This document shows, one piece after another, positions 1 through 64,000 of a stretch of 64,000 nt of DNA; within the stretch, counting starts at the first letter, position 1, and each line of letters opens with the position of its first letter. A model generated the notes under the pieces. The model made no database searches. It worked only from the letters and a program-made list of their open reading frames with translations, and was not told the origin of the DNA. The stretch is from Alistipes sp. (GTDB lineage: Bacteria; Bacteroidota; Bacteroidia; Bacteroidales; Rikenellaceae). Both the position numbers and the translations under genes were made by a program. The stretch is from NCBI GenBank assembly GCA_017547175.1, contig JAFYQI010000007.1, positions 1 to 64,000 of the forward strand. Direction: 5' to 3'.

Positions 1-783
1 TCCCTCGGTATCGGTAATTGTAACCGCAAAACCCTTTTCGAAGGTGGTGGGCGGAACAACCAAATAGAAAACGGTAGCCTCCTCCTCGGTTTGGCCGATC
101 TTAACACCTACACCGCAATCGAGGGTCAGGGCCTTGGTTGTGCCCGACGTTGCCCACGTCAGCGTCGGCTCACCGCCGTAGGTCGGTGTGATGATTGCAG
201 CACCTGCCAACGGCTCGTTGTTGTTACCCTGCAGGGTGATCTGCTTCACCGTAACGTCATCGCCATAGAGATTGAGTTTGAGGTAACTACTCACATTCTT
301 AAACTGCAAGAAGCGATCGTCCACCGACTGCGTAACGGAGACCATTGTATTGGCGTTCAGGCCAAAAGATCCCTCGGCATAGTTTTGCACGGCGGGCAAT
401 TCGCATTCAAAATAGCCCGACGGATCGAGCATTGTCTCGCTCGAATGAGGATAAAGAGCATAGTTTGCCGTCATCTTCGTGCCGGCCATAAACTCATCAT
501 CTACAGAGATCTGCTTAAAACCGCCTGACAATGCACCCGTCTTGCCGGTAAAGGCGTACTCGCGGTTGTAGTTATCCCCAAAGAAGATCGTAATACGATC
601 GTCGTTGGTCCAACGCATCTTACCAGTCTCGTCGAGGTAGGTACGCGATTCGGCATCCGCGTCCTCGACCGAGGCGTAAAACATCGGCGCATCGCCATTG
701 ATCGAAGCATTCAACTCTTCGATACTCGACTGCGAGCAGGCCGCCAAAAGGCCACATACGGCCAAAAGCCACCACTTTTTCAT
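1..783 (-). CDS. Fimbrillin-like surface lipoprotein (3' end outside window)
   Basis: A reading frame runs leftward from ATG at 783 and leaves the window without a stop, so only the first 261 codons are visible. It begins MKKWWLLAVCGLLAAC, a lipoprotein signal peptide with the lipidated Cys at 16. The segment SRTYLDETGKMRWTNDDRI and the following beta-rich stretch are typical of Bacteroidales fimbrillin-like proteins, which are exported and may assemble into surface fibres. The gene lies 19 bp after a 37-residue peptide gene and appears to share its promoter. Family assignment is by style of sequence only; another beta-sandwich lipoprotein is possible. Confidence 0.75.
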   Translation of the reverse strand, partial: MKKWWLLAVCGLLAACSQSSIEELNASINGDAPMFYASVEDADAESRTYLDETGKMRWTNDDRITIFFGDNYNREYAFTGKTGALSGGFKQISVDDEFMAGTKMTANYALYPHSSETMLDPSGYFECELPAVQNYAEGSFGLNANTMVSVTQSVDDRFLQFKNVSSYLKLNLYGDDVTVKQITLQGNNNEPLAGAAIITPTYGGEPTLTWATSGTTKALTLDCGVGVKIGQTEEEATVFYLVVPPTTFEKGFAVTITDTEG

Positions 784-802
784 CGTCCTGTGTATTAACA
801 GA

Positions 803-916
803 TTACCATTCGCCTTCCTCCTCTTTGGGCGTTTCGAGTTGTGAATTGGCAAAGCCTTGCTCTACCGCGATTTCGAGCACCTCCAATTCGGGTGCGAGGT
901 AGTTATTCGTCTGCAT
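803..916 (-). CDS. 37-residue peptide ahead of the lipoprotein gene
   Basis: ATG at 916 to TAA at 803 encodes 37 residues: an N-terminal part reading YLAPELEVLEIAVEQGFANS and an acidic tail ending EEEGEW. From general knowledge, short proteins with a similar N-terminal half followed by a variable acidic tail recur in Bacteroidales next to surface-lipoprotein genes. Their function is not known to me. It is the first gene after a strong promoter at 987-1021 and lies 19 bp before the lipoprotein gene, so the two are probably co-transcribed. There is no signal peptide or membrane segment. Confidence 0.65.
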   Translation of the reverse strand: MQTNNYLAPELEVLEIAVEQGFANSQLETPKEEEGEW

Positions 917-986
917 GGGTTAGATTTATGGGGTTACGATTTCATGCGGCAGATCGGCCTACTGCGCCCATACTGCCTTACCAAGA

Positions 987-1021
987 CAAAGGTAGCCAAT
1001 TTTTCCACATTAGACAACAAA
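987..1021 (-). promoter_or_regulatory. Bacteroidales promoter of the peptide-lipoprotein unit
   Basis: On the minus strand the -7 element is TACCTTTG (987-994) and the -33 element TTTGTTG (1015-1021), 20 bp apart. The leader to the peptide start would be about 65 nt. Confidence 0.75.
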
Positions 1022-1029
1022 TGTATCAG

Positions 1030-1067
1030 AAAAACAAATCCGTTGCAGCACAAAGCTACAACGGATT
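1030..1067 (-). terminator. Intrinsic terminator after plsX
   Basis: On the minus strand, about 85 nt after the plsX stop, a stem of 12 or more pairs (CCGTTGTAGC with GCTGCAACGG, extended by AT, one wobble) has a five-base loop and is followed by TTTGTTTTT. It ends the plsX transcript before the next promoter. Confidence 0.85.
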
Positions 1068-1152
1068 ATGGTTTGGCTTGCAACTTCCGTTCACCAAACG
1101 GTATTACCACACCAAGCAACCAACCAACGATCGGCTATCGCTCGGTCGATTT

Positions 1153-2187
1153 TTAGGCTTGCTGCTCGGCCAGCGCTGCACGCAACTTCTCGGGGAACTT
1201 ACCCTTAATCTCGCGCTCCATCGACACAACCATCGAGCAGATAGCACGAGCCGTCGAGCCACCATGACCAATCATCACGGGCGCGTTAATACCGATCACG
1301 GGCGTTCCGCCAATCGACTCGTAGTTCATCTGCTCCCAGAAATCCTGCTGGTAGTAGAGCTTCGGGATCAGACGGCCCAACACGGGACGCAGGAAGTTCA
1401 TCAGACGCGGCTTACCGCCACCCAGTTTGAAGTTGATGCGATAGAGAGCCTCAGCCATCTTCAGCACCGTATTGCCGACAAAGCCATCGGTCACCACCAC
1501 ATCGGGATCGGGACCGCCATAGGTACCCGTAAAGATGTACGACGACTCGACATTACCAACAAAGTTGATGCGCTTGTCGGCCTTCAGCAGATCAAACGTC
1601 GCCTTGGCCTGGGCATTACCCTTCGTATCCTCCTCACCGATGTTGAGCAGAGCCACGCGGGGATTCTCGATGCCCATCACCGACTGAGCATAGATCGAGC
1701 CAAGCAAGGCATACTGAGCCAGCACCTCGGGCTTGGCATCCACATTCAGACCCACATCCAGGATCAAACCACGACGGTTGATCAGCTTAGGAATCAGCGA
1801 CGAAATCACGGGGCGAATTACACCCTCAACGGGCTTTATAACCATCGTCGAGCCCACGAGCATAGCACCCGTCGAGCCAGCACTTGCGAAACCATCGATC
1901 TTACCCTCGGCCAGGTGGTTGAAACCTACCGTAATACTCGAATCGCTCTTCGAAACAAAAGCCTTGGCGGGATGATCTCCCATCTCGATAACCTGAGTAG
2001 TAGGTACAATATCGAACTTCTCGGCCGGACAGTTGTGCTTCTTGAGCAGCTCAAGGATACGCTTCTCATCACCAAAAAGGACGATGCGACTCTCCTTGTC
2101 GATCTTGTCGAGTGCCATCACAACACCTTCGACCGCTACCTCGGGAGCGAAATCGCCACCCATGGCATCAATACCGATTTTAATCAT
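1153..2187 (-). CDS. plsX: Phosphate acyltransferase PlsX
   Basis: PlsX converts acyl-ACP and phosphate to acyl-phosphate, the acyl donor for PlsY in phospholipid synthesis; it is a peripheral membrane enzyme. The 344-residue protein starts MIKIGIDAMGGDFAPE, the family hallmark, and has full length. It lies downstream of rpmF, the usual neighbour. In many bacteria fabH follows plsX, but here the transcript meets a terminator about 85 nt after the stop and fabH is absent. A terminator-like hairpin at 2208-2258 sits only 20 bp upstream of the start, so expression may depend on read-through. Confidence 0.97.
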   Translation of the reverse strand: MIKIGIDAMGGDFAPEVAVEGVVMALDKIDKESRIVLFGDEKRILELLKKHNCPAEKFDIVPTTQVIEMGDHPAKAFVSKSDSSITVGFNHLAEGKIDGFASAGSTGAMLVGSTMVIKPVEGVIRPVISSLIPKLINRRGLILDVGLNVDAKPEVLAQYALLGSIYAQSVMGIENPRVALLNIGEEDTKGNAQAKATFDLLKADKRINFVGNVESSYIFTGTYGGPDPDVVVTDGFVGNTVLKMAEALYRINFKLGGGKPRLMNFLRPVLGRLIPKLYYQQDFWEQMNYESIGGTPVIGINAPVMIGHGGSTARAICSMVVSMEREIKGKFPEKLRAALAEQQA

Positions 2188-2207
2188 AATTCGGAGTGTT
2201 CGTTTTC

Positions 2208-2258
2208 AAAAAAATAAAAAAGAGCCGCCTGGTGCTTTCGTGGCACTGACAGCTCTTT
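2208..2258 (-). terminator. Terminator-like hairpin between rpmF and plsX
   Basis: Minus strand: AAAGAGC (2252-2258) pairs with GCTCTTT (2219-2225), with an inner GTGC/GCAC pair, followed by a T-rich run broken by one A. It lies 20 bp before the plsX start, leaving no room for a separate promoter. It may act as a partial terminator or attenuator. The rest of 2188-2442 holds a small hairpin (GAGGAG/CTCCTC, 2265-2282) and no gene. Confidence 0.55.
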
Positions 2259-2442
2259 GTTCGGGAGGAGTTTTCGCTCCTCTTCTCTTCGAGAAAGTGC
2301 TAATTAGCGTAGCCTAATCCTCGTAAGCATTCGATTTTGAGGCAATGTTCAGGCGCTGAGAGTTGCATTGCGCAGCCCCTATTTCGTATGCGTTTCTACA
2401 ACGAAACGGCACGCAAAGCCTGCTACCCCCAAAGGCAATGCT

Positions 2443-2625
2443 TTACTCGGCCTTCTTCTCGATAGCCAGCTTACCACGGTAGAAGCCGCACTCGGGGCAA
2501 ACACGGTGGTAGAGAACTGCGCTACCGCAGTTCGAGCAGGTTACAACCGTCGGAACGACAGCCTTGTAGTTCGTTCTTCTCTTGTCTCGGCGGGTCGACG
2601 AGACTTTGTGTTTAGGATGTGCCAT
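2443..2625 (-). CDS. rpmF: 50S ribosomal protein L32
   Basis: This 60-residue protein begins MAHPKHKVSSTRRDKRRTNY and carries a Cys4 zinc ribbon (CSNCG ... CPECG), the usual form of L32 in the large ribosomal subunit. It lies 67 bp downstream of the YceD-like gene and upstream of plsX, the widespread yceD-rpmF-plsX order. Length and motifs are normal. Confidence 0.98.
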   Translation of the reverse strand: MAHPKHKVSSTRRDKRRTNYKAVVPTVVTCSNCGSAVLYHRVCPECGFYRGKLAIEKKAE

Positions 2626-2692
2626 TTTACAATGTTACTTTTATTAGTTTAACGTATTTTGTTCTATCAATCTGCGGGTTGGAGATACCCTG

Positions 2693-3250
2693 CTAATCTT
2701 CTTGTTCCATCTGTGCCTTCAAGGCGGCCAACTTACCCCACTCGTTTGACGGCTCCTCTTCGGCGCGTGCCTCGATAGCCTCGAGCTCCTCCTGCGTACC
2801 GATCGTAAAACGAGCCATCATCGCGGGATCACACGCTCCGTCGGCATGCACACGCTGATAGGGCAACGAAAGGATGATGCTCTCATAGATGTAGTGCGAA
2901 AGATCCACCTCCGACTCACCCGGATAGAGCCACATCACCTCGCCATCATACTCGAGTTCCTCCTCCGAGAACTTTACCACCAAACGACCCTCATAGTCGA
3001 TCGCAATGGGACAATCCTCCAGACAGCGGTCGCAGGGAACAACCACCTCGGCCTCGATCTCCACATCGCAAACGAGCTGGGTTTCACTGCGGTTCAGTCG
3101 CACACGAACTTCGCCTTTACCACCGTTGATTTCAGGGTTCTCGTACGCCTCGAACAGACGATCCGAGATCTCGAAACAAAAGTCGTGATCCCCGTTCTTG
3201 AGGCCTCGAAAGGCAATCTTGTAATCGTTCAACTGCTCCATATCAAGCAC
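2693..3250 (-). CDS. DUF177 / YceD-family protein
   Basis: This 185-residue protein matches the DUF177 (YceD) family by the mid-protein segment CDRCLEDCPIAI and by its position before rpmF. YceD is linked to 23S rRNA accumulation in other bacteria; the exact action is not settled. The C-terminus is acidic and rich in Glu. ATG at 3250 is used here; ATG at 3241 (MEQLNDYK) is an alternative. The promoter at 3271-3301 is very close, predicting a leader of only about 15 nt from the first ATG. Confidence 0.85.
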   Translation of the reverse strand: MLDMEQLNDYKIAFRGLKNGDHDFCFEISDRLFEAYENPEINGGKGEVRVRLNRSETQLVCDVEIEAEVVVPCDRCLEDCPIAIDYEGRLVVKFSEEELEYDGEVMWLYPGESEVDLSHYIYESIILSLPYQRVHADGACDPAMMARFTIGTQEELEAIEARAEEEPSNEWGKLAALKAQMEQED

Positions 3251-3270
3251 AGGTGTGCATAATTAGTCCG

Positions 3271-3301
3271 CAAATTTACGAAAAAATCGAATAATTGCAA
3301 A
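3271..3301 (-). promoter_or_regulatory. Promoter of the YceD-rpmF-plsX operon
   Basis: Minus strand -7 TAAATTTG (3271-3278) and -33 TTTG (3298-3301), spacing 19 bp. Confidence 0.75.
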
Positions 3302-3351
3302 CTTTTATTCGGAGTTTTCGACTTTATGAGGTGATCACAAGGATTTTGTAT

Positions 3352-3359
3352 TACCTTTG
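3352..3359 (+). promoter_or_regulatory. -7 element for the hypothetical gene at 3383
   Basis: TACCTTTG ends 23 bp before the ATG. No clear -33 element is seen. It is divergent from the promoter at 3271-3301. Confidence 0.6.
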
Positions 3360-3382
3360 CAGAAGAGAAAGAGCGGTAAAAC

Positions 3383-3781
3383 ATGGCAACAAACAAAGTT
3401 TTCAGGGTCGAATTGCAATGCACCTACAAAGAGTGGTGGCGCTACAATGTCGAGTTGCAGTGCGGCTCGTTTGATGCCGATGGCCAACGCGTCGGCTTTA
3501 CGACCACACGCCAAACGGTGGCCGAAATCGGGGCTAATCTTCCGTCAGCGCCCGACAAAACGAGCTATAAAAAACAGCTTCTGCTCGAAAGCGTACCCTG
3601 CCACGAAGCACGGTTCCTGATCTACATCATTCCACACACGCTCCCTAAAGAGCGCCGTCTGGAGCAGACGCCACCCTTCGATATCAAACTGCGCACCTGG
3701 TGTGACGGCGCCGAAATCGCCACCGAAAACCGTGCGGTGAATCAGTGGAGCGGCACCTCGTTCGAGATTACGCTGAAATAA
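3383..3781 (+). CDS. Hypothetical protein, 132 residues
   Basis: I do not recognise a named family. The protein starts MATNKVFRVELQCTYKEWW and is soluble, rich in Trp/Tyr/Phe, with no signal peptide or membrane segment. It has its own -7 promoter element and its own terminator, so it is a stand-alone transcript. Codon use matches its neighbours, which supports a real gene. It is divergent from the YceD operon. Confidence 0.75.
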   Translation: MATNKVFRVELQCTYKEWWRYNVELQCGSFDADGQRVGFTTTRQTVAEIGANLPSAPDKTSYKKQLLLESVPCHEARFLIYIIPHTLPKERRLEQTPPFDIKLRTWCDGAEIATENRAVNQWSGTSFEITLK

Positions 3782-3786
3782 GCAGA

Positions 3787-3822
3787 GGGCAGTCCAACAT
3801 ATTGGACTGCCCCTTCTCTTTG
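3787..3822 (+). terminator. Intrinsic terminator after the hypothetical gene
   Basis: GGGCAGTCCAA (3787-3797) pairs perfectly with TTGGACTGCCC (3802-3812) around a four-base loop, followed by CTTCTCTTTG. It starts 5 bp after the stop codon. Confidence 0.85.
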
Positions 3823-3936
3823 TAGAAGTTGTATGATTAAGACTCGTGAAGCCCGCAAAAGCGGAGTTTACTGGACGTAAATGAGCATTTTGAGGGCGAG
3901 CTTAACACAGAAATCACCTTGTTAGGCAACTTCTAC
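3822..3936 (+). repeat. Structured intergenic repeat, copy A
   Basis: The 115-bp element is bounded by perfect 10-bp inverted ends, GTAGAAGTTG (3822-3831) and CAACTTCTAC (3927-3936). Inside lie nested hairpins CCGC/GCGG, TTTAC/GTAAA and GCCC/GGGC. Its core (about 3857-3911) aligns with the core of the element at 6158-6274: both contain GCGGAG, then a TAC-kGACGTA hairpin, TGAGCA, a GGG block and TTAAC/ATAAC. It sits directly after the stop of the CotH gene (3938). No coding capacity is seen. Confidence 0.6.
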
Positions 3937-3937
3937 C

Positions 3938-5872
3938 TCAATTTTTCGGAATACTCGATGCCTTTACCTTAAAGAAATTGTGCGCACCGGTATCCATCAC
4001 CCGGTACTCGGAGTGGTTGCCCCATGAGGCAGGTTTATCCTCGATCTGCATATCCTCACCCGTATCGTTCGAAATATAGGGCGATATCATCTTCTGCCAC
4101 CCTTTGACTCGCGCCACACTCCCCTCCATCTTAAAGAGGTCGTCGCTCGCACACAACTCGTTGAGTGCCTTGACGTAGATCGCACGCCACTCGGGATAGT
4201 CGAGGAGTTTGCGAATCAGTTTACGGCTGTTATCGCCCCAATTCAGCGGATCCTGACGACCGGCATCGATATAGTTTGACGTACCGAGCGTATTGTCGTA
4301 GTCGTAAGGGATGAAGAAGAACTTATAGTCGTACTTATCCGACGTGTTGAAGTAGATGTAGTAGTTGTTCTGGTTGCACCAGTAATCGTCCCACATACCC
4401 ACAGCCACATTCACCGCATAGGTCTTTAGGAGCAGCTCTACATCGGTTACCTGCTGAATCCAGGTTTTGAAGCTATCAGCCGTCTTGCCGTTGAGCTTGA
4501 GGATAAAATCCTTCAACTGCTCCTTGGCAGCTTCGAAATTATCGGTATTGGTTTTGAGCGTATAAGGCGGATTTTGCGTGCCGACATGTTCGTCCGACCA
4601 AAAATCACCATCGTTGGTCGAATTCAGCCCCGCACCCCAGGCGCACTTCCAGAGGTTGTGGTCCGCCGAACCAAAGAGCTCTTTACGGTTTTTGAGATAG
4701 GTCTCGTCGATTGCCTCCAACATCTCATAGACGCCAAAATAAGCCTCTTTTTTATCACCCTCGACCTGAACCCATAGACGACAGTAGGAGGTCATAATAG
4801 CTGTCTCGATACCATAGCGACGGAAGAGATTATAGCAGTACATCTCACGCACATAGGTAGGATCATCCTTACACCACTTGAGGTGAATTTTACGCACACC
4901 TCCCAATTCGTGCGCATCGTCCTTGACAAACTTACGCAGGTTGAGCATAAAATGCACATGTCGCCAATCGGCTGCATCGGTTTTGTGCTGTTCCCCATAA
5001 TTACCCTCAGGACGACGACGCGAGGTGTTACCACGCAGACGCAAACCGGCATCCGCAAAGGCATGCGTAGTACCCTCCTTGGTAAAGGTAGCATCGCAAT
5101 GGATATACTCCTCCGTATTCTGATCCTGATCGTAGCAAGCGAGCAGGCGATTCCACTCCGCCAGCGACACCTTCACATGAATTTCGGGCAGGGACTTCAT
5201 GTCAAAGATATAGGCACGACCATCCCCCACCGCATTGGGATCTTTGGGCTTTTCATTCGGCTCAGTAGCCTCGAAATCGACCTCTGTATGCAGGAAGGGA
5301 GCCTTGATGGCAGCAATCGAATTACTGCGACCGGGCGTCGGATTATTCACCACCTGCCACGCTTCACCATCCCCCATTCGGGCAGCCACATCGAACGTAT
5401 GTTCCACCGCATCATCCCAGGCATCCACGGCTCGCGGAGTTTCAAAAGCGGAATTGACAAAATAATTGATTCGTCGATCGTTCCGATCATACAGTTCCAA
5501 CAAGAGCGACTTTGAGCCCGAGATACCTGTACCACTGACGCCCAGCTTCATACCCAACGCCACAGGATCTTGCCCCTTACAGCCCAAAACGGCAAAGGCT
5601 CCGGGAGGGAGGATCGTCCCTTCAGCAATCACAAAATCGGCCGTCTTATCGGCCGAGAGCAGATAACCCTCGTTGTTTTTGCGGATGCGCATGCCCGAGA
5701 GGTCACAATCGTAGTCGGTCGGATTATACAACTCGATATATTTCGACGCAGTATTCACCTCATTGATCACCACGGCACCAACGCCCATGTCGAGACCTAT
5801 ATCCGACCCTCCGTCGTCTGCACACCCCACAGCCAGCATGAGAAGCCACAGCCCTAAAAGGAATTTTCTCAT
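3938..5872 (-). CDS. CotH-family lipoprotein with lamin-tail domain
   Basis: This 644-residue exported protein begins MRKFLLGLWLLMLAVGC, a lipobox with Cys17. A lamin-tail-like domain follows (about 31-140; INEVNTASKYIELYNPTD, DLSG). The C-terminal two thirds match the CotH family, with the conserved FFIPYDYDNTLG segment holding the acidic residues implicated in its protein-kinase activity in spore formers. In Bacteroidetes such proteins are surface-exposed and of unknown substrate. ATG at 5872 is preferred to the in-frame ATG at 5992: it gives the signal peptide and lies downstream of the promoter at 5893-5923. Confidence 0.9.
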   Translation of the reverse strand: MRKFLLGLWLLMLAVGCADDGGSDIGLDMGVGAVVINEVNTASKYIELYNPTDYDCDLSGMRIRKNNEGYLLSADKTADFVIAEGTILPPGAFAVLGCKGQDPVALGMKLGVSGTGISGSKSLLLELYDRNDRRINYFVNSAFETPRAVDAWDDAVEHTFDVAARMGDGEAWQVVNNPTPGRSNSIAAIKAPFLHTEVDFEATEPNEKPKDPNAVGDGRAYIFDMKSLPEIHVKVSLAEWNRLLACYDQDQNTEEYIHCDATFTKEGTTHAFADAGLRLRGNTSRRRPEGNYGEQHKTDAADWRHVHFMLNLRKFVKDDAHELGGVRKIHLKWCKDDPTYVREMYCYNLFRRYGIETAIMTSYCRLWVQVEGDKKEAYFGVYEMLEAIDETYLKNRKELFGSADHNLWKCAWGAGLNSTNDGDFWSDEHVGTQNPPYTLKTNTDNFEAAKEQLKDFILKLNGKTADSFKTWIQQVTDVELLLKTYAVNVAVGMWDDYWCNQNNYYIYFNTSDKYDYKFFFIPYDYDNTLGTSNYIDAGRQDPLNWGDNSRKLIRKLLDYPEWRAIYVKALNELCASDDLFKMEGSVARVKGWQKMISPYISNDTGEDMQIEDKPASWGNHSEYRVMDTGAHNFFKVKASSIPKN

Positions 5873-5892
5873 AGTTCGTTCTTTTGTATATA

Positions 5893-5923
5893 CAAAGGTA
5901 AAAAAAATAGGCGATCCTACAAA
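5893..5923 (-). promoter_or_regulatory. Promoter of the CotH-family gene
   Basis: Minus strand -7 TACCTTTG (5893-5900) and -33 TTTG (5920-5923), spacing 19 bp. Its position excludes the upstream in-frame ATG at 5992. Confidence 0.75.
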
Positions 5924-5937
5924 ACAGGCGAAACAGA

Positions 5938-5975
5938 CAAAAAAAAAGAAGAGTCCTCTTTTGCGAGGACTCTTC
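5938..5975 (-). terminator. Strong terminator upstream of the CotH promoter
   Basis: Minus strand GAAGAGTCCTC / GAGGACTCTTC, an 11-bp perfect stem (5948-5975) followed by nine T. It insulates the CotH gene from leftward transcription coming from gap. Confidence 0.9.
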
Positions 5976-5985
5976 ATACAACACA

Positions 5986-6036
5986 AAGCCACAGCGTGTG
6001 CCTATTTTTAGGCATGCGAAACCCCGCAGTGCGGAG
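5986..6036 (+). repeat. Partial copy of the structured repeat (left half)
   Basis: These 51 bases match 6158-6208 at 49 positions. They contain the small hairpin GCCTATTTTTAGGC and end at GCGGAG, exactly where the full element continues into its central hairpin. This is a truncated or duplicated half of the element at 6158-6274. Confidence 0.75.
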
Positions 6037-6145
6037 GGGTGCTAAGAGCACCCTTTTATTTCCCATGACAAAAAAAAGAGTTCCCGTTTCCGAGAACTCT
6101 CTCCTTTTCAAAAGTTGGGGTGCTAAGAGCACCCTTTTATTTCCC
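6036..6145 (+). repeat. Two identical 29-bp hairpin units around a terminator
   Basis: The 29 bases at 6036-6064 recur exactly at 6117-6145. Each unit holds GGGTGCTAAGAGCACCC (a hairpin) followed by TTTTATTTCCC. The intervening segment carries the terminator hairpin at 6068-6100. The hairpin resembles the terminator stem after yebC (53473-53503). Confidence 0.8.
6068..6100 (-). terminator. Terminator between the 29-bp repeats
   Basis: Minus strand AGAGTTC / GAACTCT with two more G-C pairs past one mismatch, then eight T. It is one of two terminators downstream of gap. Confidence 0.75.
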
Positions 6146-6157
6146 GACGAGATCACG

Positions 6158-6274
6158 AAGCCACAGAGTGCGCCTATTTTTAGGCATGCGAAACCCCGCA
6201 GTGCGGAGCATACTTGACGTATGTGAGCAACTGCGGGGTAAGCATAACGCCAAAAGAGGCGTGCTATGTGGCTT
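6158..6274 (+). repeat. Structured intergenic repeat, copy B (full)
   Basis: The 117-bp element is bounded by AAGCCACA (6158-6165) and TGTGGCTT (6267-6274). Inside are three hairpins: GCCTATTTTTAGGC; a perfect ten-pair stem ACCCCGCAGT/ACTGCGGGGT enclosing CATAC/GTATG; and ACGCC/GGCGT. The overall fold would be a cloverleaf. Size, end symmetry and central core match copy A at 3822-3936. It lies 12 bp after the gap stop. Confidence 0.65.
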
Positions 6275-6285
6275 CGCTAGAAAGA

Positions 6286-7392
<1,107 letters not shown>

Positions 7393-7443
7393 TTAAATTT
7401 TTTTAGAAAAATCCTATCGTTTGCTGTTCAATTCGTTTCGCGC

Positions 7444-7893
7444 TTATTTCAGTACCTTGAGGATCACCTTGCGCATCGTTCCCTCGCCTACGAGCGGAGC
7501 GTGAGCATCCTCGGGCAACAGAATCGTAAACTGACCCGGACGCAGCGTGTAATAGGTCTGCGGCTCGTCGTCGAAGAACTGGATATCCTTCTCGGCATTG
7601 AAGGCATCCTTGGGCTGCGTGAGGGTCGAACGATCGGCCCAGCCAAAGGCCTCATCGGCACCCGAGATGAGGATCTGGATATCGATATACTTATCGTGTA
7701 CCTCCAACTTTGCCTCCTCCTTGGTCTTCAGCGCACGCTCCTGCACGTTGGCAAAAATCTCCTTGCCATCCAGCTCCATCTTACCAGCCTCGGCCTTCGT
7801 CCAATCCACCTCAGCGAAGAGCTTAAAGGCCTTCTCGATACGCGGCGAAAGGGCGTAATAGGCCGCGCAATTTTTCATCGAATCTAAAATCAT
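7444..7893 (-). CDS. YhcH/YjgK/YiaL family protein
   Basis: This 149-residue cupin-like protein belongs to the DUF386 family. Conserved stretches are VHDKYIDIQILISGAD and the His-containing LPEDAHAP near the C-terminus, thought to help bind a metal or sugar. Relatives occur with sialic acid or other sugar catabolism, but no such genes are here. ATG at 7893 (MILDSMKNCAAYY) is chosen; the in-frame ATG at 7929 would overlap the upstream gene and add 12 atypical residues. It is the last gene of the long leftward run, 28 bp after the EEP gene. Confidence 0.85.
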   Translation of the reverse strand: MILDSMKNCAAYYALSPRIEKAFKLFAEVDWTKAEAGKMELDGKEIFANVQERALKTKEEAKLEVHDKYIDIQILISGADEAFGWADRSTLTQPKDAFNAEKDIQFFDDEPQTYYTLRPGQFTILLPEDAHAPLVGEGTMRKVILKVLK

Positions 7894-7921
7894 AGTGTTG
7901 CGTTTTATTAGGTTAGTAAAT

Positions 7922-9073
7922 TTAGTCACGTTTTTTCAAGCGCACCAATACCGGCAAATGGTCTGAGTGCGGTATCGAGGGGACCTCGTAGGAGAGGGTC
8001 TCAAACTCATCGGACGAAAGCACATAGTCGATTCGCAACGCATCGAAGAATCCTCGGAACGTATGCGACGACCCCTCTCCTGCCTCAGCAAAAGCATCGT
8101 TCAAACCACGTGCCAAACGGCGATAGGTATATGAAAAGGGGGTATCATTAAAGTCGCCACAGACAATACGCAGGCGAGGCGCGAGCGAATCGATGTGTGC
8201 TCGAATCGTATCGGCCTCATCGGCACGCACAACGCAATTGTCGTGAAAACGACTCACAATACTGCGCAACTTCTCCTCGCGAGCCGTATCGAGCAGATAC
8301 TCATGGCCGGTCAGATAGGCATTATCAACCGCCGTAATGCCGGTCGACTGGAGGTGGTTATTCACAACGCGTACCGTATCGTCACGCACCAACAAATCGG
8401 CCCATATCGAAGCCGTGGGGCGCATAATCACCCCCGAGCGCAACACCTTATAGCGCGACAATATGGCCTGTCTGTGCCACACGCCGTCTCCGGCGTCAAA
8501 CTGCACGTTGTGATACTCCTCCATGAGGCGCATCATACGTTCCGATTTCTCGGCCAAGGCGGGATAATACTCCTGCAGGCAGACAATATCGGGATTGACA
8601 CGCTCCAGGAAAGCCGCCACACTATCGGCCGAATTTTCACCCGCGTCGTTGTAAAAGAATCGAACATTGTAAGACAACACCTTAAAGGCCTGCCTGTCAT
8701 AACGGAAATTCTTGTCGTACTTGCGTTGCAGTTCGGCACGATGCGCGTCGGGGCGCCAAAAGAGCGACACCGAAGAGAGACCTATAACGAGGGCACACCC
8801 CATCACCAACGCCCGCTTCAACCGCCAGCGTACCACCCAGTAAAGGGCCAACACCAAGATCAAGAGATAGAGCCACGGCACCACAAGCCCCAGCATCGGA
8901 AGTGACCAGGTGTATTCGGGGTCGATGCGAGCCACCACAAGGGCCGTCAGCAACATGACAAAGACCAAGCCCGAAAGCAGCGTCAGCACCAGATCGACAA
9001 GCAACATCACGAGGCTCGGTCGTCCGCCCCCTTTATGGCCTCCGTAGTCGGTATAGTAGGTTTCATTAGCCAT
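7922..9073 (-). CDS. Membrane-anchored endonuclease/exonuclease/phosphatase-family protein
   Basis: The 383-residue protein has three N-terminal membrane segments (about 21-48, 58-80, 88-106) and a C-terminal EEP-fold catalytic domain. EEP motifs are visible in order: SYNVRFF (134-140), LQEYYP (166-171, metal-binding Glu), NNHLQ, GDFNDTPFSY and HSDHLP (369-374, catalytic His). Such proteins hydrolyse phosphodiesters or phosphomonoesters of nucleic acids, lipids or sugars; the substrate cannot be read here. It lies 15 bp after the rhomboid gene, the common Bacteroidetes pairing, so both probably work at the inner membrane. Confidence 0.92.
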   Translation of the reverse strand: MANETYYTDYGGHKGGGRPSLVMLLVDLVLTLLSGLVFVMLLTALVVARIDPEYTWSLPMLGLVVPWLYLLILVLALYWVVRWRLKRALVMGCALVIGLSSVSLFWRPDAHRAELQRKYDKNFRYDRQAFKVLSYNVRFFYNDAGENSADSVAAFLERVNPDIVCLQEYYPALAEKSERMMRLMEEYHNVQFDAGDGVWHRQAILSRYKVLRSGVIMRPTASIWADLLVRDDTVRVVNNHLQSTGITAVDNAYLTGHEYLLDTAREEKLRSIVSRFHDNCVVRADEADTIRAHIDSLAPRLRIVCGDFNDTPFSYTYRRLARGLNDAFAEAGEGSSHTFRGFFDALRIDYVLSSDEFETLSYEVPSIPHSDHLPVLVRLKKRD

Positions 9074-9088
9074 GTCTGCAGGTGGGTT

Positions 9089-9691
9089 TTAATAGTAAAT
9101 CTCGCCTCGCTTTTTCCAATAATAGAGCAGAGCCCATCCCCACAGCATACCGCCCACATGGGCAAAATGGGCCACCTGACCCACGCCACGCCATCCCAGG
9201 AAGAGTTCGATGACGGCATAAATAATCACAAACCATTTGGCCTTCATCGGGATTGGTGGGATAAGCAACATAATCGTTGCGTTGGGATGCATCACGCCAA
9301 AGGCCAACAACAAACCCATCACGGCACCCGATGCACCCACCAGGTAGAGCGGCAACTCACCCGCCAGCCATGCCACACCATACTGCACCAAAGCGGCACC
9401 GACGCCACAAGCGATGTAGTAGATCAGGAAACGTTGTGACCCCAACTCATATTCGAGTGTGCGACCAAACATCCACAATGCAAACATATTGAAGAAAAGA
9501 TGCTCCAAATTGGCATGTAGGAACATGTAGGTAATGTACTGATAGGTGTGGAACCACGGGGTTCCCAGCGAAAGAGCACCCCACTCGGTAAGCGTGCTAC
9601 CAATGGGCAGGAGTGCTTTGGCCATATAGACCAAAATATTGATGATCAGCAGGTTTTTTACAACCGGCGGCATTTTCGAATAGGGATTCAT
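9089..9691 (-). CDS. Rhomboid-family intramembrane serine protease
   Basis: Rhomboids cut substrate proteins within the membrane. The 200-residue protein has the six-helix layout with catalytic Ser121 in GASGAVMG (119-126) and His178 in HVGG, plus the family segment HANLEHLFFNMFALWMFG. It is full length. It starts 37 bp after mutL and precedes the EEP gene by 15 bp. The substrate is unknown. Confidence 0.95.
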   Translation of the reverse strand: MNPYSKMPPVVKNLLIINILVYMAKALLPIGSTLTEWGALSLGTPWFHTYQYITYMFLHANLEHLFFNMFALWMFGRTLEYELGSQRFLIYYIACGVGAALVQYGVAWLAGELPLYLVGASGAVMGLLLAFGVMHPNATIMLLIPPIPMKAKWFVIIYAVIELFLGWRGVGQVAHFAHVGGMLWGWALLYYWKKRGEIYY

Positions 9692-9728
9692 GCAGGCTGT
9701 TTTTGCAAAAATAAGTGTTTTTGTTCAA

Positions 9729-11714
9729 TTATCCCAACAGTGTACGCAACTGTTCGGTAGTCAATTCCGTCATCACACGTTTACCCGACGGCGTGAAGCT
9801 AAATTCGGGTGAGGCTGCCAACCGATCGAGTAACGCCTGCAGTTGGTCATCACCCAATCGCTTTGCAAGGCGTCGTGCTCCACCCACGGCCAACACCTCG
9901 GCCGTACGCTTCCGACAACGGTCCGTAGTCAGTCCCGGCTCGGCAAAGAGCCCCACCAACTCATACAGAACGCCATCCAACTCTTCGACCCCCATATCGG
10001 CAGGAAGACCGCACACTGCGACATGCTCTTCGTCGCCAAATTTCAGATCGAAACCCAACGCCGCCAACTCCACCTCATGTTCGAGCAACAATTCATACTC
10101 CTGCTTCGAGAGAATCACCTCCTCGGGAAAGAGCAACTGTTGGCTCGGACGAGTTGTAGTCGGATTTTGGCGGATATAATCGTCGTAGAGCACACGTTCG
10201 GTGGCACGTCGCAGATCGAGTAACATCAAACGACTGTCAAGCATTGCTACGGCCATCGAACCACCGACCTCCATCGGGTGATGAAACGCGGGCTGCTCAA
10301 CCAACTGCAACCGCTGCTGCTCAATTGCCGGGGAGGCAACTTCTACCAGATCCTCCTCTTCGAAGGTTGCCGTACGGAACTCGGATTGACCGCTCGGTAA
10401 CTCCACCGACACACCTGTGGAGCAGAAATCATCGAACTCCTCGTTCGATGCAAAAGGCATTGGAGAACGATAACCACCTCGCGGCGAGGAGGCGACCTGA
10501 AAGCTGCTATCTTCGACACGCGGAGCGTTGCTGCCACCGTCATAGGGGACATCAAAGCCGCGATAGTCGTAGTTCGGATCGGGTGCCGACGGGTCGATAT
10601 AACTCTCACTGAAAGGATTATAATCAGGATTTTGCACCGCTACAGGCTCCTCATAGCAGACATCGCGCTTCAACACCGGAATATCGACATTTCGATCCGC
10701 GTCGAAATCCATCATCGGCACTGCACCCGATTTGGCAAGGGTCTCGCGCACTGCTGCATTGACAATCTGCCAAACGGCCTCCTCATCGGCAAACTTCACC
10801 TCGGTCTTTTGGGGGTGAATATTGACATCGATACGCGAAGGATCGATCTCCAAGAAGAGGAAATAGGAGGGTTGCGTGGTCGAAGGGATCAACTTCTCGT
10901 AGCCTCGCAACAGGGCGCTGACCAAATAGGGCGACTTGAAGTAACGCCCGTTGACAAAGAGATATTGATCCTGATTACGCTGTTTTGCAGCAGCCGGTCG
11001 ACCGATGTATCCCTTTACCGAGGCGATCGAAGTCGAGGCATCGACCTCCAGCAGATTCTGCTTGATCGAGCGACCCACCAGATCCACAATGCGATTGGCC
11101 AGCGAAGCTGCCGGCAACTGATAGAGCGGAGCATCGTTGGCATAGAGCTCGAAGGCCACCTCGGGGTGGCAAAGGGCTACACGCTGAAATTCACACTTAA
11201 TCTGCTTGGCCGACGTAGTACTCTTTTCAAGGAATCGACGACGAGCCGGCACATTAAAAAAGAGGTTACGCACAAAGAATTGCGATCCCACGGGACAAGC
11301 CACGGCCTCCTGCGAGAGGAAGGCTCCACCGTGAATTGTGGTCATCGTACCCAACTCATCCTCGGCCTGTCGAGTGCGCAACTCAACCTGCGAAACGGCT
11401 GCAATCGAAGCCAAGGCTTCACCACGGAATCCAAAGGTATGGAGACGATAAATATCCTCTACAGAACGGATCTTCGAAGTGGCATGGCGATCAAAAGCCA
11501 AACGGGCATCGACAGCCGACATACCACAACCGTCATCCACAATCTGGATCAGCTCCTTACCGCCGTCACGGAAATTGACTTTGACACACGATGCACCGGC
11601 ATCGATAGCATTCTCCATCATCTCCTTAACGACCGACGAGGGGCGATTCACCACCTCACCGGCAGCGATCTGGTTGGCTACGACCTCGGGTAACAGTTGA
11701 ATTTTATCGGCCAT
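9729..11714 (-). CDS. mutL: DNA mismatch repair protein MutL
   Basis: MutL couples mismatch recognition by MutS to strand removal. The 661-residue protein has an intact N-terminal GHKL ATPase: MENAIDAG, DDGCGM and GFRGEALASI. A variable Pro/Ser/Glu-rich linker (about 345-460) leads to the C-terminal dimerisation domain. The endonuclease motif DQHA(X)2E(X)4E found in many bacterial MutLs reads DLRRATERVLYD here (about 500-511): the first Asp and the Glu remain, but Gln-His-Ala is replaced and the last Glu is Asp. The ACR-type Cys motif is also absent. Nicking activity is therefore doubtful. The gene follows a small membrane-protein gene by 18 bp. Confidence 0.97.
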   Translation of the reverse strand: MADKIQLLPEVVANQIAAGEVVNRPSSVVKEMMENAIDAGASCVKVNFRDGGKELIQIVDDGCGMSAVDARLAFDRHATSKIRSVEDIYRLHTFGFRGEALASIAAVSQVELRTRQAEDELGTMTTIHGGAFLSQEAVACPVGSQFFVRNLFFNVPARRRFLEKSTTSAKQIKCEFQRVALCHPEVAFELYANDAPLYQLPAASLANRIVDLVGRSIKQNLLEVDASTSIASVKGYIGRPAAAKQRNQDQYLFVNGRYFKSPYLVSALLRGYEKLIPSTTQPSYFLFLEIDPSRIDVNIHPQKTEVKFADEEAVWQIVNAAVRETLAKSGAVPMMDFDADRNVDIPVLKRDVCYEEPVAVQNPDYNPFSESYIDPSAPDPNYDYRGFDVPYDGGSNAPRVEDSSFQVASSPRGGYRSPMPFASNEEFDDFCSTGVSVELPSGQSEFRTATFEEEDLVEVASPAIEQQRLQLVEQPAFHHPMEVGGSMAVAMLDSRLMLLDLRRATERVLYDDYIRQNPTTTRPSQQLLFPEEVILSKQEYELLLEHEVELAALGFDLKFGDEEHVAVCGLPADMGVEELDGVLYELVGLFAEPGLTTDRCRKRTAEVLAVGGARRLAKRLGDDQLQALLDRLAASPEFSFTPSGKRVMTELTTEQLRTLLG

Positions 11715-11732
11715 CTTCCGTTTTGTTTGGGA

Positions 11733-12170
11733 TTATTCGGTATAGTCGTTAGGCACCACCGTAATGGGTTGCGCCTGCCACTCAACATCGCTGATACCGC
11801 TTTGATCAAGGCCATTTTTAGGCGCACGCTCGGTAGCCACCTGCTCGGTAGCAACATTACGTTTAGCTTGACGGAAGGCCTCTGCCACGCGCGGATAGAC
11901 AATCGAGATAAACATCAGTATCAGCGCCGCACCGATCATCATCTTCCAAATCGGGCGGTTGGGATTCTTTGACTCCGACGCACGGCGTGCATCACGAGCT
12001 TCGCGCTGGGTGCGGATGTATTTACCAGGCGTATATTCGCCCTCGTCATCGGATCGCTCGCCTCGCAACTCGGCACGACGCTGCTCGCGCTGCTCCTTTT
12101 CGGGATCAAAGTAGCGCGGAATGTAGTTGAAGCGATTCGCATGTCGCTTGTAGGGTGAAAAGAGACCCAT
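11733..12170 (-). CDS. Conserved Bacteroidetes single-pass membrane protein
   Basis: The 145-residue protein starts MGLFSPYKRHANRFNYIPRY, has a long charged N-terminal half rich in Arg and Glu, one membrane segment (about 75-92, MMIGAALILMFISIVYP) and a short tail. No enzymatic motif is visible. Similar proteins (RFNYxPRYYDPEKE) recur before mutL in Bacteroidetes as far as I recall; function is unknown to me. It lies between dnaJ (28 bp) and mutL (18 bp) and is probably co-transcribed. Confidence 0.8.
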   Translation of the reverse strand: MGLFSPYKRHANRFNYIPRYFDPEKEQREQRRAELRGERSDDEGEYTPGKYIRTQREARDARRASESKNPNRPIWKMMIGAALILMFISIVYPRVAEAFRQAKRNVATEQVATERAPKNGLDQSGISDVEWQAQPITVVPNDYTE

Positions 12171-12198
12171 GGTTTAATTCAAAATTTAGAATTCAAAA

Positions 12199-13356
12199 TT
12201 AACGGAAGAAGTTTTTCATGCGCTCAAAAATATTCTGGTTCTTCACCGACTCGGCCTTTTGGAACGAGGGGAGTTCGGCAAGCTGTTCTACCAACTTGCG
12301 CTCCTCCTTCGACAGACGATCGGGAATGGTGATATCGACCACTACCAATTCATCGCCACGGCCATAGCCATTTACATCAGGAAGACCCTTACCTCCCAGG
12401 CGCAGCACCTTACCGGCATGTGTACCCGGGGCAATCTTAATTTTAGCGCGACCATCAACAGTCGGTACCTCCACCGTACCACCCAGCAGGGCAGTCGTTA
12501 CGGTGATATTGAGATTGTGGATCAGGTCATTACCATCACGCAACAACTCGGGATGTGCCTCCTCTTCGATGAGCACCTGCAGATCCCCGCTCACGCCGCC
12601 GTGGCGCGCCGCATTACCCTTGCCCGATACGGTAAGCACCATTCCCTCACCAACACCGGCAGGGATCTTGATTTCGACCACCTCCTGACCACGCGTAGTA
12701 CCTTCGCCACCGCACTGATCACATTTAGCCGTGATAATTTTACCCTCACCACCACAGGTGGGGCAGACCGACTGCATCTGCATACGGCCAAAGAAGGAGT
12801 TCTGCATCGTCACCACATAACCCGAGCCGTTACAGGTCGAGCAGGTGCTGTACGACGAAGCGTCCTTAGCTCCTGTACCGCCGCACTTATCGCAGGCAAT
12901 GGTTTTATTGATCTTCAGTTTCTTGGTAACACCGGCTGCAATCTCCTCCAACGTGAGGTGTACCTTGATGCGAATATCCGAACCGCGATTGACCGTACGG
13001 CCACCGCCCGACGAACGGAATCCGCCACCGAAGTGGCCACCAAAGATATCGCCAAACTGCGAGAAGATATCTTCCATCGAGAAGCCGCCAAAGCCACCAC
13101 CAAAGCCACCGGCACCACTGGCCGCGCCACCCATACCGGCGTGACCGAACTGATCGTAACGGGCGCGCTTGTCGGGATTCGACAAGACATCATACGCCTC
13201 GGCAGCCTCCTTAAACTTCTCCTCGGCCTCTTTATCACCCGGATTTTTGTCGGGGTGATACTTAATCGCCGCTTTGCGATAGGCCTTCTTTATCTCATCG
13301 GCATTGGCATTCTTCTCGACGCCCAACACCTCGTAGTAGTCTCTCTTTTCTGCCAT
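12199..13356 (-). CDS. dnaJ: Chaperone protein DnaJ
   Basis: This Hsp40 co-chaperone stimulates DnaK ATPase. All domains of the 385-residue protein are present: J domain with HPD at 34-36, a Gly/Phe-rich linker (about 75-130), four zinc-binding repeats ([32 protein letters not shown]) and the C-terminal substrate-binding domain. It starts 4 bp after the grpE stop, the usual grpE-dnaJ operon. dnaK and hrcA are not in the window. Confidence 0.98.
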
Positions 13357-13360
13357 CGTC

Positions 13361-13960
13361 TTACTCTCCTACGACCACTTTTGCGAAGCGCAACACACGC
13401 TCGCCCAAACGGTAACCCGTCTGTACGCAATCAATCACCAATCCCTGTTGCTCCTCACCGGCTGCAAAACGGGCTACGGCCTCGGCTACCTCCTCATCAA
13501 AGGGCTTACCAACCACCTCGATCTCGGCCACACCTCGCTGCTTGAGTGCCTCGGTGAACTTTTGAGCAATCAATTGCACACCCTGACGTACCGACTCCAC
13601 ATCGTCGGTCTTCATCATGGCCGCCACGGCACGCTCCACATCATCCTTCACGGGCAACATCGCCAACAACACATCCTTACCACCGGTCTCGACCAACTCC
13701 ATCTTCTCACGCAAGGTGCGCTTGCGGTAGTTGTCGAACTCAGCCTGCAGACGCAGGTATTTATCCTTCCACTCGGCAACCTCGGCAGCCAGTTTTACCA
13801 ATTCGTCTTCGGCTGCAGCCTCTGCCATTGTGTCAGTTGTAGTCGTTTCCTGGTCTGCCACATTGGCACAAGCATCGCCTTCGCACGCAGGGCAAGCCTC
13901 CGTTTCGGGGTTGTGATTCTCATCAGCAACCTCCTCATTATAAATCTTTTCCTTATTCAT
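13361..13960 (-). CDS. grpE: Nucleotide exchange factor GrpE
   Basis: GrpE releases ADP from DnaK. The 199-residue protein has an acidic, disordered N-terminus, a coiled-coil ([18 protein letters not shown]) and the C-terminal beta domain ending [22 protein letters not shown] at 13960 ([10 protein letters not shown]) is chosen; an upstream in-frame ATG at 13990 adds ten basic residues and is less likely. It directly precedes dnaJ. The 53-bp gap to the methylase gene holds only an imperfect -7-like element. Confidence 0.97.
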
Positions 13961-14013
13961 ATCTCTATTTTTTCTTCGTTTCCACAACATAATATGCGCA
14001 AATTATATACCAA

Positions 14014-14727
14014 CTACCCGATAATCCAAATAGCCGGACGCTTGTTCAGTTCGGGCACCTTCGTCTTGCGCCATTCGCTGATGCGCATCGTGCGAATCCA
14101 CTCCGTAGGGGCGGTTATATCCATCGCAATCGTTAAACGAGTCTCCGCCTGCAAGGTTTGTAACAGTTCCTCGGCGAGTTTTTGATTGCGGTAAGGGGCT
14201 TCAATAAAGAGTTGCGACTGGTGCTCCTGCTGCGCGCGGCGTTCATAGAAGCGAATTGCCTTTTGACGCTCGGGACCTTTCACGGGCAGATAGCCGTTAA
14301 AGGCGAACGATTGACCATTAAGTCCTGACGCCATCACAGCCAGAATGATCGACGAAGGACCTACCAAAGGCACCACGCGAATCCCCTTTCGATGCGCCGC
14401 CTCAACAACCAATGCACCCGGATCGGCTACGCCCGGCACACCCGCCTCGGAGATCACACCCGCCGAACGACCCTCCAAAAGCGGAGCTATCATGCGTTCA
14501 ACAGCCTCTCCGGCCACCGTATGTTCGTTCAGCTCAACAAACTCCAACTCATCAATCTTCAAGCCCAAAGCGGCCTTCGACAAGAAACGACGCGCCGTAC
14601 GCACCTGCTCGACAATGAAATAGTCAAGCGACTGCATGATCGGTCGATTTGCCTCGGGCAACACCTCCCAAGGGGTTGTCTCGTCTGAGATCGGACACGG
14701 AATCAGATAGAGTGTTCCTTTCGCCAT
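14014..14727 (-). CDS. SAM-dependent methyltransferase, RsmI/tetrapyrrole-methylase family
   Basis: The 237-residue protein has the RsmI-type fold: N-terminal GTLYLIPCPISD, SEAGVPGVADPG for SAM binding, and VGPSSIILAVMASG. RsmI methylates C1402 of 16S rRNA; the N-terminal variant here (PCPISDETTPWEVLP) points to the Bacteroidetes-specific COG0313 paralog rather than RsmI itself, so the target is uncertain. The start directly abuts the murF-alr stop, implying translational coupling. Confidence 0.88.
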   Translation of the reverse strand: MAKGTLYLIPCPISDETTPWEVLPEANRPIMQSLDYFIVEQVRTARRFLSKAALGLKIDELEFVELNEHTVAGEAVERMIAPLLEGRSAGVISEAGVPGVADPGALVVEAAHRKGIRVVPLVGPSSIILAVMASGLNGQSFAFNGYLPVKGPERQKAIRFYERRAQQEHQSQLFIEAPYRNQKLAEELLQTLQAETRLTIAMDITAPTEWIRTMRISEWRKTKVPELNKRPAIWIIG

Positions 14728-17097
14728 CTACTCTTTGATATAAACTCGTTTAACACGCCCCGCAACGGAGGTAAGCACCTCGTAGGGGATTGTATCCAAC
14801 ACCTCGGCCATCGCCTGAGGATCATGGCCCTTCATCGGGGAGAAGACAACCGCTTCATCGCCCTCCTTGACCCCTTGAATATCGGTTACATCAATCATGC
14901 AACTATCCATACAGATCCGTCCGACGATCGGGGCTTTTTCTCCACCCACCAACATCGACCATCGACCACATCCGAGTTTGCGATCCAACCCGTCTGCATA
15001 GCCGATCGGCACGGTTGCCACCACCGAATCACGTGTCAGCACACCCTGACGGCCATAGCCGATCGTCGTACCCGCCACATGGTGTTTCAGTTGCACGATG
15101 CGGGTTTTGAGGGTCGACACCGGCTCCAACGCCTCCTCAACCGCCTCACCAAAGCCATACAGTCCCAGGCCTAAACGACACGCATCAAAGCGACTCTCGG
15201 CAAAGCGCCACATCGCAGCCGAGGCGGCCGCATGACGCATCACGGGATAACCCAACGCACGCTGAATATGCGTAGAGACACGGTCAAACAGGGCAATCTG
15301 CTCGCCCGTAAATGCATCCTGCGTCTGATCATCGGCACAACATAGATGGGTAAAGAGGGAAGCAACACGTAACTGAGGCAGTTGCTGTAATTGATCGATC
15401 AGGGCACTCGTTTCGTGCTCCTCAAAGCCCAAGCGATGCATCCCCGTATCGAGTTTCAGGTGAATCGGATAGTGCTTCTCACCTGCATGACTAACCGCAT
15501 CGGCAAAGCAGATCAACGAGTGCAGGCTGTAGATCTCAGGCTCCAAACGATAGGCTATCATCTGTTCAAAGCTGTCCGAATCGGCATTCAACACCACAAT
15601 CGGCATGCGAATACCTCGTTCGCGCAATAACACGCCTTCATCGGCAAAGGCTACGGCCAACATGGCCACACCTTGATGTTGCAGCATTTGAGCCACCTCA
15701 AAATCACCGGCCCCATAACTCGAAGCCTTGACCATGGCCATCATCTTGACACCCTCCCCCACGCGCGCACGAAAACGATTCAAATTGCGCACCATGGCAT
15801 CGAGATTTACCTCCAAAACCGTCGTATGACTCTTCTCCGAAAGGCTGTGAGCCAACTTCTCGAAGCGGAACGAACGGGCGCCCTTCAACAAGACCGCCGT
15901 ATCGGAGAGCGACAAGCGGCTCAATCCGGCCATGCAGCTGTCGGTCGTGGGATAAAACTCCTTTTCGCAGCTGAAATGGTCGGCAGCAGCGGCAATACGG
16001 CTACCGACACCGATCAGCCGATCAACGCCGGCACGTGCCACCATCGTGGCCACACGGCTATACAACACCTCATCGGCGAGATTGCTTTGTGTAATATCGG
16101 AAAGTATCAGTACACGCTTCCGTTCACCAGCCACCGAATGCAAGTAATCTAACGCCAACGTGAGCGAGTTCAGATCCAAATTATAGGCATCGTTGATCAA
16201 CAACGAACGATGAATACCCTCCTTCACCTCCAGGCGCATCGCCACCGAAGGGGTCGACGCAAACGATAGGTGAGGATAACCCATCACTGCCAGGAAGGCC
16301 TCAACCAATTGGGCATTGCGCTGCGACGCTTCGCTGCCGACCAAGGCTATAGACGGAGCCTCCATCGCGGCAGCATCGACCAACAGGCGATCGGCATAAC
16401 GCCCCATGATGCGATCTGCCAGCAGTTTATAGTGGCTGTGGAATATCACACGTCGCGACGATCGAGCCAAAAGCATCTTTTCACGCACCTTCTGCTCTAG
16501 ATCGACAAAATGCTCCTGATGAGCATCACCCAACGAGGTGAAGATCACCACATCGGGACGAATAATGCACTCCAGTCGTTCCATCTCACCAGGCTCCGAA
16601 ATACCGGCCTCAAAGATGGCGACCTGCTCATCACCCTCCAGCATCAAGACAGACAGCGGGACGCCAAGTTGCGAATTATAGCTCTTGGGCGAACGATAAA
16701 ATTTCACATCAGCCGGAATCGCTTCGGCAATCCACTCCTTAATCACTGTCTTGCCATTCGAGCCCGTAATGCCGACTACCGTACCGACAAAGAGTGCTCG
16801 ATGGTAGGCAGCCAACTGCTGCAATGCTTCGATCGCATGACGCACCACCACAGCACCCTGTCCCGCTTCAAGCGCAACATCATGCTCGACCATAAAGGCC
16901 TTCACGCCTCGATGACTCACATCACCAAGGTAATCGTGCGAATCGTGATTGGCACCATGCATGGCCACAAAAAGGGGTGCAGTACCCAATTCGCACGAAA
17001 GCGAACGGCTGTCCGTGGCCACCGAGCGCACCTCCAGGTCCTCACCCAGCAGGCGGCCTCCGGTAATGGCTGCTATTTGTGATAAACGGTATCTCAT
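14728..17097 (-). CDS. Bifunctional MurF ligase / alanine racemase
   Basis: The 789-residue fusion joins two peptidoglycan-precursor steps. Residues 1 to about 420 are MurF, which adds D-Ala-D-Ala to UDP-MurNAc-tripeptide, with ATP-binding TGSNGKT at 111-117. Residues about 425-789 are a PLP-dependent alanine racemase with the PLP lysine in MVKASSYGAG (Lys457) and the C-terminal segment VPIGYADGLDR. The racemase makes the D-Ala used for the MurF substrate. The fusion is known from Bacteroidetes. It starts 5 bp after mutS2 and abuts the methylase gene. Confidence 0.97.
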   Translation of the reverse strand: MRYRLSQIAAITGGRLLGEDLEVRSVATDSRSLSCELGTAPLFVAMHGANHDSHDYLGDVSHRGVKAFMVEHDVALEAGQGAVVVRHAIEALQQLAAYHRALFVGTVVGITGSNGKTVIKEWIAEAIPADVKFYRSPKSYNSQLGVPLSVLMLEGDEQVAIFEAGISEPGEMERLECIIRPDVVIFTSLGDAHQEHFVDLEQKVREKMLLARSSRRVIFHSHYKLLADRIMGRYADRLLVDAAAMEAPSIALVGSEASQRNAQLVEAFLAVMGYPHLSFASTPSVAMRLEVKEGIHRSLLINDAYNLDLNSLTLALDYLHSVAGERKRVLILSDITQSNLADEVLYSRVATMVARAGVDRLIGVGSRIAAAADHFSCEKEFYPTTDSCMAGLSRLSLSDTAVLLKGARSFRFEKLAHSLSEKSHTTVLEVNLDAMVRNLNRFRARVGEGVKMMAMVKASSYGAGDFEVAQMLQHQGVAMLAVAFADEGVLLRERGIRMPIVVLNADSDSFEQMIAYRLEPEIYSLHSLICFADAVSHAGEKHYPIHLKLDTGMHRLGFEEHETSALIDQLQQLPQLRVASLFTHLCCADDQTQDAFTGEQIALFDRVSTHIQRALGYPVMRHAAASAAMWRFAESRFDACRLGLGLYGFGEAVEEALEPVSTLKTRIVQLKHHVAGTTIGYGRQGVLTRDSVVATVPIGYADGLDRKLGCGRWSMLVGGEKAPIVGRICMDSCMIDVTDIQGVKEGDEAVVFSPMKGHDPQAMAEVLDTIPYEVLTSVAGRVKRVYIKE

Positions 17098-17102
17098 CTT
17101 CG

Positions 17103-19592
17103 TTATGGATGAAATGTTACGATTGTAATACCCGCGCCACCACGATCGGCATGCTCATCGGTAACCGTAGCCACCTCTTTGACCGAACGCAGATAACGAC
17201 GAATCTCCTCTTTCAGTGCTCCGGTACCTTTACCGTGAAGGATCGTGACCGAGCCGATACCGACCATCACGGCATCGTCGATGAAATCACGCACCTCATC
17301 CAGAGCCTCGATGGCACGCATGCCACGCACATCGATATGGTCGCGGAAATTTAATTTTCGCTCCGAAATCTCGGACGAATAGACTGTACGAGCAGCCGTC
17401 GGACGTGTAGCCTCGCGGTATTCGTTGTTGGATACTACACTCAACAGCGCTTTATTGACGGTCGTAAGCATCTGCCCAAAGGCTACCTGGGCACGTTTAC
17501 CCTGAACCGCCTGCACAATGCCCACGACATCCTGCCCTACCATTTTCACCTTCGAACCAACCTCTACCTCTTGCGGTTTAACACTCGGTTGCGAAGTCTG
17601 TGGCGTCGGATTCTTACGCTGTTGTTCTTTGCGCTCCTCACGACGCTGACGACGTCGTTCGATGCGCTCGATTTCGCGCTGAACCTCCTCTTCACGGGCC
17701 ATCTTTTCGGCCTGCTCAACCTGCAGACGATAGTCGTCCAACTCTTTGCGAGCCAAACGAGTAAGCTCTTTGTCGGCTTGGGCCTCACGAATCGTACGAA
17801 TCGTATTCTCGATTTGACGATTGGCACCGGCAATCAACTCTTTGGCCTCCTCCTTCGCCTTGCGCAGAATCTCCTGACGCTCGGCGCGAATCTTCTGCAA
17901 CTGCTCCGAGTAGTTCTGTTCCAGCTCCTCGACCTTGCGATCCGTCTGACGAATCCGATCGCGCTTTTGCGACCAATAGTGCTTATCGCGTGCAATTTCG
18001 CGCAACTGCTTCTCGAGGTTGATGTGGTCCGAGCCGGCCTTCTCACCGGCACGACGAATCAACTCCTCCGGCAGTCCGATCTTGCGAGCAATCTCTACGG
18101 CAAACGAACTGCCCGGTTTACCCTGCTCGAGTCGAAACAACGGGCGGATATGTTGTACATCAAAAGCCATCGCACCGTTTGAGATACCTTCGGTTTGCGA
18201 GGCATAGTATTTAATGTTGGCATAGTGGGTTGTGATGATACCGTAGCAACCTCGCTCCAACAGACGCTCGAGAATTGCCTCGGCAATGGCACCACCGATC
18301 ACCGGCTCGGTTCCCGATCCAAACTCATCGATCAAGACCAACGTCTCGGGCGAAGCGGCCGAGACCATCTGCTTCATATTATGCAGGTGGGACGAATAGG
18401 TCGAGAGGTCGTTATCCATCGACTGCTCGTCACCGATATCGATCATCAACGAACGGAAGAGCGGCAACTCGGTATTCTCCGAAGCAGGCACCAAAAAGCC
18501 ACACTGACACATATATTGCACAATACCGGTCGTCTTCAGGCAGACCGACTTTCCACCAGCATTGGGGCCCGAGATGACCAAAAGATGTTTCGTCTGATCC
18601 AATTCGAGCGAAAGCGGAACGATCTCACGTCCCTGCGCACGCAGGCTCTGCTCCAAAATCGGGTGACGCGCCTCCCGCAAGACCAACCGATCATCGAGCG
18701 AAAGAATCGGTTTCACGCAACGATTTTCGATGGCCCATCGACCCTTGGCGCGTAGCACATCCACCTCGGTCAAATAACGGCCCGATGCGGCAATCAAGGG
18801 TGTCTCGGGACGTATCTCTTGGCTCAATTCGGTCAAAACACGAACAATCTCTCGTCGCTCGGCATATTCCAACTCCTTGAGTTCGTTGTTGAGCTCAACC
18901 ACCTCGACCGGCTCGACGTAGAAGGTACGTCCCGTAGCCGATTCGTCGTGAATAAAGCCCGCCAATTTGCGTTTATTGGCAGCCGAAACAGGAATCACCG
19001 TTTTGCCGTCACGCACCGAAAGTTGTGCATCGGCCTCGACAATCCCGGCTCGTTTGGCGGCCTGCAAAACCTGCTGCAATCGTTTAGCAGCCTGTCCCTC
19101 ACGTTCGCGGATCGAACGGCGAATGGCGTAGAGCTCCTCCGAAGCCGTATCTCGGATCGTACCGTCACGATCCACCACTCGATCGATGCGCTCAACCAGA
19201 TGCGGGAACGACTCCACGCCCCGACTCATGTTGGCGAGCGCCTTATAGCTACCCTCGCGTTGGCGGATAAATCGAACAACTTCGCCCACCGTTCGCAAGG
19301 CTGCGCCGAGTGTTACAACCTCCTCCACATCGAGAAAGGTTCCCTCCACGGCCAACTTTTGCACCACCTCCGTCAGATCGGCATACTCACCACCCGGAAA
19401 GTCATACTCCATCATTAGGAGTTGCCGCATCTCGTCTGCCAGCTGCAACCGTCGCTCAACCTCCTTGGCCGAGGTCGAGAAAGTCTCCTCGGCAATGCGT
19501 TGGCGCGCCGAAGGCATGGTTGTAAGGGCGGCCACCTGCTCGCGCAAGCGGTCGAATCCTATCTTCTGTTCAAACGACGCAGGGTATATCAT
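17103..19592 (-). CDS. mutS2: Endonuclease MutS2 (Smr-domain MutS paralog)
   Basis: MutS2 proteins act in recombination control and, in Firmicutes, split collided ribosomes. The 829-residue protein has the MutS core and ABC ATPase (SGPNAGGKSVCLKTTG; LVLIDEFGSGTEP), a long Arg/Glu-rich coiled-coil (about 520-680), a KOW-like segment (VGSKVKMVGQDVVGIV) and a C-terminal Smr nuclease domain (DVRGMRAIEALDE; ILHGKGTGAL). It has no mismatch-recognition domain, as normal for MutS2. It lies 6 bp after the MCE gene. Confidence 0.97.
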   Translation of the reverse strand: MIYPASFEQKIGFDRLREQVAALTTMPSARQRIAEETFSTSAKEVERRLQLADEMRQLLMMEYDFPGGEYADLTEVVQKLAVEGTFLDVEEVVTLGAALRTVGEVVRFIRQREGSYKALANMSRGVESFPHLVERIDRVVDRDGTIRDTASEELYAIRRSIREREGQAAKRLQQVLQAAKRAGIVEADAQLSVRDGKTVIPVSAANKRKLAGFIHDESATGRTFYVEPVEVVELNNELKELEYAERREIVRVLTELSQEIRPETPLIAASGRYLTEVDVLRAKGRWAIENRCVKPILSLDDRLVLREARHPILEQSLRAQGREIVPLSLELDQTKHLLVISGPNAGGKSVCLKTTGIVQYMCQCGFLVPASENTELPLFRSLMIDIGDEQSMDNDLSTYSSHLHNMKQMVSAASPETLVLIDEFGSGTEPVIGGAIAEAILERLLERGCYGIITTHYANIKYYASQTEGISNGAMAFDVQHIRPLFRLEQGKPGSSFAVEIARKIGLPEELIRRAGEKAGSDHINLEKQLREIARDKHYWSQKRDRIRQTDRKVEELEQNYSEQLQKIRAERQEILRKAKEEAKELIAGANRQIENTIRTIREAQADKELTRLARKELDDYRLQVEQAEKMAREEEVQREIERIERRRQRREERKEQQRKNPTPQTSQPSVKPQEVEVGSKVKMVGQDVVGIVQAVQGKRAQVAFGQMLTTVNKALLSVVSNNEYREATRPTAARTVYSSEISERKLNFRDHIDVRGMRAIEALDEVRDFIDDAVMVGIGSVTILHGKGTGALKEEIRRYLRSVKEVATVTDEHADRGGAGITIVTFHP

Positions 19593-19598
19593 CCTTGT

Positions 19599-20588
19599 CT
19601 ACTGCTTTTCATTGGCTGCCTTGGCCGCTGCCTTTGCAGCACGCTTATCCGCCTTCGCCTTGGCCTTCTCGGCATCCTTGCCAAAGACCGAAAGATGTAC
19701 ATAACGAGCGGGATTCTCCTTCAAGTCGGCCAACAGCAACGAAAGGTTTTCGCTAGCAGCCGTCAGGTTGTTATAGAGTTGCTCGTCATTCATCAGACGA
19801 CCAACCGTACCTTCGCCCTGCTCAATATCGGCAAGCAACTCATTGAGCGACGCAATGGTCGATGCGAGATTCTCAGCCATCTGCTCCTCTTCGAGGGTCG
19901 CTACCAAACGATTCACGCCACCGAGCAGGCTATCCACCTTCGGGGCATTCTCACCAAGCATCGTAGCAAAGGCCGAAAGTCCCTCGACCGCTTTCGTCAG
20001 GTTTGCCTTCTCCTCACCCAGCAGATCGGCAGCATCGTCCGAAAGACGGCCCAGATTCGCCATCGTCTGGTTCAGATAGACAGTATTGGCCTCCATAATC
20101 GTATTCAGATTGCCCAACATACGGCTCAAATCATCCGTCAGAAGGGTAAATCGCTGCTTGAAAAAATCCAATTCCGAACCGGCCACATCCATCAAATCAC
20201 GCGAAAGGCTCGAGGGGATCGTATCGCCCGCCTCGAGGCAGGTCGAAGCATCGCCCCAGATAATCTCAATCGCTTTACCACCCATCAAACCATCGCTGAA
20301 GATGCGCGCCTCGGAGTTGGTCGGGATACGATAAGCATGTTTAATGACGAGGTGAACAGCCACCTGATCGCTCACCGACGGATCGAGTTCAATAGCTGTC
20401 ACGGTACCGATCTTCACGCCCTTCATCATTACGGCCGAAGCCTCCTGCACACCATCTACCTGATCGTAGACGGCAACATACTCCACGTTGCGGGCCAAGA
20501 TATCCAACCCACTCAGGAAACGGGTACCGGCCCAGGCCACGAGAATCATGGCCACACCAAAAATTCCGATTTTTACCTCTCTTTTCAT
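19599..20588 (-). CDS. MCE/MlaD-family lipid-transport protein
   Basis: MCE proteins bind lipids in the periplasm as part of ABC-linked transport between membranes. The 329-residue protein has one N-terminal membrane anchor (about 5-22), an MlaD domain (about 35-115; MMKGVKIGTVTAIELD) and a long helical region resembling a lipid-conducting tube. The C-terminus is Lys/Ala-rich. The ATPase and permease partners are not in this window. It lies between the amidase (16 bp) and mutS2 (6 bp). Confidence 0.92.
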   Translation of the reverse strand: MKREVKIGIFGVAMILVAWAGTRFLSGLDILARNVEYVAVYDQVDGVQEASAVMMKGVKIGTVTAIELDPSVSDQVAVHLVIKHAYRIPTNSEARIFSDGLMGGKAIEIIWGDASTCLEAGDTIPSSLSRDLMDVAGSELDFFKQRFTLLTDDLSRMLGNLNTIMEANTVYLNQTMANLGRLSDDAADLLGEEKANLTKAVEGLSAFATMLGENAPKVDSLLGGVNRLVATLEEEQMAENLASTIASLNELLADIEQGEGTVGRLMNDEQLYNNLTAASENLSLLLADLKENPARYVHLSVFGKDAEKAKAKADKRAAKAAAKAANEKQ

Positions 20589-20604
20589 ATCGATTTTCTT
20601 TTTC

Positions 20605-21936
20605 TTACTTTTTCTGGATCGCCGTTTTACCGGGATTTACCGCAACCACAAAGGCCTGCGGGAAGGTTTTACGCACCGCTTCGGCGGCCTTCACCGCTTC
20701 AGCGCGACTACCATACTTGCCCACACCGTACTTATAACGATAGGCCCCTTCGCTTTCGTATTGATGCACTCGGTTGCGATAGCTCTTAAACTCCTGCGAG
20801 GAGAGTGCCAACACCCGTTTCGAGGCCAACACCTGCACGGTATAGTAGGTCGAAGAGGCGTCAGTTGCGACTGTGGGCGCAACTGCTGTCGAGGCTTTAG
20901 GCTGCGGCTTTGTTTGGGACATTTGAGGTGCACTTTTCGCAGGCGCACTCTTTACGGGCGCATCAGCTCCCGTTTCGATCGTCGCGTTCTGTTTCTTGCT
21001 TCCCGTGTACAGACGCGGATCATAGAGTTTCGGCTCCTGTGGAGCGGGTTCCTGTTTTACTTCGGGCTGCGGCTCGGAGTTCACCTCGAGTTTTACTTCG
21101 GGTTTCACTTCAGACTGCGGCTCGGGCTGCACCATAGGTGGCTCCTCCATCACGCGGGTCTTCAGCACGTGCGTCGAATAGTCCTGCACGGCACGGTAAA
21201 GGGCATCAACAATGGCCTGCTGTCCCTTCTCGGATTTGAGATATGAAGCCTCCTCCTTATTCGACAAGAAACCGATCTCGGTCAGCACACCGGGCATGTT
21301 GGTAGCATAAAGCACACGCAGGGGCTGTCGCTTCACGCCGCGCGAATGGCGTCCCGCCTGCATGTAATTCTGCTGAATACAGCGAGCCAGCGTATGGCTG
21401 TATTCGCCATAGGTAAACTGCAGATTCTGAATGTAGGCACGAATAATGGCCGCCTCGCGCTCGTTCGACATATCGAGCAGATCATCACGATTTGACTCAA
21501 AGAGTGCATCCGTATTATACTGCTGCTCCTTGGGCGTTTCTCCCATAATCAGGCTCTCGACACCTTTGGCTGCGGTCGATTTTGCTGCATTGACATGCAC
21601 CGAAAGGAAGAGATCGCCCTCTGCCTTGTTGGCAATGTCGGCACGTCGTTGCAGATCTTCGATCTTGGTCGAAGCCAACGCCTTGTCGGTCGTACGCGTA
21701 TAGACCACCTTGACACCGGGCATCCCTTGCTCGATCTTTTTACCCAATCGAAGGACCACCTTCAGAGTCAAATCCTTCTCCTTCACACCACCATAGACTG
21801 CACCTGGATCATTGCCGCCATGCCCGGCATCGAGCACAATGACACGAAACCCGTATTCACTCTTCTGCTCGGCTCGAGCAGTCAATGAAAGGGTCAAAAA
21901 GAGTACTATGAAAGTTAGAATGTTACGCGCGCGCAT
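20605..21936 (-). CDS. N-acetylmuramoyl-L-alanine amidase with SPOR domain
   Basis: The enzyme cleaves peptide side chains from peptidoglycan glycan strands. The 443-residue protein has a signal peptide (1-22), an Amidase_3 domain with zinc ligands in VLDAGHGGNDPGA, the Glu in the early segment and HVNAA, and LTEIGFLSN. A Pro/Glu/Val-rich linker (about 265-310) leads to a C-terminal SPOR domain (about 365-435, YYTVQVLASK) that targets denuded glycan at the division site. It is the first gene of the leftward run; no clear promoter match was found upstream. Confidence 0.95.
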   Translation of the reverse strand: MRARNILTFIVLFLTLSLTARAEQKSEYGFRVIVLDAGHGGNDPGAVYGGVKEKDLTLKVVLRLGKKIEQGMPGVKVVYTRTTDKALASTKIEDLQRRADIANKAEGDLFLSVHVNAAKSTAAKGVESLIMGETPKEQQYNTDALFESNRDDLLDMSNEREAAIIRAYIQNLQFTYGEYSHTLARCIQQNYMQAGRHSRGVKRQPLRVLYATNMPGVLTEIGFLSNKEEASYLKSEKGQQAIVDALYRAVQDYSTHVLKTRVMEEPPMVQPEPQSEVKPEVKLEVNSEPQPEVKQEPAPQEPKLYDPRLYTGSKKQNATIETGADAPVKSAPAKSAPQMSQTKPQPKASTAVAPTVATDASSTYYTVQVLASKRVLALSSQEFKSYRNRVHQYESEGAYRYKYGVGKYGSRAEAVKAAEAVRKTFPQAFVVAVNPGKTAIQKK

Positions 21937-21977
21937 TTTTTAAGGGGTCGTTTTTTACGCTATATCCAAATTTTTCG

Positions 21978-21985
21978 TATCTTTG
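21978..21985 (+). promoter_or_regulatory. -7 element for lptD
   Basis: TATCTTTG ends 23 bp before ATG 22009. No good -33 element is seen. Confidence 0.6.
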
Positions 21986-22008
21986 TCGGTTGAAACACCT
22001 CGTCGAAA

Positions 22009-24891
22009 ATGCATACAAAGCACCTCGATGAGGGGGTTTGCCGACTTTGTCGGCAAAAGTACGGATTTTTTCGGATATTACAGTCAATTTTGGAGAAAAG
22101 AACCATAAAATATCTCTTTTCGTCGGCACTTGTGCTGATTGCGGCACAGCTGGTCTTCGGCTTCAGCTCCCCTCGTCTGTTGGAGGAGTTGCGTCTTGAG
22201 GATAGCTTGAGCCGTATTGCTGCAATCACCACGCTCCCCGATTCGTTGGGCGAAGCTACCCCGCGCACCGAGCAGACCTCGCGTCGCGAGGCTCGTCGTC
22301 GTCGCATCAGCGAGCGCACATTAACCGATGCGCCTCCCGCTATCGAGCAGGCGGACACCCTTGCCACCCCGCAGGAGGTCGATACGATGGGGATCGACTC
22401 TTCAAAAATGCCGCGTCCGGCCGGTAAATTCCTCAGCGACCCGATCATCGGTAAGAACTCCGATTCGCTGGTTTACGACGTACGCAGAAAGTTAGTCTAC
22501 GTCTATAACCAAGGTGACGTATCGTATCAGGAGAGCAGTCTCAAGGCCGATTACATGCAGATCGACCTCAACAAGAAACATGTCTATGCCTACGGAAAAT
22601 CCGATTCGATCAATGGCAAGTGGACCTCCACCAAGCCCGAATATACGGAGGGTGATGCCACCTACAGCATGGACACGATTACCTACAACATCGACACCAA
22701 GAAGGCTTTGATCAAAGGTGTTGCCACCCAACAAGGCGATGGCTGGCTGGTCGGCGGATCGGTTAAGAAGATGACCGACAACACGATCAACATCGAGAAC
22801 GGTAAATATACCACCTGCGAAAACACAGACCATCCTCACTTCTATCTGGCCATGACCAAGGCCAAGGTAATTCCGGGCAAGAAGGTGATTACCGGCCCTG
22901 CCTATTTGGTGCTGGAAGATGTGCCGATCTATTTCTTGGGTATCCCCGAGGGCTTTTTCCCGATTAGTTCGGGACCGAAGTCGGGTCTTTTGATGCCCAC
23001 CTTTGGCGAGGAGTACTCGAAGGGCTTCTTCTTGCGTGACCTGGGTTACTATTTCACCCTCGGCGAGCACGCCGATTTGGCCGTACGCGGAGGCTTCTAC
23101 ACACTCGGATCGTGGGAGCTCTCGGCCGCTTCACGCTATATCAAACGCTACAAATACAGCGGCAGCTTCAACCTCCAATATTCGAATATCAAGACCGGAG
23201 AGAAGGGAGAACCCGACTTCATCAAGCAGAAGAACTTCCGTATCCAATGGGCTCATCAGCAAGACCCGAAAGCCAACCCCGGATCAACCTTCTCAGCTTC
23301 GGTAAACTTTGCCACGAGCGGTTATAGCAAGTACTCGGCCACCAACCTGAACGATATTTTGGCCACACAGACCAACTCATCGATTTCGTACTCGAAAAAT
23401 TGGGCCGGTACCCCCTTCTCGCTCTCTGCCAACATGGCCGTATCGCAGAACTCGCAGAATGAAACCATCTCGGTAACGTTGCCCACGGTCGTATTCAATA
23501 TGTCGCGTGTCTACCCTTTCAAGCGCAAAGAGAAGGTGGGCAAAGATCGCTGGTACGAGAAGATTTCGATGCAGTATACGGGTAAGATGACCAACTCGGT
23601 AACAACGACCGAAGATCGAATCTTCTCGCGCGAGACGGTTGACAACATGAAGAACGGCGTGGAGCACTCGATCCCCGTATCGGCTTCGTTCAACATCCTG
23701 AACTACATCAACTTCACCCCCTCGTTCAACTACAACGAGAAGTGGTACTTCAAACGTCAGGAGTATGAATGGAATCCTGTCACGAACCAGACCGACACGC
23801 TGGCTCCCGAATATGGATTCTACCGTCTGTACAACTATTCGCTCTCGGCCTCGGCTTCGACGACCATCTACGGTATGTTCGACTTCACGAAGAAGAGACG
23901 CGATCGCAAGATTCAGGCCATTCGCCACACGATCTCACCCTCGGTAGGTTTCTCGTATGCCCCCGACTTTGCAGATCCCAAATACGGCTATTACCGTATC
24001 CGCCAGACCGACTCAACGGGTCGTTTCACGACCTATTCACCCTATGCGATCAACGCGTACGGAGTACCCTCGTCGGGGCGATCCATGTCGATGAACGCCT
24101 CGTTGTCGCAAAACCTGGAGATGAAGGTGCTCTCGAAGCGCGACACATCGGGCGTCAAGAAGGTAAAACTGATCGACGAGTTCCGTCTGAGTGCCTCGTA
24201 CAACTTCTTGGCCGACTCGATGCGCCTCTCGACGGTTCCCGTCTCCTTCCGTACGACACTCTTCAAGAACTTCGGTATCAACTTCTCGACCACACTCGAC
24301 CCCTATCGTGTAACACCCGAAGGTCGTCGCATCGACAAACTCTTTTTCCCGGGTCGCCTTACATCGCTCGGTTGGTCGTTTGGTTATACCTTCAAATCGA
24401 GTCAGGATCGTACCCAGCAGGCGGTGAACGACATCACCACCTTGCCACCCGAATACCAGAACCCCTTCCATGACCCCTATGGGCACATGGATCCGGTCCT
24501 GCGCAGGCAATACATGGCACAGAGTTACTACGATTTCTCGTTGCCGTGGAATTTTGGTTTCAACTATGCAATCAACTACTCGATTTCGTATGTCAACAAC
24601 GGCACGACGGGATTTCGTAGAAATATCACACAGACGGTCGGATTCAATGGATCGGTTAACATCACCCCCAAGACAGGTATCACCTTCCAGGGAGGTTACG
24701 ACATCAAGGCGAATAAACTGACCACCTCTGCCATCTCCATCACACGCGACCTGCACTGTTGGCAGATGTCCTTCTCGTGGATTCCCTTCGGTTTCCACCG
24801 CAGTTGGAGTTTCAATATCGGTGTCAAGGCAGCCTCGTTGCAAGACCTGAAGTACGACAAGTCGCAGTCGATGTACGACAACCTGTACTAA
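22009..24891 (+). CDS. lptD: LPS-assembly outer-membrane protein LptD
   Basis: LptD inserts lipopolysaccharide into the outer leaflet of the outer membrane. The 960-residue protein has a hydrophobic N-terminal segment (about 34-52), an OstA/LptA-like periplasmic jellyroll (about 150-290; NPDGxG-like repeats replaced by Bacteroidetes forms) and a large beta-barrel with the LptD segment PIYFLGIPEGFFPISSG. It is the Bacteroidetes-type LptD. ATG 22009 puts about 33 residues before the membrane segment; a TTG at 22090 would give a more usual signal peptide, so the start is uncertain. A terminator follows at 24935. Confidence 0.9.
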   Translation: MHTKHLDEGVCRLCRQKYGFFRILQSILEKRTIKYLFSSALVLIAAQLVFGFSSPRLLEELRLEDSLSRIAAITTLPDSLGEATPRTEQTSRREARRRRISERTLTDAPPAIEQADTLATPQEVDTMGIDSSKMPRPAGKFLSDPIIGKNSDSLVYDVRRKLVYVYNQGDVSYQESSLKADYMQIDLNKKHVYAYGKSDSINGKWTSTKPEYTEGDATYSMDTITYNIDTKKALIKGVATQQGDGWLVGGSVKKMTDNTINIENGKYTTCENTDHPHFYLAMTKAKVIPGKKVITGPAYLVLEDVPIYFLGIPEGFFPISSGPKSGLLMPTFGEEYSKGFFLRDLGYYFTLGEHADLAVRGGFYTLGSWELSAASRYIKRYKYSGSFNLQYSNIKTGEKGEPDFIKQKNFRIQWAHQQDPKANPGSTFSASVNFATSGYSKYSATNLNDILATQTNSSISYSKNWAGTPFSLSANMAVSQNSQNETISVTLPTVVFNMSRVYPFKRKEKVGKDRWYEKISMQYTGKMTNSVTTTEDRIFSRETVDNMKNGVEHSIPVSASFNILNYINFTPSFNYNEKWYFKRQEYEWNPVTNQTDTLAPEYGFYRLYNYSLSASASTTIYGMFDFTKKRRDRKIQAIRHTISPSVGFSYAPDFADPKYGYYRIRQTDSTGRFTTYSPYAINAYGVPSSGRSMSMNASLSQNLEMKVLSKRDTSGVKKVKLIDEFRLSASYNFLADSMRLSTVPVSFRTTLFKNFGINFSTTLDPYRVTPEGRRIDKLFFPGRLTSLGWSFGYTFKSSQDRTQQAVNDITTLPPEYQNPFHDPYGHMDPVLRRQYMAQSYYDFSLPWNFGFNYAINYSISYVNNGTTGFRRNITQTVGFNGSVNITPKTGITFQGGYDIKANKLTTSAISITRDLHCWQMSFSWIPFGFHRSWSFNIGVKAASLQDLKYDKSQSMYDNLY

Positions 24892-24934
24892 GGAGGGGGC
24901 AAGAAGGCGCAAAGGGCGTAAAAGACCACTACAG

Positions 24935-24968
24935 GAGATTAAGGAGTTATTCTTTAATCTCTTTTTTT
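24935..24968 (+). terminator. Terminator after lptD
   Basis: GAGATTAA (24935-24942) pairs with TTAATCTC (24954-24961), followed by seven T. Confidence 0.75.
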
Positions 24969-25054
24969 CTTCCCAACTCCCATTCGTCACCTTTATCGCA
25001 TTATTATTTCTTAATAACTCATCACAGAGTTCCCTCTTAGCAGGGTTTCAGAGG

Positions 25055-25140
25055 AGCAGATTTGTGCTTAAACGAAGTGAGGCGCGGATGGGTCATACTT
25101 TACGTATTTTCCATTCGCGCCTCACAAGTGCAATTCTGCC
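25055..25140. other. Long hairpin between convergent lptD and tamL
   Basis: Bases 25077-25091 pair with 25111-25125 over 15 positions with a single G-T wobble; a weaker outer stem (about 25056-25069 with 25126-25139) extends it. The loop contains CATACTTTACGTAT, close to the inner hairpin of the repeat at 6158-6274. It lies between the two gene ends and may end transcription or protect mRNA from both sides. Confidence 0.6.
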
Positions 25141-25157
25141 CTATAAAATCGAAAAGA

Positions 25158-27548
25158 CTAGAAGGGGTAACCGACTCCGAAGTTCAGTGCCGTATTCCGC
25201 CAACGCAGGTTGTGGATCCAACGCTCGCCAGCAGGACGGTTCGGGTTATGGAGTTGCACGCCCCAATCGAGACGAAGGACGGCAAATTTAATATCAAAGC
25301 GGATACCGAAACCGGTATTAAAGCCAAGTTGTTTGTAGAAATTATCGAGGTGGAACACTGCCTCTTCGGCATATTCGGAGGGGTTCGACTGCATGTACCA
25401 GATATTACCCAAATCGAAGAAAGTTGCGCCATGGATGATTCCCCAAATGGGAAAACGGAACTCCAAATTGGCTTCGAGTTTCATATCACCAAGCTGGGTC
25501 GGGAAGGCCGAATCGGGATCGGGCACCGAGCCCGGGCCAAGCGTACGAGCCGCCCAACCGCGCATGCTGTTCGAGCCTCCGGCATAGAAGAGTCGATCGA
25601 AAGGCACCGCCTCCGAGTTACCGTAGGCGCGAGCTGCACCTCCATAGATACGGCCGGCCAACGCCGTCTTTTCTCCCAAGACAATTTTGCGACTCAGACT
25701 CAAGTCGGCACGCACATATTGCGAATAACGGATACCGAAAAGGGTATAATAATCGCGATCGGCTCGTTTCTCGGCGAAGGTGCGCTCGAGCAGATCGAGC
25801 AGGTTACCCGAACTCTCAAAATTAAAGCGCACAACCGTTGCATTTCCGCCCAGATTGCGGCGTTGGTTGTTGTAGGCATAGCTGAACGAGAGGCCCGCGA
25901 TCAGCTGTGTTTTATAACTATTGATCAAATACTTATTCTGCGTCGAGGCCAGGAAGGTCGAATCCAAACGAGCCACCTTGATGACATTGATGTCAATAGG
26001 TCGCAGCGTAAAGTTCGAATAACGACGGTTGCTCCACTGATAACCCAGGCCGATCGAGGTGAGGGTACGTCGGTAGTAGGGGCGATCCTGAAAATTAATC
26101 GACGTCTCCAATTTTGTTTTGGGTTGTACAATGGAGCGCGAATAGCCCTCTTCACCGGGTAGCAGGAAACGCGGGAAGGTCAAACCGGCCGTAACACCGA
26201 TCTCAGTCGCACGGCGCATCGTGGCATCTTTAGCCTTCATAAATTCGTATCCACCCGTAAAAGAGACATCGAGTGCCTCCGCTCCACGGAAGATATTTCG
26301 ATTTTGATAACCGACAGTCGCCTTCAGTCCATAGAAGCTAGAGGTAGTCGAACCCTCTACTTCGAGCTTCGCACTCTGCTTTAGGGTGGGCGAACACAGA
26401 ATATCGCAGGCCAACACCCCCTCACGGGTATGATGTACGGCCGTCTGCTCACCTTCAAAATCAACGACTCGAATCGTATCAATGCGCTCTCGACGATCCT
26501 CCTCCTCACGGAACGAAATTTTGGCACTGCGGAAGTAGCCCAAAGCCGTCAGATCGGCATAGGTACGTTCTACCTCCGAGGTGGCATACTGCATGCCCTC
26601 CTCCAACGAGACAGCTCGGCGCAACACCGAACGACGCAACGGCAGACGTTGATCATAAACGATGTTCAGTCCGCGATAGAGCAGCGTATCGAGATGCGTA
26701 TCGAGTTGTTCGAGCGACGTGGTGGTATTGGGCATCAGCGTCGGATCGTAATCGGGCAAGATATGGATCTTTCCGATCTGATAGACTAAATTATCCTCCA
26801 ACTGCGCCTCACCGCGTTCATTGTATCCGGTCAAGTGTTGTTTAACGACCATCTTCAGATCGACCGTTTGATCCGAGCGCAACGTGTCGGCCACATACTC
26901 GATATTACTTACCGTGAAGTTATAGTAGCCCAACTCTTTCAGATAGATGGCCACACGCTCACGTTCGGCGTCTAATACCGTAATATCAAATCGCTCACCT
27001 GCACGCAGGAGCGTATTGACCGTATCGGCCAAAATAATCGGTTCAAGATTGCGATCTCTAAATTCGTAATCGATCGAACGGATGCGATAGGGTTCACGCT
27101 GATGCACCTGATAGGTTACCGTAGCGCGCTTGCGTTTCGAGAGGGTGTCGACGGCAAACGAGGAGCTCGAACGGAAAAAGCCTTTCGAATCCATAAAGAT
27201 CTTCAGATTGCGCTCGCTGCGATGGGTATAATTCTCATCGAAGAGCACCGGCTCTTGCCCGACACGACGCTTCCAACGATTCCACCCGTTCTGTTTGGTC
27301 GAATCGGCCTGCTCGTAAAGCCACACGTAGAAATTAACGCCGAGGATGCGTTTATTGGGTGTTTGACGAATGAATTTTTCAAACTCTGCTTTCGAGATAC
27401 GCTCCTTACGAGGCGCTTCGCGATCCGTTTCGACATTCACCTTATGCAACAGATAACTTCCCTCGGGGATATAGCGCGTAACGGAACAAGCCGACCCTAT
27501 CAAGGCCGACATCAGCAAGATCACCACCCTACGCAACGCGCGTTTCAT
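25158..27548 (-). CDS. TamL-like BamA/TamA-family outer-membrane lipoprotein
   Basis: The 796-residue protein starts with a lipoprotein signal (Cys21 in SACSVTRYIPEG), then POTRA-like domains (about 30-360) and a 16-strand Omp85 barrel ending with Phe at 796. The lipidated TamA homologue of Bacteroidetes is called TamL and, with TamB, is linked to outer-membrane biogenesis. tamB is not adjacent here. The barrel shows the Omp85 signature GGSNSMRGWAARTLGPG. It lies 18 bp after the nitroreductase gene. Confidence 0.92.
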   Translation of the reverse strand: MKRALRRVVILLMSALIGSACSVTRYIPEGSYLLHKVNVETDREAPRKERISKAEFEKFIRQTPNKRILGVNFYVWLYEQADSTKQNGWNRWKRRVGQEPVLFDENYTHRSERNLKIFMDSKGFFRSSSSFAVDTLSKRKRATVTYQVHQREPYRIRSIDYEFRDRNLEPIILADTVNTLLRAGERFDITVLDAERERVAIYLKELGYYNFTVSNIEYVADTLRSDQTVDLKMVVKQHLTGYNERGEAQLEDNLVYQIGKIHILPDYDPTLMPNTTTSLEQLDTHLDTLLYRGLNIVYDQRLPLRRSVLRRAVSLEEGMQYATSEVERTYADLTALGYFRSAKISFREEEDRRERIDTIRVVDFEGEQTAVHHTREGVLACDILCSPTLKQSAKLEVEGSTTSSFYGLKATVGYQNRNIFRGAEALDVSFTGGYEFMKAKDATMRRATEIGVTAGLTFPRFLLPGEEGYSRSIVQPKTKLETSINFQDRPYYRRTLTSIGLGYQWSNRRYSNFTLRPIDINVIKVARLDSTFLASTQNKYLINSYKTQLIAGLSFSYAYNNQRRNLGGNATVVRFNFESSGNLLDLLERTFAEKRADRDYYTLFGIRYSQYVRADLSLSRKIVLGEKTALAGRIYGGAARAYGNSEAVPFDRLFYAGGSNSMRGWAARTLGPGSVPDPDSAFPTQLGDMKLEANLEFRFPIWGIIHGATFFDLGNIWYMQSNPSEYAEEAVFHLDNFYKQLGFNTGFGIRFDIKFAVLRLDWGVQLHNPNRPAGERWIHNLRWRNTALNFGVGYPF

Positions 27549-27566
27549 CCTCTATAGCCTACTTGG

Positions 27567-28313
27567 TTATTGATTCATAAATCCATGCGCCTTCATCAAG
27601 GCTAGATAGGCACGCGAGATAGCCACATTATCCGCCTTGACATAGCGACGCTCGGTAAAGATACGCGCCAAATTGGGAAGGTTATTCTCCGCCAAAAGCT
27701 GTTTGGTCAGCGGCGACTCTTCACGTTCAGCCCACAACTCGTCGATCTCGGCCGTGGTATAATCGTTGTATTTTTCGAAGTGAACGATAGCCTCCTGCGG
27801 CAAGCGATCGGTCAATTCGGGTTTTTCGTCGGGATAACCCAATACGATCGTCGTGACGGGCAGCACCCCCTTCGGGAGATCGAGCACACGCACAATATCA
27901 CCCGCCGTATAGAGTGTCGTACCCAGGTAGCAGACTCCCAGTCCATGCGCCTCTGCCGCAATCACCAAATTCTGTGCCGCCAACAACGCATCGATCGCAG
28001 CCGTGAGAAACCAGGCGAAATTGTCGTAACCAGGCTCGGCATCCCGCTGCTGACACCACATCGAGAAGCGGTGCACATCGGCACATACAGTCACCACACA
28101 AGGCGCTTCGACAACCATCTGTTGACCAAAGTGACACGGCAGCAACTTTTCGCGCATCGCCTTATCGCGCGTTACGATCAGCGAATAAAGCTGCATATTG
28201 CCGCATGTCGAGGCACGAGAAGCGGCTTCCAGCATCTCACGCAACTCCTCTTCGGGAATCGGCGTAGCTTTAAATTTGCGAATCGATCGGTGTTTCAATA
28301 ATGTATTGATCAT
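27567..28313 (-). CDS. Nitroreductase-family FMN oxidoreductase
   Basis: The 248-residue protein has the NfsA-like layout: HRSIRKFKATPIPEEEL for FMN phosphate binding, AASRASTCGNMQLYSLIV, GLGVCYLGT and a C-terminal arm. These enzymes reduce nitro-compounds, quinones or flavins using NAD(P)H; the natural substrate is unknown. Its start overlaps the dapF stop by 4 bp, so translation is probably coupled. Confidence 0.92.
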   Translation of the reverse strand: MINTLLKHRSIRKFKATPIPEEELREMLEAASRASTCGNMQLYSLIVTRDKAMREKLLPCHFGQQMVVEAPCVVTVCADVHRFSMWCQQRDAEPGYDNFAWFLTAAIDALLAAQNLVIAAEAHGLGVCYLGTTLYTAGDIVRVLDLPKGVLPVTTIVLGYPDEKPELTDRLPQEAIVHFEKYNDYTTAEIDELWAEREESPLTKQLLAENNLPNLARIFTERRYVKADNVAISRAYLALMKAHGFMNQ

Positions 28314-29272
28314 AGCTTTTCGGCTTGTATAGTTTTCAAAAATTGGTCATATTCTTCCTGCTCGCGCACATTCGGCTCAAAATCCGTCTGTTCAAAACAC
28401 TCATTATCCAAATCGAGCGCGAGAACACCCACCCCTTCGTAGGTAGCATTCCCCGAGAGGGTCGTCACCGGTCCGTGCTCGGTAATCATTGCACAGCAAC
28501 GGACACGTCCACCGCTATTGAGTACCGTAATCGGCTCTTCGTGACGACAATAGCCCATCAGGCAGGCCGCCGTGGAACAGGCTGTCATCGCCGTACCACA
28601 CGAGGCCGTGAGCCCTACGCCACGCTCGTAGGTGGCCGTATAGATGGTTTGATCGCCCATCGGTCGGTAAAGGCTCACATTCGTTCCATGGGGCAATAAC
28701 TGCGGAAGCGACTTTACCCGTTCACCGAGCTGCGTCAACCGTTCGAGGTCGATTTGATCAACCGCCGCCACCAAATGGGGATTACCAAGGTTAATATAGG
28801 TAAAAGCCAACGTCGGATCGAGCTCATCGATCACCCGTCCCACAAACCCCGTTGAGCACCCTATCGAGGGGGTAAAATCGGCCGTTGTGAGCGACACGCC
28901 GATCGACACCCGATAGGTCGGAATTGCCCCATAAATCGGCTTCTCGCGACAAATAGCGTGGCGTTTGCCCCCCGAAATGAGGTCAAATGTATCCACATCA
29001 CCGACATACTCCTGTGCTTGGCGAGCCACGCAGCGTATGCCGTTACCACACATCTCAGCCTCCGAGCCATCGGTGTTGAACATCCGCATACCAAAGGTAT
29101 CTGCTACACGCACAGTCAGCAACAATCCGTCCGTATCACCGACCTCTCGACAAAGACGAGCCACCAGCGAGGGATGCTCAGTCAAGTCCTCAAGGCGTGG
29201 CTCTCGGACAGCATCGAGCATCAAAAAGCGGTTTCCCGAACCGTGACAAAGTATAAACTGCGTAGTCAACAT
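28310..29272 (-). CDS. dapF: Diaminopimelate epimerase
   Basis: DapF converts LL- to meso-diaminopimelate for lysine and peptidoglycan synthesis, using two cysteines as acid and base. Both are visible in the 320-residue protein: MCGNGIRC (about 74-81) and TASCGTAM (about 223-230, in place of the usual ACGTGA). Asn and Glu contacts (NTDGSEAEMCGNG; YERGVG) are present. The C-terminus is about 30 residues longer than typical. A -7 element lies at 29311-29318. Confidence 0.94.
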   Translation of the reverse strand: MLTTQFILCHGSGNRFLMLDAVREPRLEDLTEHPSLVARLCREVGDTDGLLLTVRVADTFGMRMFNTDGSEAEMCGNGIRCVARQAQEYVGDVDTFDLISGGKRHAICREKPIYGAIPTYRVSIGVSLTTADFTPSIGCSTGFVGRVIDELDPTLAFTYINLGNPHLVAAVDQIDLERLTQLGERVKSLPQLLPHGTNVSLYRPMGDQTIYTATYERGVGLTASCGTAMTACSTAACLMGYCRHEEPITVLNSGGRVRCCAMITEHGPVTTLSGNATYEGVGVLALDLDNECFEQTDFEPNVREQEEYDQFLKTIQAEKL

Positions 29273-29310
29273 CTTCTCTGATCCCCCACTTGTAGGGAGG
29301 CTTTAAGTTT

Positions 29311-29318
29311 CAAAAATA
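29311..29318 (-). promoter_or_regulatory. -7 element for dapF
   Basis: Minus strand TATTTTTG about 39 bp before the start; the -33 element is not clear. Confidence 0.5.
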
Positions 29319-29387
29319 CGAAAAACTCCAGAAAAAGCGATCGTTTTCGGGAAAATTTGCGTAAAATTGCAGAAAATAATTCGATTT

Positions 29388-30212
29388 ATGACCGAGAAAT
29401 TTATTATGGCCGGCACGACGCCCCTCCATCTGTGCGATTCGGGAACGGGCGATCAGTGCGTCGTATTGCTTCATGGTTACCTGGAATCCATGCTCGTCTG
29501 GGACGACTTCATCCCGCTGCTCTATAAAAAGGTTAGGGTCGTAACATTAGACTTGCCCGGTCACGGTATCTCTACCGTCACGGGAGCATGTCATACCATG
29601 GAGTTTTTGGCCGATGTGGTGGCTGCTGCCATGCAGGCGCTGGGGATCGATCGCTACACCGTAGTAGGCCATTCCATGGGAGGCTATGTCGCATTGGCGC
29701 TTGCGGAACGCCACGCCCAGCACCTTGACGGCGTTGTACTTTTAAGTTCCACCCCCAACGCAGACTCGGATGAGAAACGCGAAAATCGTCGCCGTGAGAT
29801 TGCCCTTGTACAGAGTGGCAAAAAGGAGCTGTTGGCACGCGTTGCCCCCGCCGCCGGTTTTGCAGCCTGCAACCGCACTCGCTTCAAAGAGCAGATCGAA
29901 GACCTCACCGAGCAGGTGCATGTAACCGAAGACGAGGGTATTATCGCACTTCTCAACGGCATGATCGAGCGCAAAGACCGCAACGAGATGCTCCGTCAAT
30001 CCGCCACACGACAACTCTTCATTTTGGGTTGTAAGGATGAGTATATTACGGAAGAGGTAGCCGAAAAGATGATTGCCAACCACCCGCAGGCCACAGTGGT
30101 ACGACTCGAAAATTCAGGCCACATGGGCTTCATTGAGGAGCCCGAACAGACCGCCGAAGCACTGCTCCATTTTATGGGAATCACTGCCGAAGCTGTTGAA
30201 CAAGACGAATAA
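29388..30212 (+). CDS. Alpha/beta-fold hydrolase
   Basis: The 274-residue protein has the hydrolase core: HGYLES oxyanion region, nucleophile elbow GHSMGG, a late Asp in CKDEYI and His in SGHMGF. The substrate (ester, amide or haloalkane) cannot be predicted. ATG 29388 ([11 protein letters not shown]) is preferred to 29367, which lies at the likely transcription start. It is divergent from dapF. Confidence 0.9.
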
Positions 30213-30226
30213 AAACACTATATTTG
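30196..30226 (+). promoter_or_regulatory. Promoter of the DUF3127 gene
   Basis: -33 TTG (30196-30198) and -7 TATATTTG (30219-30226), spacing 20 bp. The -33 lies inside the hydrolase reading frame. Confidence 0.7.
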
Positions 30227-30261
30227 TATCCAAATAACAACCAATAAAAGCATTCAACACT

Positions 30262-30645
30262 ATGGAATTTGAAGGAACCGTATACAGAATCATGCCCCTG
30301 ACCAAGGGCACCTCGGCCCGTGGCGATTGGCAGCGTCAAGATGTCATTTTCGACTACTCGGACGGTGGTAATTTCACGCGTAAGATGTGTGTAACCTTCT
30401 TCAACCGCCCCGACGATGTAGCCAAACTCCGCGAAGGCGCACGCTTTCAGGTATCGGTTAACATCGACGCACGCGAGTACAACGGTCGTTGGTTTACCGA
30501 CATTCGCGCATGGCGTCTTCAGCCCGTTGAGGCTGCTGCGCCGGTAGCTCCCGTAATCCCCGACATGCCCGATCTGCCGCCCCTGCAGGCCGAGCCGACC
30601 TATGCAGCAGCACCGGCACAGGAGGTCGACGATCTTCCCTTCTAA
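30262..30645 (+). CDS. DUF3127 protein, OB-fold-like with SSB-type tail
   Basis: The 127-residue protein is a DUF3127 member, a Bacteroidetes family that is predicted to adopt an OB fold. The N-terminal 85 residues hold the conserved core (MEFEGTVYRI, WQRQDVIFDY, VSVNIDAREYNGRWFTDIRA). A Pro/Ala-rich linker leads to the C-terminal end DDLPF, which closely resembles the acidic tip (DDDIPF) that single-stranded DNA-binding protein uses to recruit partners. This suggests, but does not prove, a DNA-linked role. It has its own promoter and terminator. Confidence 0.85.
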   Translation: MEFEGTVYRIMPLTKGTSARGDWQRQDVIFDYSDGGNFTRKMCVTFFNRPDDVAKLREGARFQVSVNIDAREYNGRWFTDIRAWRLQPVEAAAPVAPVIPDMPDLPPLQAEPTYAAAPAQEVDDLPF

Positions 30646-30672
30646 AGACTACTCCGAAAAGGAGGTTAAACC

Positions 30673-30714
30673 AAGCGGGAGTCACCAGGAAATCTGGCGA
30701 CTCCCGCTTTTCTT
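30673..30714 (+). terminator. Terminator after the DUF3127 gene
   Basis: AAGCGGGAGTC / GACTCCCGCTT with an inner CCAG/CTGG pair, followed by TTTCTTTG. Confidence 0.85.
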
Positions 30715-30716
30715 TG

Positions 30717-30839
30717 TCATTTATAATCCCGGTCAGGCTCAAGGCGCTCATACAGCACCACCGTTTCGAGTTCACAACAACCGATCGGATCAACGGCATA
30801 CACACCCCTTCCACCTTCACCACAACAAACACCAACCAT
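30717..30839 (-). CDS. Possible 40-residue ORF between two terminators
   Basis: A leftward frame from ATG 30839 to TGA 30717 encodes 40 residues with a protein-like second half (GVYAVDPIGCCELETVVLYE). It lies between the DUF3127 terminator and the rpsA terminator, with no promoter or ribosome site seen. It could be a true short gene, a remnant of a longer gene, or chance. Confidence 0.25.
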   Translation of the reverse strand: MVGVCCGEGGRGVYAVDPIGCCELETVVLYERLEPDRDYK

Positions 30840-30854
30840 TCCCGCCCATCAGTA

Positions 30855-30887
30855 CAAAAAAATCCCCGAGCCGACAGGCCCGGGGAT
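30855..30887 (-). terminator. Terminator after rpsA
   Basis: Minus strand ATCCCCG-GCC / GGC-CGGGGAT around a four-base loop (30862-30887), followed by seven or more T. Confidence 0.9.
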
Positions 30888-30912
30888 CCACTATAAGCGA
30901 GTATTTTCAGGA

Positions 30913-32733
30913 CTACTCCTCGTCCTTGGCGGCCTTCTTGCCCTTCTTGGCCTCAGCCTCCATGGCGCTCTTCAGAGCAGCCAGACCTGCGATGTCACCC
31001 AACGTGGTCTTCTCAACCGAAGCGTTGATCTTCTTCACGGTCGACTTCGTAGCGTCAGCAGCAGCGCGCTTCTCGGCCTTCTCGGCAGCGATCTCGGCAC
31101 GCTTAGCGTCCTCATACGTGCGAACGTGCGACAGGGTGATGCGCTTGGTAGCCTTCGAGAACTCGATCACCTTAAACGAGAGCGTCTCACCGGCCTTCGG
31201 GGTCGTACCGTCCTCCTTCGTGAGCTGACGAGCGGGGCAGAAGCCCTCTACGTTCTCAGCCAACGTAACAACGGCACCCTTATCGGTTACCTCCGTGATC
31301 GTACCCTCAACTACGCTGTCAACGGGGAACTGAGCCTCGATAGCTGCCCAGGGGTTCTCCTCGAGCTGCTTGTGACCCAGCGACAGACGGCGGTTCTCCT
31401 TGTCGATCTCGAGAACTACAACCTCAATATCGGCACCTACCTGCGTGAACTCACCCGGGTGCTTGATCTTCTTCGTCCACGAGAGATCCGAGATGTGGAT
31501 CAGACCGTCGATACCCTCCTCGATCTCAACGAATACGCCAAAGTTCGTGAAGTTACGTACCTTAGCCGTGCACTTTGCACCTACGGGGTAGCGCGTCTCG
31601 ATCGACTCCCAGGGATCAGCCGAAAGCTGCTTGATACCCAGCGACATCTTGCGCTCGGCACGATCGAGGGTCAGCACTACAGCCTCAACCTCGTCACCAA
31701 CCTTCATGAACTCCTGAGCCGAACGCAGGTGCTGGCTCCACGACATCTCCGATACGTGGATCAGACCCTCAACACCGGCAGCAATCTCAACGAATGCACC
31801 GTAGTCGGCCATAACGACAACCTTACCCTTAACCTTGTCACCAACTGCGAGGTTCTGATCGAGAGCCTCCCAGGGATGAGCGGTGAGCTGCTTCAGACCC
31901 AAAGCGATGCGCTTCTTCTGATCGTCGAAGTCCAGGATAACCACCTGAATCTTCTGATCCAGAGCTACAACCTCCTCGGGGTGGCTTACGCGGCCCCACG
32001 ACAGGTCGGTGATGTGGATCAGACCGTCAACACCACCCAGGTCAACGAATACACCGTACGAAGTGATGTTCTTGACGGTACCCTCGAGGATCTGACCCTT
32101 CTCGAGCTTCGACATGATCACCTGCTTCTGGGCCTCGAGCTCAGCCTCAATCAGAGCCTTGTGCGAAACCACTACGTTGCGGAACTCCTGGTTGATCTTT
32201 ACGACCTTGAACTCCATCGTCTTGTCAACATAGATATCGTAGTCGCGGATGGGCTTCACATCGATCTGCGAGCCGGGGAGGAAGGCCTCGATGCCGAATA
32301 CGTCGACAATCATACCACCCTTCGTGCGGCACTTGATGTAACCCTTGATGATCTCGTCCTTCTCGAGGGCCTCGTTTACACGATCCCACGACTTGAGCTG
32401 ACGAGCCTTCTTATGCGAGAGCGACAGCTGGCCGTTCTTATCCTCAGCCGAATCAACATACACCTCAACGGCGTCACCGATCTGCAACTCGGGGTTGTAA
32501 CGGAACTCGGCAACCGAGATGATACCCTCCGACTTGTAGCCGATATTTACCAGCACCTCACGCTTCGTGATACCGGTTACCGTACCCTCGACAACCTCGC
32601 CAACATTGATGTTCGACAGCGTCTTGTCGTAAGCCTCGGTGATCTGCTCCTTCGACTGGTCATAAAGACCCAGCTCCTGCTCAAATGCGTTCCAATCGAA
32701 ATTCTCGTTGGAAACCTTCTTGATTTCTTCCAT
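30913..32733 (-). CDS. rpsA: 30S ribosomal protein S1
   Basis: S1 holds mRNA on the small ribosomal subunit. The 606-residue protein carries six S1 RNA-binding domains in tandem, beginning near NVGEVVEGTVTGI, DEIIKGYIKCRTKGG, KGQILEGTVKNITSYG, VGDKVKGKVVVMADYG, VGAKCTAKVRNFTNFG and VDSVVEGTITEVTDKG. A Lys/Glu-rich tail follows. Strong codon bias fits high expression. Promoter at 32832-32862, leader of about 90 nt, terminator at 30855-30887: a single-gene transcript. Confidence 0.97.
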   Translation of the reverse strand: MEEIKKVSNENFDWNAFEQELGLYDQSKEQITEAYDKTLSNINVGEVVEGTVTGITKREVLVNIGYKSEGIISVAEFRYNPELQIGDAVEVYVDSAEDKNGQLSLSHKKARQLKSWDRVNEALEKDEIIKGYIKCRTKGGMIVDVFGIEAFLPGSQIDVKPIRDYDIYVDKTMEFKVVKINQEFRNVVVSHKALIEAELEAQKQVIMSKLEKGQILEGTVKNITSYGVFVDLGGVDGLIHITDLSWGRVSHPEEVVALDQKIQVVILDFDDQKKRIALGLKQLTAHPWEALDQNLAVGDKVKGKVVVMADYGAFVEIAAGVEGLIHVSEMSWSQHLRSAQEFMKVGDEVEAVVLTLDRAERKMSLGIKQLSADPWESIETRYPVGAKCTAKVRNFTNFGVFVEIEEGIDGLIHISDLSWTKKIKHPGEFTQVGADIEVVVLEIDKENRRLSLGHKQLEENPWAAIEAQFPVDSVVEGTITEVTDKGAVVTLAENVEGFCPARQLTKEDGTTPKAGETLSFKVIEFSKATKRITLSHVRTYEDAKRAEIAAEKAEKRAAADATKSTVKKINASVEKTTLGDIAGLAALKSAMEAEAKKGKKAAKDEE

Positions 32734-32862
32734 TTCGGAAATTCTTTTTGCGATACAATCGCTCGTTAAATGGTTAATATTAAAAAGTTTACCCCAACCA
32801 CACGCGCCTTACGCGCGTAGTTTTGGGAGTGCAAAGGTAGTGTAAGGCAATCGAAAAACAAA
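32734..32862 (-). promoter_or_regulatory. rpsA promoter and hairpin leader
   Basis: Minus strand -33 TTTG (32859-32862) and -7 TACCTTTG (32832-32839), spacing 19 bp. The leader of about 90 nt begins with ACGCGC / GCGCGT, a six-pair hairpin near the 5' end, followed by an A/T-rich stretch to the start codon. rpsA leaders are autoregulated in some bacteria; here that is only a possibility. The stretch 32863-33039 beyond it holds one hairpin, CAAGGACG/CGTCCTTG (32967-32996), and no gene. Confidence 0.65.
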
Positions 32863-33039
32863 ATTTATCACGCGAAAAGTGCAAAAAATCAGCAAGAAAG
32901 CGTATATCCAGACTCTTTTTCCGAAGCTTATTCCGTAAAATCGACACGCCTACGACCAAAGACAATCAAGGACGCGGGATCTGTTCCACGTCCTTGCAAA
33001 ATCATATCAGGAGGTAACCGAAGTCCCCCTACTGCCAAT

Positions 33040-33495
33040 TTACACTTCGAGATTTACATCGAACAACTCGTGCCAAGGCAAGCCCTGCACACCCGGTTCT
33101 GCCAAGAAGGGATCGGGATCCAACTCCTCAACATTGAACACACCGGCTCCACGCCAAAGACCCTTGGTCCACATCGAAGCACCTAGCACGGCAGGCACAC
33201 CCGTCGTGTAGCTTACAGCCTGCGTCCCGGTCTACTTGAAGGCTTGCTCGTGGTCGCAATTGTTGTAAATGTAATAGGTGCGCTCCTTCCCATCTTCAAT
33301 ACCGCGAATGCGGCAACCGATCGAGGTCTGTCCCGTATAGTTGGCACCCAAAGACTTGGGATAGGGCAACACAGCATCACACTTCGACTTGATACGGCTG
33401 GCCAACATTACATCCGTAAAGATGGGGTTAGCAGCAATCTTTTGCGTCACAACCGTACCAACACCTCCGGCACCGATAATCAATGCTCTACACAT
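33040..33495 (-). pseudogene. Decayed saccharopine dehydrogenase-family gene
   Basis: The frame from ATG 33495 encodes an intact-looking NAD-binding start (MCRALIIGAGGVGTVVTQKI, LASRIKSKCDA) that then jumps to the C-terminal part of the same family (LGANYTGQTSIGCRIRGI, ERTYYIYNN). An in-frame TAG at 33232-33234 interrupts it, after which the frame continues (TGTQAVSYTTGVPAVLGA, PDPF) to TAA at 33040. Full-length relatives, saccharopine or carboxynorspermidine dehydrogenases of spermidine synthesis, have about 400 residues, so an in-frame loss of roughly 220-250 codons is inferred along with the nonsense mutation. It is probably nonfunctional. Confidence 0.85.
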
Positions 33496-33603
33496 AGGGA
33501 CACTCAGTTTTGATAGGTTATACAATATCCACATTATACCCGAGCCCACACACCTCTATGGAGCCACAAGGTCGGCAAAATATCTATAAAAATATAATTT
33601 TAT

Positions 33604-33634
33604 TTTGGTAAAACAAAAATAAGCGCTACATTTG
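33604..33634 (+). promoter_or_regulatory. Promoter of tRNA-Lys
   Basis: -33 TTTG (33604-33607) and -7 TACATTTG (33627-33634), spacing 19 bp, 36 bp before the tRNA. Confidence 0.75.
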
Positions 33635-33670
33635 CAGCACCAAAGCGGATTCGTCCGAATTTTTGGCGTT

Positions 33671-33743
33671 GATCTCGTAGCTCAGCAGGTAGAGCACAAC
33701 ACTTTTAATGTTGGGGTCCTGGGTTCGAGCCCCAGCGGGATCA
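33671..33743 (+). tRNA. tRNA-Lys (anticodon UUU)
   Basis: A 73-nt cloverleaf: acceptor GATCTCG/CGGGATC with one G-T pair, D arm GCTC/GAGC, anticodon stem CAACA/TGTTG with loop CTTTTAA (anticodon TTT), T arm CTGGG-TTCGAGC-CCCAG, discriminator A. The gene encodes only CC of the CCA end. It has its own promoter and terminator. Confidence 0.97.
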
Positions 33744-33753
33744 CCTTTAAGCG

Positions 33754-33787
33754 ACAACCGAAGCATCTGCTTCGGTTGTTTGTTTTG
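33754..33787 (+). terminator. Terminator after tRNA-Lys
   Basis: ACAACCGAAGCA / TGCTTCGGTTGT, a perfect 12-bp stem with a two-base spacer, then TTGTTTTG. Confidence 0.85.
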
Positions 33788-33934
33788 TAGTGGGTATATC
33801 GTGCGCAAGCGCCCATGCCCACCACAAAACAAACACCGGCTGGGCCGGTTTGTCGCATTCGCCGGGCATTATAATAAGGGTTGCGAGGATAATTGTATTC
33901 AATTTTCAGCGGTATCCTCGCGAGTGCTTCGCAC
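33779..33934 (+). other. Chain of hairpins between tRNA-Lys and its repeated 3' end
   Basis: Four hairpins follow one another: 33779-33794 with 33818-33833 (15 of 16 pairs); CCGGC/GCCGG (about 33838-33849); GCGAGGATA with TATCCTCGC (33883-33891, 33913-33921); AGTGC/GCACT (33924-33935). No open frame of note is seen. It could be an unrecognised structured RNA or the body of a small inserted element. Confidence 0.5.
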
Positions 33935-33956
33935 TTCGAGCCACCAGCGGGATCAC
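33935..33956 (+). repeat. Imperfect copy of the tRNA-Lys 3' end
   Basis: TTCGAGCCACCAGCGGGATCAC matches 33724-33744 of the tRNA-Lys gene (T loop to 3' end) with one inserted base and no other change. It lies 211 bp downstream and is followed within 8 bp by a second terminator. The preceding sequence cannot complete a tRNA. The pattern fits an attachment-site duplication from integration at the tRNA 3' end. Confidence 0.7.
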
Positions 33957-33963
33957 GAAAAAA

Positions 33964-33993
33964 GGAGAGTTGAAAAACTCTCCTTTTTTTTTT
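33964..33993 (+). terminator. Second terminator, after the tRNA 3'-end copy
   Basis: GGAGAGTT-GAAA-AACTCTCC followed by ten T. Possibly the original tRNA-Lys terminator. A further hairpin, CCTCCCTT/AAGGGAGG, lies at 34022-34041. Confidence 0.85.
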
Positions 33994-34053
33994 GTGATCC
34001 GATATAGACAATCCCTCCAAACCTCCCTTTGATAAGGGAGGCTTCAGGTTCTA

Positions 34054-34224
34054 TTACTCTTTATACTCCAAGATATAATTATGGAAGATTACTGACATCT
34101 TGTCGCTGGCATCTTTTAAAAACGCAAACAGCTCTGTTTTATTTTCTGTATCAAAACAGAGATACTCCCGTTCATCTTTTACTCGACACGTTACTTTATC
34201 AGTTAATCTCTGCCTAACTAGCGA
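34054..34224 (-). pseudogene. Coding fragment without a start codon
   Basis: An open frame of 56 codons ending at TAA 34054 has a protein-like sequence (REYLCFDTENKTELFAFLKD, VIFHNYILEYKE) but no ATG, GTG or TTG near its beginning. It is clearly more A/T-rich than its neighbours. It is best read as the 3' remnant of a lost gene of unknown kind, possibly imported. It sits 12 bp downstream of the GH105 stop. Confidence 0.4.
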
Positions 34225-34236
34225 TTACCCGGCAGA

Positions 34237-35370
34237 TCAAAGTTTATAGACCTCCGAGCCGGCCAAGAGGAAACATCCGGTGCCGAAATCCTCAAAGTCG
34301 GGCTTCGAGTCGTAAGCCACGGGCTGACCATCTTTGGGCTCTTTACCCGTGCCCTGCACATAGCCCAAATAGCCGTTGGGATGAACCGCTTCGGCAACCA
34401 TTGCATTCCACGCTTTGGTCACTACTGGCAGATACTCCGCGCGATCAAGCACACCATTATTAATACCCCACGCCATACCATAGACAAAGAGTGCCGTTCC
34501 GGTAAGCTCCTTACCGCCATAATTCGAGGCGTCGTGCAGACTCACATTCCAGAATCCATCTTCACGCTGACACGCCTTCAACGCTTTGCACATAGCCTTC
34601 AAATCGTTGAGATAAAGATTGCGATGAGCCGCATGCTCGGGCAACTCCTGTAGCACACGCACCAACGCGGCCACAACCCAACCATTACCGCGCGACCAAT
34701 AGCAGTCCTCCCCGTTCGGTTCCTGATAGGGAGGCACGAAGGAGGCATCGCGCCACCAAAGTCCCTCTTTCTGATTGAACAGACCTCCGGCCAACGTATT
34801 GCGTGCCCAGGCATACATGGCGTGTGCCTTTTCGTAGTAACGAGCATCCCCCTTCAGCGTGCCGAGTTTCACCAGCACGGGCATACCCATCTGGATGGCG
34901 TCGATCCAGGTCCAATCCTCCACCTGCGGCGTGTTAACCAACATATCGCACAAGGCGATCGTCTTGCGCAAACGCTCGGGGTGCGGCTCCAGGCGATACA
35001 GATCAATATAGGTCTGCGAGCAACAGTAGTTGTCGGCATTGCGGGTCGTCGTGTCGTCACGACGCATGCCCCACTTATGGAAATCGGCCCAACGCACCGC
35101 ATAGTCGTAGTAGCGGTTGTCGGGACAGATAGCATAGAGCGCCATCAACCCCTCGTAATAGACCGCTCGCGTCCAAATATTCGACTCATAGACCTTCTTG
35201 CGCGAATAGTAAGGCATCACGGCTGTCGGATCAGCATACTTTTTCGTCATCAGATAGTCGTTCACCCGACGAGTTACCTCCAAGCGGGCCTCTCGAGTCG
35301 GCAGTTCCTGGGCCGATAGTGTAGCAACAAAGCCCAACAAGGCTGCTACACAAAGAATCAATCGTTTCAT
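34237..35370 (-). CDS. Glycoside hydrolase family 105 (unsaturated rhamnogalacturonyl hydrolase)
   Basis: GH105 enzymes remove the unsaturated galacturonyl residue left by pectate or rhamnogalacturonan lyases. The 377-residue protein has a signal peptide (1-20, cut after LSAQ), an alpha/alpha barrel, and family segments NIWTRAVYYEGLMALY, WTWIDAIQMGMPVL (with the catalytic-type Asp) and YWSRGNGWVVAALVRVL. Length is normal. Its ATG overlaps the GH106 stop by 4 bp, so both are co-translated. Together they point to rhamnogalacturonan breakdown in the periplasm. Confidence 0.93.
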   Translation of the reverse strand: MKRLILCVAALLGFVATLSAQELPTREARLEVTRRVNDYLMTKKYADPTAVMPYYSRKKVYESNIWTRAVYYEGLMALYAICPDNRYYDYAVRWADFHKWGMRRDDTTTRNADNYCCSQTYIDLYRLEPHPERLRKTIALCDMLVNTPQVEDWTWIDAIQMGMPVLVKLGTLKGDARYYEKAHAMYAWARNTLAGGLFNQKEGLWWRDASFVPPYQEPNGEDCYWSRGNGWVVAALVRVLQELPEHAAHRNLYLNDLKAMCKALKACQREDGFWNVSLHDASNYGGKELTGTALFVYGMAWGINNGVLDRAEYLPVVTKAWNAMVAEAVHPNGYLGYVQGTGKEPKDGQPVAYDSKPDFEDFGTGCFLLAGSEVYKL

Positions 35371-38180
35371 CTATCGCTTTGTTTTTGAATTTGCTCATAA
35401 TAAATCGGCGTCAGGCTCACCGTCGAATTCAATCCCGCAGGATCGGTCGGCCAATCGGCAAAGGTAAAGGTTTTGGCACCTGTCACCGAGGCAATGTTGG
35501 CATCCTTGAAGATGCGCCACGGAATCCCCTGTCGCTCCATTTCGGCAATGCGGTTCGAGTGTAAGTTCTTCACATCTATCTCCAGCAGGTTTTCGCCGGC
35601 ACGAAGCCAACTACCGATAGTAGTCGCATAAGGGATCGTAACCAAGGTAGCGATGCGCTCACCGTTGAGATGCACAATAGCGCTCTCACGCACATCTCCC
35701 AGGTCGAGCAACCACTCATCGGCACTCCGCGGATCTTCGACCGTAAAACGGACTGCATAACGTCCCGTTGCACTGTTAATCTTGGCTCGCGGATCGGGCA
35801 GGGAGGTCCATGCAGTCAGCGTATCGGTAACAAACTGCTCCGCAATAGTCGGCTCACTTTGCGGGAAGGAGATCGACCATCCTCGTTCGAGAGGAATCGC
35901 TTCGCCACGTGTACGGATATATTGCCACGGAGTGGTCTCAATCGGCTTCGAGAAGGTCTTGACCAGAATCGACTGTCCGGGCTCCAGTTGCAGACGCAAA
36001 TCAATCGTCCCCTGCTCGTTGGGGCGCACCATGGCCTCACCAACGCGCCCCGTCATCGGATCAAAGAGCACGGCAGCTTTCGCCGTAGTGGCTAGCGTCA
36101 CCCAACCATCGACAGGCTCCTCGTGCAACATCGAAAGGAGGTAATTATGGCCTCCCACCTCATTCTTACGGCGCAACATCACACCCCCCATCTGACGCTT
36201 GAAAGGCTCGGGACGAATCCCTGCCAACTGTACCATCGCATCAAAATCGCGACCCGTGATCACCGAGCCACGCCCCAAAGCATGGTATTCGGCAGCCGTA
36301 AAATCCTCATCAACGGGCAGTCGCTGCAATTGCGCGTGGAAAGCATCTCGTTCCGACAGACGACCAAAGCCCGGCACATCATCCGGATAGCAGTCGAGGA
36401 AGAGGATCTTAGCTCCCTTCTCGGCCAAGTCAACGAGATGCTCAAGGCTCTCGGTGGGCAATTTATGGCAGGCAGGGACGAGCAAAGCTTTGTAGCGAGC
36501 ACCACCCTCAGAGACGAGTTCGCCTCGACGCGTCGTCAAGGAACGCAGATAGCGATCCGACAGATAATCGGCATCGTAGCCTGCCGCCACCAAGGCATCC
36601 ATCGTTGCCTTCACCTGCGGAATGGTTTGATCCATCTTATGGATGCTGAACATCAAGAAGGGGTTACCGCGCTGTTCGTGCCAAATATCGTATTGCGGGA
36701 TATAGAGCAACAGATCGTTATCGGGCTCTCCGGCAGCAAGGAACGATTGGCAACGGGTAATGTAGCGGGTCAGGGGGTACACATCCTCCCAAAGGGCAGC
36801 CGTCGGGCTGAGGTTAATCGAGGCATAAAATCGCCATCCGGGGAACGCTACCCCCTTGGGCGAATAGGGCGCTCCGTGGAAGACCAAATGGTTGACTCCC
36901 GCCGCCAACATCAGGTCGATTTCGGGCTTACATTGCGCCAACGAGGTGCGGAAGTGCTCGGTCAGCCAGGTCAGCGCCTCGGCTGACGTGAGGGGCTTAC
37001 CAGTGAGATGTGCAGCCGACGAGGCAAACTTCAAAACGGCAGGCGTTCCATCGTTGGGCTTAAGAATCGAATCTTTGCGCAACCGTTTCAAATCAAACTC
37101 CGAGCGGCCAAACGACTCACACTCGGGAATATCGACTGCGGCATACAGATCGATCAGCGTCGCCGGCGAGCCATGCGCCTGATTACGGGTCTGTGCCCCG
37201 TGACGATGCGCCCAACGACTCCAAGGTCGGGTAAAGTGGTTGAGCAGCAATTTGGAGATCACCTCGCGGTAATCGCTCACAATACGTGCCGAGCGTTCTG
37301 AATCGCCATCACCAGCCAATTCGGGCAGATAGTCACGCAGGTCATACCCCCACATCTCGCGGAAATAATCGACCACCTTATCGTCCCAACTTGCGCCATA
37401 GACCTCAAACGAGTCGTTGAAGAAGGTATCGGGATAAGGGGTATCGCTCGCATCAAAGGCCTCTTCGAAACGTTCCAGATAGTAATTCAACGTGCGACGA
37501 TCGTAGGGATTCATCACCAATCCTTCACCTCCCGGAGCTGCACGTTTCACCTTTTGGAAGGTACGTCCCGAAAAGAGCGCATAAAGCACCCATCCATCAC
37601 CCGTAGGGGGTTGCCAGCGCAGGGTATCTTGTTCGACCAGCGGCGTCAGATCGATTCGTTCACCCTGGCGTACGGCCTGCAGGCGAATCAGTTCCGCTAC
37701 CGATTGCTGCTTGACCTCTAGCGGACGAATTGCACCGACAAAGAGCGAATCGGTGCCGACAGGATAACGCTCGAGGATGAATTTGCGAGCCGAATGGCCG
37801 GTCGTAATGGTCGGGCCACCAAACGGCCAACCCGTACCGTTGTTCATATCGACACCCAACCCTAAACGTCGCGCCTCTTTCATCGTATGCTGCAAGAGTT
37901 CCATCCAACGCGGCGAGAGGTATTCGACATCATTCGCCTCGTTGTTCTGCACGCCGTAGATCGGCGTGATCTCCACACCACCAAATCCTTTGGCGGCAAA
38001 TTGCTCCAGGTTGTAGGTTAGACCCTCTTCATCGACGGCACTACCCAACCACCACCATCGCAGGTAGGGATGATGCTCCTTTTCGACCGGATACCAGGCA
38101 TCGGGGCGATCAGACGAACAGGCAAACAAGGTGATCAGCAAACAGCTGACAAATAGTTTTGATAAAAGAGTTCGGTGCAT
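35367..38180 (-). CDS. Alpha-L-rhamnosidase, GH106 family lipoprotein
   Basis: The enzyme removes terminal L-rhamnose from pectin side chains. The 937-residue protein has a lipobox with Cys21 (LFACSSDR), then the GH106 start HPYLRWWWLGSAVDEEGL, the segment MNNGTGWPFGGP, and a C-terminal jelly-roll (about 800-910). It is full length for the family. Three repeated -7 elements lie upstream (38198-38363). It is the first gene of a two-gene unit with GH105. Confidence 0.92.
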   Translation of the reverse strand: MHRTLLSKLFVSCLLITLFACSSDRPDAWYPVEKEHHPYLRWWWLGSAVDEEGLTYNLEQFAAKGFGGVEITPIYGVQNNEANDVEYLSPRWMELLQHTMKEARRLGLGVDMNNGTGWPFGGPTITTGHSARKFILERYPVGTDSLFVGAIRPLEVKQQSVAELIRLQAVRQGERIDLTPLVEQDTLRWQPPTGDGWVLYALFSGRTFQKVKRAAPGGEGLVMNPYDRRTLNYYLERFEEAFDASDTPYPDTFFNDSFEVYGASWDDKVVDYFREMWGYDLRDYLPELAGDGDSERSARIVSDYREVISKLLLNHFTRPWSRWAHRHGAQTRNQAHGSPATLIDLYAAVDIPECESFGRSEFDLKRLRKDSILKPNDGTPAVLKFASSAAHLTGKPLTSAEALTWLTEHFRTSLAQCKPEIDLMLAAGVNHLVFHGAPYSPKGVAFPGWRFYASINLSPTAALWEDVYPLTRYITRCQSFLAAGEPDNDLLLYIPQYDIWHEQRGNPFLMFSIHKMDQTIPQVKATMDALVAAGYDADYLSDRYLRSLTTRRGELVSEGGARYKALLVPACHKLPTESLEHLVDLAEKGAKILFLDCYPDDVPGFGRLSERDAFHAQLQRLPVDEDFTAAEYHALGRGSVITGRDFDAMVQLAGIRPEPFKRQMGGVMLRRKNEVGGHNYLLSMLHEEPVDGWVTLATTAKAAVLFDPMTGRVGEAMVRPNEQGTIDLRLQLEPGQSILVKTFSKPIETTPWQYIRTRGEAIPLERGWSISFPQSEPTIAEQFVTDTLTAWTSLPDPRAKINSATGRYAVRFTVEDPRSADEWLLDLGDVRESAIVHLNGERIATLVTIPYATTIGSWLRAGENLLEIDVKNLHSNRIAEMERQGIPWRIFKDANIASVTGAKTFTFADWPTDPAGLNSTVSLTPIYYEQIQKQSDR

Positions 38181-38197
38181 GACAGAGTGTGTTATCG

Positions 38198-38363
38198 CAA
38201 AGATAATCGCATGCGTACGAACTACAGTTCACTTGGGGTGTATGGCACAGCAAGCGCATCTTTACGGTTTACTGCAAAGATACAAATAAGCGAGCGAGAT
38301 GCAAAGTCTTGCTTTGTAATTTCACTGCGAGCGGCAGTATCTTCGCGGTTTATCGCAAAGATA
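38198..38363 (-). promoter_or_regulatory. Three repeated promoter dyads before GH106
   Basis: The -7 sequence TATCTTTG occurs on the minus strand three times, at 38198-38205, 38275-38282 and 38356-38363, spaced 77 and 81 bp. The two distal copies lie in near-identical dyads: 38257-38280 (ATCTTTACGG ... CTGCAAAGAT) and 38339-38361 (ATCTTCGCGG ... TCGCAAAGAT). The arrangement could give stacked start sites or operator sites. Confidence 0.55.
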
Positions 38364-38397
38364 TAAAAAAACACGCACACTTAAAACGTGTGCGTGT
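38364..38397 (-). terminator. Terminator after pullulanase gene
   Basis: Minus strand ACACGCACAC / GTGTGCGTGT, a perfect 10-bp stem followed by seven T. Confidence 0.88.
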
Positions 38398-38423
38398 CAT
38401 TTTTCTCCGGACGCATGCAGCCG

Positions 38424-40388
38424 CTATCGAGCCACAAGAATCAGCGCCTCAACAGGAGCCACCGTGACCTGACCCTCCGAGCCGATGCTATGCGTAGCAA
38501 TTCCTCGGTGATCCACGCGATCTCCGTTGGCCACCGCCATATAATCACCTGCCGGCACCGAGAATGTGACGGCCTTGCGCTCGCCATTCATCAGCACATA
38601 GATTACCTGCTCGCTATCGGGCGAAGTCAGGCGGAAGCCCAACGCCGAGGCCTCCTCGTTCTCCAGGAAGGTAAGATGTTCGCGTACCAATGCCGCCTTA
38701 CCCAGGCAGAACTGCGGATAGGCTTTACGCAATGCGATCAAACCCTCGACATAGTCCACCAAATTACCATATTGTTTTTTCAGACCCCAATCAATAGCGT
38801 TGTACTTATCGGGCAGGTTGTAGGTATTTTTCTCGCCCAACTTCGAACGATACATCTCCTCGCCACAGAAGATAAAGGGCAGACCCTGCGAGGTGAAGAC
38901 ACCCACGTGGGCCAATTTAGCCATCTGGAGGCGCTCCGCCTCCGTGCCATCAGGCGAGAGGTGCTCCAAACGATCACGCAGATTATGGTCATCGTGGCAG
39001 GTCACATAGCTCATGTGCTGCGTAGGCTCGGCACACCAGGCGGCCTCCGTATGTGCTACTGCCGGGTGCTCAACGCCGCCAACAAGACCAAACTTCAGGG
39101 CCTCCTTATTGCCGGCCACGCCGTGAATAAAACCACCCTGCGTGCAATCGAGCGTACCACGCAAAGCGTTGCGAATATCGTCGCTAAAGGCAGCTACACC
39201 GGGCATTTGGTAGGTGTAACGCTTGAAAGCCAATTTCGCCTCGTCGTAGGCAGGATCCATCGCAGCCCAACCCTCGCCGTAGATCAGAATCGTGGGATCA
39301 ATAGCCGACAAACGCTCACGAATCAGGTTCATGGTCTCGATGTCGTGGATCGCCATCAGGTCGAAGCGGAAACCATCCACATGGTACTCCGTAGCCCAAT
39401 ACTCGAGCGACTCAACCAGGAACTTACGCATCATCGCCTTCTCCGAAGCGGTCTCATTACCGCAACCCGAACCATTGGCAAACGAGCCATCGGGGTTGAA
39501 ACGGTAGAAGTAGCCCGGAACCGTCAGTTCGAAACCACAGCGATCGACTCCCGTCGTATGGTTATAGACCACATCCAACACCACGCGTAAACCCGCCTTG
39601 TGCATCGCCTGCACCAGCGTCTTCAACTCACGGATGCGGGCTGCAGGGTCAGCCGGATTCGTCGAATAGGTACCCTCGGGCACATTGAAATGCTGCGGCT
39701 CATAGCCCCAGTTATACTGCGTGTTATTCTCGACCGTTTCGTCAATCGAGCCAAAATCGGCCGTAGGCAAGAGGTGCACATGGCTGACACCCAACTCAAC
39801 CAGGTGATCCAAGCCCGTTGCCAGGCCATCGGGACTTTTAGTCCCACGCTCGGCCATACCGAGATATTTACCCGGATAACGACTGCCGGCCGTCTGATGA
39901 GCCGTCATATCGCGATAATGCATCTCATACACCGCAATGTCACCGGCGGCCTTCAAAGCCGGACGCACATCCTCATCCCACCCCTCGGGGTCGGTTGTCG
40001 CAAGGTCAAGAATTGCACCGCGTTCGCCGTTCGGCGTGACCGCACGCGCAAAAATACCGGGGGTCTCTTTCAGCCACTCGTCCTCAACCTTCACACGGAA
40101 CGTGTAGCTCTTACCCTGCTGATCACCCGCCTTCTCAGCTACCCAAAGGCACTCTTCGATCGGTTGCATGGGGATCACCTCTTCCAACTCATCGGCAGCG
40201 TAAAGGCGCACCTCCACCTCTTGGGCAGTCGGAGCCCAAAGCGAGAAGGTTGTCTTCTCGGCCGAATAGTCCATTTCACAAATCTTGGTTTCGGGCACCG
40301 GCCAACCACCATCGACCGAGTCCGACGAACAGGCCACAGCTCCTACAGTGAGGAGTCCGATCAAGGCCGTTTGCATCAGTTTTTTCAT
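38424..40388 (-). CDS. pulA: Type I pullulanase, GH13 lipoprotein
   Basis: Pullulanase cuts alpha-1,6 branch points in pullulan, starch and glycogen. The 654-residue protein has a lipobox with Cys20 (GAVACSSD), an N-terminal CBM48-like domain (TTFSLWAPTAQEVEVRLY), the type I pullulanase motif YNWGYEP, and the GH13 catalytic regions VVYNHT, GFRFDLM (nucleophile Asp), ILIYGEGW (acid Glu) and SCHDDHN-like VTCHDDHN. No other starch-use gene is adjacent. It has its own terminator. Confidence 0.93.
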   Translation of the reverse strand: MKKLMQTALIGLLTVGAVACSSDSVDGGWPVPETKICEMDYSAEKTTFSLWAPTAQEVEVRLYAADELEEVIPMQPIEECLWVAEKAGDQQGKSYTFRVKVEDEWLKETPGIFARAVTPNGERGAILDLATTDPEGWDEDVRPALKAAGDIAVYEMHYRDMTAHQTAGSRYPGKYLGMAERGTKSPDGLATGLDHLVELGVSHVHLLPTADFGSIDETVENNTQYNWGYEPQHFNVPEGTYSTNPADPAARIRELKTLVQAMHKAGLRVVLDVVYNHTTGVDRCGFELTVPGYFYRFNPDGSFANGSGCGNETASEKAMMRKFLVESLEYWATEYHVDGFRFDLMAIHDIETMNLIRERLSAIDPTILIYGEGWAAMDPAYDEAKLAFKRYTYQMPGVAAFSDDIRNALRGTLDCTQGGFIHGVAGNKEALKFGLVGGVEHPAVAHTEAAWCAEPTQHMSYVTCHDDHNLRDRLEHLSPDGTEAERLQMAKLAHVGVFTSQGLPFIFCGEEMYRSKLGEKNTYNLPDKYNAIDWGLKKQYGNLVDYVEGLIALRKAYPQFCLGKAALVREHLTFLENEEASALGFRLTSPDSEQVIYVLMNGERKAVTFSVPAGDYMAVANGDRVDHRGIATHSIGSEGQVTVAPVEALILVAR

Positions 40389-40428
40389 GATTTATGTATT
40401 TGTTTTAGTGTTTTTGATTTTTAGCAGA

Positions 40429-40436
40429 CAAATTTA
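40429..40436 (-). promoter_or_regulatory. -7 element for pulA
   Basis: Minus strand TAAATTTG about 41 bp before the start. No good -33 element is seen. Confidence 0.5.
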
Positions 40437-40577
40437 AGAAAAAAAGGGCTGGATCATCGCTGCAGCCTACCAAAAAAGCACCACAGAACAGATCAACGGA
40501 TCAGTTCAAGCGACGAATGGTTGGTTATAACGGATGGGAAAATAGCAAATCGAACATGGTATTGCATTATTTTTTTG

Positions 40578-40585
40578 TATATTTG
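40578..40585 (+). promoter_or_regulatory. -7 element for the YegP-like gene
   Basis: TATATTTG lies 43 bp before ATG 40629. It also rules out the longer in-frame start at 40521. Confidence 0.6.
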
Positions 40586-40628
40586 TAGAGACATAGAGAC
40601 ATCGTTTAACCTTAAAACACTAGAAATT

Positions 40629-40964
40629 ATGGGTAAATTCGTAATCAAAAAGCGCAAGAACGGCGAGTTCCAGTTTGATCTCAAGGCCGGTAATGGCCAG
40701 GTGATCCTCTCGAGTGAGGGTTACACCACGATGGCTGCCTGCAAGAACGGCATCGAGTCGGTTAAGAAAAATGCTGTAGAGGATGCCCGCTACGAGCTGA
40801 AGGAGGCCAAGAATGGTGCTCCCTACTTCAATCTCAAAGCCGGCAACGGCCAGGTGATCGGCACCAGCGAGATGTACTCGAGCGTAGCCGCTTGCGAGAA
40901 TGGCATTGAGTCGGTCAAGAAAAATGCTCCCGACGCAGAGGTTGTTGATGAGACTGCCGAATAA
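40629..40964 (+). CDS. YegP-family protein, two DUF1508 repeats
   Basis: The 111-residue protein consists of two tandem DUF1508 units: GKFVIKKRKNGEFQFDLKAG with GNGQVILSSEGY, and the second with FNLKAGNGQVIGTSEMYSS; each ends CxNGIESVKKNA. Such units form a homodimer-like fold; the role is unknown, and in some bacteria it is stress-linked. The tail is acidic. ATG 40629 (MGKFVIKK) is used. Strong codon bias and a strong terminator suggest high expression. Confidence 0.93.
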   Translation: MGKFVIKKRKNGEFQFDLKAGNGQVILSSEGYTTMAACKNGIESVKKNAVEDARYELKEAKNGAPYFNLKAGNGQVIGTSEMYSSVAACENGIESVKKNAPDAEVVDETAE

Positions 40965-40991
40965 CCTCCTACGCAACTCCTAAAACACAAC

Positions 40992-41024
40992 AAAAGAGGC
41001 TACCCCGCAAGAGTAGCCTCTTTT
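40992..41024. terminator. Terminator shared by YegP-like gene and GH28 gene
   Basis: AAAAGAGGCTAC / GTAGCCTCTTTT, a 12-bp perfect stem with a nine-base loop, serves the convergent genes from both sides. Confidence 0.85.
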
Positions 41025-41049
41025 CATATCATAGGAATAGCTTCACCTC

Positions 41050-42348
41050 CTATTCAAACGTCACATCGTGCCATTCGAAACGCTCAATCTGCGAACGGTC
41101 ACAGGCGGTATTCTCGGCCTTAATCTTCAAATGTTCAAATCGGAAATCCGAAAGACGATATTGATCATCGGCACGACGCACATTGAAGAACGTCTTGCAC
41201 GAAACCGCTATGTTACGCATGACCACATTGCGGCCATACGACATCGGCATATCTTCACGCCCTTTCAGATCGAAGAATTGGGTCCAGGGACGAATATAGA
41301 GGAACGAGCCGACGTTACCCGTAATCTGCTCAACGGTGATATACTCGTAATTTTGAGGCGTATCAGGGCGCATCTTGAGCCACAACAAGCGAGTCGCCTG
41401 ATCCACCTGAATACGACGCAAGACAATATTACGGTTGTGTATCGACTCCGAACCGCAAGTCAGGCAACTGTGACAGAAACCAAAGGTGCAATCCTCGATC
41501 AGAATACGCTCGTTCATACCATTGTTGGGATCCTGATCGGCCCAGGGGCCCTTTCCACCCTTCAACGCAATAGCATCGTCGTTCACCGACAAATAGCAGT
41601 TGCGTACCAACACGTCACGGCATACATCCAAATCGATGGCGTCCGAGCTGGGAGCCTTCACCGGTTTAGCCGGAGCAAAGAAGTGCACACCGTCGATCTG
41701 CACCCGCTCCGAGCGGTAGATGTGGCAGGTCCAAAAAGGTGAATTACGCAACGTAACACCCTCCAGGCGAACATTCTTGGCGTTTGAGATATAGACCAGA
41801 CGCGGGCGCATCTCGTCCATATTGGTACATTTGGGATTGACCTGACGGCGCAACCAGAACGAACGCCAATAACGCAAGCCGTTGCCATCGACAGCACCCT
41901 TACCCGAAATGGTGAAGCCATCGACATGATCTGCATTCACAAGGGCACAAAAATAGTTGAGCGTCTGTCCCTCGATACGGGTTTCGCGAATCGGGAAGTT
42001 GGCAATATCGTCACTACCCTTCAGCACAGCCCCCTCCTCCAGGTGGAGATGTGTACCCTGCTTGAAGAAGAGCGAGCCGCTCAGAAAGACGCCCTTGGGG
42101 ATCACCACAACGCCACCCTTCTCGGCCGCACGATCAATTACCGCCTGCAATGCCTCGGTCTGAAGCACGGTGCTATCCTGCACCACCCCATAATCGGTAA
42201 CGACATATTTCTCGCCAAGCGTCTCGATATCAAGTGCCTTCGAGCTGTAAAACCAGGGATCGATCGGGGTCCCGTCGGGGAAATACTCCTCTGCCGTCAC
42301 ACCCCATGCCGCGAACAACAATCCCACTAAAAAAAGCATCCGTTTCAT
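41050..42348 (-). CDS. Glycoside hydrolase family 28 (polygalacturonase-like)
   Basis: GH28 enzymes hydrolyse galacturonan or rhamnogalacturonan backbones. The 432-residue protein has a signal peptide (1-19) and a right-handed beta-helix. Catalytic-type acids are seen in SSDAIDLD and VNDDAIALKGG, and the Lys of the RIK site in LLWLKMRPD. The usual GHG region reads HSCLTCGSE, which is atypical and may mark an exo-acting or unusual-substrate subgroup. It lies 51 bp after recR on the same strand and shares its pectin theme with GH105/GH106, 6-7 kb away. Confidence 0.9.
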   Translation of the reverse strand: MKRMLFLVGLLFAAWGVTAEEYFPDGTPIDPWFYSSKALDIETLGEKYVVTDYGVVQDSTVLQTEALQAVIDRAAEKGGVVVIPKGVFLSGSLFFKQGTHLHLEEGAVLKGSDDIANFPIRETRIEGQTLNYFCALVNADHVDGFTISGKGAVDGNGLRYWRSFWLRRQVNPKCTNMDEMRPRLVYISNAKNVRLEGVTLRNSPFWTCHIYRSERVQIDGVHFFAPAKPVKAPSSDAIDLDVCRDVLVRNCYLSVNDDAIALKGGKGPWADQDPNNGMNERILIEDCTFGFCHSCLTCGSESIHNRNIVLRRIQVDQATRLLWLKMRPDTPQNYEYITVEQITGNVGSFLYIRPWTQFFDLKGREDMPMSYGRNVVMRNIAVSCKTFFNVRRADDQYRLSDFRFEHLKIKAENTACDRSQIERFEWHDVTFE

Positions 42349-42399
42349 CTTCTGTCTTAGGTTAGTTTTTTACAAAATCTTTCTACCAACATGTCGTTG

Positions 42400-42996
42400 C
42401 TATTCAATAGCACGACGATTCATCAATGCGTGGGTGATGGTCAGTTCATCCACATACTCCAACTCATCACCAAAGCCAATACCACGCGCTATGGTCGTCA
42501 GCTTCACCCCGGGGAATTGACGCAGGCGACTCATCAGGTAGAAGAGCGTCGTTTCGCCCTCCACCGAGGTCGAAATCGCCAAAATAACCTCTTTGATCTC
42601 CCCTTCGGCGATACGGTCGCACAACAGATCAATCTTCAAATCGGAGGGGGCAATTCCCTGCATAGGCGAGATCACCCCACCCAGTACATGGTACAAGCCA
42701 CGGTATTGGTGCGTGTTTTCGATCGAGAGCAGATCGGCCACTTGCTCCACTACGCACACCGTCGAGCGATCACGCTGCGGGTCCTGGCAAAGTGGGCATA
42801 AATCCGTATCCGAAAGGTTGTTGCAACGCGAACAATGTTTGATTTCATGGCGAAAGCGTTCAATCGAGCGGGTCATCCCATCCACCGAGTCACACTCCAT
42901 GCGCAAGAGATGCATCGCCAAACGCAGGGCGGTACGACGACCTATTCCAGGGAGCTTCTGCAATTCGCTCACCACATCTTGTAAGAGTTGCGACAT
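42400..42996 (-). CDS. recR: Recombination protein RecR
   Basis: RecR works with RecF/RecO in recombinational gap repair. The 198-residue protein has the N-terminal helix-hairpin-helix (LPGIGRRTALRLAMHLL), the Cys4 zinc finger (CSRCNNLSDTDLCPLC) and the Toprim domain (VCVVEQVADLLSIE). Length is normal. It starts 8 bp after the BatE-like gene. Confidence 0.97.
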   Translation of the reverse strand: MSQLLQDVVSELQKLPGIGRRTALRLAMHLLRMECDSVDGMTRSIERFRHEIKHCSRCNNLSDTDLCPLCQDPQRDRSTVCVVEQVADLLSIENTHQYRGLYHVLGGVISPMQGIAPSDLKIDLLCDRIAEGEIKEVILAISTSVEGETTLFYLMSRLRQFPGVKLTTIARGIGFGDELEYVDELTITHALMNRRAIE

Positions 42997-43003
42997 GCCG
43001 TGT

Positions 43004-43828
43004 TTAGATTACTTCGATTCTACGACTTTCGGTCCACCCCTTTTTGCCATCAGCGATCATCACCTCACACCATGCGCCCAACCGGTTGGTGACCTCAACC
43101 ACCGTACCTTCATGCAGCACAAACAGATCGGTGGCAGCACTATCGGGCGACGCCTTCACGGCAGCCGAAAGGCTCATCACCACTGCCTCGTCCTGACCAA
43201 TCTGCTCGGCACGACCTGCCGCAGCAAACCAACTCGTCACCACAAAGAGCAACAGGGCGCCCAACATGCCGTAAAAACCCATCTTGCGCAGATTAAGGCT
43301 ACGCGCCAGCAGATAGAAGAGTACCAACGCCAACATCACCACCAGGCTGAGTACCGAAAGCACCGACCACGTGGTAGCGCTCATGGTGCGGCGCAGTCCC
43401 TTACACCAAGTCGTGAGGAAGAATTCGGGAATTTGATCAATCGTATCTTTCGTGCGGGCCTCGGCCACCGAAAGGTTGTAACGAATATCATCATCACCGG
43501 GATCAAGGCGCAGGGCTCGACGATAGTAGAGGATCGCACGCCCCAACTCATCCTGCTTAAAGCAGGCATTTGCCAAATTGTAGTAGAGCTTCGCAGAGAG
43601 CACGCCTCGCTGAAGAATCTCCTCGTAGATCGCGGCGGCCTGCGCATAGTTATTGTTGATGTAGGCCGTATTGGCAGCATCCCACATCGCTTCAATCGAG
43701 GCCGGGAGCGTCTCTTCGGCAAGCGGCTCCACCCCTGTATTGAGCGTTGTATCCGCCTCGGCATGCGCCATCCAGGTGACCGCCAGGAGTGCTATCAGGA
43801 TGAAAAATCTCTTTTTGTAATTTTTCAT
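43004..43828 (-). CDS. BatE-like TPR and SH3-domain membrane protein
   Basis: The 274-residue protein has a signal segment (1-23), TPR repeats (about 48-125, NNNYAQAAAIYEEILQRG), two membrane helices (about 152-175 and 182-205) and a C-terminal SH3-like domain (about 215-274). This layout matches BatE of the Bacteroides aerotolerance system, thought to act in the periplasm against oxidative stress. It follows batD by 36 bp. Confidence 0.85.
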   Translation of the reverse strand: MKNYKKRFFILIALLAVTWMAHAEADTTLNTGVEPLAEETLPASIEAMWDAANTAYINNNYAQAAAIYEEILQRGVLSAKLYYNLANACFKQDELGRAILYYRRALRLDPGDDDIRYNLSVAEARTKDTIDQIPEFFLTTWCKGLRRTMSATTWSVLSVLSLVVMLALVLFYLLARSLNLRKMGFYGMLGALLLFVVTSWFAAAGRAEQIGQDEAVVMSLSAAVKASPDSAATDLFVLHEGTVVEVTNRLGAWCEVMIADGKKGWTESRRIEVI

Positions 43829-43864
43829 ATTGAATACTAAATTTTGAATTGCGTTTTACGCCCA

Positions 43865-45730
43865 CTATCGTTTCACCTGCTGTTCGATCACCGACACCAG
43901 ACTCACACCGGCCTCATAGACCTCCTGCATCTGCGCCGAAGCGGCAGGCGAATACTGCGCCTCGTCGCATTGCGTAATGATCTGCGAAAAACGTTGAGCC
44001 TCCTCGTGCGAAATACCACGTTTGGCAAGCTCCTCGCGCACGTGCTCCTTCGTCAGGTTTGCAACGGGAATGTTGAAACGATCACCCATATAACCCCAAA
44101 GGGCTCGCAGCATCTCCTCATAGAAAGCGTGACGTTGCTGTGCCTCCATATATTGGCGAGCAGCACGGAATCGTTGCAAAGCAACCTTATTGGCTCGTTT
44201 TCCGCGCACCAAAACCAAATTCTGCGATTCGCGAATCTTGTGGCGAAGTGTCTGATAAATCACCCCGAAAAGGAGCGCAATCACGCCCAACAGAATCCAA
44301 TAAAGGCGACTGAAGATCAGCGGCTCACGCACAGGTTTTAGCTGCGAGGCTCCCAACTTGATAAAGCGAATATCCTCGCCGAGCAACTTCACCTCCTCCT
44401 TGGTCAAACCACGACCGGGCATCACCATCGTCTCCGACGAGGTTCCCTTGGTGTCGGGCGTAATCTCCATCATAAGCGGTTTCGATGCAAGGGTGTGGTA
44501 TTGCCCCTGCGTCGGATCAAAATAGGAGAACTCCACAATCGGCACCTCAAATTGGCCCTCGGCGCGTGCAATAAAGGGATACTCAAATTGGCGGTAACCC
44601 GTAATACCAGCAGCCGTCGCATGAATTGCCTCCGTCGTTTTGACATTATACTGCTCGAACGACGAGGGGAGCGTCAACGTAGGAGCTTGCACAAAGGTCA
44701 AATTACCCGTACCCGAGACACGCACCGTATAGGTGGCTGCCGAGTTTGCCGCCAACTGTTCATTAGGGGGTGTACACTCCATGGTAAATTGACCGACAGC
44801 CCCCGAAAAACTTGCCGGAGCACCGTTCGGTAACGGCTTCACGGTAATCATCGTCGGTTGGCTTTGCACCTTGCGCGGCACATTATACACCTCATGTCCC
44901 GACCCGAAGAAGGGGTCGTAATTACGGCTCTGCACCACCACCTGCGCCACGACAGTCATCCCCATCGGGTCTATACGCAGCTGTCCTGCCTGCTGGGGAT
45001 AGAGCAACCAATCACCCAACACATAGGTTTCATACACCTTGCCGTTGTAGGTCTCGCGACTTGACTGTGCATTGGTCTTTTTATTGACCAAATCTTGCGC
45101 CCAAAAACCATTGAAGGCAGGGGTCGCATCGAACGAATAATCAACAAACGGAACGCGCGTATAGAGTTTATAGGTGACGTGCAACGGCTCGTTTTTATAA
45201 ACCGACTGCTTCGAAATCACGGCTCGAAGCAGAATATCTTCCTCCGAAATGCGATTCTGCACATTCGAACGATTTACGTCGCGCTGCTGTTGACGTTGGG
45301 TTGTCGATCCTTGCGGCGACTCCACTTCGCCTTCATCCACCACCTGAATCGGAAGCGGATTGGTACGCACCACCTCACCATCGACCGCCACTTCAGCCAC
45401 ACCGATCGTGATGTTACCCGCCGTTTTAGGCAGCAGGACGAAGGTATAGGTGTTGTTGACGTTCTTGGTCATCGATCCGTTGATGATCTGAATCGACGAG
45501 CCGGTCGAGATGACAGGTCCGGCCAAGACATCAAAGCCCTCGAACGAAGGGGCCTTGAACGAATCGGAATCGGGCTTGGCATTGAGCGAAAACTCCACAC
45601 GGAAACTCTCACCCAGCGCCACCGTCAGGGGCGACGAAGCCTCAAAAACAGGCTTGCCCGCCGCCCAAGCCGTAAAGGTTTGGACGAGGAGCAAGACAAG
45701 TATTGTACATGTAACTTTTAGTTGTTTCAT
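43865..45730 (-). CDS. BatD-family membrane protein
   Basis: The 621-residue protein has a signal peptide (1-23), a long periplasmic beta-rich BatD region (VFEASSPLTVALGESFRVEF; GSMTKNVNNTYTFVLLPKTAG), one membrane helix (about 480-500) and a cytoplasmic tail. BatD takes part in the Bat aerotolerance complex. The MoxR ATPase and vWA partners BatA and BatB are absent; upstream is fumarase. A small hairpin (45738-45756) lies just before the start. Confidence 0.92.
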   Translation of the reverse strand: MKQLKVTCTILVLLLVQTFTAWAAGKPVFEASSPLTVALGESFRVEFSLNAKPDSDSFKAPSFEGFDVLAGPVISTGSSIQIINGSMTKNVNNTYTFVLLPKTAGNITIGVAEVAVDGEVVRTNPLPIQVVDEGEVESPQGSTTQRQQQRDVNRSNVQNRISEEDILLRAVISKQSVYKNEPLHVTYKLYTRVPFVDYSFDATPAFNGFWAQDLVNKKTNAQSSRETYNGKVYETYVLGDWLLYPQQAGQLRIDPMGMTVVAQVVVQSRNYDPFFGSGHEVYNVPRKVQSQPTMITVKPLPNGAPASFSGAVGQFTMECTPPNEQLAANSAATYTVRVSGTGNLTFVQAPTLTLPSSFEQYNVKTTEAIHATAAGITGYRQFEYPFIARAEGQFEVPIVEFSYFDPTQGQYHTLASKPLMMEITPDTKGTSSETMVMPGRGLTKEEVKLLGEDIRFIKLGASQLKPVREPLIFSRLYWILLGVIALLFGVIYQTLRHKIRESQNLVLVRGKRANKVALQRFRAARQYMEAQQRHAFYEEMLRALWGYMGDRFNIPVANLTKEHVREELAKRGISHEEAQRFSQIITQCDEAQYSPAASAQMQEVYEAGVSLVSVIEQQVKR

Positions 45731-45771
45731 AACAGGTCGTTTCCGAAACGGAAACGCAATAACCTCACGTT

Positions 45772-47385
45772 TTAGTGTTTGAAATCGGCAAAAAAATCGT
45801 TACCCTTGTCATCTACGATGATAAAGGCGGGGAAATTCTCGACGTAGATCTTACGCACGGCCTCCATACCCAACTCGGGGAAGTCTACCACCTCAACCGA
45901 CTTGATCGAGTTCTTGGCCAAGATAGCTGCCGGGCCACCGATCGAACCGAGGTAGAAACCGCCATGCTTCTGGCAAGCGTCGGTCACCTCCTGCGAGCGG
46001 TTACCCTTCGCCACCATCACCATCGAGCCACCCATCGACTGGAAGAGGTCCACATAGGGATCCATACGACCGGCCGTCGTGGGGCCAAACGAACCCGACG
46101 CCATACCCGCAGGGGTCTTGGCCGGACCGGCATAGTAAACGGGGTGCTTCTTGAAGTACTCAGGCATCGGCTCACCATTGTCAACCATCTGCTTGATGCG
46201 GGCGTGGGCAATATCACGAGCCACGATCAGCGTACCCTTCAGGTTCAGGCGCGTCTTGATCGGATACTTCGTGAGCGTCTCGCGCACCTTATCCATACCC
46301 TCGTCGAGATCGATCTCTACGGCGGGGCTCATAGCGGGAGCCTCGGCAGGCAAGAAACGGGCGGGATTCTTCTCCAGTTTCTCGAGGAAGATACCCTCGG
46401 GAGTGATCTTAGCCTTGATGTTGCGGTCGGCCGAGCAGCTTACACCAATGGCCACGGGGCACGAAGCAGCATGACGCGGAGCACGAATCACACGCACGTC
46501 GTGTACGAAATACTTACCACCGAACTGGGCACCGATACCGCTCTCGCGGCAGATCTTGAGCACCTTCTCCTCCCACTCCAGATCGCGGAAGCAGCGGCCA
46601 CCCTCGTTACCCGAGGTGGGCAGTTCATCGAGATAACCGGCCGAAGCCTTCTTCACGGTCGAGAGGCACATCTCGGCCGACGTACCGCCGATGCAGATAG
46701 CCAGGTGATAGGGCGGGCAGGCCGACGTACCGAGGTCCTTTATGTGCTCGGTGATGAACTTCGTGAGCGACTTTTCGTTCAGCAGCGCCTTAGTCTGCTG
46801 GTAGAGGAAGGTCTTGTTGGCCGAGCCACCACCCTTCGTAATGAAGAGGAACTCATACTCCATGCCCGGCTTACCGGCATAGATGTCAATCTGGGCGGGG
46901 AGGTTCGTAGCCGAGTTTTTCTCCTCGATCATCGTGAACGGCACGACCTGCGAGTAGCGCAGGTTACGCTCCTTGTAGGTCTCATACACACCGCGCGAGA
47001 TGTGCTCGGCATCGTCAGCGCCGGTCCACACATCCTCGCCCTTGTGGCCGATGCAGATGGCCGTACCCGTATCCTGGCAGGTCGGGAGTTCGCCCTCGGC
47101 AGCCACGCACTGGTTCATGAGCATCGTGTAAGCTACAAACTTATCGTTGTCCGTAGCCTCGGGATCGTTCAGAATATTGTTCAATTTCTGCAGGTGCGAC
47201 GAGCGCAGGTAGAACGACACGTCGCTGTAAGCCTCCTTCGAGAGGAGTTCAAGGCCCTTCGGGTCAACCTTCAAAATCTGACGGCCGTCGCACTCCACGA
47301 CCTTCACATAATCCGTCGTCAACAGACGATACTCGGTTTTGTCCTCCACGATGGGATAAGGCTCCTGATAGATAAAATCTGCCAT
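45772..47385 (-). CDS. Fumarate hydratase, class I (iron-sulfur)
   Basis: The enzyme interconverts fumarate and malate, central to the reductive TCA branch used by Bacteroidales for succinate formation. The 537-residue protein is the single-chain class I type: alpha part with Cys in [13 protein letters not shown] and [16 protein letters not shown], and beta part [13 protein letters not shown]. These Cys residues can ligate the [4Fe-4S] cluster. It has its own promoter with an unusual hairpin upstream. Confidence 0.95.
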
Positions 47386-47466
47386 AGTTGTAGTGTTTTT
47401 TTATTGTTTTGTTTTTCTGTTTTTTCTGTTTTGTGGCGGATGCACTGCATCCAATCGACAAAAATA
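47386..47466 (-). promoter_or_regulatory. Fumarase -7 element and structured leader
   Basis: Minus strand -7 TATTTTTG (47459-47466); a -33 TTG lies at 47487-47489 (20-bp spacing). The transcript would begin almost at the small hairpin GGATGC-AGT-GCATCC (47438-47452), followed by an A/C-rich unstructured leader to the ATG. A 5'-terminal hairpin of this kind may stabilise mRNA. Confidence 0.6.
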
Positions 47467-47468
47467 CA

Positions 47469-47511
47469 AAAAACAATCCGTTTGCCCAACTTTTCGGCAA
47501 GGATTGTTTTT
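47469..47511. other. Inverted repeat spanning the fumarase -33 region
   Basis: AAAAACAATCC (47469-47479) pairs perfectly with GGATTGTTTTT (47501-47511), with an inner TTGCC/GGCAA. It lies immediately upstream of the -7 element and covers the predicted -33. It could be an operator or a terminator-like hairpin for stray transcription. Between it and 47649 nothing else is seen. Confidence 0.6.
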
Positions 47512-47649
47512 ACAAAACAAAAGGGGATAAATAAAGCGCAAAAGGGTTTTGGAAAATACCGGCAAAAAAAATCCCGAGGATCCACCCTCGCGTCCAACCT
47601 CTTTTTAAGCTTTTTTTTGATTGGTTTCTAAATTTATTTTGCACGATGA

Positions 47650-47679
47650 TTGCTTTCTCACTTTTATTTTGTAACTTTG
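47650..47679 (+). promoter_or_regulatory. Promoter of fba
   Basis: -33 TTG (47650-47652) and -7 TAACTTTG (47672-47679), spacing 19 bp. The leader of about 50 nt carries a short GCGC/GCGC hairpin. Confidence 0.7.
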
Positions 47680-47737
47680 CATCGCGCAAAGCGCGAAGCC
47701 TTGAGCAATCATTTAATTTACATAAACACAAACAATT

Positions 47738-48733
47738 ATGGTATCTTACAAGGAGCTGGGTCTGGTAAACACGCGCGAGATGTTTGCCAAGGCCATTGAG
47801 GGTGGTTACGCCATTCCCGCCTTTAACTTCAACAACATGGAGCAGATGCAGGCCATTATCTCGGCTTGCGTAGAGTGCTCGTCGCCCGTAATTCTGCAGG
47901 TTTCGTCGGGTGCCCGCAAGTATGCAAACCAGACGCTGCTGCGCTACATGGCACAGGGTGCCGTTGAGTATGCCAAGGAGTTGGGTAAGAATATTCCCAT
48001 CGTACTGCACCTCGACCACGGCAACTCGTTCGAGCTGTGCAAGAGCTGCATCGACATGGGCTTCTCGTCGGTGATGATCGACGGTTCGCACCTCCCCTAC
48101 GAGGAGAACATCGCTCTCACGAAGCAGGTTGTAGAGTACGCACACGCTCACGATGTAACCGTTGAGGGTGAGCTCGGCGTATTGGCCGGTGTAGAGGACG
48201 AGGTTTCGGCCGAGGTTTCGAACTACACGCGTCCCGAGGAGGTAATCGACTTCGTAACGAAGACCGGCGTAGATTCGCTCGCCATCTCGATCGGTACGTC
48301 GCACGGTGCCAACAAGTTCAAGCCCGAGCAGTGCACGCGCAACGAGGAGGGTATCCTGGTTCCGCCCGAACTGCGTTTCGACATCCTGGCCGAGATCGAG
48401 GCTAAGCTCCCCGGTTTCCCCATCGTACTGCACGGTTCGTCGTCGGTACCCCAGGAGTATGTTAAGATCATCAACGAGTACGGTGGCGCCTTGAAGGACG
48501 CTATCGGTATTCCCGAGGAGCAGCTGCGCAAGGCCGCCAAGAGCGCCGTTTGCAAGATCAACATCGACTCGGACGGCCGTCTGGCTATGACCGCTGCCGT
48601 ACGCAAAGTGATGGTTGAGAAGCCCGCCGAGTTCGACCCCCGCAAGTACCTGGGTCCGGCTCGCGATGAGTTGAAGAAGCTCTACATGCACAAGTGCGAG
48701 AACGTGCTTGGCTCGGCCGGCAAGGCTGAGTAA
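47738..48733 (+). CDS. fba: Class II fructose-bisphosphate aldolase
   Basis: The enzyme splits fructose 1,6-bisphosphate in glycolysis and makes it in gluconeogenesis, using zinc. The 331-residue protein has the class II motifs: PAFNFNNMEQMQAI, LHLDHG, MIDGSHLPYEENI, VEGELGVLAGVED and SIGTSHGANKFK. Strong codon bias, own promoter and terminator. Length is normal. Confidence 0.97.
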   Translation: MVSYKELGLVNTREMFAKAIEGGYAIPAFNFNNMEQMQAIISACVECSSPVILQVSSGARKYANQTLLRYMAQGAVEYAKELGKNIPIVLHLDHGNSFELCKSCIDMGFSSVMIDGSHLPYEENIALTKQVVEYAHAHDVTVEGELGVLAGVEDEVSAEVSNYTRPEEVIDFVTKTGVDSLAISIGTSHGANKFKPEQCTRNEEGILVPPELRFDILAEIEAKLPGFPIVLHGSSSVPQEYVKIINEYGGALKDAIGIPEEQLRKAAKSAVCKINIDSDGRLAMTAAVRKVMVEKPAEFDPRKYLGPARDELKKLYMHKCENVLGSAGKAE

Positions 48734-48768
48734 GGATGTAGTTTCACATCTCACACATGCAAAATCAG

Positions 48769-48793
48769 GGTACCTTCGGGTACCTTTTTTTTT
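48769..48793 (+). terminator. Terminator after fba
   Basis: GGTACC-TTCG-GGTACC stem followed by nine T. Confidence 0.85.
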
Positions 48794-48848
48794 ATGGCTC
48801 TACCAATTATCTTTCAAGCAGAAACATGCAACTCTCAACTTTTTTTAC

Positions 48849-48856
48849 TATCTTTG
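48849..48856 (+). promoter_or_regulatory. -7 element for the CE7-like esterase
   Basis: TATCTTTG lies 25 bp before the ATG. No clear -33 element is seen. Confidence 0.6.
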
Positions 48857-48881
48857 GGAACATGTAAATTCATAATCCGCT

Positions 48882-50174
48882 ATGAGACGTTTTGTACTGA
48901 CCCTTTTTGCACTGCTTTTCTCCTTAACCGGCATGGCCCAGGTGAAGGCTGGTGCCCCCTATGTCGATTTTACGGTCCTTGCCGACCACGCCGACTGCCA
49001 CTACCGCATCGGTGAAGAGCCTCGCCTGCGAATTTTCGCCAAAGAGGGAGGCTCGGGACTAAACGGCATACAGATTCACTACGAGGCAGGCAACGACCGT
49101 ATGGATCCCGACATGAGAGGAACGACCACCTTCCTGCGTGGCGAGGCTCACGTTCCCGTTGGGACGATGACCACGCCGGGCTTCCGCTACTGCACACTGC
49201 ACTTCAGCGTCAAGGGAGAACGTTACACCGAAACAGTCAAGGTGGGATTCTCGGCCAAAGAGATCGAACCGACCATCGTCAACCCGCTCGATTTCGATCT
49301 GTTTTGGTTTCAGACCCTAAAAAAGGCAGAAAAGTTGCCGTTGGTGAGCGAGGTTGTAGAGATTCCCGAATTCACGACCGAAGAGATTCGTACCCTCATG
49401 GTACGCATCCCCTGCGACGAACAAGGCGGCTCGATCTACGGTTATGTTTCGATTCCCAACGACGGTGAGAAACACCCCGTTCTGCTGGTTCCTCCCGGAG
49501 CAGGCACCAAGCGTATTAACCCCTCCACGATCTATGCCAAGGCAGGTTTTATCACCTTCACGATGGAGGTACACGGCATGCCGATGAACGCTTCGGACGA
49601 ATTTATCGCCTCGGAAAAGGAGCGTCTGGGCGACTATTGGTTTACGGGTATTGAGGACCGCGACACCTACTACTACAAGCGCATCTATACGGGTTGTGTG
49701 CGCGCAATCGACTACCTGATGACCCTCTCGGAATGGGATGGAGAGAACGTCGGCGTAACGGGAGGAAGCCAGGGTGGCGCCTTGAGTATCGTCACAGCAG
49801 CGCTCCACCCCGACGTGGATTTCGTAGCCTCGTTCTACCCCGCCCTTTCGGATGTAAGCGGTTACCAGGTAGGGCGTGCCGGAGGTTGGCCACGCATGTT
49901 CGTAAACGCCAATGATCGTCCCGAAATCAACCACAAAAAGGCTCTGCGCGTGATGGGGTACTACGATGTCGTAAACTTCGCTCGTCGCGTAAAGTGTCCG
50001 GGCTTTTACAACTACGGTTTCAACGACAACACCTGCCCGCCAACCTCGGTACGCGCAGCCCTGAATGTCATCAAAGCGCCTAAGGTGATTATCGAAAATC
50101 CCGCGTCTTATCACTGGCGCTACAAAGAGGTACACATGGATGCTATTGAGTGGATGAAGAACCAATGCAAATAG
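48882..50174 (+). CDS. Acetylxylan-esterase-like (CE7/AXE1) hydrolase
   Basis: CE7 esterases remove acetyl groups from xylan fragments and related sugars. The 430-residue protein has a signal peptide (1-20), an N-terminal beta domain (about 25-130) and the AXE1-type hydrolase domain with Ser296 in GGSQGG, the conserved Asp in FNDNTCPP and His in SYHWRY. It is exported. No other xylan genes are adjacent, so the true substrate is uncertain. Confidence 0.88.
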   Translation: MRRFVLTLFALLFSLTGMAQVKAGAPYVDFTVLADHADCHYRIGEEPRLRIFAKEGGSGLNGIQIHYEAGNDRMDPDMRGTTTFLRGEAHVPVGTMTTPGFRYCTLHFSVKGERYTETVKVGFSAKEIEPTIVNPLDFDLFWFQTLKKAEKLPLVSEVVEIPEFTTEEIRTLMVRIPCDEQGGSIYGYVSIPNDGEKHPVLLVPPGAGTKRINPSTIYAKAGFITFTMEVHGMPMNASDEFIASEKERLGDYWFTGIEDRDTYYYKRIYTGCVRAIDYLMTLSEWDGENVGVTGGSQGGALSIVTAALHPDVDFVASFYPALSDVSGYQVGRAGGWPRMFVNANDRPEINHKKALRVMGYYDVVNFARRVKCPGFYNYGFNDNTCPPTSVRAALNVIKAPKVIIENPASYHWRYKEVHMDAIEWMKNQCK

Positions 50175-50225
50175 GCCATTTCACCCGACAATTCACCCCA
50201 TAGGATGTGCTTTTTGGCGAAGGTC

Positions 50226-50255
50226 TTGTTTTTTGCAGGAAAAGGTGTATCTTTG
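50226..50255 (+). promoter_or_regulatory. Promoter of gpsA-pgi
   Basis: -33 TTG (50226-50228) and -7 TATCTTTG (50248-50255), spacing 19 bp, 28 bp before ATG 50284. Confidence 0.7.
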
Positions 50256-50283
50256 TAAAAGGTAAAAAACGAAAATTTCCGTT

Positions 50284-51291
50284 ATGGAGTACAAAATAAC
50301 TACTTCGGCTCGCTGCGCCGTGATCGGCTACGGCACCTGGGCTACGGCGCTGGTGGATGTACTGACTAAAAATGAGGCAAAAGTGGGCTGGTATGTACGC
50401 AACCCCGAGGTGCTTGAATCGATCCGCACGGAGGGTCGCAACGTACGTTACTTATGCGATTTGGAGCTCAACACGGAGCGTATCGCGGCTTCGGACGATC
50501 TGAATGAGGTGGTAGCCAATGCCGACATCATCGTTATGGCCATGCCGTCAGCCTATATCAAATCGTTCCTCGAGCCGCTCACCGTGTCGCTGCAAGACAA
50601 GTTTATTGTGTCGGCCGTCAAGGGTATCGTGCCGGGCGACTACAAAACCGTTGTGGAGTATCTGCACGACCACTACGAACTCTCCTACAAGCAGATTGGC
50701 CTGATTACAGGCCCGTCACATGCCGAGGAGGTGGCTCGTGAGCGTCTTTCGTACCTCACGGTAGTCTGCACCGATCCTGAGAATGCCCAATGCCTCGGCC
50801 AAAAACTCGCCACGAAGTATATCCACCTAAGCTACTCGCAGGACCTCTATGGTACGGAATACGCCGCCATTCTGAAGAACATCTACGCGCTGGCCGCCGG
50901 TATGGCCATCGGCTTGGGTTATGGCGACAATTTCCTCGCCGTGCTGATCTCGAACAGCGCCGCGGAGATGACCCGTTTCCTCCAGGAGAGCTACCCCTAC
51001 GAGCGTAACACGCAAACTTCGGCCTACTTGGGAGACCTCCTCGTGACGAGCTACTCGATCCACAGCCGCAACCGCCGCCTGGGTCTGATGATCGGCCATG
51101 GCTGCTCGGTGAAGACGGCCCTGAACGAGATGACCATGGTGGCCGAGGGCTACTTTGCCGCCGACTGCATTCGTCACATCAACTTCCGCCACAAAGTAGA
51201 CATGCCGATTGCCGACATGGTCTATACCGTTCTCTACGAAAAGGCCTCGGCTCGTAAGTCGATGAAAGCGCTCAGCTCAAAATTGATCTAA
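50284..51291 (+). CDS. gpsA: Glycerol-3-phosphate dehydrogenase [NAD(P)+]
   Basis: GpsA makes sn-glycerol 3-phosphate from dihydroxyacetone phosphate for phospholipids. The 335-residue protein has the nucleotide site as GYGTWATA (15-22, instead of GxGxxG), the conserved [18 protein letters not shown], and [24 protein letters not shown] with the catalytic Lys. It precedes pgi by 22 bp, forming an operon that links lipid and sugar metabolism. Confidence 0.94.
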
Positions 51292-51313
51292 ACCAAATCA
51301 ATCTAATACTACC

Positions 51314-52636
51314 ATGAAAATCGATTATTCGAAAACCGGTTATGAAATTTCGGCCGAAATGAAGGCCAAAGCATTAGCAGCCAACGCTCTGCTCCACTCG
51401 GGCGAGGGCAAAGGCAACGACTTCCTGGGATGGGTTGCACTCCCCTCATCGATCTCGGACGCCGATCTTGACGCCATTGTGGCTGCCGCCGCGAAGTTGC
51501 GCGAAAAGTGCGACCTGGTAATCTGCATCGGTATCGGCGGTTCGTACCTCGGTGCCAAGGCCGTTTTGGAGGCCATGTCGAATCCGTTCCAGCTGTTGAA
51601 GAAAAAGCAGGAGAATCCGACGGTAGTTTTTGCCGGCCAGAACATTTCGGAGGACTACACCTACGAGTTGATGGAGGCTGCCAAAGAGCACTCGATCGGC
51701 GCAATTGTCATCTCGAAGTCGGGTACGACGACCGAGCCGGCCATCGCTTTCCGCCTGATCAAGGCCGAAATTGAAGCTCGCTATGGTAAAGCAGAGGCTG
51801 CCGAGCGCATCGTAGCCGTTACGGATAAGGCTCGTGGCGCATTGAAGACCCTCGCTACGGATGAAGGTTACCCCACGTTCGTGATTCCGGACGATGTAGG
51901 TGGTCGTTTCTCGGTGCTGACCCCCGTAGGTCTGCTTCCGTTGGCTGTAGCAGGCGTAGACGTTCGCGCTTTGGTAAAGGGCGCCCAGCAAATGGAAGCC
52001 CAGACGGCTGAGGGCGTAGCCTTCGAGGAGAATCCGGCAGCGATCTATGCAGCCGTTCGCAACCTCCTGTACGCCGATGGTAAGAAGATCGAGATCCTCG
52101 GTTCGTACGAGCCTAAGCTGCAATACATCAACGAGTGGTGGAAGCAGCTCTACGGCGAGTCGGAAGGCAAGGAGGGCAAGGGTATCTTCCCGGCCAGCGT
52201 AACCCTCACGGCCGATCTGCACTCGATGGGTCAGTATATCCAGGAGGGTGAGCGCACCCTCTTCGAGACGATTATCTCGGTCGTTGAGCCGAAGCACCTG
52301 GTAGTTATCGAGGCTGACGAGCAGAATCTTGACGGTCTGAACTTCATGGCCGGCAAGCGTATTTCGGAGGTCAATCGCATGGCCGAGCTGGGTGTACAGC
52401 TGGCTCACGTAGATGGTGGCGTACCCAACATCCGCGTCGAGATCCCGACCATCGACGAAGCTACGATTGGTGGTCTGCTCTACTTCTTCGAGAAGGCTTG
52501 CGGTATCAGCGGCTACATCCTGGGGGTTAATCCCTTCGACCAGCCGGGCGTGGAGGCCTACAAGAAGAATATGTTTGCCCTTCTGGACAAGCCGGGCTAC
52601 GAGGAGGCTTCAAAGGCTATCAAGGCTCGCCTGTAA
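51314..52636 (+). CDS. pgi: Glucose-6-phosphate isomerase
   Basis: The enzyme interconverts glucose 6-phosphate and fructose 6-phosphate. The 440-residue protein is the short bacterial type with [49 protein letters not shown] and [14 protein letters not shown]. Strong codon bias. It follows gpsA and ends at a strong terminator. Confidence 0.97.
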
Positions 52637-52656
52637 CAGACAGTTCTAACTAACTC

Positions 52657-52689
52657 AAGGTGCCAATCTTCGTGGAGGATTGGCACCTT
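52657..52689 (+). terminator. Terminator after pgi
   Basis: AAGGTGCCAATC / GATTGGCACCTT, a 12-bp perfect stem, then TTATTATAAA. Confidence 0.85.
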
Positions 52690-52795
52690 TATTATAAATA
52701 GGTCTCAATGGCTACTTCACCAATCGATTTTCAACCCAGAATCCGAAAACCTGGCACGAGACGTGGAGAGGGAATTCCTTCCCATAGTTACATGT

Positions 52796-53443
52796 ATGCG
52801 CGTACGCCCGATCCTGATTCTGATTCTGCTGACTACCTCTGTAGCCATTATTGGTTGGATGTATTATGCCGTTCTGCGCACCATCGACAAGGAGCCGAAA
52901 CACTCCCACCACAAAGTGATTACCGACCTGGATGCGTGTTGTCGTGACAAACACATCAAATCGGCTCAATACGCCCATTTCGCCTCGGTAGCCGAGCAGG
53001 AAAACCTTCCCTCGGCTCTCGGGTTGTTTCGCGCCTTGGCTCACTCCGAGCGTATCCAAGAGCACTATTGCGCCCTGGTGATTCATCGTCTGGGTGGCCA
53101 CTACACACCACCGAAACGCATTCTCCTCTTTCGGGGGAATACGGCAAGCAATCTACTTCGCAGCATCGCCCTGGAACAGATGCGCCCCGACACGCTCCTT
53201 CACCAACATATCGGAAGACACCTTTACGGCGGGAATCGCATGGCGGCACAAGCGTTGATATGGGCGGCGGCGGCAGATCGACAACATCTCCTGCTGTTGC
53301 AACAGGCTCATGCAGCACTATGCACGGACCACACCATGCGCTATACGGTCTGCCCTCGATGCGGCAATATCTATCAACTTGATTCGCAAGACCCCTTCTG
53401 CCCCCATTGTTTGACCGACAGTCGGGAATTTGTTCTGTTTTAA
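52796..53443 (+). CDS. Membrane-anchored rubrerythrin-like protein
   Basis: The 215-residue protein has one N-terminal membrane helix (about 5-26), a rubrerythrin-like four-helix region (about 50-175; QYAHFASVAEQENLPSALG) and a C-terminal rubredoxin-type domain with four Cys (CPRCGNIY at 186-193; FCPHC at 201-205). Rubrerythrins are normally soluble peroxidases of anaerobes. Several ligand positions of the diiron site look replaced: no GESQA Glu is seen and the second ExxH reads DRQH (161-164). ATG 52796 is chosen; 52763 is an alternative. No clear promoter is seen. Confidence 0.8.
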   Translation: MRVRPILILILLTTSVAIIGWMYYAVLRTIDKEPKHSHHKVITDLDACCRDKHIKSAQYAHFASVAEQENLPSALGLFRALAHSERIQEHYCALVIHRLGGHYTPPKRILLFRGNTASNLLRSIALEQMRPDTLLHQHIGRHLYGGNRMAAQALIWAAAADRQHLLLLQQAHAALCTDHTMRYTVCPRCGNIYQLDSQDPFCPHCLTDSREFVLF

Positions 53444-53468
53444 GCTCTCTCCGATCGCGGACATTCAC

Positions 53469-53503
53469 AAAAAAAGGGTACTCTTTCCACAAGAGCACCC
53501 TTT
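53469..53503. terminator. Terminator after yebC (both directions)
   Basis: AAAGGGTACTCTT / AAGAGCACCCTTT with one G-T wobble and a five-base loop; T run on the minus-strand side. The convergent rubrerythrin-like gene ends 30 bp upstream. Confidence 0.8.
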
Positions 53504-53523
53504 CATTTCTGCGAAGGTCACCT

Positions 53524-54246
53524 TTACTCCTCGTCGGCCTCCTTCATCGTGTGGTAGACATTCGTTACGTCGTCGTCCTCCTCGAGCTTCTCAACGAGCT
53601 TCTCGATAGCCTCGCGGCCCTCAGCGTCGAGCTCCTTCGTGTCGGTCGGGATGTAAACACCCTCACCCGATACGATCTCGTAGTTGTTATCATCCAACCA
53701 CTTCTGGATGTTACCGAAATTCTCGTAGGCGGCATATACCGTGATACCATCCTCCTCGGGATAGAACTCATCGACACCCAGGTCGATCATCTCCAGCTCG
53801 AGTTCCTCGGGATCAACACCCTCGGCGCGGAACTTAAAGACGCACTTGTGCTCGAACATGAATGCCACCGAACCGCTGTTACCCAGCGTACCGCCGCACT
53901 TGTTGAAGTGCATACGTACGTTAGCTACCGTACGGTTCGTGTTATCGGTTGCCGTCTCCACGAGGAAGGCGATACCGTGTGCACCATAGCCTTCGTATAC
54001 AACCTCCTTATAGTCTGCAGCGTCCTTCTCCGTGGCACGCTTGATAGCGCGCTCCACATTCTCCTTGGGCATATTCTCCGCCTTGGCGTTCTGGATCAGC
54101 AGGCGCAGACGCGTATTGGCCGAAGGATCGGGACCGGCAGCCTTCACGGCGATTTCGATCTCCTTACCCAGCTTCGTAAATACGCGGGCCATGTGTCCCC
54201 AGCGCTTCATTTTTCTCGCCTTGCGATACTCAAATGCTCTTCCCAT
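53524..54246 (-). CDS. YebC/PmpR-family protein
   Basis: YebC proteins have been described as transcription factors and, more recently, as ribosome-associated factors that help translation of difficult motifs. The 240-residue protein starts MGRAFEYRKARKMKRWGHMA (the Bacteroidetes variant of the AGHSKW start) and contains NMPKENVERAIKRAT and YEGYGAHGIAFLVETATDN. Start ATG 54246; the longer in-frame ATG 54300 adds unlikely residues. Acidic C-terminus. Confidence 0.95.
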   Translation of the reverse strand: MGRAFEYRKARKMKRWGHMARVFTKLGKEIEIAVKAAGPDPSANTRLRLLIQNAKAENMPKENVERAIKRATEKDAADYKEVVYEGYGAHGIAFLVETATDNTNRTVANVRMHFNKCGGTLGNSGSVAFMFEHKCVFKFRAEGVDPEELELEMIDLGVDEFYPEEDGITVYAAYENFGNIQKWLDDNNYEIVSGEGVYIPTDTKELDAEGREAIEKLVEKLEEDDDVTNVYHTMKEADEE

Positions 54247-54340
54247 AGTCTGTATTGTTATATTTTTTAGTTGCTTCGTTTCTTGATGGCTTGCCATCAT
54301 ACGCCATAGGCGTTTCGTATAAGGCAGCCGTTTAGATGCG

Positions 54341-54348
54341 CAAAATTA
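54341..54348 (-). promoter_or_regulatory. -7 element for yebC
   Basis: Minus strand TAATTTTG, about 95 bp before the chosen start; -33 not clear. Confidence 0.45.
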
Positions 54349-54390
54349 CACAATTAAAAATAAAAAATGAAAAATTAAGAATAAAATTAC

Positions 54391-54398
54391 TACCTTTG
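54391..54398 (+). promoter_or_regulatory. -7 element for the VOC gene
   Basis: TACCTTTG ends 23 bp before ATG 54422. The region is A/T-rich and divergent from the yebC element. Confidence 0.6.
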
Positions 54399-54421
54399 GA
54401 TTACACTAATACACATTTACC

Positions 54422-54805
54422 ATGAACATTGGAGCAAGATTCGACCATTTCAACATCGATGTACAAAATCTCGAGCGCAGCCTCGAATTTTACGACAAGG
54501 CATTAGGCCTGAAAGAGATGTATCGCAAAGTTGCCGAGGACGGCAGCTACATCATCGCCTTCCTCGGTGACGGCATCACAGACTTTAAGCTGGAGCTTAC
54601 GTGGTTGCGCGACCACGCCGACAAACCTTTTGAGCTAGGCGAGAACGAGAGCCACTTGTGTCTGCGCGTCGAGGGTGACTACGAGGAGTTGCGCGAATAT
54701 TATCGCGAGATGGGTTGCTTGTGCTACGAGAACCACAAGATGAACCTCTACTTCATCAACGACCCCGACGACTATTGGATCGAGGTGTTGCCCGTGAAGC
54801 GATAG
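54422..54805 (+). CDS. VOC-superfamily protein (glyoxalase I-like)
   Basis: The 127-residue protein has the paired beta-alpha-beta VOC fold and the four metal-ligand positions of glyoxalase I: His in DHFNIDV, Glu in KLELTW, His in ESHLCLRV and Glu in YWIEVLP. A lactoylglutathione lyase role is possible, but Bacteroidales often lack glutathione, so another thiol or substrate may be used. Single-gene transcript with own promoter and terminator. Confidence 0.88.
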   Translation: MNIGARFDHFNIDVQNLERSLEFYDKALGLKEMYRKVAEDGSYIIAFLGDGITDFKLELTWLRDHADKPFELGENESHLCLRVEGDYEELREYYREMGCLCYENHKMNLYFINDPDDYWIEVLPVKR

Positions 54806-54860
54806 CTACATGTTGAAATTCGAGCATTGAAAGTTTTGTCTTACTTTGATCTGCTCAACA

Positions 54861-54903
54861 AAAAGGGAGATAGCCAACGGTTCAGGCTATCTCCCTTTTT
54901 TTA
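54861..54903. terminator. Terminator between VOC gene and EamA gene
   Basis: AAAAGGGAGATAGCC / GGCTATCTCCCTTTT, a 15-bp perfect stem with T runs on both strands; serves both convergent genes. Confidence 0.9.
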
Positions 54904-54947
54904 CTGAGCTAACTAACTTTGACCTTGCAACTATTATCTTTCAACGA

Positions 54948-55880
54948 TCAATTCTCAACTTTCAACTGCTCCATCTCTCGGCGACTCTTCGATTGGGTGA
55001 CCATCCAAACGCCCGTAAAGACCAACATGGCAGCAGCCGCTTTGACAAAGCCAAAACGATCGAGCCCCAACGCAACGCTGAAGAGCACAGCCACCACGGG
55101 TTGCACATAATTATACATGGCCACCAGCGTCGGACGCAGATGCTGCTGTCCGATCGGCACGCAAAGATAGGTCACGAAAGTAGCCCCCACAACCACAAAC
55201 AGCGCACCGAAAATGGTCTTCGGCGGCAGTGATGCAAAATCGGTAGCCAGCAATGGTTTATGATAAATCACCAAGGCAACAAGCGCCGCAAAGAGGAACA
55301 TCCACTTCATCACCGTGAAGGCCGAATAGCGAACAATCACCGAGCGGAAAGCGGTCAGGTAGAACGAAAAGCTGATCGTACTGATGATGCAGAGCGCATT
55401 ACCCCACAGATTCGAGGCCACAGCCGAGGCCGTTTGGCTCATCACCACCAAAATCACGGCGCCTGTACAACCCACCGCCACACCACCGGCCTTGAGCCAA
55501 GTGATCGGTTCACGCAGAAAGAGAGCCGCCAAGATCATCGTAACGATCGGCACCAGGGTCGCGATGATCGAGGCATCGATGGGCGAAGTAAGCGACAAGC
55601 CCCACAAATAGAGCAGTTGATTAAACTGAATACCAAAGATCGAGGCAAGTAGCAAAAGGCCCAAATCACGCTTCGTAACCCGTTCGCGCGGCATAAAGAG
55701 CGAAAAGACCCAAAACAGCAATGCAGCACCCGCCATGCGACAAGCACTAAGTGCAAAGGGGCTGATTCCTTCGGGATTGGAGGCCGACTGCAAGACCTGT
55801 TTGCAAATCGGGGCGTTCAATCCCCAAATGATATTGGCCACCCACAAAGCCGTATGGCCTTTCAATTTATTGCGATCCAT
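54948..55880 (-). CDS. DMT-family transporter (EamA), first of a divergent pair
   Basis: The 310-residue protein has ten membrane helices and two EamA repeats (IIWGLNAPICKQ; GVAVGCTGAVILV). Such carriers export or import metabolites; the cargo is unknown. ATG 55880 (MDRNKLKGH) is chosen, because the in-frame ATG at 55904 lies inside the promoter -7 element. The last codons (EQLKVEN) fall in a TTGAAAGTTGAGAATTGA stretch like those seen in other intergenic regions. It is divergent from the next EamA gene. Confidence 0.92.
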   Translation of the reverse strand: MDRNKLKGHTALWVANIIWGLNAPICKQVLQSASNPEGISPFALSACRMAGAALLFWVFSLFMPRERVTKRDLGLLLLASIFGIQFNQLLYLWGLSLTSPIDASIIATLVPIVTMILAALFLREPITWLKAGGVAVGCTGAVILVVMSQTASAVASNLWGNALCIISTISFSFYLTAFRSVIVRYSAFTVMKWMFLFAALVALVIYHKPLLATDFASLPPKTIFGALFVVVGATFVTYLCVPIGQQHLRPTLVAMYNYVQPVVAVLFSVALGLDRFGFVKAAAAMLVFTGVWMVTQSKSRREMEQLKVEN

Positions 55881-55901
55881 CGTTGTGTTAATTTCGTGGG
55901 G

Positions 55902-55909
55902 CAAAGGTA
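55902..55909 (-). promoter_or_regulatory. -7 element for the leftward EamA gene
   Basis: Minus strand TACCTTTG, 21 bp before ATG 55880. A TTTG near 55929-55932 may serve the rightward gene. Confidence 0.6.
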
Positions 55910-55929
55910 ATCTCTTTTTTGCATAAAAT

Positions 55930-56889
55930 TTGCCGTCGCGCTCTTCAGTGAATAAATTCCGCTATAATTGGGATCTGATAGTGGCGAACATGTTGTTCGG
56001 CGCCAACTTTTCGTTCTACGTGTCGCTCATTCGCAACTACCTCGATTTCCAACAACTATTTATGCTACAGGTGTTGGCCGGAGCACTCTTCTTTATTCCC
56101 GGTGCCCTCTTTTCACCCCGCACCTACCGCATTTCGCTCGGCGATCTAGTCAAAATTTTCCTCGTATCGTTACTCGTCATTTTCGGATGGATGTATTTCC
56201 TGCTTTGGGGCTCCTCTTACACCAACCCGATTGACGGCGCCACGATCGCCACACTCGGCCCTGCTATCACCCTGTTGATCGACCGCCTGCTCCACCACAA
56301 CGAGCCGTTCAACCGCTCGCGCATTATTGGCATCATTGCTATCTCATTAGGTGCCTGGTTACTGATTTTCGATCGCGGCTTTATCCTCACGCATGGCAGT
56401 CGAGGATGGGGCAATCTGCTGATTCTTTGCGCCGTTATTGCCATCGGAGCCAATACAGTGATCATCAAGCCTCAACTCAAAAAACTTGGTACAAAGGTAG
56501 TCATGGGATGGTACTACTTCATCGGACTGCTGATCTCGGCACCTTTTTTTTGGCACTACATTGACCATACCGAATTTTGGCGCCTACCACCGTTTGCGCT
56601 CTTTGAATTGGGTTATCTGCTCCTGTTTGGCACAGTCTGGCCCATGCATCTGCTCTATCGAGGTGCAGAACATCTGACAGCCGTACATACGGCCCTCTAT
56701 CGCTATATTCAGCCCCTCATCGCCGGAATACTCGCCATCTGGCGTCATCAGGCACAATTCGATAGCACGAACCTGACGGCGCTCGTGCTGATCTTTATCG
56801 GTATTCTATTGACGGTGATTGGTTATCGACGCTCCATGCAGGCTATTCGCGAATCACTTGCACCTCGCCGTTTTCGCCAAAAGCAATGA
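55930..56889 (+). CDS. DMT-family transporter (EamA), second of a divergent pair
   Basis: The 319-residue (from TTG 55930) protein has ten membrane helices and EamA features (VANMLFGANFSFYVSL; TNPIDGATIATLGPAITLL). No ATG is present near the start; GTG 55948 is a likelier start, since TTG 55930 overlaps a possible -7 element. Cargo unknown. Its 3' end overlaps convergent tsaC by 47 bp. Related to, but diverged from, the leftward transporter. Confidence 0.9.
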   Translation: MPSRSSVNKFRYNWDLIVANMLFGANFSFYVSLIRNYLDFQQLFMLQVLAGALFFIPGALFSPRTYRISLGDLVKIFLVSLLVIFGWMYFLLWGSSYTNPIDGATIATLGPAITLLIDRLLHHNEPFNRSRIIGIIAISLGAWLLIFDRGFILTHGSRGWGNLLILCAVIAIGANTVIIKPQLKKLGTKVVMGWYYFIGLLISAPFFWHYIDHTEFWRLPPFALFELGYLLLFGTVWPMHLLYRGAEHLTAVHTALYRYIQPLIAGILAIWRHQAQFDSTNLTALVLIFIGILLTVIGYRRSMQAIRESLAPRRFRQKQ

Positions 56890-57460
56890 TCGACGAAGAC
56901 TTACCCGTAGATCGGCCCTGGAAGCGGGGATTCACGACATAATCAACACCTGCCACAATCTCAGCGGTGATTTCGGGCAGGGTGCGCGGCGTTTTTTCAC
57001 CCGAGATATTGGCCGATGTAGAGACAATCGGACGTCCTAACTTACGCAACAAGCGTTGGCAAAATTCATGATCGGGAACGCGGACTCCGAGTGTCCCCTC
57101 GTCGGGAATCAGGTTCTTCGCCACACCCGTTGCTCCGGGCAGAATCAGCGTGAGGGGCGAGGTTGCCATCTCCATCACCTCGAAAGCAATACCCGGGGCA
57201 CGATTTACATAACGCACGATCTCGTCGGCCGAGGGGCAAAGCACCAACATGGCATGCTTGTTTTCGCTCTGCTTGAGCGCATAGATGCGCTGCACGGCCT
57301 CCTCGTTCGTGGCATCACAACCAATGCCCCACACCGTATCAGTCGGATAAAGAATCAATCCACCCGCCTTAAGAATTTTCGCCGCCTCATCAACGGCTGC
57401 CAGCAGCGCTGCATCGGGTTTTCGTTCTCCAGTTTTTCGTACGTTATCTTGTTGTCGCAT
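56843..57460 (-). CDS. tsaC: Threonylcarbamoyl-AMP synthase (Sua5/YrdC/YciO family)
   Basis: The enzyme makes the threonylcarbamoyl-AMP used for the t6A modification next to tRNA anticodons. The 205-residue protein has the family motifs GGLILYPTDTVWGIGCDA, KQSENKHAMLVLC, LTLILPGA, LGVRVPDHEF and PIVSTSANISGE. It is the short (YrdC-like) form. It follows cca by 3 bp, so both tRNA-maturation genes are probably co-transcribed. Confidence 0.94.
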   Translation of the reverse strand: MRQQDNVRKTGERKPDAALLAAVDEAAKILKAGGLILYPTDTVWGIGCDATNEEAVQRIYALKQSENKHAMLVLCPSADEIVRYVNRAPGIAFEVMEMATSPLTLILPGATGVAKNLIPDEGTLGVRVPDHEFCQRLLRKLGRPIVSTSANISGEKTPRTLPEITAEIVAGVDYVVNPRFQGRSTGKSSSIIAFGENGEVQVIRE

Positions 57461-57463
57461 AAG

Positions 57464-58861
57464 CTATTGTTTTTTCAAGCCTCGTTCCTCGGCCACACGC
57501 TCCATCAAGGCATAGGCGGCCTCATATTCATTGGGGATCACACCATCGAGAATGGCATTTTTGATCAGTTCCTTGATTTCGCCGATCACCTGACAAGGAG
57601 GAATTCCATAGGTCTGCATGATGATCTCGCCCGTAATCGGGGGCTGGAAATTGCGAATACGATCACGCTCCTCCAAATCCTTCATCTTGTGGCGTACCAA
57701 CTCGAAATTTTTCAAGTAGCGCTTCACCTTTTCATCAATACCCGAGGTGATGTCGGCTTCACACAAGATCATCAGCTTTTCCACATCGTCACCCGCCTCA
57801 AACAAGAGTCGTCGAACAGCCGAGTCGGTCACCAAATCCTCCGAAAGGATAATCGGTCGCAGATGCAGAAAGACCAGCTTCTGCACGAACTTCATATGCT
57901 CGTTCATCGGGAGTTTCATGCGACGGAAAATAGCGGGGACCATCTTCGACCCGGCTACCTCATGACCATGGAACGTCCAGCCGCACTTTGCATCATAACC
58001 CTTGCATTGCGGCTTGGCAATATCGTGCAGTACGGCAGCCCAACGCAACCACAAATCATCCGAACGACGGGCCACGTTATCAACCACTTGTAACGTATGT
58101 TTGAAGTTATCTTTGTGGGCATGCTTCCCTCGTCGCTCCACCCCCTTCAAGGCAGCCAACTCGGGAAATATCAACGCCAAAAGTCCCGATTGATCGAGTA
58201 GCGTAAAGCCGATCGAGGGAACCGGCGAAAGAACTATTTTATTGAGCTCGGTGATGATGCGCTCGCGCGAAACGATGTGGATGCGCTCGGCGTTGCGGCG
58301 AATCGCCTCGAAGGTCTCCTCGTCGATCGTGAAGCCCAACTGCGAAGCAAATCTCACAGCACGCATCATGCGCAAAGGATCATCCGAAAAGGTAATATCG
58401 GGATCGCACGGAGTACGGATCAGACAATCCTCCATATCTTCCATGCCATAGAAGGGGTCGACCAACTCACCAAATCGATCCTCGGAAAGCGACCAGGCAA
58501 GTGCATTAATCGTAAAGTCTCGACGTCGTTGGTCATCCTCAAGCGTACCGGCTTCGACCTGCGGCTTGCGCGAATCGTGCGTATAGCTTTCGCGACGCGC
58601 CCCGACGAACTCCACCTCCACCCCGTCACGCGTACGCAACATGGCCGTTCCAAAGGTCTTGTAGATCGAGACTTTGGTCTTCAACTCACGCCCCAACGCC
58701 TCGGCCAGTGCAATACCGCTACCCACCACCACCACATCGACATCGGTCGAAGGGCGACGGAGGTAGTGGTCACGCACGTAACCTCCAACTACATAGGCAT
58801 CTACGCCCTGCTCCTTGGCGATGCGGGCAATGCGACGAAATATGGGATTTGACAGCGGCAC
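57464..58861 (-). CDS. cca: CCA tRNA nucleotidyltransferase / HD-domain poly(A) polymerase-type
   Basis: The enzyme adds or repairs the CCA end of tRNAs, needed here because tRNA-Lys encodes only CC. The 465-residue protein has the nucleotidyltransferase acids in STDVDVVVVGSG, the RRDFTINALAWS motif, FSDDPLRMMRAVRFASQLGF, and an HD domain (HAHKDNFKHTLQVVDN; VLHDIAKPQCKG). Length fits the class II enzyme with HD domain. It follows pdxJ by 6 bp. Confidence 0.94.
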   Translation of the reverse strand: MPLSNPIFRRIARIAKEQGVDAYVVGGYVRDHYLRRPSTDVDVVVVGSGIALAEALGRELKTKVSIYKTFGTAMLRTRDGVEVEFVGARRESYTHDSRKPQVEAGTLEDDQRRRDFTINALAWSLSEDRFGELVDPFYGMEDMEDCLIRTPCDPDITFSDDPLRMMRAVRFASQLGFTIDEETFEAIRRNAERIHIVSRERIITELNKIVLSPVPSIGFTLLDQSGLLALIFPELAALKGVERRGKHAHKDNFKHTLQVVDNVARRSDDLWLRWAAVLHDIAKPQCKGYDAKCGWTFHGHEVAGSKMVPAIFRRMKLPMNEHMKFVQKLVFLHLRPIILSEDLVTDSAVRRLLFEAGDDVEKLMILCEADITSGIDEKVKRYLKNFELVRHKMKDLEERDRIRNFQPPITGEIIMQTYGIPPCQVIGEIKELIKNAILDGVIPNEYEAAYALMERVAEERGLKKQ

Positions 58862-58867
58862 AGCGAA

Positions 58868-59581
58868 TTATTTTAATTGACGCTGATAGAGTTGTACGGT
58901 ATTCTCCAGACCCAGATAGAGTGCATCCGAAATCAAGGCATGGCCAATGGAGACCTCATCGGTCCAAGGGATACACGCATGATAGTACGCCAGATTTTCG
59001 AGCGAGAGGTCATGACCGGCGTTCAGACCCAAGCCCTGACGTTTCGCCTCTTCGGCTGCTGCCACAAAGGGGGCAATCGCCTCCTCGCGTCCGGCTCCAT
59101 AACGGCTGGCATAGCTCTCGGTGTAGAGCTCCACGCGGTCGGCACCACACGCCTTGGCTCCGGCTACCATTACCGGATCGGGATCGACAAAGATCGAAAC
59201 ACGAATTCCCTTCTCGTGGAAGCGAGCCGTGACCTCGGCCAAAAAATCGCGATGACGAATCGTATCCCATCCGGCATTGGAGGTGAGGGCATCCGGAGCA
59301 TCGGGGACCAAGGTCACTTGTGCGGGAACAACCTCCAGCACCAAATCGATGAAACTTTCGATCGGGTTACCTTCGACATTGAGTTCGGTTGCGATCTTCT
59401 GCTTCAACTGACGCACGTCGTCGTAGCGAATGTGGCGTGCATCGGGACGCGGATGAACCGTGATACCATCGGCACCAAAACGTTCGATGTCAAGAGCAGC
59501 CTGCAAGACATCGGGGCAATTGCCGCCGCGCGAATTGCGCAAAACAGCAATCTTATTGATATTTACACTTAACTTTGTCAC
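58868..59581 (-). CDS. pdxJ: Pyridoxine 5'-phosphate synthase
   Basis: PdxJ closes the ring of vitamin B6 in the DXP-dependent pathway. The 237-residue protein starts with GTG at 59581 ([20 protein letters not shown]) and has [54 protein letters not shown] and [15 protein letters not shown]. Length is normal. It heads the pdxJ-cca-tsaC run. Confidence 0.96.
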
Positions 59582-59589
59582 AATTTCGT

Positions 59590-59597
59590 TATATTTG
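59590..59597 (+). promoter_or_regulatory. -7 element for nadK
   Basis: TATATTTG, 36 bp before ATG 59634; the -33 element is weak. The region also lies just before divergent pdxJ. Confidence 0.6.
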
Positions 59598-59633
59598 CAG
59601 TGGTAAAGTTACTCATTTTTTTCTTACGGACGG

Positions 59634-60512
59634 ATGAAAATCATACTTTTTTCCCGCCGAGGTCTTGCTTTTCGAGCCGAGGAGCTTGTCCTACTGCGCG
59701 AAGCAATTGCCGATTTCGAATTTGATTTCGCTGTAAACGAGGAGTTTGCAGCCATACTCAATGAGCAAATCGGCTGGAATATACCTGCCGAACAACTGTA
59801 CGGTTCGACCATCGATATCGAGGACGCCGAAGCCACTCTGGTCTGCTACGGAGGCGACGGCACCTTACTCGAGGGGGTGCATCGTCTGGGCAACAACCGA
59901 ATTCCCGTCGTCGGCATCAATGCCGGCCACCTGGGTTTTCTTTCAAGCGACTCGCGCAAAGGAATCAAACGTCTCTTTACGGCCCTCTATGAGGGGACGT
60001 TGCGATTCGAGGAGCGTTCATTAATCGAGGTCTGCGGAGATTTGCCCGAAGGGCTCGATACCGCCTTGGCGCTCAACGAATTCTCGATTCAGCGCAACGG
60101 TGCTGGCATGCTCTCGCTCGAACTATTTGTCGATGATCAGATGGTAGCCACCAGTCATGGTGACGGTCTGATTGTTGCCACCCCTACCGGCTCGACCGCC
60201 TATTCACTCAGCGCCGGAGGTCCCGTTGTGGCTCCCGCTTGTGCTTGCTTTGTCGTCACCCCCATTGCGCCCCACAACCTCACGATGCGTCCGGTCGTCA
60301 TCCCTGACACAAGCCGAATTCGACTCAAAATACAGGCGCGCCGTTCGGAACCATTTCTCACGCTTGACAACCGCTCCTATGCGGCTCCTCACAGCTGTGA
60401 ATTTACGCTCAAAAAGGCCGAGCGCCCGATTTTTCTCGCCGTACCACACAATATATCGTTCTACGACACGTTACGCAATAAGATGATGTGGGGAATAGAC
60501 CCACGCAACTGA
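59634..60512 (+). CDS. nadK: NAD kinase
   Basis: NadK phosphorylates NAD to NADP. The 292-residue protein has the catalytic GGDGTLLEGVH, GINAGHLGFLSS, the ELxLNEFSIQRNG region and DGLIVATPTGSTAYSLSAGGPVV. Length is normal. It stands alone between pdxJ and uppS, with its own promoter. Confidence 0.96.
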   Translation: MKIILFSRRGLAFRAEELVLLREAIADFEFDFAVNEEFAAILNEQIGWNIPAEQLYGSTIDIEDAEATLVCYGGDGTLLEGVHRLGNNRIPVVGINAGHLGFLSSDSRKGIKRLFTALYEGTLRFEERSLIEVCGDLPEGLDTALALNEFSIQRNGAGMLSLELFVDDQMVATSHGDGLIVATPTGSTAYSLSAGGPVVAPACACFVVTPIAPHNLTMRPVVIPDTSRIRLKIQARRSEPFLTLDNRSYAAPHSCEFTLKKAERPIFLAVPHNISFYDTLRNKMMWGIDPRN

Positions 60513-60579
60513 TTTGCCTCTATTTCGCAATTTTCGGGAAAGTTAGCCTGCGAAGGGGCTGTTTTTCATTTTTTATAGC

Positions 60580-60587
60580 TATATTTG
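60580..60587 (+). promoter_or_regulatory. -7 element for uppS, very close to the start codon
   Basis: TATATTTG ends at 60587; transcription would start near 60593, about 4 nt before ATG 60597, predicting a leaderless or near-leaderless mRNA. Confidence 0.55.
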
Positions 60588-60596
60588 CACCCTATT

Positions 60597-61310
60597 ATGA
60601 GCATCGCAAAACCGATACCGCAACATATCGCCATCATCATGGACGGCAACGGACGTTGGGCCAAGCTGCGCGGCAAGGATCGTACCGAAGGCCATATAGC
60701 CGGTGTCGAGACGATTCGTACCACGTTACGCATTGCTGCTCAACGAGGTGTTCGTTACCTCACCTTCTACGCCTTTTCGACCGAAAATTGGGGGCGCCCG
60801 GAGGCGGAGGTCAATGCTTTGATGGATCTTTTGTGTCGCAGCGTGATCAACGAAACTCCCGAGTTGATCCGCATGGGTATTTGCGTCCGCACGATCGGTG
60901 ACCGCAGCCGTTTTTCGGAGCGTGTGCAACAGCACCTTGCTCAGATCGAAGAGCAGACTGCCGCGGGTGATCGACTGACAATGGTCTTGGCACTAAACTA
61001 CTCCTCACGCGATGAGTTGCGCCGTGCCGTACAGGAGTTGGCTCGACGGGTTGAAGCGGGGACGTTGCAGGCAAGCCAGATCGACGAGACGTGCATCTCG
61101 GAAATGCTGGATACGGCCTTCATGCCCGACCCCGATCTGGTGATCCGCACCAGCGGTGAGCAGCGTTTGAGCAACTTCCTCATGTGGCAGGCCTCGTACG
61201 CTGAGTTCTACTTCCCCGAGGTGTTGTGGCCCGATTTCACGGAAGAGGAGTTCGATCGAGCGTTGGATGTCTATGCAGCACGCGATCGTCGCTTCGGTTT
61301 GGTTAAGTAA
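60597..61310 (+). CDS. uppS: Isoprenyl (undecaprenyl) diphosphate synthase
   Basis: UppS makes the C55 lipid carrier for peptidoglycan and O-antigen. The 237-residue protein has the family motifs HIAIIMDGNGRWAKLRG, TLRIAAQRGVRYLTFYAFSTENW and DPDLVIRTSGEQRLSNFLMWQ. ATG 60597 (MSIAKPIPQ) is chosen; the in-frame TTG 60585 falls in the promoter. It precedes bamA by 44 bp, the common uppS-bamA order. Confidence 0.95.
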   Translation: MSIAKPIPQHIAIIMDGNGRWAKLRGKDRTEGHIAGVETIRTTLRIAAQRGVRYLTFYAFSTENWGRPEAEVNALMDLLCRSVINETPELIRMGICVRTIGDRSRFSERVQQHLAQIEEQTAAGDRLTMVLALNYSSRDELRRAVQELARRVEAGTLQASQIDETCISEMLDTAFMPDPDLVIRTSGEQRLSNFLMWQASYAEFYFPEVLWPDFTEEEFDRALDVYAARDRRFGLVK

Positions 61311-61354
61311 CGATGCCCGAACAAAACAGAGAAAAAGAAACTATTTCGAGATAG

Positions 61355-63904
61355 ATGAACTATTTGGTAAAGATAACAGTACTTGCAGCGATACTTCTGT
61401 CGTTTGTCGCACCCCTCGCGGCTCAAGAGGCAGACTCGATCGAAGCGACCGACACGACTGTGGTCGAAAAGTATTTCGACGAGAACGCTCCGATGTTTCG
61501 AACAACAGGCAACCAGCAACAGCAATACTACATCCGCAAGGTAAATGTACGCGGCTTGGAGTACCTTGACCCCAATTTGGTGAAGGCATCGGCCGGTTTG
61601 GTCGACGGCGATTCGATTCTACTGCCGAGCAACTTCATCTCAAACGTCATCACGCGTTTGTGGAATCAGCGTTACTTTGCCGATGTAAAGGTAGGTGCCG
61701 AGATCGAAGGCGACAGCCTTGACTTGGAGGTTTTCCTGAAAGAGCGTCCGCGTGTATTCAATTGGGAGTTTGAGGGTATCACGACCAGCAAGAAAAAGGA
61801 TATCATGGAGAAGCTCCAGCTGCGTCGCAACAGCGAGCTTTCGGATTACATTCTCGACAAGAATGTCAAGCTGATCAAGGAGTATTGGAAGGAGAAAGGT
61901 TTCCGCAATGCACAGGTAAGCTACCGCATTGAGCAGGATACGGTGCGCTCACAATACGCCAACGTCACCTTTGTCATCGACCGTGGTGAGCGCGTCAAGA
62001 TTGGTCAAATCAACTTCGACGGCAACCAGGAGTTTGATGCCAAGCGTCTACGCCGCACCTTCAAAAAGACCCACCAAAAGTCGATCAATTTCTTCAAAAG
62101 TACACGTCTGAAGGATCAGGAGTATGAGGAGGATAAGGATTTGCTGATCGACTTCTACAACTCGAAGGGTTTTCGAAATGCACACATCTTGAGCGATTCG
62201 ATCTATGAGTATGAGCCGAATCGATTGGCCATCGACCTGAAGGTATCGGAGGGTAACAAATACTACATCCGAGACATTACCTGGGTGGGCAACTCGATCT
62301 ATACGACCGAGCAATTGCAGAGCATGTTTGCTGTCAAGAAGGGTGACACCTACGACAAAAAATCGATGCACAAACGACTCGGTATCGGCAAGGAGGAGAA
62401 CCCCGAAGATATGTCGATTAAATCGCTCTATCAAAACAGCGGTTATCTGATGTCGCAAATCGAGCCGACCGAGACAATCATCGGCACCGACTCGATCGAC
62501 CTGGAGTTGAAGATTTTTGAGGGTAAACCTTTCACGATCAATGAAGTTGGCATCACGGGTAACATCCGTGTCGACGACGAGGTGATTCGTCGTGAGCTCT
62601 ATACCCGTCCGGGTGAGCTGTATGACCGATCGATGCTCATGCAGACCATCCGCATGCTTGGCTCGATGGGCCACTTCAACCCCGAAGCCATCATGCCTGA
62701 CATCAAGCCCGTATCGAACGAGTTGGTCGATGTAAACTGGCCGCTTGAGGAACAGGCCTCCGACCAGTTCAACATTGCCGGAGGTTGGGGCTCGGGTACC
62801 TTTGTCGGCTCGGTAGGTATCACCTTCAACAACCTTTCGATTAAGAATGCCTTCAAGAAGGGCGCTTGGCGTCCCTACCCGATGGGACAAAACCAGCGTC
62901 TGTCGATCAATGCACAGACCAACGGTACCTACTACAAGGCCTTCTCGTTCTCGTTTACCGATCCTTGGCTGGGTGGCAAAAAGCCCAATTCGTTTACCAT
63001 CTCGGCCCATATCTCGGAGCAGAACAACGCCTACTATGTATGGCAGACTTCAACCATGCACTTCCGCACCTATGGTGCCGCCATCGGTCTGGGTAAGCGC
63101 ATGAATTGGCCCGACCCCTACTTCACCTTCTACGGTGAGGCCAGCTACGAGCGTTACGACCTGAAGAACTGGTCCTCGTTTATCATGTCGAATGGTGCGG
63201 CCAACATGATCTCCTTACGATTGGTATTAAACCGCAACTCGGTTGATCAGCCGATCTACCCCCGTCGCGGTTCGGACATCAGCCTTTCGTTGCAGATCAC
63301 GCCCCCTCACTCGGCTTGGGATGGCAAAGATTACTCGAGCAGTACAATGAGCGATCAGGAGCGATACAAATGGATCGAGTTCCACAAGTGGCAGCTCAAA
63401 GGTCAGTGGTTCCAGGCTCTGAGCAACGACCAGAAATTGGTGCTGATGCTCAAGGCTGAGATGGGTTATCTAGGCCACTACAACAAGTACAAGACCTCGC
63501 CCTTCCAGCGATTCGAGGTCGGTGGTGACGGTATGTCGGGTTACAACATCTACGGTATCGACATTATCTCGATGCGCGGTTACGAGGATGGGGCACTCGA
63601 TCCGGTGAACGAATACTACTCGGTGGCCTACAACAAATACACGGCTGAGTTACGCTACCCCGTGATTCTGAAGCCTTCGTCGCAGATCTATGTATTGGGC
63701 TTCCTCGAAGGTGGTAACGCCTTCAATTCGTGGAAATCGTTCTCGCCCTTCAAGATCAAGCGTTCGGCCGGTGTCGGTGTCCGCCTCTACCTCCCCGTGG
63801 TAGGTATGCTTGGTATCGACTGGGGTTACGGTTTCGATCCCCCGGCAGGTTCGACCACCAAGAGTGGCTCACAGTTCCACTTCGTCATGGGACAGCAGTT
63901 CTAA
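61355..63904 (+). CDS. bamA: Outer-membrane protein assembly factor BamA
   Basis: BamA folds beta-barrel proteins into the outer membrane. The 849-residue protein has a signal peptide (1-23), five POTRA domains (about 55-440) and a C-terminal Omp85 barrel ending with Phe849; the segment ISMRGYEDGALDP corresponds to the conserved loop-6 region (RGF/RGY). It follows uppS. Its closest relative in this window is the TamL-type protein at 25158-27548. Confidence 0.96.
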   Translation: MNYLVKITVLAAILLSFVAPLAAQEADSIEATDTTVVEKYFDENAPMFRTTGNQQQQYYIRKVNVRGLEYLDPNLVKASAGLVDGDSILLPSNFISNVITRLWNQRYFADVKVGAEIEGDSLDLEVFLKERPRVFNWEFEGITTSKKKDIMEKLQLRRNSELSDYILDKNVKLIKEYWKEKGFRNAQVSYRIEQDTVRSQYANVTFVIDRGERVKIGQINFDGNQEFDAKRLRRTFKKTHQKSINFFKSTRLKDQEYEEDKDLLIDFYNSKGFRNAHILSDSIYEYEPNRLAIDLKVSEGNKYYIRDITWVGNSIYTTEQLQSMFAVKKGDTYDKKSMHKRLGIGKEENPEDMSIKSLYQNSGYLMSQIEPTETIIGTDSIDLELKIFEGKPFTINEVGITGNIRVDDEVIRRELYTRPGELYDRSMLMQTIRMLGSMGHFNPEAIMPDIKPVSNELVDVNWPLEEQASDQFNIAGGWGSGTFVGSVGITFNNLSIKNAFKKGAWRPYPMGQNQRLSINAQTNGTYYKAFSFSFTDPWLGGKKPNSFTISAHISEQNNAYYVWQTSTMHFRTYGAAIGLGKRMNWPDPYFTFYGEASYERYDLKNWSSFIMSNGAANMISLRLVLNRNSVDQPIYPRRGSDISLSLQITPPHSAWDGKDYSSSTMSDQERYKWIEFHKWQLKGQWFQALSNDQKLVLMLKAEMGYLGHYNKYKTSPFQRFEVGGDGMSGYNIYGIDIISMRGYEDGALDPVNEYYSVAYNKYTAELRYPVILKPSSQIYVLGFLEGGNAFNSWKSFSPFKIKRSAGVGVRLYLPVVGMLGIDWGYGFDPPAGSTTKSGSQFHFVMGQQF

Positions 63905-64000
63905 CACGATAGAGAGGAGAGCTTGACTGCAACACAATAAAAGAGTTACAAGCACGTTATTTATATAGGTATGCTTCTTGCTGCCGAACAAAAACGGATA
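63905..64000 (+). other. Intergenic end of window after bamA
   Basis: No promoter, terminator or RNA gene is clear. An ATG at 63969 opens a frame running off the window (MLLAAEQKRI); this is too short to assess. Confidence 0.3.

Follow-up and report, generated by a model that had tools for sequence, protein, structure and literature searches.

The 211-bp unit that follows the tRNA-Lys gene in the window, the whole 64,000-nt stretch of Alistipes sp. DNA analysed here, is one of hundreds of like elements located behind many different tRNA genes, and this family of hairpin units has so far been detected only in one Alistipes-type genus of mostly ruminant-gut bacteria. The unit appears to represent a tiny mobile element of a kind not described before; a search of the literature on tRNA-associated repeats, with most subscription journals outside its reach, found no description of such elements. 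As the best explanation we propose non-autonomous miniature integrative elements at tRNA 3' ends, joined at the T-loop sequence TTCRA by a putative enzyme acting in trans, a reading that in our judgement has an even chance of being correct.

The anatomy of the tRNA-Lys locus is summarized in Table 1. The preliminary description had noted that the last 21 bases of the tRNA recur downstream with one inserted base, and this was confirmed in the sequence. The start-to-start distance of the two tail copies equals the repeat period of 211, and a repeat search recovered an exact 13-mer portion of the repeat. With the inserted base allowed, the distal copy matches at 21/21 positions, compared to a maximum of 13-16/21 for shuffled tRNA ends in downstream regions of equal length. 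It does not belong to a second true tRNA, since ARAGORN and Rfam both give a single one. At gathering score, the tRNA-Lys alone passed the Rfam search of positions 32000-36000, and no known structured RNA family was found in the unit. The unit has no ORF of note, in line with the initial remark that no integrase remains. A covariance model match to its core spans 33876-33942 (81.6 bits), and the CAAG apex of the second palindrome is also present in most other units inspected. A similar arrangement of terminator and palindrome follows the element-free tRNA-Lys of another species (G005).

Table 1. Features of the tRNA-Lys locus (positions in the window; a dot marks features given without strand).
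Feature	Position	Strand	Basis or detail
tRNA-Lys (ttt), intact	33671..33745	+	ARAGORN; Rfam tRNA 68.8 bits
Proximal T54-N73 copy TTCGAGCCCCAGCGGGATCAC, first part of the 211-bp unit	33724..33744	+	sequence; T-loop boundary from mismatch and repeat-end analysis
Outer stem, 5' arm GCGACAACC	33751..33759	+	predicted fold, pairs with 33847-33856
Proximal terminator hairpin, element-supplied	33754..33779	+	12/12 inverted repeat
Second palindrome, T-run paired with A-run, apex GCGCAAGCGC, CAAG loop at 33806-33809	33777..33835	.	21-nt arms, 90%
Outer stem, 3' arm GGTTTGTCGC	33847..33856	+	predicted fold
Core: GGGTTGC, 9-bp stem 33883-33891 / 33913-33921, loop ending TTTTCAGCGG	33878..33921	+	covariance model match, covariation
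Terminal hairpin GTGC-TTC-GCAC, immediately 5' of the copy's T54	33924..33934	+	core alignment; hairpin-at-joint test
Distal copy of tRNA-Lys T54-N73 TTCGAGCCACCAGCGGGATCAC, one inserted A	33935..33956	+	sequence, repeat search, shuffled control
Distal terminator within a longer palindrome including the tRNA tail (GGATCAC...GTGATCC)	33950..34000	.	inverted-repeat search

At 34000-34046 of the window a dispersed repeat, ATATAGACAATCCCTCCAAACCTCCCTTTGATAAGGGAGGCTT, was observed (also at L011, L013, L014, L015 and L016), which has at least 8 copies in the own genome. It is located behind tRNAs and protein genes alike, usually directly after a terminator palindrome that is lengthened by the end of that same gene, copied in inverted orientation.

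The same arrangement is found behind tRNA-His in the own genome, where the tail recurs after a hairpin of different stem sequence and the same pairing, and behind Lys, His, Val, Gln, Pro, Ser, Arg and Leu tRNAs in genomes of the same genus. The general order is tRNA, proximal terminator, palindrome with an apex that is usually CAAG, outer stem, core, terminal hairpin, TTCRA with the tRNA 3' end, and a second terminator; units measure about 155-340 bp and each lacks an ORF. A covariance model of the core, built from alignment A1, matched in 47/61 sampled same-genus genomes, with up to 13 matches per genome, and in none of 294 other Bacteroidales genomes under strict filters, two of these being from the same family. 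The 70 units with tRNA context represent 22 anticodons. When all tRNAs were surveyed for tail copies, 6/40 in the own genome and 10/35 in G055 were positive, compared to 0/31 in the element-free G069 after one tandem-tRNA artefact had been discarded.

When 84,980 species genomes were scanned with the pattern, 53 stretches were returned; Alistipes or Rikenellaceae MAGs, mostly of the ruminant gut, account for nearly all of them. A same-strand tRNA lies at most 700 bp upstream at 45 of the 57 pattern sites, and 6/57 are too close to a contig or stretch end to judge. The other six comprise three that look like chance matches in coding DNA, an Asp-type core array close to its contig end (L178) and two Met-type cores behind another mobile element (L185). 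In the Met-type arrays of G020 and RGIG6411 a tRNA-Met tail stands upstream and the intact tRNA is missing, apparently because another mobile element intervenes. No tRNA accompanies the matches in Oceanicaulis, Syntrophaceae and Chitinophagales, which look like chance, while contigs assigned to Paludibacteraceae (L163) and Clostridia (L186) carry real cores at their starts and may be misbinned.

The search for the segment elsewhere, proposed at the outset, thus uncovered a large family behind many tRNAs, and the segment is far from universal among relatives, being absent from 14/61 same-genus and all 294 other genomes. The initial interpretation as the scar of one larger element is not supported: no larger integrase-bearing version was found, and the existence of a family in 47/61 genomes and behind 22 anticodon types, with a conserved and covarying core, leads us to reject a one-off scar in favour of a discrete recurring element.

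The core consensus consists of GGTTG and a 9-bp stem whose loop has TTTTCARNGG as its last bases; a longer variant also occurs. Stem pairing reaches 97.5% over the 66 distinct cores, in which 174 double changes and about 8/854 G-U cells were counted; these counts lean toward the structure because the alignment was fitted to it, and slid controls all drop to 33-47%. In six tail copies without a recognised core a hairpin still stands immediately 5' of the joint, whereas stems of at least 4 bp occur at 12% of random positions. The successive hairpins reported behind tRNA-Lys are real, the inverted-repeat search adding one at 33958-33989 to the two palindromes of Table 1, and both strands give folding z-scores of about -6 (+: -6.06, -: -6.61), which points to DNA palindromes rather than to an RNA made from one strand. 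A strand bias seen in raw folding energies vanished under composition control. Given this lack of bias and the near absence of G-U pairs, we rejected a structured RNA working in the tRNA transcript.

Variants with a different core were observed at tRNA-Thr (cgt) of the own genome (L015/L242, C7:597879) and at tRNA-Asp of G018 (L060); in these, part of the tRNA T-arm recurs downstream in inverted orientation, and next comes the dispersed repeat or a similar sequence. At two loci (L178 in RGIG7704 and L071 in G049) the core alone is repeated several times head to tail with no tRNA tails between.

Tail copies follow the tRNA beside which they lie. In 54/70 units, 19-21 of the 21 positions agree between the copy and its own tRNA, and at isoacceptor sites that discriminate between species all 151 of 151 copy letters agree with the tRNA of the own genome and none with the alternative. 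Mismatches concentrate at positions 54, 55 and 57 (18/22 at positions 54-57), and the bases 5' of the copy's T54 do not follow the T-stem; together this places the joint in the T-loop TTCRA. At the other end, the repeat ends no more than a few bases from N73/CCA in about 36 of the 54 units with good copies, and the sequence beyond, including the terminator, differs between the two sides. In the remaining good-copy units the repeat continues because a partial second unit follows. These data support the earlier proposal that a new terminator came to lie beside the tRNA and that the old 3' end and terminator were pushed downstream.

The perfect match to the own tRNA is most simply accounted for by a target-site duplication of about 16-21 bp, which makes this mechanism, with a Cas1-like or similar enzyme, the main rival of our proposal. 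Here the element would contain no tRNA sequence, and the repeat would arise from staggered cuts at T54-A58 and N73 of the casposase/Cas1 type or from target-primed reverse transcription. This would explain at once the 151/151 agreement and the 22 anticodon types, and it fits the end of most repeats near N73/CCA. It also fits the few near full-length matches that exist across tRNAs (His, Glu and Ser about 71%, Pro-tgg and Pro-cgg 87%) and the Cys and Ser elements, which share their left part only. However, no conserved left end is found on the N73 side, and the need to restore the tRNA is a better explanation for an exact end at N73/CCA. The variant with reverse transcription is further weakened because no reverse transcriptase (PF00078) is present in the own genome or in many genomes rich in the elements, e.g. 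G074 and G053, so that a retro-origin with a resident enzyme is not general. On balance we consider target-site duplication unlikely.

Comparison of relatives at single loci provides evidence for insertion. The orthologous tRNA-Gln site was compared in three species: G000 carries a full unit and a partial one, G023 a unit truncated in the core, and G049 is empty, which is the kind of unoccupied site that the preliminary description had suggested looking for. When the window flanks were joined across the unit and aligned with the element-free tRNA-Lys locus of G005, the score was 75, compared to 63 for the uninterrupted sequence. This alignment would favour insertion at tRNA-Lys, and its support is modest because the two species are distant. 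With the repeat, the tRNA-Gln polymorphism and the flank joining, integration at a tRNA 3' end, as originally proposed, is largely supported; the word scar is the part that failed.

Whole-element matches mostly join the same tRNA of different genomes, such as Lys of the own genome and of G054 (89%), while between different tRNAs usually the core alone matches, implying that much of the distribution is vertical and that cores are shared across tRNAs. Over 211 nt the His elements of the own genome (L009) and of G042 (L070) show 99.5% identity, even though the T-stem of tRNA-His differs and a flanking gene compared elsewhere reaches 91%. Near-identical units also occur in tandem. Two elements of G045, one behind Lys and the other behind Gln, lie 4 kb from each other in inverted orientation, and each bears the tail of the other, which is what an inversion by crossover within the cores would produce.

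The vertical same-tRNA matches, the tandem units, the exchange of Lys and Gln tails and the failure to find an enzyme would all suit an origin within the host, in which an ancient core in a tRNA flank was multiplied and homogenised by homologous recombination and gene conversion, perhaps with a regulatory or terminator role. Such host-grown repeats leave unexplained why the same core stands behind 22 anticodon types, why the joint is always TTCRA and why the tRNA-Gln site of a sister species is empty; moreover, the transcribed strand is no more stable than its complement by the z-scores given above and so gives no sign of an RNA role. We regard this origin as quite improbable.

Larger elements are also seen at the same tRNA ends. 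Other mobile elements appear to lie between tRNA-Met and its unit, sharing the tail as attachment site (L081/L133 in G020:C46, L185 in RGIG6411), and the one at L081 contains a tyrosine recombinase gene. Behind a tRNA-Lys (L056, G020:C89) a tyrosine recombinase ORF begins immediately past the distal copy, as though this copy had served a larger element for attachment. That tyrosine-recombinase elements sit at the same tRNA ends, before and after the units, would be in keeping with left-over attL/attR scars or CIME-like islets of ordinary prophages or ICEs, which we consider very doubtful given a single covarying core shared by tRNAs that different integrases would use, units that are uniform in size and tandem, and the failure to find a larger element with the core in IMG/VR, phages, plasmids or the loci read.

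The searches for an enzyme or carrier described here were negative. No phage, viral or plasmid carrier was found, the core being absent from IMG/VR and from the phage and plasmid collections. The Y1 transposase (PF01797) was detected in 0/61 genus genomes with a positive control, and an IS200/RAYT origin was rejected on this ground. The own genome encodes five tyrosine recombinases: two that by our reading of their sequences are probably XerC and XerD, one in an excisionase-bearing element, and two orphans. The orphans were considered as mover and rejected, as their occurrence does not track the elements. No cognate integrase lies in the unit, and presence of the unit is not tracked by the recombinases of the own genome. 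Neither a circular intermediate nor strain-level movement was seen.

The proposal of miniature integrative elements moved in trans builds on the observed anatomy, the 22 anticodon types, the own-tRNA match, the joint at positions 54-57, presence and absence at one site, tandem units and the lack of ORFs. According to it, the unit itself would carry the T54-N73 segment and thus open with the tRNA 3' end from the T-loop on, followed by its own terminator, the palindromes, the core hairpin and the terminal hairpin. Insertion would join DNA within the T-loop TTCRA (tRNA positions 54-58), so that the tRNA would retain a complete 3' end and acquire the element's terminator, with the old 3' end and old terminator placed after the terminal hairpin. 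The reaction would be a site-specific strand exchange by a trans-acting recombinase, most likely of the tyrosine type, perhaps host Xer or one that passing mobile elements supply, and the terminal and core hairpins may constitute its recognition structure. Against this proposal stands that no enzyme was found among the own-genome recombinases checked; furthermore, an element could pass from one tRNA to another in this way only if its carried 3' end changed.

More speculatively, the units may represent a new class of DNA element: ORF-less hairpin cassettes for which the universal T-loop TTCRA would be a general landing site, each tRNA's own 3' end being repaired or duplicated, and which would be mobilised in folded single-stranded form by an enzyme other than Y1 or a reverse transcriptase. 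We deem this possible, if somewhat unlikely.

If the units are mobile, most of the tRNA genes in a bacterium can take up one and the same small DNA structure without harm, because a complete tRNA is always left, and this would provide a general answer to the old question why tRNA 3' ends are integration hot spots. The family would then provide many natural insertions for working out the enzyme, and its tail copies may act as extra attachment sites for larger elements at the same tRNAs.

Compared to known systems, the units resemble tRNA 3'-end integrators (phage P4-like islands, ICEs and Bacteroides NBU-type elements) in the joint from T-loop to 3' end, the direct repeat of the tRNA end and the displaced old terminator. 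The flanking direct repeat with an intact tRNA and the empty site expected of a tyrosine-recombinase-type element were found; a cognate integrase was not. Units of 155-340 bp without an integrase are unlike these integrators, which use one tRNA per integrase, whereas the units share one hairpin core behind 22 anticodon types. With REP/RAYT and IS200/IS605-derived repeats and MITEs they have in common that they are short, palindromic, non-autonomous and numerous per genome; they differ in their strict tRNA 3'-end site and orientation, their long target direct repeats and the lack of a Y1 transposase in all 61 genus genomes. Like casposons, whose Cas1 integrases act at tRNA 3' ends, they duplicate the local tRNA 3' end whatever its sequence. 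Casposons are recognised by a Cas1 integrase and terminal inverted repeats; the very small tRNA-Lys unit has no ORF, no Cas1 gene and no inverted termini at both ends. No attC boxes (RYYYAAC/GTTRRRY) were recognised by eye in core alignment A2, and on this count the units do not qualify as an integron array; they also differ from integron cassettes in lacking an ORF and in being anchored at the tRNA T-loop. What they share with such cassettes and attC is a junction beside a folded, sequence-poor hairpin conserved in its Watson-Crick structure, and units that stand in tandem, head to tail.
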